Shown: positions 1 through 36,110 of the stretch, one piece after another
Numbering within the stretch: position 1 is the first letter of the stretch
Layout: every line of letters starts with the position of its first letter
Notes under the pieces: model-generated
Told to the model about the DNA's origin: nothing
The model's input: the letters and a program-made list of their open reading frames with translations, nothing else
Database searches by the model: none
DNA from: Campylobacteraceae bacterium
GTDB taxonomy: Bacteria > Campylobacterota > Campylobacteria > Campylobacterales > Sulfurovaceae
Length of the DNA: 36,110 nucleotides
Reading direction: 5' to 3'
Assembly: GCA_027024155.1 (NCBI GenBank)
Contig: JALVTE010000056.1
Coordinates: forward strand, 1 to 36,110
Translations under genes and position numbers: made by a program

Positions 1-97
1 GACCTCTTTTATCTTCCTCTTTCTACTTTAGCACCCCTTAGTTTAACATGTTTTTTACATTGTCAAACTTTTTATTTCTTTGGGGTTTTGTATTATA

Positions 98-176
98 CGA
101 TGACTGAGATGGTGAGCTTTAAATTTACTAAAATTTATGGAAGTAAATTCCTTAACTTAAGACATTGGAGGTGCCC
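98..176 (-). repeat. Truncated half copy of the CATTGCC/GGGCACC repeat
   Basis: Read on the minus strand, this segment begins with GGGCACCTCCAATG and continues with TTACTTCCATAAATT and AAATTTAAAGCTCACCATC, matching the left half of the copies at 2868-3115 and 27677-28054. It stops where those copies enter their central hairpin, so it is a remnant without the right half. Bases 1-97 hold no gene that I can support. Confidence 0.75.
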
Positions 177-222
177 TTTAGCATATTACAAACTTTGTCA
201 ATAGGCATTTACATTTTTATTG

Positions 223-250
223 AGATTTGTAAATGATGATTTACAAATCT
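223..250. other. Perfect 12-bp hairpin across the leuC stop codon
   Basis: AGATTTGTAAAT (223-234) and ATTTACAAATCT (239-250) are perfect inverted repeats around a 4-nt loop. The right arm contains the leuC stop codon (241-243). No U tract follows in the leuC direction, so a simple intrinsic terminator is not well supported. It may act as an mRNA 3' end hairpin. Confidence 0.55.
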
Positions 251-1524
251 CTAGGGTCTACTATCTTACCAGCCAATGCACTAGCAGCAGCAACTGCAGA
301 GTTTGCTAAGTAGATTTCGCTGGTTCTTGCACCCATTCTTCCTACGAAGTTTCTATTTGTAGTAGATACACACTTCTCGCCATCGCCTAAAATTCCCATG
401 TATCCACCTAAACACGCACCACAAGTTGGGTTAGATACAACAGCACCTGCCTCTACTAAATCTCTAATATAGCCCCTGTCTTGTGCTTCTAAGAAGATTC
501 TTTGTGTTGCTGGTGTTACTATCATTCTTGTGTGTCTAGCAACTTGTTTGCCTTTTACGATTTTTGCTGCAATTTCTAAATCTTCTAATCTACCATTTGT
601 ACAGCTACCAATCATAACTTGGTCGATTTTAATATCATCTTCTACTGCAGTTTCGATGCTTTTACCATTTTCTGGCAAGAATGGGTATGCAATAACTGGG
701 CTTAATTTATCTAAATCTATTTCGATAGTTTGGCAATACTCGGCATCTTCGTCTGAGTAGAAGTATTTTGGCTCAGCTCTTAAAGAGCCATTTCTTTTCT
801 CTACTTCGCTTAAATACTCTTTTGTAACATCATCAACAGCGATAATTCCACTCTTTGCACCAGCTTCGATTGCCATATTACAGATACTAAATCTATCCGC
901 CATACCTAAGTGTGCAACACCTTCGCCAGTAAACTCTAACGCTTTATAAAGAGCACCATCAACACCTAAAATTCTAATAACTTCTAAGATAATATCTTTA
1001 CCGTAAACATGCTTACCAGGCTTACCATTTAGTACAACTTTAATACTCTCTGGCACTTTAAACCAGTTGCCACCAGTAATAATTGCAAACGAAATATCTG
1101 TACTTCCCATACCTGTACTAAATGCACCTAAAGCACCGTGTGTACAAGTGTGGCTATCTGCACCAATAATTACATCTCCCGGAATTACAAGCCCTTTTTC
1201 TGGTAAAAGTGCATGCTCGATACCCATATCTTTTTCGTCGAAAAAGTACTTTAAGTCATGCTCGTAAGCAAAATCACGGCTAATTTTTGCTTGGTTGGCA
1301 CTTGCTATATCTTTTGCTGGAATGTAGTGGTCCATAACAATAGCAAAACCATCAGGGTTAGCTAGCTTTTTAGCCCCACTATCTTTAAAAGCTTTAATAG
1401 AAATTGGAGTAGTAATATCGTTACCAATAGTCATATCAATACCTACACGAACAATCTCGCCAGCTCTTACCTCTTTGCCAGCGTGGTCGCTAAATATTTT
1501 CTCTGTAATAGTTAAACCTGCCAT
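241..1524 (-). CDS. leuC: 3-isopropylmalate dehydratase, large subunit
   Basis: LeuC isomerises 2-isopropylmalate to 3-isopropylmalate in leucine synthesis, together with the small subunit LeuD, which is not in this window. The 427-aa protein belongs to the aconitase superfamily. Cys308 (GSCTNGR), Cys368 and Cys371 (NPTCGACLGG) are the expected ligands of the 4Fe-4S cluster, and GADSHTCTHG lies near residue 121. The length of about 420 aa fits the shorter LeuC/homoaconitase subtype rather than the roughly 466-aa enterobacterial form. The ATG at 1524 follows a GAGG Shine-Dalgarno and an extended -10 box (1551-1559). The gene appears to stand alone, with repeats on both sides. Confidence 0.96.
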   Translation of the reverse strand: MAGLTITEKIFSDHAGKEVRAGEIVRVGIDMTIGNDITTPISIKAFKDSGAKKLANPDGFAIVMDHYIPAKDIASANQAKISRDFAYEHDLKYFFDEKDMGIEHALLPEKGLVIPGDVIIGADSHTCTHGALGAFSTGMGSTDISFAIITGGNWFKVPESIKVVLNGKPGKHVYGKDIILEVIRILGVDGALYKALEFTGEGVAHLGMADRFSICNMAIEAGAKSGIIAVDDVTKEYLSEVEKRNGSLRAEPKYFYSDEDAEYCQTIEIDLDKLSPVIAYPFLPENGKSIETAVEDDIKIDQVMIGSCTNGRLEDLEIAAKIVKGKQVARHTRMIVTPATQRIFLEAQDRGYIRDLVEAGAVVSNPTCGACLGGYMGILGDGEKCVSTTNRNFVGRMGARTSEIYLANSAVAAASALAGKIVDPRDL

Positions 1525-1550
1525 CTTAAACCTCGTTATAAATTTGTGCG

Positions 1551-1559
1551 ATTATATCA
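1551..1559 (-). promoter_or_regulatory. Extended -10 promoter of leuC
   Basis: On the minus strand TGATATAAT lies about 27 nt upstream of the leuC start codon. The same string, again followed by CGC, occurs before the GlnRS gene, which suggests a common sigma-70 type promoter form. No clear -35 box is visible, as is usual for Campylobacterota. Confidence 0.6.
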
Positions 1560-1653
1560 AAAATGCGATAAAACTAAGTAGTTTATTAGCTAAAAGCCCA
1601 AAGCTTAAAGCAAAAAGCTTCTTTTTAAATTGCCTATTATTAGAGGAGCCCTA

Positions 1654-1894
1654 CATTGCCATTAAGTTAAGCCAATCTACTTCCATAAATTATATTAAAT
1701 TTAAAGCTTACAATCGCGCTGTCATTTTGAACGAATGTGAAGAATCTAACTTAAAAAGCCGAAATAAACTATTAGCTTTACAGCCGTTTAAACTAGATTC
1801 TTCGCATCTGCTCAGAATGACGGCTATGGCATAGTTTTATATCATGCCATTTTACCGATATAAAATCCTTAACTTAATGGTAATGGAGGTGCCC
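1654..1894. repeat. Dispersed inverted-terminus repeat, copy A
   Basis: The element has ends CATTGCCATTAAGTTAAG (from 1654) and CTTAACTTAATGGTAATG (to 1885), near-perfect inverted repeats, followed by GGAGGTGCCC to 1894. The centre holds an imperfect hairpin, GAAGAATCTA near 1739-1748 and TAGATTCTTC from 1794. Its right end lies inside the 3' end of tilS. Translations of this region are repeat artefacts. It fills most of the 1525-1873 interval, in which I see no gene. Confidence 0.8.
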
Positions 1895-2854
1895 TATATT
1901 TATATCTTCTTTAAATAAATATCCCCTAATTTTAGGTGGGATTTTTGCTATTCTGTATTTCTCTTTTATATCTTTGGGTATAACAGATTGAAAATATGGA
2001 GCTATATAGAGTAAGCCATTTGAGTACTCAACTGCCCATTTTCTACCAGCTACTAATGAATCTTGCACTTTTAATAAATCTCTCTCTTTTCCGCTTAGTA
2101 GGTAGCCTAACTCTTTTAGAGTATAGCTTGTTGCATATGGTAAAATGGCTCTATTTTCTAGTTTAATTACCCTTAACTCTCTCTCTTTAAAAAGTAACTT
2201 GTAGCTATTTTTTAAATTCTTAGCTTCGTACTCTAAAATTTCAAAACTTTTATTAAATCCATTTTTACCAAACTCTAGTAGAGCATTAGATATTGGTCGG
2301 TACTTATTTCTTTTGTATTTAGTATCTTTATTTGATTCATCTACAAAATATTTATTATTATTAGATTCTAAATATTCAAGTAGTTCATCTTTTGTATACT
2401 CTAAAAGCGGGCGAACTAATTTATAGCCATTATTAACGCTAATCTCTTGCATTCCACTAAGCTCTACCACTCCTGCACCATTACTTAATTGCATTAAGAG
2501 CCACTCTAATTTATCATTAAGCTGATGGGCTGTAAGTAGAGTATTGTAGTTGTGCTTAGTTATAATTTGATTAAAAAAGTTATATCTAAAATCCCTTGCA
2601 TTTGCTTCGAAATTAGAGCTAAATTTCGGGGCATTGGCTATATAAATCTTTTTACTGTATCTATCTGCAAGCTCTTTGGCATAATTAATCTCCTCTTTAG
2701 CCTGTTCTCTTAAACCGTAGTTTACTATTGCTATATCAAAGTTAATATTATGCTCTAAAAGTATAAAAAAGAGTGCACTAGAGTCTATGCCAGCAGAGAA
2801 CGCTAGTAGATTTTTGTTACTCTTTAGTAAATTTAAAGTGGACTCTTTTATCAT
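1874..2854 (-). CDS. tilS: tRNA(Ile)-lysidine synthetase
   Basis: TilS converts C34 of the tRNA-Ile CAU anticodon to lysidine so that it reads AUA. The N-terminus carries the ATP-pyrophosphatase P-loop as FSAGIDSSALF (about residues 19-29), where the family consensus is SGGxDS. LLTAHQLNDKLEWLLMQL near residue 106 matches the family's conserved THHxxDxxET-like region in relaxed form. At 326 aa it is shorter than the E. coli enzyme (about 430 aa), as is common in this phylum. The last six codons (GHLHYH) and the stop codon lie inside repeat copy A, so the native C-terminus may have been replaced. Divergence in the loop lowers certainty only slightly. Confidence 0.88.
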   Translation of the reverse strand: MIKESTLNLLKSNKNLLAFSAGIDSSALFFILLEHNINFDIAIVNYGLREQAKEEINYAKELADRYSKKIYIANAPKFSSNFEANARDFRYNFFNQIITKHNYNTLLTAHQLNDKLEWLLMQLSNGAGVVELSGMQEISVNNGYKLVRPLLEYTKDELLEYLESNNNKYFVDESNKDTKYKRNKYRPISNALLEFGKNGFNKSFEILEYEAKNLKNSYKLLFKERELRVIKLENRAILPYATSYTLKELGYLLSGKERDLLKVQDSLVAGRKWAVEYSNGLLYIAPYFQSVIPKDIKEKYRIAKIPPKIRGYLFKEDINIGHLHYH

Positions 2855-2867
2855 TTTTTCCTACCCT

Positions 2868-3115
2868 CATTGTCATTAAGTTAAGCCAATCTACTTCCAT
2901 AAATTGTAGTAAATTTAAAGCTCACCATCTCAGTCATTCTGAGTAGAGCGAAGAATCTAGTTTAAACGGCTGTATAGCTAATAGTTTATCTCGGCTTTTT
3001 AAGTTAGATTCTTCGCATCCGCTCAGAATGACTGTGATGGTAAATATTTTCATCGCTTCAGGCTTTGAACTTAAAGCCAATAAATGGATATAGAATCCTT
3101 AATTTAATGGCAATG
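2868..3115. repeat. Dispersed inverted-terminus repeat, copy B
   Basis: The ends are CATTGTCATTAAGTTAAG and CTTAATTTAATGGCAATG. The internal flanks ACTTCCATAAATTG and AAATTTAAAGCTCACC match copies A and C in the same orientation. The central hairpin arms GCGAAGAATCTA (2948-2959) and TAGATTCTTCGC (3005-3016) flank a loop of about 45 nt that runs in the opposite orientation to the loops of copies A and C. The copy fills the interval between tilS and the GlnRS gene. Confidence 0.82.
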
Positions 3116-3148
3116 TACCCCCACACACTAACAACTAAGCCCTAATAA

Positions 3149-5410
3149 CTAAGCCTCTTGCAATTTTTTACTAACTAACTCATTTACAACTTTAGGGTTA
3201 GCCTTACCGCCTGTTGCTTTTAATACTTGCCCTACAAAGAAGCCAAATAGTTTTTGGTTGCCATCTTTATACTTTGCAACATTGTCGGGGTTTTTTGCTA
3301 TTACCTCATCTATAATCGGTAGTATCTCATCTGGGTTGCTAATTTGTTTAAGCCCCCTACTCTCTACAATTTGCTCTGGGTTTTGCCCACTTTGGCTCAT
3401 TGCTTCAAACACCTCTTTTGCAATCTTGCTAGAGATTATCTCTTCGTCTACCATTTTAGCTAAAATAGCTACATCTTTAGGGCTAAATTTTAACTCTTCC
3501 AAACTTTTACTCTTTAACTCTTTTGCCACATCATTTGCTACAATATTTGCAACTGTTACAGCACTATTATACTCTTTTGTAGCCTCTTCGAAGAATTTAG
3601 CTAACACTTCATCTCTTGCAAAAATACTCGCGACCTGTTTATTTAAGCCATACTTTTGAATAAACTTATCAAAAAGTGCTTGCTCTTGCTCATTAAGCTC
3701 TGCCATCTCTCCACCTGTTTGCTTTGTTTTTGGCTTTGGCTTTTTAGGCTCTTGCTTTGGTTTTGGCTTACTCTTTTTAGCCCACGAATCTTTTAGTGCT
3801 ACAATTTTATTAAATACTGGTTTCTCATCACTATAATCTATTGGGTCTGCAAAAAAGTTCCCCTCTCGCTCAAATTGGAAACGAACATCTGCTCTCTCTT
3901 CTATAACAGCTGGCTCTACCAAAGCACCTTTTACAATTTGTAAAGAGTTGGGGTTAATATCCTCTATTCCCTCTGGTGCCTCGCACTTAAATAGTCTATC
4001 ATAAAGTCTAAGCTCCACCTCTTTAGCACTCTTTGCCTCTACCCACTGGATGGCACTTTTTACCTTTATTCCACTCTTGTCACTTCCACTTTTAGAGTCT
4101 GGATGATACGTAACAATTAACTCTACAATATTGCCATTTTCATCTTTTATAGCCTCTTTAAACTCTATAATATAAGCGTGCTTCAATCGCACTGGTTGAG
4201 TTGGTGTTAAACGGTAGTAACCCTTTGGAGGGTTCTCTTCGAAATCGCCTCTATCTATATAAATCTCTTTAGAGAATGGCAATTTACGGCTACCCTCTTT
4301 TGGTACATCGTGAGGATAGTACAAAGCTTGTAGCTCTTCGCTCCCTTCGTAGTTTTCGATTGTAACTTTAAGCGGATTTACAACACACATTACACGCGGA
4401 ACTTTTTTGTTTAAGTCATCTCTAATAGCATACTCTAACTGAGCCACATCTACAACTGAATTTGCCTTTGCTACACCAATTTGCTCGCAAAAATTCAAAA
4501 TAGACTCTGGCGTATAACCACGGCGTCTAAGCCCCGCAATAGTTGGCATTCTTGGGTCATCCCAACCGCTAACTACCCCCTTGTTTACAAGCTCTAAAAG
4601 CTTTCGTTTGCTCATTACTGTATAGTTAATATTGAGCCTTGCAAACTCATACTGATACGGTCTTGGTGGCTCTAAACCTAATGTATCTATTACCCAATCG
4701 TAAATATCACGGTTATTCTCAAACTCTAGTGTACAAAGCGAGTGTGTAACCCCCTCTATATAATCAGACAAGCAATGAGCAAAGTCATACATTGGATATA
4801 TTGCCCACTTATCCCCTGCTCTAAAGTGCTGTGCATGACGGATTCTATAAAGCAGTGGGTCTCTCATCTTCATATTAGGTGAGCTCATATCTATTTTAGC
4901 TCTAAGCACATGCTCGCCATCTTTAAACTCTCCATTTTTCATACGCTCTAAAAGGTCTAAATTCTCTTCAATGCTTCTATTTGCATACTCACTTCGCTTA
5001 CCCGGGCTTGTAACTGTACCTCTGTATTCTCTCATCTTATCTTCTGGCAGGCTATCTACATACGCCTTGCCCTTCTTTACTAACTCTTTTGCCCACTCAT
5101 ATAATTTGTCAAAATAGTCCGAAGTGTAGCGAACATCGCCCTCCCATTTAAAGCCTAGCCACTCAACAGCATCTTTAAGAGCCTCTACATACTCTGTATC
5201 TTCTGTTGTAGGGTTGGTATCATCCATTCGTAAATTACAAACTCCACCAAAATCTCTAGCAATTCCAAAGTTAATACTAATAGACTTAGCATGCCCAATA
5301 TGCGGATACCCATTAGGCTCCGGTGGAAAACGAGTAACAACTCTGCTATACTTCCCACTCTCTAAATCTTCTGCTACAATTCTTCTTAAAAAATCTCTTT
5401 TCTTATCCAT
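3149..5410 (-). CDS. glnS: Glutaminyl-tRNA synthetase with C-terminal YqeY/GatB tail domain
   Basis: This class I synthetase charges tRNA-Gln with glutamine. HIGH is present as PHIGHAKS about 40 residues in, KMSKS as VMSKRKL, and RFPPEPNGYPHIGH is typical of GlnRS. After the anticodon-binding beta-barrels comes a Lys/Pro-rich linker (KSKPKPKQEPKKPKPK), then about 150 residues resembling the GatB tail/YqeY domain, which aids tRNA binding in fused enzymes such as the Deinococcus one. I chose the ATG at 5410 (753 aa). The upstream in-frame ATG at 5428 lies only a few nucleotides after the expected transcription start from the -10 box at 5440-5445, and the residues between (MINGFI) are not conserved-looking. 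Many Campylobacterota instead make Gln-tRNA by transamidation. Confidence 0.94.
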   Translation of the reverse strand: MDKKRDFLRRIVAEDLESGKYSRVVTRFPPEPNGYPHIGHAKSISINFGIARDFGGVCNLRMDDTNPTTEDTEYVEALKDAVEWLGFKWEGDVRYTSDYFDKLYEWAKELVKKGKAYVDSLPEDKMREYRGTVTSPGKRSEYANRSIEENLDLLERMKNGEFKDGEHVLRAKIDMSSPNMKMRDPLLYRIRHAQHFRAGDKWAIYPMYDFAHCLSDYIEGVTHSLCTLEFENNRDIYDWVIDTLGLEPPRPYQYEFARLNINYTVMSKRKLLELVNKGVVSGWDDPRMPTIAGLRRRGYTPESILNFCEQIGVAKANSVVDVAQLEYAIRDDLNKKVPRVMCVVNPLKVTIENYEGSEELQALYYPHDVPKEGSRKLPFSKEIYIDRGDFEENPPKGYYRLTPTQPVRLKHAYIIEFKEAIKDENGNIVELIVTYHPDSKSGSDKSGIKVKSAIQWVEAKSAKEVELRLYDRLFKCEAPEGIEDINPNSLQIVKGALVEPAVIEERADVRFQFEREGNFFADPIDYSDEKPVFNKIVALKDSWAKKSKPKPKQEPKKPKPKTKQTGGEMAELNEQEQALFDKFIQKYGLNKQVASIFARDEVLAKFFEEATKEYNSAVTVANIVANDVAKELKSKSLEELKFSPKDVAILAKMVDEEIISSKIAKEVFEAMSQSGQNPEQIVESRGLKQISNPDEILPIIDEVIAKNPDNVAKYKDGNQKLFGFFVGQVLKATGGKANPKVVNELVSKKLQEA

Positions 5411-5439
5411 TATAAACCCATTAATCATTATTTAAAGCG

Positions 5440-5448
5440 ATTATATCA
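5440..5448 (-). promoter_or_regulatory. Extended -10 promoter of the GlnRS gene
   Basis: TGATATAAT followed by CGC on the minus strand, the same form as before leuC. It places the transcript start near 5433 and so favours the ATG at 5410 as the real start codon. Confidence 0.6.
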
Positions 5449-5710
5449 AAAGTGGGCTAAAGTTCTATACAAAATGCTTGAAAAACCCGTCTTGTGTGTG
5501 ATTTTGTCATCTTATTACTTGCGTGTTGTAGTAGTGGTTTAAACAAAATTAGCTCGCCAGCTTTTGTATTTATAAAAACCTCTTCGCCCTCTTTACCTAT
5601 ATGTGAGCCTCTTATTACTTTAAGTGCTCCTGTATCTTTATCACTACTATCTAGCGTTAGTCTAAACATTACAGCACTTTTTAAATACTGCTCTTTATCC
5701 TCTTCTTTAA

Positions 5711-5975
5711 GGGCACCTCTAATAATAGGTAATACCCACAATGGGCAATGCAAATGTAAGATTGTGCAAGAGATTTATGAATCCTAGCCGAAGCTAAGAT
5801 GACTTAAATATCTTGTGCAAGATTGCGTTTGCATTGCCCACCCGAAGGGCATCTCTAGCTTTCCTCTATGCGTCGTTACTCTTTCTTGAATTAGCTCAGC
5901 TAGTACTGCAAAAGAGTGCCTAGCCTAGAGAAAAGCTAGAGATGTTGTGGGTATCACCTATTTTTAGAGGTGCCC
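5711..5975. mobile_element. MITE-like element with GGGCACC ends and TTAA duplication
   Basis: The 265-bp element starts GGGCACCTCTAATAATAGGT and ends with its near-perfect inverse, ACCTATTTTTAGAGGTGCCC; the inverted ends extend about 31 bp, to the CCCACAA/TTGTGGG strings. TTAA flanks it directly at 5707-5710 and 5976-5979. It has no credible transposase frame. The core (AGCTAGG, AGTACTAGCTGAGCTAATTC, GTAACGACG when read on the minus strand) recurs at 27925-28054. It would need a transposase in trans. Confidence 0.85.
5742..5840. repeat. Inner palindromic element nested in the MITE
   Basis: TGGGCAATGCAAA (5742-5754) and TTTGCATTGCCCA (5828-5840) are perfect 13-bp inverted repeats enclosing about 73 bp, whose inner parts also partly pair (TTGTGCAAGA occurs twice). 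The segment is absent from the related element at 27925-28054, which suggests a secondary insertion. Confidence 0.6.
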
Positions 5976-6291
5976 TTAATATTTAAAAAATCTGGTAAGT
6001 TGCTATCTGCGTGGTACATTAACGGCCAATTTTTTTCGTCTGTTTTTTCGATATAAAAGCAGTAATCTGTTAGCTTTAAATTAAGCCCCTCACTCTTAAT
6101 CGCTTTTTCAAAAAGCTCTTTTACCCTTGGGAAATATTTAAATATCATTTTACGGCTATTTTTCTCAAGTTTTACTGCCTCTTTAGATATAACTTTAAGC
6201 TCCTCTATCTCTTTATCTGAAAAAGGAAACATATTTTGTATATACCCATCTTTTGCCAAATCACTCTTCATGGTAACTCCTTTAGAGAAAT

Positions 6292-6297
6292 TATAAT
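6292..6297 (+). promoter_or_regulatory. -10 box of the TetR gene
   Basis: TATAAT lies 11 nt before the ATG at 6309. The transcript would have a very short leader, and there is no strong Shine-Dalgarno sequence. The divergent dioxygenase gene starts 37 nt away, so one regulator could act on both. Confidence 0.45.
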
Positions 6298-6308
6298 ATA
6301 ATTAGCTT

Positions 6309-6887
6309 ATGAAAAAACGAAACACACGAGAGAGACTACTAGATATAGCATTTGAAGAGATATATATAAATGGCTATGCTTCTACTTCGGTAGATGCCAT
6401 TTTAAAGCGTGCATGTGTACCCAAGGGCTCAATGTATCATCACTTTAAATCTAAAAAAGAGTTAGTTTTAGCAATGGTTAAAGAGAGACTATACCCTAAA
6501 ATGGATGACTTTTTTAAACTAAATAGTACAAATACTGCATATAAGGCGCTAGAGAACCTATTTGTTGATATGAGTAAAAATAAAATGTTAATCACCTATG
6601 GTTGCCCAATGTATAGACTAATGGTAGAACTTTCACCCATTGATAAAGATTTTGACAATCTATTTGCAACTAAATACAACCAATTAATGGATAACTTTAC
6701 ATCTCTTTTACAAAAAGATGTAAAGAGTGGTTTACTAAAAAAAGAGTTAAATAGTAAAGATTTTGCTAGCTTTGTTATACACTCTACATGGGGAACTCTT
6801 TCACTCTCTCCTTCTCTAAGTAACTCTAAAAATTTTTTAAGAGATAGCAGTTATATTCTGAAAATACTTAAAAATTACTATAGTTAG
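6309..6887 (+). CDS. TetR/AcrR-family transcriptional regulator
   Basis: A 192-aa one-component repressor. The N-terminal helix-turn-helix (about residues 5-50) contains RERLLDIAFEEIYINGYAS and the recognition helix region PKGSMYHHFKSKKEL, both strongly typical of TetR. The C-terminal half includes YGCPMYRLMVEL, like the GCPxGxLxxE segment of the YxaF/AcuR-type ligand domain. Its stop codon lies within a perfect 8+8 palindrome (6884-6901), and a similar one (6936-6951) sits before the next gene. This suggests that it represses the downstream pair, and perhaps it formerly controlled the broken dioxygenase. The ligand is unknown. Confidence 0.92.
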   Translation: MKKRNTRERLLDIAFEEIYINGYASTSVDAILKRACVPKGSMYHHFKSKKELVLAMVKERLYPKMDDFFKLNSTNTAYKALENLFVDMSKNKMLITYGCPMYRLMVELSPIDKDFDNLFATKYNQLMDNFTSLLQKDVKSGLLKKELNSKDFASFVIHSTWGTLSLSPSLSNSKNFLRDSSYILKILKNYYS

Positions 6888-6901
6888 ACTATTTAGTCTA
6901 A
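6884..6901. promoter_or_regulatory. Operator-like palindrome 1
   Basis: TTAGACTA-TT-TAGTCTAA is a perfect inverted repeat overlapping the TetR stop codon, about 65-82 nt upstream of the GTG at 6966. Its arms match the second site at 6936-6951. The pairing of two sites around a promoter-sized interval (TATACT at 6925-6930) is as expected for TetR-type operators. Confidence 0.6.
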
Positions 6902-6935
6902 TCTACTCTTAAGTAAACTTTCTCTATACTTTTAC

Positions 6936-6951
6936 TAGACCAAATAGTCTA
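6936..6951. promoter_or_regulatory. Operator-like palindrome 2
   Basis: TAGACCAAATAGTCTA repeats the TAGAC...GTCTA arms of site 1 and lies just before the AAGGAG ribosome site (6955-6960) of the next gene and after the TATACT box. Binding here would block transcription or translation initiation. Confidence 0.58.
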
Positions 6952-6965
6952 ATAAAGGAGAAATA

Positions 6966-7481
6966 GTGTTTTACTATAAAGAGAATATTGAGCAAAAAGA
7001 TAGACTAGAGAAACTATTTAAAAAGGTAAAAGTTTTATATGGAGATGTGCCACCACAAATGGAGTTTTTAGGAAATATAGATGCTAACTATTTAGAAGAT
7101 TTTTTAAAAATGGTTGCTAAAATTGCAAGGCATCCAAATATAAACCACGACCTATTTACATTTTTACGCCTTCATATTGCTTACAAAGAGAACTATATCT
7201 ATTGCAAAGCATTTAATAGAAAAATGTTACTTGTAAATTACCCACAAACTGTTATTGACAATGCTATTGACAATATAGAGTCAATTCCACTTGATAATAA
7301 ACATATAGAACTAGCTAAATTAGCACTTAAAGTTATTTACGACTCTTTGTCGGTTAGCAGTAAAGATTTTGACAATTTATATACTCTTGGCTGGAGCCAA
7401 AAAGATGTTTTCGATTGCATTGAACACGCTGGCACACTTTTTAGAAATGGCAGAATCCTCAACGCCTATATGATTAAATAG
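6966..7481 (+). CDS. Carboxymuconolactone decarboxylase/AhpD-like protein (no CxxC)
   Basis: A 171-aa all-alpha protein starting at GTG with a strong AAGGAG site 5 nt upstream. The segment FLRLHIAYKENYIYCKAFNRKML resembles the CMD/AhpD active-site stretch (RLRVAxxNxCxYCxxxH). Only the second cysteine is present, and the usual His is replaced by Asn, so peroxidase-type redox chemistry of the AhpD kind is unlikely. The LGWSQKDVFDCIEHAG segment near the C-terminus fits the second CMD helix pair. It lies behind the twin operators and ahead of a hotdog thioesterase, probably as one unit. Family assignment is from motif shape only; the function is unknown. Confidence 0.6.
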   Translation: MFYYKENIEQKDRLEKLFKKVKVLYGDVPPQMEFLGNIDANYLEDFLKMVAKIARHPNINHDLFTFLRLHIAYKENYIYCKAFNRKMLLVNYPQTVIDNAIDNIESIPLDNKHIELAKLALKVIYDSLSVSSKDFDNLYTLGWSQKDVFDCIEHAGTLFRNGRILNAYMIK

Positions 7482-7538
7482 TTAATTATTTGATGTGGCA
7501 ATAAATATGCAAGAAACAACTACTAATTAAGGAAAAAA

Positions 7539-7934
7539 ATGATAAAGAATATAGAGTTTATTAAACACTTAGGCATTAAACAAGAAGGCAATAGTTTAAC
7601 TTTAGAGCCAAGAGAAGAGTTGCTAAACCATTTAGGCTCTATTCATGCAGGGGCTCTTTTTACTCTTGCCGAGAGTCAAAGTGGCTTAACTTTAATAGAA
7701 GGTTTTGGTAAGGTTAATGTAAAAGCTTTGCTTCGAAGTTCTAGTATAAAATACAGAGCAGAAGCAACTAGTAAACTAACAGCTATTGGTTCTATTAATC
7801 CAAAAGATATAAAAAAGTTCAATACCCAATTAAATAACAAAGGTAGAGCCTTAATAGATGTTGCCGTTAAAGTATTAAATTCAGAAAAGCACACTGTATT
7901 AACAGCTACATTTAACTGGTTTATACACTGCTGA
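7539..7934 (+). CDS. Hotdog-fold thioesterase-like protein (PaaI/DUF4442 type)
   Basis: A 131-aa single hotdog domain. NHLGSIHAGALFTLAES matches the PaaI-type pattern (N/HxGxxHxGAxxxLAE) that lines the acyl-CoA pocket. The following strand (ALLRSSSIKYRAEA) and C-terminal strand (VLTATFNWFI) complete the fold. The likely substrate is an acyl-CoA of unknown chain. It follows the CMD-like gene after 57 nt, with AAGGA before the ATG, and its last 14 nt overlap the convergent acpH-like gene. Joint control by the TetR protein is inferred from position. Confidence 0.75.
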   Translation: MIKNIEFIKHLGIKQEGNSLTLEPREELLNHLGSIHAGALFTLAESQSGLTLIEGFGKVNVKALLRSSSIKYRAEATSKLTAIGSINPKDIKKFNTQLNNKGRALIDVAVKVLNSEKHTVLTATFNWFIHC

Positions 7935-8574
7935 TACCTGCAAAATATGGCTTAATAGCTAAACTTCTCCAGTGCTGTATATCTTTATCGTGATAACTCT
8001 CTTTTACTCTTTGCATCAGTTGAGGAAAAAATATTAAAAACATCTCTTCTAACTCCTCTTTTTTCTCTTTAATTAGAGGAATATATCTCTTACAATTATC
8101 TTTAGCCAATGACTTAGTAGAGAGCCTATTATCTATGCGTTTAAAAGCTTCTATTACACCATCTATAGTTGCATAACTCTCTAACTGTTTACTTGCGACC
8201 ACCCTATGTATAACATATTGTGCATTTTTTGGGTAATTATCTATAGTATCAATCGCCATAAAACGAAAATTATCTAAAAAGTGTTGCCTCTCTAGTTTGC
8301 AATACTTATCCCAATGTTTGCTTAAAAAGTAGTCATATAAAATATCTAATACAACACCCTTTAAGTGACCTCTCGGTGTTAGTAAAGCCTTGCTTTTAGA
8401 GACTATCGGATGAGAATCGGTAAAATTATCTATAATTATGTGTGTCTTAATACCAGCATCTATTCTTCTGCTAGCTCCACTCCATTTTCTACATTTAAGT
8501 GGGTCTGCGAGCATATTTCCAAGTTGATGCTCTATATGATTTTCAGAAAGAAACACATGTGCTAACCAATTCAT
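7921..8574 (-). CDS. acpH: Acyl carrier protein phosphodiesterase-like protein
   Basis: A 217-aa DUF479/AcpH family protein. The N-terminus MNWLAHVFLS, then GNMLADPLKC, and IKTHIIIDNFTDSHPIV match the conserved regions of AcpH, an HD-related metal-dependent hydrolase that removes the phosphopantetheine arm from acyl carrier protein. His and Asp residues in THIIIDNFTDSHP are the probable metal ligands. An AAGGA site lies upstream of the ATG. It converges with the thioesterase gene (14-nt overlap) and lies downstream of murE on the same strand. The family call is solid; the activity in this clade is inferred. Confidence 0.82.
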   Translation of the reverse strand: MNWLAHVFLSENHIEHQLGNMLADPLKCRKWSGASRRIDAGIKTHIIIDNFTDSHPIVSKSKALLTPRGHLKGVVLDILYDYFLSKHWDKYCKLERQHFLDNFRFMAIDTIDNYPKNAQYVIHRVVASKQLESYATIDGVIEAFKRIDNRLSTKSLAKDNCKRYIPLIKEKKEELEEMFLIFFPQLMQRVKESYHDKDIQHWRSLAIKPYFAGISSV

Positions 8575-8645
8575 AATTTAAAAAATCCTTTTTGGGAATT
8601 ATTGTTTGTGCGATATGGTCACACAAACAAATAAATAATCAACAA

Positions 8646-9929
8646 TTAACCTATCCCCAATATTTCTTTAGCCACAACTCTATCATCAAATGGAATTTTT
8701 TCTCCACCTATATCTATATAATTTTCGTCGCCTTTACCTAAAATCAGCAATACTTCATCATCTTTTAGCTCATCTATCGCCTGCTTTATCGCCTCTTTTC
8801 TATCTACTGTTTTTACTACACCCTCTTTGCCCTCTAGCGGAGCAGCGATTTGCTCTATTATCTCTTTTGGGTCTTCGCTTCGTGGATTATCGCTTGTTAT
8901 ATAGAGTTTTTTTGCATATTTTGCTGCTGCTAAACCCATTTTTGGGCGCTTATCTCTGTCTCTATCGCCACCTGCACCAAATACTACCGAAATATCTCTA
9001 TCTTTTATGCTCTCTAAAACTTTTAACATTCCATCTGGAGTATGTGCGAAATCTACAATAACTGTTGGGTTATGCGATACTACTTCCATTCTACCACTAA
9101 CACCGCCAAAGCCTTCTACTGCTTCACAAATCTCTTCTAAGCTATTATCTGTAACTAATTTTACACCAGCAACAGCAGCAGCTAAATTATAAACATTAAA
9201 CAAACCTACCAAATTAGATTTAAATGTAGCAACTTTACCCATATTGTTAATTGCAGCAGTTATACCACCACTTAAACTATATGCATCGATTCTAAAACTA
9301 GATGGCTCTTCAAGCGAATATGTATATGTATTAATTTCATTATACATTATCTTTTTTATCTCATCTTTATTAATAAGCTTTAGGCTCTCATCTAAAAAGA
9401 ATTTACTCTTAACTGCTCTATACTCAGCTACAGTTTTATGATAATCTAAATGGTCTTGTGTAACATTAGTAAATATTTTTAATGCAAACTTTAAATCTTC
9501 TATTCTGTTTTGGTCAATCGCATGCGAGCTAACTTCCATTACAAAATACTCTCCACCTGCCTCTTTTGTCTGCTTAATATTATGTAGTGTCTGCAAAATA
9601 GATGGTGTAGTCAAACTTTTATCTTCTAATCTTTCATCGTTTAAAAAGAATCCTCTTGTCCCTTGCAAACCTGTGATATAACCTAAATCTGTAAGTATAG
9701 AGTAGATAATTGCGGCAGTTGTAGTTTTACCATTTGTACCAGTAATTCCAATAAGTTTTACACTATCTAATTCCCATATTTCTATAAGTTCTTTTGGAGT
9801 AATAACTTTTATATTTTCATCCAAACTATCAATATATCTACTATTTTGTGAGGTTTTTAAAAAATAAACCCCATCTTTAGCTTCACGAGTATCCTCAGTT
9901 ACAAATATTCCATTCTTTAACTCAAACAT
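8646..9929 (-). CDS. murE: UDP-MurNAc-tripeptide synthetase
   Basis: MurE adds the third residue, probably meso-diaminopimelate, to UDP-MurNAc-L-Ala-D-Glu in the cytoplasm. ITGTNGKTTTAAII is the Mur-ligase ATP loop, TTPSILQTLH and FVMEVSSHAIDQNR are central-domain motifs, and VDFAHTPDGM and SDNPRSEDP belong to the C-terminal domain. The DNPR string is the mark of diaminopimelate specificity. At 427 aa it is shorter than E. coli MurE (about 495 aa), mainly at the N-terminus, as in other Campylobacterota. Its start is ATG with a GGTGAT site. The small gene upstream (10036-10596) is on the same strand. Confidence 0.95.
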   Translation of the reverse strand: MFELKNGIFVTEDTREAKDGVYFLKTSQNSRYIDSLDENIKVITPKELIEIWELDSVKLIGITGTNGKTTTAAIIYSILTDLGYITGLQGTRGFFLNDERLEDKSLTTPSILQTLHNIKQTKEAGGEYFVMEVSSHAIDQNRIEDLKFALKIFTNVTQDHLDYHKTVAEYRAVKSKFFLDESLKLINKDEIKKIMYNEINTYTYSLEEPSSFRIDAYSLSGGITAAINNMGKVATFKSNLVGLFNVYNLAAAVAGVKLVTDNSLEEICEAVEGFGGVSGRMEVVSHNPTVIVDFAHTPDGMLKVLESIKDRDISVVFGAGGDRDRDKRPKMGLAAAKYAKKLYITSDNPRSEDPKEIIEQIAAPLEGKEGVVKTVDRKEAIKQAIDELKDDEVLLILGKGDENYIDIGGEKIPFDDRVVAKEILGIG

Positions 9930-10028
9930 ATAATCACCTATAATTATTTTACATATTATATCTAGTAAAGGCTAAGTTTTGGGTGTTTGGGTAGTAATAT
10001 TATAAGTGCACTATATCTCTTAATTAAG

Positions 10029-10052
10029 CAAAAGGCTACAGTTTGCCTTTTG
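10029..10052 (-). terminator. Hairpin at the end of the 10036-10596 gene
   Basis: CAAAAGGC (10029-10036) and GCCTTTTG (10045-10052) form an 8-bp stem over the stop codon. The run of T in the second arm on the minus strand gives a weak terminator look. It lies between the small gene and murE, which may therefore have its own promoter. Confidence 0.4.
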
Positions 10053-10596
10053 GTAATAGCGAGTAAAGAGTTAAAATATCTTGGTCATTCTCATAAGCTG
10101 GAGCATGTGTCTCTAAGTAATTCAAAGCAACACTATAGTAACCATTATCTGTTAATTTTTTTATAAAGTCAATAAATTGCCACTTCTTTGTAATAATTAC
10201 TTTGGTAGAAAAAATTGCATCTTCAAATGCCTCTCTAAAGTTCTCTTTTGTCTCTACTAATGCTAAGAAATCTTCATACTCTATTCCATCATATTTTGCT
10301 AAATCTGCATCAATAAGTTCATACACATCATCTTTTGTTGATACTATTAAATTTGTTATTAACTCTTCCATAGATTTTTTAATATTATCACTACTATTTT
10401 TGATACTTTGATAATAAAAATATAATACTTGAGCCTCTTCTTTAAATTCAAATCCCAAGTCTGATAATAAAGCTCCAATATATGCCTCTGAATTCTCCAT
10501 GTCGTTAGATAAAATTACAGCATAAAGACTTAAAGCATTTTTATAATCTTTCTCAATAAATAATTTCTCTGCTCTACTTAGTTGCTGTTTTATCAT
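10036..10596 (-). CDS. Conserved small TPR-like protein, function unknown
   Basis: A 186-aa soluble, acidic, helical protein with no signal peptide or membrane segment. The N-terminal part (AEKLFIEKDYKNALSLYAVILSND..SEAYIGALLSDLG) reads like one or two TPR helices, and a second such pair appears at the end (LTDNGYYSVALNYLETHAPAYENDQDILTLYSLLP). This fits a scaffold or binding role, but no partner can be named. It lies directly upstream of murE on the same strand. ATG with an AGGAT site. Confidence 0.7.
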   Translation of the reverse strand: MIKQQLSRAEKLFIEKDYKNALSLYAVILSNDMENSEAYIGALLSDLGFEFKEEAQVLYFYYQSIKNSSDNIKKSMEELITNLIVSTKDDVYELIDADLAKYDGIEYEDFLALVETKENFREAFEDAIFSTKVIITKKWQFIDFIKKLTDNGYYSVALNYLETHAPAYENDQDILTLYSLLPKGKL

Positions 10597-10740
10597 AATT
10601 ATCCTTCTTTAGTATTATATATAGTATTAAATGCAACTATAACACACTTATATTAACTAATAGTAAATATATGACAAATTTATAAAAAAATTGAAGAAAA
10701 ATGTTACAAAATTAACATTTTGAAGAAAAAAAGGTAAGTT

Positions 10741-10757
10741 TTAGGGCAAAGCCCTAA
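10741..10757 (-). terminator. Terminator-like hairpin after rplQ
   Basis: TTAGGGC-AAA-GCCCTAA forms a perfect 7-bp stem 10 nt past the rplQ stop codon. On the minus strand it is followed by AACTTACC and then a run of T, so it probably ends the alpha operon transcript. Confidence 0.65.
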
Positions 10758-10766
10758 GTAGTAGAG

Positions 10767-11117
10767 TTATACTCTTTCGATAATTGCCATCTCACTAGCA
10801 TCGCCACGACGAACTCTAGTTTTGATAATTCTAGTATATCCACCACTTCTATCTTTATACTCTGGTGCAATCTCTTCTACTAATTTTTTAGTACTCTCTT
10901 TACACTGAAGTTGTGCAAAAACAGCTCTATGTGCATTAAAATCAGCTTTTGCTGCTTTTGTAATTAACTTTTCGTAATACTTTCTAAGCTCTTTAGCTTT
11001 TGCTAAAGTTGTCTCTATTCTACCCTCGTTTGTAAGGGCAATCGCTAAGTTCTTAAGTAGAGCAGCTCTATGCTGAGACTTTCTATTAAGTTTGCGATAT
11101 CCATGTCTATGTCTCAT
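10767..11117 (-). CDS. rplQ: 50S ribosomal protein L17 (bL17)
   Basis: The 116-aa protein begins [20 protein letters not shown], the standard L17 N-terminus, and ends with ARRGD-type residues ([15 protein letters not shown]). Its length matches the family. It binds 23S rRNA near the exit tunnel. It is the last gene of the alpha operon, 12 nt after rpoA, with AAGGAT before the ATG and a hairpin terminator downstream. Confidence 0.97.
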
Positions 11118-11129
11118 GGTAATCCTTTA

Positions 11130-12131
11130 TTAATTATTTTTTAACTGCTTAATTTTATCTATTAAATCAGCTCTCAACTTGCCATCAAGTTCATAATCTT
11201 TACCAAAACCATGGCTCTCTAAAGTGTGTAAAATCTCATCTAAAGACTTTTTACCAAGGTTTTTAATAGATTTAATCTCATTTTCGCTCATTAATACAAG
11301 CTCACCAATAAATTTAATACCAGCTCTCTCTAAAGAGTTAGAGCTTCTTGCACTAAATCCTAACATATCTATTGGTATAAGAAGAGTCTTTAATGCACTC
11401 TCACTCTTACCTTTAGTTTTTGTTGCTTCTAAATCAATATCGAACACTTGACCAAAGATATTCATCTGTTTATTCATTGTCTCCAATGCGTTACCAAATG
11501 CATCTCTTGGTGAAATCTGTCCATCAGTCTCTATTTCGAAAACAATTTTTTCAAAATTAGGATTGTCATCTACAAGTACATTCTCAATTTTATAGTTAGC
11601 ACTTCTAACTGGTGTAAAGAATGCATCTAATGCAATAGCTTCACTATCTACACTATCTATTAACTCTTCACTAGGTACATAACCAATACCCTTAGCAATT
11701 TCTATTGTGAAGTTTAGCTCTGCATCTTCATTTAGAGTTGCTAATACTAAATCGCCATCAATAACTTCAACTTGATCATTTGCTAATTCGCTAGCTTTAA
11801 TCTCTTTGGGACCACTAAAGCTATAATTAACTACTGCACGCTCTAACTCATCTTTAATTATAAATCTGATATTTTTAAGATTCATAATAAATACTGCGAT
11901 ATCCTCTTTCATACCGCGTACTGAATCGAACTCGTGTAGTACACCATCTATCTTTAAAGAGATTGGTGCATAACCTATTGAGCTACCTAAAATTAGGCGT
12001 CTTAAAGGGTGTGCTAGTGTAATAGCAAACCCAGGCTCAAATGGTGCAGCAGTAATAACTGCTCTGTTTTTACCAGCCTCTTGAATATCAACATCATTTG
12101 GTACTTCAGGAGCAACTTTAATTTTATTCAT
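11130..12131 (-). CDS. rpoA: RNA polymerase alpha subunit
   Basis: The 333-aa protein has an N-terminal domain for polymerase assembly (FEPGFAITLAHPLRRLILGSS; conserved LGxxLRR-like stretch) and a C-terminal domain with helix-hairpin-helix (FIGELVLMSENEIKSIKNLGKKSLDEI) that contacts UP elements and activators. A flexible Lys/Ser-rich linker (TKTKGKSESALKTLLIPIDML) lies between. It follows rpsD by 18 nt in the alpha operon and precedes rplQ. It shows no sign of truncation. Confidence 0.97.
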   Translation of the reverse strand: MNKIKVAPEVPNDVDIQEAGKNRAVITAAPFEPGFAITLAHPLRRLILGSSIGYAPISLKIDGVLHEFDSVRGMKEDIAVFIMNLKNIRFIIKDELERAVVNYSFSGPKEIKASELANDQVEVIDGDLVLATLNEDAELNFTIEIAKGIGYVPSEELIDSVDSEAIALDAFFTPVRSANYKIENVLVDDNPNFEKIVFEIETDGQISPRDAFGNALETMNKQMNIFGQVFDIDLEATKTKGKSESALKTLLIPIDMLGFSARSSNSLERAGIKFIGELVLMSENEIKSIKNLGKKSLDEILHTLESHGFGKDYELDGKLRADLIDKIKQLKNN

Positions 12132-12149
12132 TATGCAAGCCTTTGCTTA

Positions 12150-12776
12150 TTATTTAGAGTAAAGCTCAACGATAAAGCGCTCTTCTACTGGAATCTTAAC
12201 TTCTTCTCTCTCTGGAGTTCTAGTAAAGATACCAAATAGTTTATCCTTCTCAACATCTACCCACTCAACAATACCAGTTTGGTTTGTAAGCTCTATAGAT
12301 CTAGCAATTTGTGGGTTGCTTTTACTTTTTTCTCTAATTTCAATTTTTTGTCCAGCTTTTACTCTGAAAGATGGAATATCTACTCTTTTACCATCAACTA
12401 AAATGTGTCCATGGTTTACAAGTTGTCTAGCAAATGCTCTAGTAGTTGCAAAACCCATTCTGTAAACTACATTGTCAAGTCTTTGCTCTAGTAACTGGAT
12501 TAATAATTCACCAGTGTTGCCTTCTTTTCTTGAAGCCTCTTTAAATAGGGCTCTAAATTGTTTTTCGCTAACACCGTACATAAATTTAGCTTTTTGCTTC
12601 TCACGAAGTTGCATACCATATTCGCTAATTTTTGAACGACGCTGACCATGCTGACCAGGTGCATATGGGCGTTTTTCTAAAGCACTTTTACCTGCTAATC
12701 TTCTCTCGCCCTTCATTCCTAAATCAACGCCAAGTCTTCTTTCAAGTTTCTCTCTTGGACCTCTATATCTTGCCAT
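12150..12776 (-). CDS. rpsD: 30S ribosomal protein S4 (uS4)
   Basis: The 208-aa protein starts [16 protein letters not shown] and carries the S4 RNA-binding fold ([39 protein letters not shown], about residues 95-135). It nucleates 30S assembly on 16S rRNA. In Escherichia coli S4 also represses translation of this operon by binding a pseudoknot in its mRNA. The leader at 13698-13850 here contains a possible counterpart, although its shape differs. Confidence 0.97.
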
Positions 12777-12827
12777 TTAATTACCTTTTTTTACTTAAAT
12801 CTTAATATTAGTTTTAAACTAATTTAG

Positions 12828-13202
12828 TTACACACGACGCTTTTTAGGAGGACGACATCCATTATGTGGTAATGGAGTAATATCTTTAAAGAATATTACA
12901 CGAATCCCCTCTATTGCTCCTACGCTCTTAACAGCAGTCTCTCTACCAGAACCAGGACCTTGTACTTTAATTCCTACCTCTTTAATTCCATACTCTTTTG
13001 CTTTAGTCATAGCATCTTCTACAGCTTGTTGTGCTGCGTATGGAGTAGATTTTTTACTACCTTTGAACCCTAGGCTTCCTGCACTGCTCCACGCTAGTAC
13101 ATTACCCATCTCGTCTGTAACAGTAATTACAGTATTGTTAAATGTTGCAGCGATATACACAACACCTTTCGCAACTTGCTTTTTAATTTTTCTTTTTGCC
13201 AT
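12828..13202 (-). CDS. rpsK: 30S ribosomal protein S11 (uS11)
   Basis: The 124-aa protein contains [30 protein letters not shown] and the C-terminal [15 protein letters not shown], all standard for S11 of the 30S platform. It sits 16 nt after rpsM and 51 nt before rpsD in the alpha operon. Its length is normal. Confidence 0.97.
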
Positions 13203-13218
13203 TTGCCATTGCTCCTAA

Positions 13219-13581
13219 TTATGCTGCGCCAACAGTTTTACGCTTACCTTTTCTAGTACGCGCATTTGTCTTAGTCTTCTGACCACGAACCGGCAGACCT
13301 CTTCTATGGCGTAAACCACGATAACTTCCTAAGTCCATTAATGTTTTGATATCAAGCATTACTTTTTTACGAAGGTCTCCCTCCACCATGTAATTCTCTT
13401 GAATTTCATTACGAATTGTAGCAGCTTCTGTATCTGTTAATTCATGAACTCTCTTATTATAATCGATGCCAGTTGCATCTAAAATTTTTCTTGAAGTTGT
13501 TAAACCTATACCATAGATATAAGTTAAAGCATACTCCATTCTCTTGTTTTTTGGTAAATCAACCCCTGCAATACGAGCCAT
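13219..13581 (-). CDS. rpsM: 30S ribosomal protein S13 (uS13)
   Basis: The 120-aa protein starts [20 protein letters not shown] and contains [25 protein letters not shown], the S13 tail that contacts P-site tRNA and bridges to the 50S subunit. It begins 2 nt after the rpmJ stop codon, so the two are probably translated in a coupled way. Confidence 0.97.
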
Positions 13582-13583
13582 AC

Positions 13584-13697
13584 TTATCCTTGTCTCTGTT
13601 TATGTTTAGGATTCTTACAAATCACTCTTACGATACCTTTGCGCTTAATAACTTTACAGTCATCGCACATCTTCTTTACTGATGGTCTTACCTTCAT
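13584..13697 (-). CDS. rpmJ: 50S ribosomal protein L36 (bL36)
   Basis: A 37-aa protein starting [20 protein letters not shown]. Cys11, Cys14, Cys27 and His32 form the usual zinc site, so this is the zinc-binding form of L36. An AGGAG Shine-Dalgarno (13704-13708) lies 6 nt before the ATG. It is the first gene after the structured leader, and rpsM follows 2 nt after its stop. The gene is too short for usual length cut-offs but is clear. Confidence 0.96.
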
Positions 13698-13850
13698 AAG
13701 GTACTCCTAAATTTTCTTTTACACCTAAAATTTGCGTGGAATAACGAGTTTTAGCATTCGCCATATTGATATTCCAGCCCTTATATAGACGGTGTAAGCT
13801 ATATAAAAGCTCTTCACGCAGTCCCTACCTACAATATAAGAGGGGTCGCA
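13698..13850 (-). ncRNA. Structured mRNA leader of the alpha operon (three-way junction with pseudoknot)
   Basis: On the minus strand the transcript from the -10 box at 13851-13856 would run about 150 nt to rpmJ. It can form P1 (UGCGUG/CACGCA, 13815-13820 with 13733-13738), P3 (AGCUUUUAUAUAG/CUAUAUAAGGGCU, 13 bp, 13799-13811 with 13776-13788) and P2 (GGAAUA/UAUUCC, 13770-13775 with 13738-13743). The helices are adjacent, making a compact three-way junction. The P3 loop (UUACACC, 13791-13797) is exactly complementary to GGUGUAA at 13719-13725, about 10 nt before the AGGAG site, so a pseudoknot could hide the ribosome site. P3 has two G-U pairs on this strand that would be C-A mismatches on the other, which supports the minus-strand RNA. 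It is probably an autoregulatory leader, by analogy with S4 control in E. coli. Confidence 0.6.
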
Positions 13851-13856
13851 ATTATA
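13851..13856 (-). promoter_or_regulatory. -10 box of the alpha operon leader
   Basis: TATAAT on the minus strand within TTTTAATATAATTGCG. The start of transcription would be near 13844, just before the ACCCCUC that opens the leader. No clear -35 box is seen. Confidence 0.5.
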
Positions 13857-13923
13857 TTAAAATATTACTTTTGATTAGTTTAATTTTGAGAAATTATATT
13901 AGAAGTGCCATGAAGATTAGTCT

Positions 13924-13949
13924 AAACCTACACATTACAGTGTAGGTTT
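13924..13949. terminator. Perfect 10-bp hairpin
   Basis: AAACCTACAC (13924-13933) and GTGTAGGTTT (13940-13949) pair around a 6-nt loop, with TTTT following on the plus strand and no strong T run on the minus strand. It lies just downstream of the DUF2059 gene (minus) and upstream of the alpha operon promoter, so it probably separates the two. Confidence 0.6.
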
Positions 13950-13966
13950 TTAATTAAAAATCAAAG

Positions 13967-14479
13967 TTATTTTTTTGCTTGTGCTTTAGGAGTTAAAGCT
14001 TTCATCATAATTTTCTTTAATTCATCAATATGAGCCATTACGCTACTTGAACCAAGTTTTTTACCCTCTTGCATAATTTGAGGCATAAGCTTAATACTCT
14101 TTTGTCCAACTTCAGATTCATAAAATTTCTTTAACTCTCCAAGCTCTTTTACAGTATAATGTTTTGCATAAATTGCAGCCATTTTATCTTTTATAGTATC
14201 CCAGCCAATATATTTAGTATAGAATGCTTTAATTTCACCTTCAACACTCTTTAACTTTGGTTGTCTTAAAACCAAACTTTTAGTAGCTTGGTCAATCATT
14301 TTCGCATAACTATTTTTAATACCCATAGATGCAACTAACTCTTTTGCAGCTTCTAATCTTGCAGAATCAACTTTAACCTCTTTTGTAGCATTTGTATCTA
14401 CTTTAGCTGCCTCTGCATTTACTACAGCTGGCATAGCCAAAGCTACAACTAAAGCAATTTTTGAAACTATTTTCAACAT
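13967..14479 (-). CDS. Secreted DUF2059-type protein
   Basis: I chose the ATG at 14479 (170 aa). It has AAAGGAT upstream and begins directly with a signal peptide (MLKIVSKIALVVALAMPAVVNA, cleavage after NA), whereas the longer frame adds 11 unlikely residues. The mature part is helical: SARLEAAKELVASMGIKNSYAKMI near the start and YTVKELGELKKFYESEVGQKSIKLMPQIMQ in the middle, which matches the DUF2059 pattern (FT.eEl.el..Fy.S..G.k...k.P). The role is unknown; it is periplasmic. It is probably a single-gene unit ended by the hairpin at 13924-13949. Confidence 0.8.
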   Translation of the reverse strand: MLKIVSKIALVVALAMPAVVNAEAAKVDTNATKEVKVDSARLEAAKELVASMGIKNSYAKMIDQATKSLVLRQPKLKSVEGEIKAFYTKYIGWDTIKDKMAAIYAKHYTVKELGELKKFYESEVGQKSIKLMPQIMQEGKKLGSSSVMAHIDELKKIMMKALTPKAQAKK

Positions 14480-14567
14480 TTGTATCCTTTTGTTTTTTTG
14501 AAATAATACCATAAAATTATATTATTTCAATTAAGGGCAAGACTAAAAATCGATTAATGCTTTTAAT

Positions 14568-15428
14568 TTAAAGATTTCTATACTCTACATACTCTTTAGG
14601 CAAAAGATAATCTTCTGTCTTAATAAGGCAGTCATACTCTCCAGCTTTATAGCCTATTTCAAAAAGTTTATCCAAGGCTTTTATCTGTAAATCACTAAGA
14701 GTTACAGATTCATCAGATGCATACATATCTAAATACTTCTCTAACATTTTATCTTCGATTCTAACTAACTTTTTTGCTACCAATAAATCGCTAAGCTCTT
14801 CTTTTCTCTCTACCGCAACTTTTACGCCATCTATTAATATATCTTCTATCTCTATCGCCCTATTTAATGGGAGAGAGCGACGAATTGCCATTCCGCCAAG
14901 TGGTAGGGGTAGTCCCTCTCCTGCCAACTCTTGCCACCAATCCCAAAGCTCTAACTCAACCTCTAAGCTATCATCAAAATCTAGTATAGATTCGTGAATT
15001 AGCATACCTGCATCTACCTTGCCACTAACTACAGCCTCTTCAATCTCCAAGAAGTTCATATACTCGATTCTAGCTTTTGGGTACTTCATTCTAACCAACA
15101 TTGCATTGGTTGTGTTTTCGCCTGAGAGTGCAAGTTTTAGGTTATCGCGAAGCTTTTTTCCTTTTTGCTTTATAAGTTTTGGTCCATATCCACTACCAAA
15201 GCTCACAGCAGTTCTAAGCATTGCATATTCATCGCGGATTTTTGGATACATTCCAAAGCTAATTGCAGTTACTGGGTACTCGTTTTGCATAGCCTTTACA
15301 TTCAAAGTTTCAATATCTAGGGCAGTGTTTGTAAATTCGTAATCTTTTGTATCTACCCAGCCAAATTTAATAGCGTAATACATAAAAATATCATCTGCAT
15401 CTGGTGAGTGTGCTATATCGATTTTCAT
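14568..15428 (-). CDS. mqnD: MqnD-family protein (1,4-dihydroxy-6-naphthoate synthase)
   Basis: A 286-aa protein with a periplasmic-binding-protein-like fold used as an enzyme in the futalosine pathway of menaquinone synthesis. It begins IDIAHSPDADDIFMYYAI, in place of the common SPCPNDTFIF, and has AISFGMYP, LSGENTTNAMLVRMKYP and LPLPLGGMAIRRSLPL, the last being a strong MqnD mark. No signal peptide is present, so it is cytoplasmic. It is divergent from recA. MqnA is a paralogue and the main alternative. The pathway is usual in Campylobacterota. Confidence 0.82.
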   Translation of the reverse strand: MKIDIAHSPDADDIFMYYAIKFGWVDTKDYEFTNTALDIETLNVKAMQNEYPVTAISFGMYPKIRDEYAMLRTAVSFGSGYGPKLIKQKGKKLRDNLKLALSGENTTNAMLVRMKYPKARIEYMNFLEIEEAVVSGKVDAGMLIHESILDFDDSLEVELELWDWWQELAGEGLPLPLGGMAIRRSLPLNRAIEIEDILIDGVKVAVERKEELSDLLVAKKLVRIEDKMLEKYLDMYASDESVTLSDLQIKALDKLFEIGYKAGEYDCLIKTEDYLLPKEYVEYRNL

Positions 15429-15537
15429 TAATATCCTTAAGTTTTTTATAGCCCTAAGCTCTAAGCTTTTCTTTTAAAGTTCCAACTTCAAAAGAAAATT
15501 TTTGCTAATTGTAGCTTAAATTTGATGAAAATATTGA

Positions 15538-15543
15538 TACAAT
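15538..15543 (+). promoter_or_regulatory. -10 box of recA
   Basis: TACAAT within TGATACAAT lies 26 nt before the recA ATG, an extended -10 form. AAAGG lies 8 nt before the ATG. I see no SOS box of LexA type nearby, in line with the lack of LexA in Campylobacterota. Confidence 0.45.
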
Positions 15544-15568
15544 AAGAAAAATTTTAAAAGGTTTATTA

Positions 15569-18166
<2,598 letters not shown>

Positions 18167-18176
18167 ACTATTACTG

Positions 18177-18641
18177 CTACATTCCTCTTAAAATTACACC
18201 AATTAGTATAGCAATTACTCCGAGCAAAATATTTATAGGAAGTAAAATAGTAGGTAATATTTTAACACACTTTTTAGCATCTTCTAACTTTCCACTATCA
18301 AATAGTTTTTGAGCTTTTGCTCTTTTTATATACATAAATATAAAATTTAGTGTCATTATCGTCCAAATAAGCTCTTTAATATGTGTTAAAGTCCCTTTTA
18401 TACCTGATAATTCAAAAATGATACCAGTAAGTAACAAAATTAATATAAATGGAATAACTAAATTAAAGAGTCTTCCTACAATTTGTAGAGTTTTACCCAA
18501 TTTTACTTTGCCATCTTCTATACTCTGAAGTGCTGGATGTACTGCCACACGAATCGCTATCATACCACCTATCCATATTACTGCTGAAATTACATGTAAA
18601 AAAACTAATATTGTTGAATAATTACTGAAAAAATCTTGCAT
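18177..18641 (-). CDS. Four-helix integral membrane protein (CopD-like)
   Basis: A 154-aa membrane protein with about four hydrophobic helices (near residues 10-30, 55-80, 88-108 and 128-152). The first contains LHVISAVIWIGGMIAIRVAVHPAL, similar to the HxxxxxxWxGG motif of CopD-domain and related haem/copper-linked membrane proteins. It is convergent with the FtsB-like gene. AAGGAT lies before the ATG. Substrate or partner is unknown. Confidence 0.7.
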   Translation of the reverse strand: MQDFFSNYSTILVFLHVISAVIWIGGMIAIRVAVHPALQSIEDGKVKLGKTLQIVGRLFNLVIPFILILLLTGIIFELSGIKGTLTHIKELIWTIMTLNFIFMYIKRAKAQKLFDSGKLEDAKKCVKILPTILLPINILLGVIAILIGVILRGM

Positions 18642-18744
18642 ACTTTATCCTTCTTTTTTTTCGAAAGAATACTATAGGATTATTAAAATAAGGTTATTTT
18701 GAAATTTTTATGTAGAAATCTCACCCCGAGAGGAGCGAGTTACT

Positions 18745-19452
18745 TTAGAATTTTCTCTCTATTCCAATAGAAACAACAGGCCACCATTTATATTTTTTTA
18801 CATCTTTATAAACTTTTGCCTCTTCATCTGCTGTACGGCTATCTAAATCACTTTGTATAGTTGGGTCATTTGCATGCGCTTTTAAATTAACTCTAGGTTT
18901 ACCAACATACATAACTCCAATATCTGTAGTTAAATGCCAACCACTACTCTGCGTAGAACTCCAACCGATACCTAAATATGGTGCAACTTTTTTAAAGTCT
19001 ATCTTTGCATCAATTCTACCGATTTCACCTACATTATATGTTCTTCCACCATATGTAACAGTTCCAGTTGGTCTTGCAGTTCCTGTAATTTTATTACCAT
19101 TATAATAAACACCACCACTTACTCTAAACATACTACCCCATGGATGATAGTCAGCTAATAAACCAGCAGATAGTAGTTTTAACTTTGCCTTATATTTAAT
19201 GTCATCATAAGTTTTTGTTTTATTAAGCTTTAATCCATTAACATTTAATCTCATACCAAACTTTTGATTAAACATATGCTCAAAATCAACACCCACACCT
19301 AATGTACCAACTTTAAGAGCTACCCCATTAGAGCTAATTGCTGCTGGTGCAACTGTTGGTACAGAAACTGGTGGTACTGCAACTGGTGCAACATTTTTCC
19401 CTGCAAATGCAATACTACTTATTGCTAAAGCAGATAAAATAACTTTATTCAT
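18745..19452 (-). CDS. Outer-membrane beta-barrel protein
   Basis: I start at the ATG at 19452 (235 aa), 5 nt after AGGAG, rather than at the GTG two codons upstream. A signal peptide (MNKVILSALAISSIAFA) is followed by a Pro/Val/Ala-rich linker (APVAVPPVSVPTVAPAAI) and alternating strands with girdle aromatics, ending VVSIGIERKF with the C-terminal Phe of barrel proteins. The strand pattern (FGMRLNVNGL, FRVSGGVYYNG, APYLGIGW) fits a small 8-strand barrel. The specific function is unknown. Confidence 0.8.
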   Translation of the reverse strand: MNKVILSALAISSIAFAGKNVAPVAVPPVSVPTVAPAAISSNGVALKVGTLGVGVDFEHMFNQKFGMRLNVNGLKLNKTKTYDDIKYKAKLKLLSAGLLADYHPWGSMFRVSGGVYYNGNKITGTARPTGTVTYGGRTYNVGEIGRIDAKIDFKKVAPYLGIGWSSTQSSGWHLTTDIGVMYVGKPRVNLKAHANDPTIQSDLDSRTADEEAKVYKDVKKYKWWPVVSIGIERKF

Positions 19453-19521
19453 AAACACTCCTATATTAATTTTACAGAAGTATTATATTATATTTTTTTT
19501 AAAGCCAAATAATGAATCTAT

Positions 19522-20454
19522 TTATATTTGTTCAATATTATTTAAAATATTTAATGCATCTTTATAGATAGGTTCGTCTATAAATCCATATTCTGGATGC
19601 ATAAAGCCATTTATATCTTTTTTGCTACTCTCTTCAAAAGCCTCTTTAATATTTTGTGCTTTTTTTATCTCTTCGCTAGTTGGAGCAAAGATTTTATTAG
19701 CAACTTCAACTTGTGCAGGTCCCATACAAGCTTTGCTTTTAAAGCCTATCTCTCGCTCGAACTTGCAAAAATCTTCAAAACCCTCTATATCTTTATAATC
19801 TTGATACATAAACGATACTGGATCTATACCAATAACTCTACAATCTATTAAAAATTTACTTAAAATATAAGTTACTGTTGGATTACCAATTTTAAGTAAA
19901 GATTGAGGTAGCTTTAAACTTGCTAACAAATCTAAAATACCTAAATTTGCACGAGTAAAGCGACTATTCTTTATCTGCCAACTATTTAAACTATTAAAAG
20001 CCTCTTTTGTCTCTAGCGAAATATGTACCTCTTTATCTCTATCTAAAAGATTTAAAGCATATATTACTTCATCTTCGCTTTTAACTTTAGAGACTCTAAT
20101 TGCATTAAAACAGTATGGTTTTAAAAACTCTATCTCTTCAAAGCTACCCTCATTTAGGGGATTAACACGGATTACAATTTCACTTTTTGTACTCTTTAAA
20201 TGGCTTAAGAAATAGGCTATATTTATCAACGCCTCCTCTTTTTTACTAGGAGCTATTGCATCTTCTAAATTTAAAGTTACACAGTCACAATTTAGAGAGT
20301 CTAATCTATTTAAATGCTCTAAATTAAGTGGATTTAACATCATATTAGAACGGTGTAGATTTTTTACTAATTTAAATCTGTTATTTGGATTTAAATCAGC
20401 TTTTTTCTCTTCTATAGTTAAATTTTTAACCAACTCTAAATTTTCAAAGACCAT
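19522..20454 (-). CDS. CitE-like HpcH/HpaI aldolase-family protein
   Basis: A 310-aa TIM-barrel protein of the citrate lyase beta-like family. LNCDCVTLNLEDAIAPSKKEEAL is the metal/acyl-CoA-binding region (DxVxLDLEDAV...K), and EIVIRVNPL is the next conserved strand. These enzymes cleave or form malyl- or citramalyl-CoA type thioesters, but the exact substrate cannot be read. Its ATG overlaps the stop of the upstream protease gene by one base (TAATG), so translation is probably coupled. Confidence 0.78.
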   Translation of the reverse strand: MVFENLELVKNLTIEEKKADLNPNNRFKLVKNLHRSNMMLNPLNLEHLNRLDSLNCDCVTLNLEDAIAPSKKEEALINIAYFLSHLKSTKSEIVIRVNPLNEGSFEEIEFLKPYCFNAIRVSKVKSEDEVIYALNLLDRDKEVHISLETKEAFNSLNSWQIKNSRFTRANLGILDLLASLKLPQSLLKIGNPTVTYILSKFLIDCRVIGIDPVSFMYQDYKDIEGFEDFCKFEREIGFKSKACMGPAQVEVANKIFAPTSEEIKKAQNIKEAFEESSKKDINGFMHPEYGFIDEPIYKDALNILNNIEQI

Positions 20455-21899
20455 TACTTAGACTCCTCTCTTAAATCTTTTGATTTAGCGTATTGAATAT
20501 TATAGAGTTTAAGTATATGCTTATCTCTTTTTAAAGCTTCTGCTACATCTATAATAACCTTTCTATGATTACTATCTTCTAATACTATAAAACCACTCTT
20601 TTTAGCTTTTACAGCTTTGTAAAAACTCTTAAAATCAACTATATCTTTTCCATCAATTTTAGTTGGCATATAGTGATAAATTCCTTGATTACCCCTATTG
20701 CTTCTATCAGCAAAGACTCCTAAAAGCATAACTTGTTCTCTCTTTTTCTTAGTTGCACTCTTTTGCAAAAGAGAGTAAACTTGACAATCTTTTCTTTTAC
20801 CAGAATCGACTAAATTTTCAACTATTGGAGAAAAGAGATACCCACCATATATAAAGTAGCTAGGGTCTTTATCATAAACATAATTCTTTACAAGCCAAAC
20901 ATCACTATTTTTCTTTGTTAATTTAACTGTAAGATTAATTACTTTACGCTCTCTCCAAACTTTTAATTTAACGCTGTCACCCATTTGCAATAAATCCACA
21001 ACATATTTTGCTGAAGTATACTCTCCATCTCTAAACTCTACAGTTCCATCATCTTCTATATTCTTTCCATTTACGCTTAATATAATATCGTCTCTTTTTA
21101 ATACTCCAGCACTATTGCCAAGTGGCATTACTCTAGTAACCAAAACACCTGTTTGATTGCTATCTAATCCAAAATATTTTTTTGCGGCTGGGTTCTCTAG
21201 CTTAGAGATAAACATATGAAGTTCAGGCACACCATCTATATGTCCATCACTCCAATCTTTTAAAAAGTGCTTAATCATAACTGTTGGCACTAAATATCCA
21301 ATATTCTGACTAAATGTCATCCCTTGCATTACAACACCAACAATTTTACCACCACTAATTGCAGGACCCCCGCTATTACCTGGATTAATAGCTGCATCTA
21401 CTTGAATAGCCAAAAACTTTTCGCCACTATGCACATATCGCTGATGCTCAACTCTTGAAACCACACCAGATGTAACACTAAGTGTTTTTCCGCCCATTGG
21501 GTAACCATATACTAAAATTTTCTGTTCACTCTGTGGTAAATTACCTATTTTTATAGGTTTTATACCCTTAAAAAAGCTTTTATCTTCGCAAGTAATTAAG
21601 GCTAAATCTAACTCGTGAGAGACTGCTACAACTTTTGCAATATAACGCTTTGCATCACCATATTTTTGTGCTTCTAAAAAAGTATTATTAGCCACTACAT
21701 GGGCATTTGTAAGTATTAAGTTCTTACCAATAACTGCTCCACTACCGCTAGAGCGAGAGTTACTACTAATCCATGGTTTTTGAAAATTTGGCTCTTTTGC
21801 AAAACTATAAATTTTAACAATAGCTTTTTTTATCTCTTTATCACCACTTTGCGCATTCAAAGATAGCACTAGTGATAAAATTAGTAATATATATCTCAA
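20454..21899 (-). CDS. DegP-like trypsin-family serine protease with PDZ domain
   Basis: A 481-aa periplasmic protease. After a signal peptide (MRYILLILSLVLSLNAQ) comes the trypsin fold with His67 (TNAHVV), Asp98 (HELDLAL) and Ser176 (NPGNSGGP) as the catalytic triad. A PDZ segment follows (GVLVTRVMPLGNSAGVLKRDDIILSVNGKNIEDDG, about residues 250-290), then a long C-terminal region of about 150 aa that may be a second, diverged PDZ-like domain, as in plant Deg9-type proteins. The start is TTG, supported by AAGGAT upstream and by the signal peptide. It is coupled to the CitE-like gene; why is unclear. Confidence 0.87.
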   Translation of the reverse strand: MRYILLILSLVLSLNAQSGDKEIKKAIVKIYSFAKEPNFQKPWISSNSRSSGSGAVIGKNLILTNAHVVANNTFLEAQKYGDAKRYIAKVVAVSHELDLALITCEDKSFFKGIKPIKIGNLPQSEQKILVYGYPMGGKTLSVTSGVVSRVEHQRYVHSGEKFLAIQVDAAINPGNSGGPAISGGKIVGVVMQGMTFSQNIGYLVPTVMIKHFLKDWSDGHIDGVPELHMFISKLENPAAKKYFGLDSNQTGVLVTRVMPLGNSAGVLKRDDIILSVNGKNIEDDGTVEFRDGEYTSAKYVVDLLQMGDSVKLKVWRERKVINLTVKLTKKNSDVWLVKNYVYDKDPSYFIYGGYLFSPIVENLVDSGKRKDCQVYSLLQKSATKKKREQVMLLGVFADRSNRGNQGIYHYMPTKIDGKDIVDFKSFYKAVKAKKSGFIVLEDSNHRKVIIDVAEALKRDKHILKLYNIQYAKSKDLREESK

Positions 21900-21949
21900 C
21901 TAATATCCTTTTTTTGATACAATTATACAAAAAAAGGCTAAGTAAGCTA

Positions 21950-22489
21950 ATGAAAAAATTAATTATTTTAATAATAGCTATATTTTTACTAAATAGTTGT
22001 GGTGCGGTTACATATAAGCAAATTCACACTCCACAAGACAATCCAAAAATAGAACACTTAAAACAAGAGCTTTTAACAGTTTCTAACAACAAACAAGAGG
22101 CAAGCGAATTAGCAACTCTTGCTGTTACTTATCCGAAAGTTTTAGCAAATCGCTACCATTTAGTTAGCCCACCTCTCTACCACAACTTTTTAGTAAATAG
22201 CGGACAGAGAAAACGAGGCTTATGCTTTCATTTCGTAGAAGATATTATGCAAGAGATTAACACAAGAGACTTTAAAAGTTTTAAATTCCGATGGGGTAGA
22301 GCCAATGCCAATAAATTAAACGAACATAATGTAATAGTAGTAACAGGTAACAAAGACAATAACTTTAACGACGGTATAATACTAGATGCTTGGAGAAATA
22401 GCGGAAATTTGCTATTTTGGAAGGTAAAAGATGACCCTAAATACAGATTTAAAGAGTGGGCAGTTGGGAATGCTAGAATCAATCCTTGA
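21950..22489 (+). CDS. Lipoprotein with possible Cys-His-Asp hydrolase core
   Basis: A 179-aa protein. I start at the ATG at 21950, where the lipoprotein signal MKKLIILIIAIFLLNSC begins; lipidation would be at that Cys (lipobox LLNSC). The longer upstream frame runs into the divergent protease gene. The mature part contains RGLCFHFVEDI, NEHNVIVVTG and GIILDAWRNSGNLLFW. The order Cys, His, Asp with this spacing resembles papain- or transglutaminase-type hydrolases, though I recognise no named family. It is divergent from the protease gene. Confidence 0.72.
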   Translation: MKKLIILIIAIFLLNSCGAVTYKQIHTPQDNPKIEHLKQELLTVSNNKQEASELATLAVTYPKVLANRYHLVSPPLYHNFLVNSGQRKRGLCFHFVEDIMQEINTRDFKSFKFRWGRANANKLNEHNVIVVTGNKDNNFNDGIILDAWRNSGNLLFWKVKDDPKYRFKEWAVGNARINP

Positions 22490-22525
22490 TAGATTTATTA
22501 ATAATATCTATTCATCTCAATTAAT

Positions 22526-22541
22526 GGTCGATAAATCGACC
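22526..22541. repeat. Short palindrome GGTCGAT-AA-ATCGACC
   Basis: A perfect 7-bp stem followed by CTACGC in the gap between two convergent genes. A related structure, GGGACGAC with GTCGTTCC, lies after acs (34728-34749). Both look like small dispersed REP-type units and could stop transcripts, but have no T run. Confidence 0.4.
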
Positions 22542-22588
22542 CTACGCATATAATAATATAGTTAAGTTTTGCCTATATGATATACTTA

Positions 22589-23098
22589 CTATATCTTCAA
22601 AATTTTAGTAATAAATCTATCTTCGCCCTCTTGCACTGTTGCTGTTTGTAAGCCCTGCTTTTCAAACTCTTCTATAAGAGGTTCTGGTTTAAAGTCAGCA
22701 ATTAGGGCTAAAGTTTCACCACTGTTTAATTTTTTTAAAGCTTTGCTAACCTCAGCTAGTGGGTTTTTATCGGCATCTAAAAGCTCATTGGCGTTTAACT
22801 CTATAACTGCTTTTTGCTCTGCCCAAGCTGGAATTTCATCGCTACTTGTTTCATCTTCTAAATTTAAAGATATAGGCTCTTGCCCAACGGCAACTCTTAA
22901 CTGATTTAGCAAATCTTCTGGTTTCATACCACCAATTATAGCAGCTTGCTTAACTGTTGCTAATTTTGCAAGCGTGCGTCTTAAAATTGGGTTGTTAAGC
23001 TTTTTAAATTTAGGGTTTATACCTATTAAAATATCTTTCATACCCTTATAATTATTCAACAAATCAGCGATTGTTGTATCTATTTTTATCTCTTTCAT
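22589..23098 (-). CDS. DUF1858 plus DUF2249 domain protein
   Basis: A 169-aa soluble protein of two small domains. Residues 1-70 match DUF1858 (TIADLLNNYKGMKDILIGINPKFKKLNNPILRRTLAKLATVKQAA), a domain often found with hemerythrin or iron-sulfur repair proteins. Residues about 95-169 match DUF2249 (AVIELNANELLDADKNPLAEVSKALKKLNSGETLALIADFKPEPLI), a TusA-like fold. A role in metal or sulfur handling is suggested only by those associations. It is 45 nt downstream of ilvD on the same strand. Confidence 0.8.
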   Translation of the reverse strand: MKEIKIDTTIADLLNNYKGMKDILIGINPKFKKLNNPILRRTLAKLATVKQAAIIGGMKPEDLLNQLRVAVGQEPISLNLEDETSSDEIPAWAEQKAVIELNANELLDADKNPLAEVSKALKKLNSGETLALIADFKPEPLIEEFEKQGLQTATVQEGEDRFITKILKI

Positions 23099-23143
23099 CT
23101 TTTATATACCTTTTTAAAAAATAGCGAAGCTAGCATATTAGCT

Positions 23144-24823
23144 CTAAGCTTCTAATACTGCCCCTTTACTAGCGTTTGTAACCAATGCTCTATATTGTCT
23201 TAACCATCTACTCTTTAATGGCTTAACTATTGGCTCAAAGTTAGCCTTTCTTTTTGCAATTTCATCTTCACTTACAAGTAATTCGATTTTATACTCATCA
23301 ACATCTATAAAGATTTCATCACCATCTTCTACTAAACCAATTAATCCACCTTCGGCTGCTTCTGGGCTAACATGTCCTATACTTAAACCTCTTGTAGCAC
23401 CACTAAATCTACCATCTGTAATTAGTGCTACGCTATCGCCTAGTCCCATTCCCATTATAAGACTTGTTGGGCTTAGCATCTCTTGCATACCAGGTCCACC
23501 TTTTGGTCCTTCGTATCTAAGCACAACAACATCTCCCGCTTTTACTTTACCGCCTGTAATTCCCTCTATTGCTTCATCTTGACTATTAAAGCAAACGGCT
23601 GTACCTTTAAAACTTCTATCACCAATAATTCCAGCTGTTTTAATAACAGCACCCTGCTCTGCTAAGTTACCAAACAAAATTGCCAAGCCCCCTACTTCGC
23701 TATAAGGGTTATCGATAGTATGAATAATATTAGTATCTTTAATCTCTGCGTTTTCAATTCTCTCATAAAGTGTATCGCCCATTACAGTTAAATTATCTGC
23801 AAGAACATCACCACCTCTTTTATTCATCTCTTTCATTACAGCATTAACGCCACCAGCTGTATTTATATCTTCCATATGAACAGTTGTTAATGATGGACTG
23901 ATTTTAGCAATATGGCTTACCTTTTTGCTAATTTTATTAATATCTTCTATATTAAAATCAACACCAGCTTCGTTAGCTATTGCTAACATATGAAGTACGG
24001 TATTCGAGCTTCCACCCATAGCCATATCTACAGCAAATGCATTACGAACAGCATTTTCATTTAAAATATTTCTAAAGTTAAACTTGCCATCTTCGCTACT
24101 CTTAGCTAATTCACAAACTCTTCTAGCAGCTGTTCTGAAAAGCTCTTCTCTCTCTTTAGTAAGTGCTAATATTGTTCCGTTACCAGGTAAAGCAATACCC
24201 ATGGCTTCCATAAGTGTATTCATAGAGTTTGCTGTAAACATACCAGAACAGCTACCACCACCTGGGCAAGCGTTGCACTCCATCTCTGCTAAAGTCTCAG
24301 CTGTAATCTCTCCAGCTTCGAACTCTCCAACACCTTCAAAAACTGTCGCTAAATCGATTGGTGTACCATCTTCCATATGACCTGCAGCCATTGGACCACC
24401 ACTTACAAATACAGTTGGTACATTTACTCTTAATGCTCCCATAATCATACCTGGAACAATTTTGTCACAGTTAGGAATTGCAATCATTGCATCAAGCTTA
24501 TGAGCATTCATTACAGTCTCTATAGAGTTAGCAATAATTTCACGGCTTGGCAAGCTATATAACATACCATCATGCCCCATAGCGATACCATCATCAACAC
24601 CTATTGTATTAAATTCAAAAGGCACACAACCATTTTGGCGAATTTCATCTTTAATAATTGCGGCAACTTTATTCAGATAAAAGTGCCCTGGAATTATCTC
24701 GATAAATGAGTTTGCAACCCCAATAAATGGTTTGTCAAAATCTTCATCTTTTAATCCTGTAGCTCTTAATAAACTTCTGTGTGGTGCTCTTTGATATCCC
24801 TTTTTTACTTCATCACTTCTCAT
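23144..24823 (-). CDS. ilvD: Dihydroxy-acid dehydratase
   Basis: A 559-aa enzyme removing water from 2,3-dihydroxy-isovalerate and its isoleucine counterpart in valine/isoleucine synthesis. The start [24 protein letters not shown] is standard. [14 protein letters not shown] and [20 protein letters not shown] hold iron-sulfur ligands. [23 protein letters not shown] is the conserved C-terminal motif. It appears to lead a two-gene unit with the DUF1858/DUF2249 protein. leuC in this window belongs to the same pathway network. Confidence 0.97.
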
Positions 24824-25171
24824 TATTCAACCTTATATAATAGATTTATTAGCAAACTATATACTTTAAACCAAAATTTTGCATTAGAATTAGCAAAGTT
24901 TTCTTAAAAATTGTTAATCTCTAATAGAAAATTTTGGTTAAATATAGTGCTTAACTTCAGTTGCTAATTTTACTACTAATTGTTTAAATTTAAATTATTC
25001 TCCTTAAACTATAACTATATATTTTAAATAGTACTCTTTAATGTAACTACTTATCTTACAAATATACTTTGGGAATAGAGCTAATATATAATTATTTTCA
25101 AAAAAATGTTTATTTTAGAGTACTTTAATTTTATTTTAAGGTTAAATTATATATAATCATACTCCAATTAA
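24824..25171. other. AT-rich gap before the tRNA cluster
   Basis: No gene is visible. It should contain the ilvD promoter (minus) and the tRNA promoter (plus; TATAAT at about 25152-25157, about 15 nt before tRNA-Gly). It holds a 27-bp motif at 24942-24968 (ATATAGTGCTTAACTTCAG then TTGCTAAT) that recurs at 25694-25720, on the far side of the tRNAs. Confidence 0.5.
24942..24968 (+). repeat. Direct repeat copy 1 flanking the tRNA cluster
   Basis: ATATAGTGCTTAACTTCAG followed by TTGCTAAT matches 25694-25720 at about 24 of 27 positions. The preceding ATTGTTAATCT...TTGGTTAAATAT is related to the segment at 32567-32612 before acs. Confidence 0.55.
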
Positions 25172-25246
<75 letters not shown>

Positions 25247-25291
25247 TAATTGATGTATTATCTATAAGTGGTGTCTTACCATGCATTTTAT

Positions 25292-25378
25292 GCCCGGGTG
25301 GTGGAATTGGTAGACACGAGGGACTTAAAATCCCTTGGCCATTAGGCCGTGCCGGTTCAAGTCCGGCCTCGGGCACCA
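25292..25378 (+). tRNA. tRNA-Leu (UAA)
   Basis: Acceptor GCCCGGG with CTCGGGC-type pairing, a class II long variable arm (TTGGCCATTAGGCCGT), anticodon TAA at 25326-25328, T-loop GTTCAAGTC and encoded CCA. The antisense reading frame over this tRNA and tRNA-Gly is an artefact. Confidence 0.97.
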
Positions 25379-25449
25379 CTAGCCTTAAAAATCAAACACT
25401 ATTTTCTTAATAATGCTTGTTTTTTAAGGCTATACTACTTTTTAAAGAT

Positions 25450-25524
25450 GGCGGCATAGCCAAGTGGCTAAGGCAGGAGCCTGCAAAGCTCTGATCCCCG
25501 GTTCGAATCCGGGTGCCGCCTCCA
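25450..25524 (+). tRNA. tRNA-Cys (GCA)
   Basis: Acceptor GGCGGCA pairs with TGCCGCC, anticodon GCA at 25483-25485 in CCTGCAAAG, T-loop GTTCGAATC, discriminator T and encoded CCA (25522-25524). Confidence 0.97.
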
Positions 25525-25537
25525 TCTATATATTGTT

Positions 25538-25625
25538 CGGGAGATGTCGGAGCGGTTGAACGTGCCGGTCTTGAAAACCGGTGAGGGTAATACCTCCGGG
25601 GGTTCGAATCCCCCTCTCCCGGCCA
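25538..25625 (+). tRNA. tRNA-Ser (UGA)
   Basis: Acceptor CGGGAGA pairs with TCTCCCG, discriminator G, encoded CCA. Long variable arm (GAGGGTAATACCTC), anticodon TGA at 25572-25574 in CTTGAAA. It is only 13 nt after tRNA-Cys, so they are probably cotranscribed. Confidence 0.97.
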
Positions 25626-25693
25626 CTAAATTCAAAAATCAATTTTAATCACTATTTAAATAACTAAAATTATGCATACTCTTGTGATGTTGT

Positions 25694-25720
25694 ATATAGT
25701 GCGTAACTTCAGATACTAAT
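25694..25720 (+). repeat. Direct repeat copy 2 flanking the tRNA cluster
   Basis: ATATAGTGCGTAACTTCAG followed by ATACTAAT, near-identical to 24942-24968. The pair brackets the four tRNAs at about 750 bp apart. It lies in the gap before the transglycosylase gene. Confidence 0.55.
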
Positions 25721-25841
25721 ACTCTTTTAAAATTATTTTTTGCTTCGCTTTTAAACAACCCAAAATTAGAACTTTGATATTTTTAAAATTACTGCTAATG
25801 TTAAGAACTTTATTGGATAATACTATCTAAAAAGGCTTACT

Positions 25842-26858
25842 TTGATAAGAATATTTTTTATATCTATAATTTTACTATTCTCTTTACATGCAAAAAATGA
25901 AGTTACTGGTTACTATGCAAATAACAAAGAGGTTAAACACTTTATAAACCATATGATAAGAAAATATAATTTTAGGCGAGATTATTTAATAGATATATTT
26001 TCCCGGGCAAGAAAACCTACTCGTTTTCATACAAAAAGACGCCATAGAGTAGTAAGGTATGGTATTGCAAAAGGGCATAAATGGTGGCTTAGAAGTGTTG
26101 GCTATAGTGCTTATGAAAAGAGATATTTAAATGAAGATAGAGTACGTCAAGGTGTTAAATTTGCAAAAAGATACAAAACTCTTTTAAGTAGAATTGAGCA
26201 AAAACTAAAAGTAGATAAATATATAATAACTGCAATTATCGGAATCGAAACTTATTATGGAGAAATTATAGGAAATTGGGAAACTTTTAATACCCTTGCA
26301 TATCATACATTTAAAGAGAAAAAAAGAGCAAAGTTATTCAAATTTGAATTAGAGAAATTTTTACTCTTGTGCTATAGACAAAAATTAAAAGCTCTATATT
26401 TAAAAGGTTCGATATATGGAGCATTAGGACTTGGGCAATTAATGCCACACGCATATTTAAAATATGGTTTAAGCTATGATGGTAATAAAAAAATAGAGCC
26501 ATTCTCACACCCCGATGCTATTGCAACAGTAGCTAACTTTTTACACCATAAAGGATGGAGAGAAGGTAAAGATGTTGCTATAAAAGCAAATTTTTATGGG
26601 AAAAGATTTAGTCGTATTAAGAGTAATACACGATACAGAATAAACCGTACAACCCTTAAAAAATGGGGTCTAAAAGCAAGCAAAAAATTTAAATCAAAAT
26701 ATTTTAGACTAACAAAATTAAAACGTGCAGAATACGACGAAGTTTGGCTAACATTTAATAACTTCAGCGTACTAAAACACTACAACAACTCCGATTACTA
26801 CGCCATGGCAGTATATCAACTAGCACAAGAGATTAAAAAGAGAGATACAAAAGATTAA
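25842..26858 (+). CDS. MltB-like lytic murein transglycosylase
   Basis: A 338-aa periplasmic enzyme that cuts peptidoglycan to 1,6-anhydro products. It has a signal peptide (MIRIFFISIILLFSLHA). The catalytic Glu is in IGIETYYGEIIGNW (about residue 145), GALGLGQLMPHAYLKYG is the substrate-groove motif, and HPDAIATVANFLHHKGWREG is the MltB/SLT_2 helix. The region after residue 260 is strongly basic. The start codon is TTG after AAAGG, since no ATG precedes the signal peptide. Family call is firm; the subtype within MltB is less so. Confidence 0.88.
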   Translation: MIRIFFISIILLFSLHAKNEVTGYYANNKEVKHFINHMIRKYNFRRDYLIDIFSRARKPTRFHTKRRHRVVRYGIAKGHKWWLRSVGYSAYEKRYLNEDRVRQGVKFAKRYKTLLSRIEQKLKVDKYIITAIIGIETYYGEIIGNWETFNTLAYHTFKEKKRAKLFKFELEKFLLLCYRQKLKALYLKGSIYGALGLGQLMPHAYLKYGLSYDGNKKIEPFSHPDAIATVANFLHHKGWREGKDVAIKANFYGKRFSRIKSNTRYRINRTTLKKWGLKASKKFKSKYFRLTKLKRAEYDEVWLTFNNFSVLKHYNNSDYYAMAVYQLAQEIKKRDTKD

Positions 26859-26879
26859 AGGAAAAAATGTTATCATTTA

Positions 26880-26893
26880 TTAACTGAAGTTAA
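26880..26893. promoter_or_regulatory. Palindrome TTAACTGAAGTTAA before the SMR gene
   Basis: Arms TTAACT and AGTTAA surround GA, about 18 nt upstream of the SMR start codon. The string CTGAAGTTA is the inverse of TAACTTCAG in the two repeats around the tRNA cluster. It could be an operator at the SMR promoter. Confidence 0.4.
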
Positions 26894-26910
26894 TAAAAAG
26901 GTATATATTA

Positions 26911-27231
26911 ATGGGTTGGGTTTACCTAGTTTTAGCAATTATTTTTGAAGTTGCGGGAACAACATTTATGAAACTATCAGAAGGTTTTACTAAAACTTTG
27001 CCTTCTGTTGCAATGTTTGTTTTATATCTACTATCTCTAACTGCCCTCACCTTTGCACTTAAAAAGTTTGAAATTAGTACAGCATACGCTATCTGGTCAG
27101 GGCTTGGTACGGCACTTATAACACTTATTGGTATTATAGTTTTTAAAGAGAGTGTTAATATGGTAAAAATTTTAAGTATAGCCCTTATAATTATTGGTGT
27201 TGTAGGATTACAACTAACTACTGAGCACTAA
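26911..27231 (+). CDS. Small multidrug resistance (SMR) family transporter
   Basis: A 106-aa protein with four membrane helices, close to EmrE/QacE in pattern: AIIFEVAGTTFMKLSEGFTK carries the key membrane Glu13, and STAYAIWSGLGTALITLIG carries the conserved Trp of helix 3. It works as a dimer in the inner membrane, exchanging protons for cationic compounds; the SugE/Gdx guanidinium subtype cannot be fully excluded, though the EGFT and YAIWSG motifs favour the EmrE type. It is followed after 9 nt by a secreted protein gene. Confidence 0.9.
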   Translation: MGWVYLVLAIIFEVAGTTFMKLSEGFTKTLPSVAMFVLYLLSLTALTFALKKFEISTAYAIWSGLGTALITLIGIIVFKESVNMVKILSIALIIIGVVGLQLTTEH

Positions 27232-27240
27232 GGAGATATT

Positions 27241-27669
27241 ATGAAACAACTGTTAGTTTTACTTTTATTAATTAGTACAACTTTTGGCTTTGAATTACCA
27301 GATTTACATATTCCACAAAATATTAAAAATATAGGTAAAAAAACAGCAATAGATATTGAATTTTATGTAAAAAATAGTTCTACTAAATGTTCGTTAAGAG
27401 TAAAAAATATATCAAATCCATATGATAAAAATATAACAAAAGATAAACTTCCTATTTTAATGATAAGCCCAGGTCGTTACTATATAAACAAAATATCAAA
27501 TATTTTAAAAGGTGCTTATGACTTTGAATATACTTGGTTTAAAGATAAAAGGTTTATTGATAGTGGAGTAAAAACCATACATATATATGAATATCACGAT
27601 ATAAATTTGCCAATTTATAAAAAAGTTAAACTCTCATTTCAAAATTTAATGCCTAATGAGTGCAAATAA
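27241..27669 (+). CDS. Secreted protein of unknown function
   Basis: A 142-aa protein with a signal peptide (MKQLLVLLLLISTTFGFE) and a beta-rich mature part (IEFYVKNSSTKCSLRVKNISNPYD, AYDFEYTWFKDKRFIDSG). Two cysteines (near residues 52 and 141) could pair. I recognise no family. AAGGAG lies before the ATG, and it starts 9 nt after the SMR gene, so they are probably one operon; a link to transport is only positional. Confidence 0.7.
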   Translation: MKQLLVLLLLISTTFGFELPDLHIPQNIKNIGKKTAIDIEFYVKNSSTKCSLRVKNISNPYDKNITKDKLPILMISPGRYYINKISNILKGAYDFEYTWFKDKRFIDSGVKTIHIYEYHDINLPIYKKVKLSFQNLMPNECK

Positions 27670-27676
27670 CTCTAAA

Positions 27677-28054
27677 GGGCACCTCCAATGCCATTATTAC
27701 TTCCATAAATTGTAGTAAATTTAAAGCTCACCATCGCCGTCACTCTGAGCGGATGCGAAGAATCTAACTTAAAAAGTCGAGATAAACTATTAGCTTTACA
27801 GCCGTTTAAACTAGATTCTTCGCATCCGCTCAGAATGACTGCGATGGTAAATATTTTCATCACTTCGGGCTTTGAACTTAAAGCTAATAAATGGATATAA
27901 ATTCCTTAACTTAATGGCATTGAAGGGCACCTCTAACAATAGGTGATACCCACAACATCTCTAGCTTTAATCACAAGCTAGGCACATCTTTGAAGTACTA
28001 GCTGAGCTAATTCTAAAAGATGTAACGACGAATAGAGGAAAGATGGAGGTGCCC
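27677..28054. mobile_element. Composite repeat (copy C) with GGGCACC ends
   Basis: The outer ends GGGCACCTCCA (27677) and GGAGGTGCCC (to 28054) are flanked by TAAA at 27673-27676 and 28055-28058. Inside, 27686-27922 is a copy of the CATTGCC-type repeat, with perfect 23-bp hairpin arms at 27744-27766 and 27812-27834. Then a GGGCACC-type unit (27925-28054) follows, whose core matches the MITE at 5711-5975. No gene is present; the remaining gap to 28212 holds only the promoter of the next gene. Confidence 0.82.
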
Positions 28055-28212
28055 TAAAGAGTTTTGCCATATAAAGCACCTTCAATAAATTAAACTCTGT
28101 TTATTCCAAAAACTACACCTTTTACTATTTTAATACTGCAACTTTTCTTCTCTCAAAAGTTAAGATTTTTCAGATATAATATTAAAATATAATTCGATTT
28201 TATGGGAATACT

Positions 28213-29358
28213 ATGGCAATCATATTTTTTAGAGCATATAAAAACGGTAAAGAGACATTAGGAGAGATAGAAGCAACTTCTAATAAAGAAGCGCTTTTAA
28301 AAATTAAAAAGCAAGGTTATGAAAATATAGAGATATTTAATGATGCTAACTTTTCAAATACCCATGATAGCTTAAAAACTTTAGATAAAAAAAGTAGATT
28401 AGAATATATTAAATTAGACCAAATCAACCTTAGAAAGCCTACTTTAAAAAATAGCTTTTTAAGATTTTTAATAAGCAATAAAATAGATTTAACACTCTCT
28501 ATCTTTCTATTGCTTCTTGGGGTAATTTTAAGTATTAAAACTTTAATAGTTATTGGTGCTGTTTGGTTTATATTTCGTATTGGGCTTTGGATATATAGCT
28601 ACAAAACTATCTCTTTGTACGAGCAAATAAATATAGAGTATGCTTTTGGAAACTATATTAAAACTTTAGGTCTTATAAATAAACTTTTAAAATTATCAAA
28701 ACTTGAAAAAATAGAAGCTGATTTAAACTCTAAAAAAGCTCAAATTGTAGCTTGTAAGGGACATTTGAATTATGCTTTAGATATTATTGAAGAGTATAAA
28801 GATATATTTGAGAAACAAGCACCTGGAATGTATCATGGAAAAAGAGCTTCTATTTATTATTTAGCTAGAGATTATCAATCTTCTACACAAGAGGCACAAG
28901 AGTCTTATAATAAAAATCCAAACTATTTAACAAAAATGGATTTAGCCCTATATAATGCCAAAGTTGGAGATATAAATTATGCAAAAACACTTATAGAGGA
29001 TATCGATATACTTGAAGTTCCTATCTATGGTAAAAAGTTTTATTATATGATAAAAGGAATAATAGCTCATAAATTAGGAGATTTAGAAAATGCAAAAAAA
29101 GAGTTCGAAGAGATGATGAATGCATTAAATCTTTTTTTAGAGAACCCAATATTTTGGGGTTCTATCTCTATAGCTATTGGATATTATGCCCTACTTCTAC
29201 ACGACATAAATGAACAAGAAAAAGCTTTAGAGCTTTTAAAAGAGGGAACTGTAAAAATATTAAATGTTCATGCAAATGATTATTTAAGAGATAATTTACA
29301 CCAAAGATACCCTCAGTTATTTAAAAAAGAGCCTTATTGCAAAAAGAGCACTTATTAG
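28213..29358 (+). CDS. Membrane protein with GspF-like N-terminus and TPR repeats
   Basis: A 381-aa protein. The start (RAYKNGKETLGEIEATSNKEALLKIKKQGYENIEI) resembles the short N-terminal segment of GspF/PilC proteins, which is seen outside secretion systems too. Two adjacent membrane helices lie near residues 95-130 (LTLSIFLLLLGVILSIKTLIVIGAVWFIFRIGLWI). From about residue 145 it has TPR-type helix pairs (YALDIIEEYKDIFEKQAPGMYHGKRASIYYLARDYQSSTQEAQ; HKLGDLENAKKEFEEM). It may anchor a protein complex. No neighbour points to a function. Confidence 0.75.
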   Translation: MAIIFFRAYKNGKETLGEIEATSNKEALLKIKKQGYENIEIFNDANFSNTHDSLKTLDKKSRLEYIKLDQINLRKPTLKNSFLRFLISNKIDLTLSIFLLLLGVILSIKTLIVIGAVWFIFRIGLWIYSYKTISLYEQINIEYAFGNYIKTLGLINKLLKLSKLEKIEADLNSKKAQIVACKGHLNYALDIIEEYKDIFEKQAPGMYHGKRASIYYLARDYQSSTQEAQESYNKNPNYLTKMDLALYNAKVGDINYAKTLIEDIDILEVPIYGKKFYYMIKGIIAHKLGDLENAKKEFEEMMNALNLFLENPIFWGSISIAIGYYALLLHDINEQEKALELLKEGTVKILNVHANDYLRDNLHQRYPQLFKKEPYCKKSTY

Positions 29359-29391
29359 AGTTTTAGAAAAACTCTATTGGTATCATTTTAG

Positions 29392-30039
29392 CTAGTGTTG
29401 TTTTTTTAAAATTACAACCCCGTTATCTATATAAACTATTTCCATCTTTAATAATTTAGATAGGTACTCAAATGTTTTAGGTGTAAAAAACCTAACATGT
29501 GTTAAGTCATTTTTGTAATACCACGAAGCGAACTTCTCTTTTTCTGGGCGAAAGGCTGTCATTATTCCTAATATACCACCTACTTTTAGCATATTAGCTA
29601 GCCTAACAAGCTCTTCTCTTGGTTTATGTAAATGTTCAATTACTTCTGTTGTTGTTATAAAATCATATTCTTTTTTAAATACTTCATTATTTCGAGCATA
29701 AAATATATCGTATATATCCATTTTATACCCTAATTCTTCGAACATTTTAGAGAGTGTTGGTCCAGGTCCACTGCCAAAATCTAAGCCACAACTATTAGGC
29801 ACTATATATTTTTGAATTGGTATAAAAAGTTTAGATAAAAAAGCTCTATATCCACTATCTTGTGGAGAATTTTGGTGTTGGTCATACTTTTTCTTCTCTA
29901 TATCAATAGTAGGTAGTTGATTAACTGGTACAAAAACTAAGTTACACTCTTTACACAATAGATAATCACGCTTATTGTCACTATAATAACTCTCGACATT
30001 TATAGCTTTACATACCGGACATATGTTACCCTTTAACAT
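29392..30039 (-). CDS. SAM-dependent methyltransferase with N-terminal zinc ribbon
   Basis: A 215-aa class I methyltransferase. Cys7, Cys10, Cys29 and Cys32 (CPVC...CKEC) make a zinc ribbon. LDFGSGPGPTLSKMFEELGYKMDIYDIFYA is the SAM-binding motif I, and DFITTTEVIEHLHKP is motif II/post I, typical of Methyltransf_23 members. The substrate is unknown. It is convergent with the TPR gene and has an AGGAG-type site before its ATG. Confidence 0.85.
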   Translation of the reverse strand: MLKGNICPVCKAINVESYYSDNKRDYLLCKECNLVFVPVNQLPTIDIEKKKYDQHQNSPQDSGYRAFLSKLFIPIQKYIVPNSCGLDFGSGPGPTLSKMFEELGYKMDIYDIFYARNNEVFKKEYDFITTTEVIEHLHKPREELVRLANMLKVGGILGIMTAFRPEKEKFASWYYKNDLTHVRFFTPKTFEYLSKLLKMEIVYIDNGVVILKKQH

Positions 30040-30076
30040 TATAATATCTCCTCTTTTTAATAGATATTATAACAAA

Positions 30077-30145
30077 AGAGTTTTTCAAGAAGTCTATTAA
30101 AGAATTTCCAATATAATAATAGAGTTTTTTTAAGAAGTCTAATAA
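30077..30145 (+). repeat. Pair of 24-bp direct repeats
   Basis: AGAGTTTTTCAAGAAGTCTA (from 30077) recurs with slight change as AGAGTTTTTTTAAGAAGTCT (from 30121), 44 bp apart, between the divergent methyltransferase and membrane-protein genes. They could be regulator sites or a small duplication. Confidence 0.5.
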
Positions 30146-30171
30146 CTAATTTTTTCCATAAGGTTTAATTT

Positions 30172-30510
30172 ATGCTTACATTTTTCGTTTTACTACTTAT
30201 CTTTTTATACTTTAAGATTGCTAGAGTATATAATAAGCAAGAGTCTAAAAGCAATATAATATATATTCAGCATGCTATAGTTGCTATCTCTGCCTTTTTA
30301 ATTTTTGCATATGCTTTTAGCCATTTTGCTTGGTATATAGTTTTAATAATGTCTATAATATCTTTTATTATAGCAGGGCTTGCAATAACTGCTGTGCAAG
30401 TTGGCATATTTATAGATGGCAAGCCATTAATTGGTATTGGTTCTATATTTAAACATATCTATATTTTAACTGCATTAATTGTATTGTGTAGTGCTATTTT
30501 ATTGTTATAG
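30172..30510 (+). CDS. Small integral membrane protein, unknown
   Basis: A 112-aa hydrophobic protein with about four membrane segments (residues 1-12, 32-50, 53-72 and 90-112). It has no cysteine pairs or known motifs. ATG follows AAGG. It stands alone between divergent and convergent neighbours, so context does not help. Confidence 0.6.
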   Translation: MLTFFVLLLIFLYFKIARVYNKQESKSNIIYIQHAIVAISAFLIFAYAFSHFAWYIVLIMSIISFIIAGLAITAVQVGIFIDGKPLIGIGSIFKHIYILTALIVLCSAILLL

Positions 30511-30536
30511 TGCAGCTTTATGCTACACTATAGATT

Positions 30537-31457
30537 TTAATAGCTATATCCGATACCTATATAAGCATAATTGTTTTTAAACTTACTCTTAACTATACCA
30601 CCTAAATTTCCAGATAAATTTTTAAAGAGTTTCACTTTAATATCATTAACTTTCCAATTTTTATGCATATATCCAGCTGTTATATAAAAAGATGGGTCAA
30701 TTTCGAAAAAACCTAAATCTATATTTTTCTTCCATGGTCTAAATCTTATACCTGCATCTATATAATTATATCTTCCATGTACAGTTAAAGACGAGGCAAG
30801 AAAAGAGTTTTTAATCCAACCAACTTGATAACCATAACTTCCACTAATATATGTAGCAAACTTTTTAGTAAGATTGGCTTGTAGATAAATCATTGGTCCT
30901 AATTTGTATGTAAAAAAGTCTGTTTTACCCATATTAATTTTTGGTGCAATATTTGGCATATAAATTTTAGTCTCATCACTAGCAGAACTATCTAAATATG
31001 GTAAAGACAATCCACTATTAACCCCCAAACCTACTATATATTTTTTATTATTTATTAAATCGTAACCTAAGCCAATATTTGCATCTAGTCCATGTATTTT
31101 AAACTCTGCTGGCACAGAAACAGGAGAATATTTAGATGCCATATCTTTAAAATTATTTATAGTAGTTCTTAGAGTATTTGGCATAACAGAAGTTGCTTCT
31201 TGTATATAAGATACTAATTTATTTGATTTTTTAGCTGTATATAAATCTACATTATAAAACCAGAAAAAATCTGTACTAAATATATTACTATGTGCCTCTT
31301 CGTATGATAATACAGCAACTGTTTGGTCGATATCTGTACTCATAAATGGAAAACTTAGTTTCCAGTTAAAATTGCCTACAGCAATACGATACTCCCCTGC
31401 ACTACTACTCGATAGTAAAAGTGTAGATAAAACCGCTATAGATAAATACTTATTCAT
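30537..31457 (-). CDS. Outer-membrane beta-barrel protein
   Basis: A 306-aa protein with signal peptide (MNKYLSIAVLSTLLLSSSSA), then GEYRIAVGNFNWKLSFPFM and many alternating strands (DANIGLGYDLINNKKYIVGLGVNSGLSLP, YNYIDAGIRFRPWKK), ending NYAYIGIGYSY with a C-terminal aromatic. It is like the TIGR04219 family of outer-membrane proteins in layout. Function unknown. AGAGGT before the ATG. Confidence 0.78.
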   Translation of the reverse strand: MNKYLSIAVLSTLLLSSSSAGEYRIAVGNFNWKLSFPFMSTDIDQTVAVLSYEEAHSNIFSTDFFWFYNVDLYTAKKSNKLVSYIQEATSVMPNTLRTTINNFKDMASKYSPVSVPAEFKIHGLDANIGLGYDLINNKKYIVGLGVNSGLSLPYLDSSASDETKIYMPNIAPKINMGKTDFFTYKLGPMIYLQANLTKKFATYISGSYGYQVGWIKNSFLASSLTVHGRYNYIDAGIRFRPWKKNIDLGFFEIDPSFYITAGYMHKNWKVNDIKVKLFKNLSGNLGGIVKSKFKNNYAYIGIGYSY

Positions 31458-31548
31458 AAAACCTCTTTTTTGAGAGAAATTATATCCATATTATAATAAT
31501 AAACTATAGTTATATCTTAAATAAGCTTATTTAGATATACTAATGTCA

Positions 31549-31986
31549 ATGAAAAAAGAAGAGTATTTTACACTATTTGTCATATTAACAGTGTTATGTT
31601 ACGGTCTCTATTTATATGTAAATAGTAGCAAAAAGAGTAGATCTAAGCCTTTAGTATATAAGAGTACTAAAAAAGTTATTAAAATAGATAAAAACTTAAC
31701 TCAAGAGAGTATTATAAATTATATAGAGAATGTGATAAATAATGGTTCTAACCATTTGAACTTTCAAAAAGGTGGAATGGAGGGCGGTTATGTGCCAAAA
31801 GATAAGGCTAGAGATGTTGCTTATTATGTTTATGAATTAAGTGGTAAAAAAGCCAATAAGCCCTATTCCAAAGATGCTTCGTTATACTTTAGTAGTAACT
31901 GTGCAGGTTGTCACGGTACTAATGGAAAAGGAATAAAAGGCTCCTATCCCGATTTAACCAAAATTGTAAATAGAGTAACCCGTTAA
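31549..31986 (+). CDS. Membrane-anchored c-type cytochrome with unusual motif order
   Basis: I start at the second ATG (31549), two codons in. A membrane anchor (YFTLFVILTVLCYGLYLYV) is followed by a soluble part. The haem motif CAGCH (C120, C123, H124 in the longer numbering) is near the C-terminus and followed only by GTNGKGIKGSYPDLTKI. Upstream lies NYIENVINNG...GGMEGGY with Met79 and then ARDVAYYVYELSG, which looks like the Met-ligand and last helix of a class I cytochrome. The halves are therefore in reversed order: either circular permutation or parts of two haem domains. It overlaps the convergent phosphoribosyltransferase gene by 4 nt. Confidence 0.75.
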   Translation: MKKEEYFTLFVILTVLCYGLYLYVNSSKKSRSKPLVYKSTKKVIKIDKNLTQESIINYIENVINNGSNHLNFQKGGMEGGYVPKDKARDVAYYVYELSGKKANKPYSKDASLYFSSNCAGCHGTNGKGIKGSYPDLTKIVNRVTR

Positions 31987-32432
31987 ACTATAGGGTCTAC
32001 TTCCCAAAAGAAGTCTATCCATTGTGTTGCCTCTTTTACTTTAAAGTCTGCTTCGATTAAAGCTGTTGGTTTGTAAAAAATTGTTGCTAATTTAAATTCG
32101 CAATTTGGATATATTTGCTTTAGTTTTTTTAAAATTTCATTAAGAGTTACTCCACTATCTACAATATCATCTATTATAACAACTCTTTTGGCGTCATTTA
32201 AATCTGGTATATTAAATATCTCGATAGTATCTAAAACTCTATCCTTTTCATAGTGTATAGAATTTAGAGAAAATAGGCGTCTTGTATCTAAAGCCTGAGC
32301 AATAAAATGCCCAAGAGTTAGCCCTCCTCTTGCAACAGCTAGTAGTGTATCTGGTTTATACACTCTTAATTGTAATGATAACTCTTTGACATCTTTTAAA
32401 AACTCTTCGTAACTGTAATAATATTTTTCCAC
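31983..32432 (-). CDS. Phosphoribosyltransferase (purine type)
   Basis: A 149-aa type I phosphoribosyltransferase. RVVIIDDIVDSGVTLNEIL is the PRPP-binding motif, LLAVARGGLTLGHFIAQAL is the first loop, and ATQWIDFFWEVDP is like the base-binding hood of xanthine/hypoxanthine enzymes (Gpt type). It would salvage a purine base to its nucleotide. The start codon is GTG at 32432 with AAGG upstream. Base specificity is not certain. Confidence 0.85.
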   Translation of the reverse strand: MEKYYYSYEEFLKDVKELSLQLRVYKPDTLLAVARGGLTLGHFIAQALDTRRLFSLNSIHYEKDRVLDTIEIFNIPDLNDAKRVVIIDDIVDSGVTLNEILKKLKQIYPNCEFKLATIFYKPTALIEADFKVKEATQWIDFFWEVDPIV

Positions 32433-32566
32433 TTTTTAACCTTATTGATGAACTATATTATAGCAATTAGTATTGTAGTTTTGTTTAAATCTTTAAATAA
32501 GTTACTGGGTAATTTATCTTGTATGGCAACAAATATAACCCAGAATATTTTTAAGGATTGTTAATC

Positions 32567-32612
32567 TTTTATGCATAATTCTGGCTAAATATTAGTGTTA
32601 CAAAACCTAACA
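32567..32612 (+). promoter_or_regulatory. Motif upstream of acs related to 24911-24955
   Basis: ATTGTTAATCT, a spacer, then TGGCTAAATATTAGTG and TTA match the order and spacing in 24911-24955 (ATTGTTAATCT ... TGGTTAAATATAGTG, CTTA). It lies about 95 nt before acs and may be a regulator site. Confidence 0.4.
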
Positions 32613-32706
32613 TATAAAAAGCATATAAAAGTATTTGCACTATATAAGATAGTTTTAAATAAAAGATTGTTACTTTATTACCATAAGCAATTTATAGGAG
32701 TTAAAT

Positions 32707-34650
32707 ATGAGCAAAGAAATATACTACCCAAACCCTGAGTTTTCTGCACAGGCAAGAATAAAAAGTATGGATGAATATTGGGAATTACAAAACAAAGCCA
32801 AAGCCGATTACGAAGGCTTTTGGGAGGCTTACGCAAAAGAGAAGATAGATTGGCTAGAGCCATATAGCAAAGTACTAGACGAGAGCAATGCACCATTTTA
32901 CAAGTGGTTTACAGGTGGTAAGTTAAACGTATGTAACCAGTGCGTAGATAGACACCTAAAAGATAAAGCCGATGATGTTGCAATTTTATTCGAAGGCGAC
33001 AGAGGAGATGTAGAGAAGATTACATTTAAGCAGTTAAGCCAAAGAGTAAACCGCTTTGCAAATATGCTTAAAGAGCAATTTAGCGTTAAAAAGGGCGATA
33101 GAGTCGTACTATATATGCCAATGATTCCAGAAGCAGCTTATGCAATGTTAGCGTGTACAAGAATTGGGGCTATTCACTCTATTGTATTTGGTGGATTTAG
33201 TGCCGAAGCTCTAAGAGATAGAATAGAAGATGCCGAGGCAAAAGTTGTAATTACAGCCGATGGAGCATATAGAAAAGGCAAGCCATATCTTCTAAAGCCA
33301 GTTGTGGACGAAGCCCTAAAAGCTGGTGGCGATAGTGTAGAGGCGGTAATTGTAGTTAAAAGAAACAATGAAGAGATAGCGTGGAATGATATAGACAACA
33401 ACTACAATGAGTTAATAGAGAACTTTAGCGATGAGTGCGATTTTGAACCAATGGATAGCGAAGACCCACTATTTTTACTATACACAAGTGGAAGCACAGG
33501 TAAACCAAAGGGTGTACAGCACTCACAAGCTGGTTACATTTTGTGGGCACAGATGACAATGGAGTGGGTATTCGATGTTAAAAAAGATGATGTATTCTGG
33601 TGTACTGCCGATATTGGCTGGATTACAGGGCATACATATATCGTATATGGTCCACTAGCAGCCGGTGTTACAACTGTAATGTTCGAGGGTGTGCCAACAT
33701 ATCCAGATGCTGGGCGTGCGTGGAGTATGGTACAAGAGCATAAAATTACACAATTCTACACAGCACCAACTGCTATTAGAGTGCTACACAAAATGGGCGA
33801 AGATGAGCCTAAAAAGTATGACTTAAGCTCCCTAAAAGTGCTAGGAACTGTAGGCGAGCCAATAGACCCACCAGCGTGGAAGTGGTACTACGAAGTAGTA
33901 GGTGGCGGTAAATGTGCAATCGTAGATACATGGTGGCAAACAGAAACAGGCGGACATATGATAAGCCCACTGCCAGGTGCAACACCAATTAAACCAGCTT
34001 GTGCAACATTCCCACTACCTGGTATTATGGCAGAAGTAATAGACCAAGATGGTACACCTAAAGAGGTAGGAGAGACAGGCTTACTATGTATTACAAAACC
34101 GTGGCCAAGTATGATTAGAACAATTTGGAATGATGACGAACGCTATGTAAAATCGTACTTTGGTGATGCTGTTAAAGATGGAAAGCCAGTCTATTTTAGT
34201 GGTGATGGTGCCGTAGTAGATGAAGATGGCTACATTACAATTACAGGTCGTGTAGATGATGTAATCAATGTAAGTGGTCACAGAATGGGAACTGCCGAGA
34301 TAGAAGCAGCTGTTAAAAAAGAGCCAAGCGTTGCAGAAGTTGCAGTTGTAGGAACACCACACGAAATTAAGGGTGAATCTATATTTATATATGTTGTACT
34401 TAAAGAGCAAGGTGATAGTAGCAAAATAAAAGAGTTAGTAAACGCTGTACTATCTAGCGAAATAGGAAACATAGCAAAAGCAGACGATGTTATTGCAGTA
34501 TCAGGTTTGCCAAAAACAAGAAGCGGAAAAGTAATGCGAAGAATCTTAAGAGCTATTGCAAAAGGCGAAGCAATTACACAAGATACATCAACACTAGAAG
34601 ACCCAGCAGTAGTACCAGCTATACAGCAAGCTGTGGCGGATAGTAAGTAG
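32707..34650 (+). CDS. acs: Acetyl-CoA synthetase
   Basis: A 647-aa AMP-forming enzyme making acetyl-CoA from acetate, ATP and Co[19 protein letters not shown] (near residue 257) is the ATP loop, [16 protein letters not shown] is a core motif, [38 protein letters not shown] is the hinge and C-terminal domain start, and [14 protein letters not shown] holds Lys608, the usual acetylated catalytic lysine. The length matches the family. AGGAG lies 8 nt before the ATG. Codon use looks slightly more GC-rich than its neighbours, as for highly expressed genes. Confidence 0.97.
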
Positions 34651-34718
34651 TTGATGGTTAATAGCTGATAGTTGATAGCTGATAGTTGATAGTTAATAGT
34701 TGATTGTTAGTAGTTGGG
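34651..34718 (+). repeat. Degenerate 7-bp tandem repeat (GATAGTT-like)
   Basis: About nine degenerate units of GATAGTT, GATAGCT or TTAATAG directly follow the acs stop codon. It is simple-sequence DNA with no reading frame and is prone to slippage. Confidence 0.7.
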
Positions 34719-34727
34719 GTTTTGTAG

Positions 34728-34749
34728 GGGACGACCTGAGTGTCGTTCC
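34728..34749. terminator. Hairpin after acs
   Basis: GGGACGAC and GTCGTTCC pair (one G-U) around CTGAGT. No T run follows, so as an intrinsic terminator it is weak. It resembles the REP-type palindrome at 22526-22541. Confidence 0.4.
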
Positions 34750-34789
34750 GTGAATTTAAACAACATTAAAACCTAATATAAACACCCAA

Positions 34790-35237
34790 AACAGTTTACA
34801 AACTTTTTACTTAAGCCAATTTTAAGCAAAAAACCAGCAAATGCCCTATTTTAGGCAAATTATAAAAAAACAGCAATTTTTAAAAAGTTTGCAAACCTCA
34901 TATTTTTAAAAATTCAAAATCGATTTACAAACTTTTAGTTTTGTTTAAGTTTTAAAGCCCCATTTTATGGGCTTCTTGAAACTTAAAATTAGCTGAAAGT
35001 TTGAAAACCTCTACTTTAGGGTGCGACAAAAAGAGATTTGCAAACTTTTTTAACCCCTCTAAAGCCCTTAAAATGGGAATTTTAAGCTAAAATTAAGCCA
35101 ACATTGCGTATAGTTTTGCTTAAGTTTACAAACTTTTTTTGCAAATCTTCGCAAAAGTGCGTAAATAGCCTCCTTAAAAGCTTACTGTTAAGTTAAAAAG
35201 AGAAGAATAAAAGTCTAAAAGCTCCATAAAACGAGCT
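34790..35237 (+). promoter_or_regulatory. AT-rich CRISPR leader with iteron-like motifs
   Basis: No gene is visible. Six copies of a motif GTTTRCAAACTTTTT (or inverse) occur at about 34794, 34882 (inverse), 34923, 34995 (inverse), 35035 and 35124. Spacings of 88, 41, 72, 40 and 89 show a near-symmetric pattern. Other strings also recur (TTAAGCCAA; ATTTTAGG/ATTTTATGGG). As the AT-rich stretch directly before the first repeat, it is the probable leader and promoter of the array. Confidence 0.6.
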
Positions 35238-36110
35238 ATGACCCGACCGCAGAAATGCAAAAGGGGATTAAGACGTTGTGGATAATTGTCCACTCCTTAT
35301 TGTCACTATATGACCCGACCGCAGAAATGCAAAAGGGGATTAAGACAGTCTTTCTTTTGTTGTTGCCTTACTCATATCGTACTCATGACCCGACCGCAGA
35401 AATGCAAAAGGGGATTAAGACCTCCAATCAGGAGCCCAAAAGAAGCTTATTAACCTCAGCTAATGACCCGACCGCAGAAATGCAAAAGGGGATTAAGACT
35501 ATAGACCATGGATATCACCGATTATATCAATGTCGATTATGACCCGACCGCAGAAATGCAAAAGGGGATTAAGACTTTAGAGGGTGTTTCAAAGTCTTCA
35601 ATTGGAGCGTCTGATGACCCGACCGCAGAAATGCAAAAGGGGATTAAGACACTATGGTTTCCATCCCATAAGAATACATCGTTACTATGACCCGACCGCA
35701 GAAATGCAAAAGGGGATTAAGACAAAACCCCAGCCGCTATTTCTTAGACTGTTGTATTATGACCCGACCGCAGAAATGCAAAAGGGGATTAAGACTTCTT
35801 CGATTTCTCCAGAATCAATGTATTCTTGGTTTTCCTATGACCCGACCGCAGAAATGCAAAAGGGGATTAAGACTCTAGGATCCCCATTTCTAAGGCATAT
35901 GCAACAGCATAATGACCCGACCGCAGAAATGCAAAAGGGGATTAAGACACCCGCTATTGCGGAGTGAGTTCTTTTCTAGCCCTATGACCCGACCGCAGAA
36001 ATGCAAAAGGGGATTAAGACCTTCGGTCTGAAAGAAAAACCAGGGAAAGATTTAACATGACCCGACCGCAGAAATGCAAAAGGGGATTAAGACGTCATTA
36101 GGTCTAATTG
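35238..36110 (+). CRISPR. CRISPR array, 12 repeats in view, continues beyond the window
   Basis: Twelve identical 37-nt repeats start ATGACCCGACCGCAG and end AAAAGGGGATTAAGAC. They begin at 35238, 35310, 35385, 35463, 35539, 35614, 35687, 35759, 35837, 35912, 35984 and 36057. The eleven full spacers are 35, 38, 41, 39, 38, 36, 35, 41, 38, 35 and 36 nt and all differ. A twelfth spacer is cut at 36110. The repeat end ATTAAGAC resembles the 5' handle of crRNAs of type I or III systems, so transcription is probably from left to right. No cas gene is in the window, so the type is open. Frames reading DPTAEMQKGIKT are translations of the repeat and not genes. Confidence 0.97.

Follow-up and report, generated by a model that had tools for sequence, protein, structure and literature searches.

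The gene at positions 31543–31986 (+ strand) of the window (the whole stretch of 36,110 nucleotides that was analysed) raises the question of what a cytochrome c is in which the methionine half comes before the haem half. In class I cytochromes c, His and Met are the axial ligands, and the first and last helices pack together, with the chain ends near one another. An earlier note had described the inverted order here, with the protein ending about 24 residues past the haem site, and both observations were confirmed: GGMEGG, ARDVAYYVYELSG and CAGCH are found in that order, and 23 residues follow His124. The frame described there, 31549–31986, is the reading from the second in-frame ATG of an ORF of 147 aa that opens at 31543. 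The second of these ATGs (31549) is the probable start, since near relatives open with MKKEEYF (L035), MKKVELF (L007) and MKKEEF (L010). Residue numbers count from 31543, Met79 being Met77 when counted from 31549. With 44 intact relatives of the same layout, the ORF was assigned as the gene of a putative permuted, membrane-anchored monohaem cytochrome c.

As read from its sequence, the protein is arranged as anchor, Met half and haem half, with every element of a class I domain present once (all coordinates on the + strand). The predicted N-terminal hydrophobic anchor (residues 8–26, 31564–31620; best 19-residue hydropathy 1.96; helix 5–33 in a low-confidence AlphaFold2 model) is separated by a variable lysine-rich stretch from a helix, T53–G68 (31699–31746; helix 54–68 in the same low-confidence model), that follows the haem half in a normal class I domain and has the invariant Y60 and G68 in it and S69 behind. 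Met79 (31777–31779), in GGMEGG, is the presumed distal ligand of the haem iron, a role suggested by the class I family. It is followed by the C-terminal helix of the class I domain, K86–L99 (31798–31839; helix 86–99 in the low-confidence model), which takes its normal class I place once the halves are put back in order. The linker between the former C-terminus and the former N-terminus (residues 100–109, 31840–31869), delimited from the sequence, corresponds in the profile alignment to the position of the inter-domain linker of CcoP, and leads to the N-terminal helix of the class I domain (residues 110–118, 31870–31896; helix 110–118 in the low-confidence model). The haem c attachment site, C120-A-G-C123-H124 (31900–31914), is the sole CxxCH, and PDLT (136–139, 31948–31959), with the invariant P136 and L138, lies behind it. 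The predicted permutation cut falls after PDLT, where a normal chain would continue to the helix at 53–68. AlphaFold2, with two models on two sequences each, gave mean pLDDT values of 63.9 and 56.2 (low confidence), and searches with Foldseek and VIA-align using the first model, uninformative at this confidence, returned no cytochrome c match.

Taken as it is, the protein matches Pfam Cytochrom_C over the haem half only (31.5 bits, cut-off 21.3; profile positions 7–36 of 90). Residues 55–140 align with positions 147–235 of the NCBIfam model ccoP (TIGR00782), across both CcoP domains, at 38.8 bits (cut-off 179.95), and no Pfam or NCBIfam model among those listed covered its whole length. Because the Pfam score is over its cut-off, the ccoP match runs across the junction and relatives of the same order occur in many genomes, chance likeness can be excluded.

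Relatives are widespread in one order of the Campylobacterota. Matches at E ≤ 0.001 were present in 48 of the 60 genomes searched with the protein, its own included, and those listed were mostly short proteins like that of the window or CcoP-type proteins. When a 23-member profile was run against a phylum sample of 298 genomes, 21 genomes (own included) had a window-type protein at E ≤ 1.1e-36, a seemingly broken copy in genome G175 scored 3e-25, and the other matches listed, from 1.6e-23 upwards, were ORFs of 253–316 residues matched over the CcoP junction. Within the own family, 40 of 100 genomes had a match at E ≤ 1e-24, counting the own genome, G175 and an 88-residue ORF in G350. With the three genome searches pooled, members span 13 numbered genera and 6 numbered families. 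An identical sequence is present in G004, of the window's own genus, and the nearest relative, L035 (identical with L006), belongs to a MAG of Nitratifractor, a genus of Sulfurovaceae, Campylobacterota. No relative was found in a scan of viral contigs, and the matches in G013 and G016 were set aside as monohaem proteins that, by eye, have the ordinary order.

The set used for comparison started from 65 ORFs over the threshold that were distinct in their last 60 residues. Nineteen with two or more CxxCH (CcoP-type and others) were dropped, as were the seemingly broken G175 copy (L058) and L085, a contig-end copy of L022, leaving 44 members; seven own-family matches (G376, G373, G341, G355, G347, G346 and G350) are outside this set. 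In the G175 region L095 (G175:C52:1–2500), the reading frame retains no more than the tail of the C-helix and the haem half, and this copy looks broken.

All 44 distinct intact members have one CxxCH apiece and keep the chain order helix, Met, C-helix, N-helix, CxxCH instead of the class I order N-helix, CxxCH, Met, C-helix. Ten residues are invariant throughout the set: Y60, G68, S69, M79, C120, C123, H124, G130, P136 and L138. The expectations that orthologues would show the same order and that Met79 would be conserved were thus borne out, and orthologues extending as full dihaem proteins, which would have spoken against the permuted reading, were not seen, a second CxxCH occurring in 0 of the 44. 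The distance from the Met to the first haem Cys is 39–42 residues in every member, and 23–49 residues follow the CxxCH. A C-terminus altered by frameshift or misassembly is unlikely, L035 ending alike and all 44 stopping within that range past the haem site. For the one pair compared, the window protein with L035, dN/dS (Nei-Gojobori; dS about 1) was 0.04 in the haem domain (residues 50–142) and 0.52 in residues 3–49; purifying selection on the haem domain is strong.

A hydrophobic N-terminal segment (hydropathy 1.29 or more) was present in 43 of the 44 members, L139 having no anchor in its open frame, and a lipobox-like motif in two. Both features speak for a domain held on the membrane, on its outer side. 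Positive charges were seen by eye behind the anchor in many members, and the outward orientation is not clearly favoured by them. Two further cysteines, at the positions of residues 94 and 104 (codons 31822–31824 and 31852–31854), were found together in 31 members and were both missing from 13, the window protein among them, but never occurred singly. Since they occur only as a pair, a periplasmic disulfide from the C-helix to the joining linker is suggested for the members that have them.

If the domain is permuted, moving the haem half ahead of the Met half restores the class I order. With the order so restored, the match of the window protein to Pfam Cytochrom_C rose from 31.5 bits over the haem half to 41.0 bits over positions 7–88 of 90, with Met79 inside the full-length match. 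A second member reached 36.4 bits (6–88 of 90), and a third still gave a half match, at 28.0 bits versus 24.2 in natural order, so that a full-length Pfam match was obtained after rotation for two of the three members tried. When scored with a CcoP domain 1 profile, the window protein went from 29.6 to 51.4 bits on restoring the order and the mean best score of 23 members from 26.8 to 37.5 bits; 16 of the 23 restored members spanned both halves and seven remained half matches. These seven have 33–41 residues after CxxCH, versus 23–30 in the 16 others, and the longer tail may be what breaks the restored match. Against CcoP domain 2, restoring the order brought no change (mean 32.4 natural, 32.2 restored). 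In phmmer searches of PDB sequences, the natural order scored higher (32.7 bits) than the best of the restored order (28.0 bits), because the natural order runs along CcoP across its junction.

This junction also points to the origin of the family. In a profile-profile comparison, the family and CcoP gave one alignment of 90 columns (probability 99.7%, E 1.1e-26) that takes in the rear half of CcoP domain 1, the inter-domain linker and the front half of domain 2. The next alignments were those of the haem half with domain 1 (E 1e-6) and of the Met half with domain 2 (E 0.019). Each half is thus closest to a different CcoP domain, the Met half to the first and the haem half to the second, as would follow from retention of a single stretch of a tandem dihaem protein. 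The distance from Met to Cys in 32 CcoP-type ORFs (duplicates included) is 32 in 20 of them and 43–45 in 12. An unrooted tree was made from 75 junction segments in 89 columns (44 members, 28 CcoP-type proteins and three long forms described below). The 44 members make up one side of a branch with support of 97/90, found in 98% of 200 bootstrap trees, with the CcoP-type proteins and the long forms opposite. As the tree is unrooted, derivation of the permutant from the CcoP type is an inference. An ancestor with two haem domains in tandem would have shed the front half of domain 1 and the rear half of domain 2, and this parent may have been any CcoP-like tandem dihaem protein. The alternatives raised by the earlier note, a permuted monohaem domain or a fragment of a dihaem protein, merge, the sequence corresponding to that of a CcoP-type dihaem protein minus the flanking halves; a fragment in decay found no support.

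We consider it probable that the protein holds a class I cytochrome c domain which has undergone circular permutation in nature, by trimming of a tandem dihaem protein, and that it serves as a membrane-tethered electron carrier in the periplasm. The permutation would have arisen by duplication and trimming of the tandem ancestor, with the old inter-domain linker now joining the former C- and N-terminal helices. The chain would close as a single monohaem domain, with His124 and Met79 as the likely axial ligands, and the N-terminal anchor would hold it on the outer face of the inner membrane. Haem would be attached outside the membrane by a CcsA-type system; a protein matching PF01578 (Cytochrom_C_asm, 136.8 bits) is encoded in the same genome. 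Tethered in the periplasm, the product would carry one electron at a time, probably in a respiratory chain feeding the cbb3 oxidase.

The same sequence as for the closed monomer would be expected if each Met half packed with the haem half of a neighbouring molecule, so that an obligate domain-swapped dimer or a chain on the membrane was formed. Cytochrome c is reported to undergo three-dimensional domain swapping (PMC8565734). The linker corresponds to what in CcoP is a spacer of two separate domains, and the spacing from Met to Cys is nearly fixed. On the other hand, to judge from cytochrome c structures, a linker of about 10 residues could in principle join the ends of one domain, and we regard the swapped form as unlikely.

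Less likely still is a dedicated accessory of another complex, e.g. the cbb3 oxidase, in which a domain of the partner would complete or pack against the half-domains. The likeness to the CcoP junction and the presence of a CcoP gene in the same genome would fit this, but the single chain contains a complete set of class I domain parts, and the genomic locations do not point to such a partner. The COX1-type genes of the genome are on contigs C23, C35 and C20; one of the three adjoins CcoP, in a cbb3-type COX1–CcoP cluster on C23, whereas the permuted gene is on C56. It sits there between a phosphoribosyltransferase gene and genes whose products have no Pfam match, and the near neighbours also include an acetyl-CoA synthetase-like enzyme and a methyltransferase; no oxidase family was detected among the six near neighbours in the window. 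The neighbourhood changes among relatives. The window and L035 have common neighbours and other genera have different ones, with TrxC and a carboxynorspermidine synthase-like protein in one group and, by eye, beta-propeller-like and lipoprotein-like proteins (no NCBIfam match) in another. No conserved operon partner was seen among 20 fetched stretches, the window and L035 (the gene itself was clustered in 21 of these 22 neighbourhoods, the L078 copy having been missed by gene calling), and since the neighbourhood varies no partner is named.

CcoP-type haem domains were also met in other fusions. In L093 (G003:C13, 423–1949), a CcoP with FixP_N and two haem domains is fused to an OmpA domain (PF00691, 80.1 bits), and the same fusion was read by eye in L092 (G006:C22); the joining stretch is rich in Ala, Lys and Glu in both, and such a fusion might tie the oxidase to the cell wall. 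L091 (G026:C19, 438–1631) joins oxidase subunit II, COX2, to two CcoP-like haem domains in one chain (PF00116, 64.2 bits; PF13442; PF00034). L094 (G058:C4, 2–1687) is a long protein with an open start and a CcoP-like dihaem pair at its end, ahead of which about 390 residues have no Pfam match at E ≤ 0.01.

A functionless, decaying fragment of a dihaem protein, which the partial match to both CcoP domains and the apparently broken relative in G175 might suggest, is highly improbable, as against it stand 44 of 44 intact members with invariant ligands, the haem-domain dN/dS of 0.04 and the spread over 6 numbered families.

A second type of protein with a similar junction was found in three genomes (G026, G036 and G357), the only ones of 100 with near-full-length matches to it. 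These proteins of about 345–370 residues, L089 (G026:C15:5161–6192), L090 (G036:C30:1616–2674) and L102 (G357:C16:88545–89588), have, by eye, a hydrophobic segment at each end and, in the order seen in the window protein, a Met half, a linker and a single CxxCH. Their Met half is like that of CcoP domain 1. One of the three matches Pfam Cytochrom_C over 55 residues (127–181, profile positions 8–61 of 90), and the sequence past its haem site may partly resemble the normal continuation. The three are possibly a second, separate type of cytochrome with permuted order. In the tree, their junctions are placed at two separate points within the CcoP side, which suggests that excision occurred more than once, their long branches making the placing unsure. 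With some reserve, we are inclined to think that the window protein belongs to a long-kept natural permuted family whose likely parent, the CcoP junction, is present in the same genomes, and that the same excision has been repeated. If so, the junction of a tandem dihaem protein is a ready-made permuted module, excised by evolution at least twice.

Folding studies have a textbook model in cytochrome c, whose N- and C-terminal helices are held to pair at an early step. A natural permutant in which these helices are joined by a short linker would test whether helix pairing or chain order governs the fold. It would also show with unusual clarity how duplication and trimming can produce a permutation, since the tandem parent type is still present. 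The window protein shares with the class I cytochrome c domain (PF00034/PF13442) the CxxCH, the helix before it, PDLT, the Met loop and the C-terminal helix, once each, but has the halves swapped and the termini joined. With CcoP/FixP, the dihaem subunit III of the cbb3 oxidase, it shares the continuous 90-column junction alignment. Unlike CcoP, which has two CxxCH sites, each of the 44 members has one, and the window protein has one haem and lacks the front half of domain 1, the rear half of domain 2 and any FixP_N segment (PF14715, no match at E ≤ 10); it scores below the TIGR00782 cut-off, and it falls in a separate clan in the tree.

Globin and cytochrome c folds are not known to be related by descent. 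Among haem proteins, the nearest natural case found is androglobin, which is reported to have a domain with swapped part order and a disulfide that supports the haem pocket. The likeness lies in the swapped order of domain parts; unlike the window protein, androglobin has a globin fold and is a metazoan multidomain protein. Among the papers listed in literature searches, whose range left out most subscription journals, none described a cytochrome c domain permuted in nature. A circularly permuted cytochrome c555 has been engineered (Oda et al. 2018, cited in PMC8565734); its chain is likewise permuted, but it was made in the laboratory, whereas the family of the window protein is natural and conserved.
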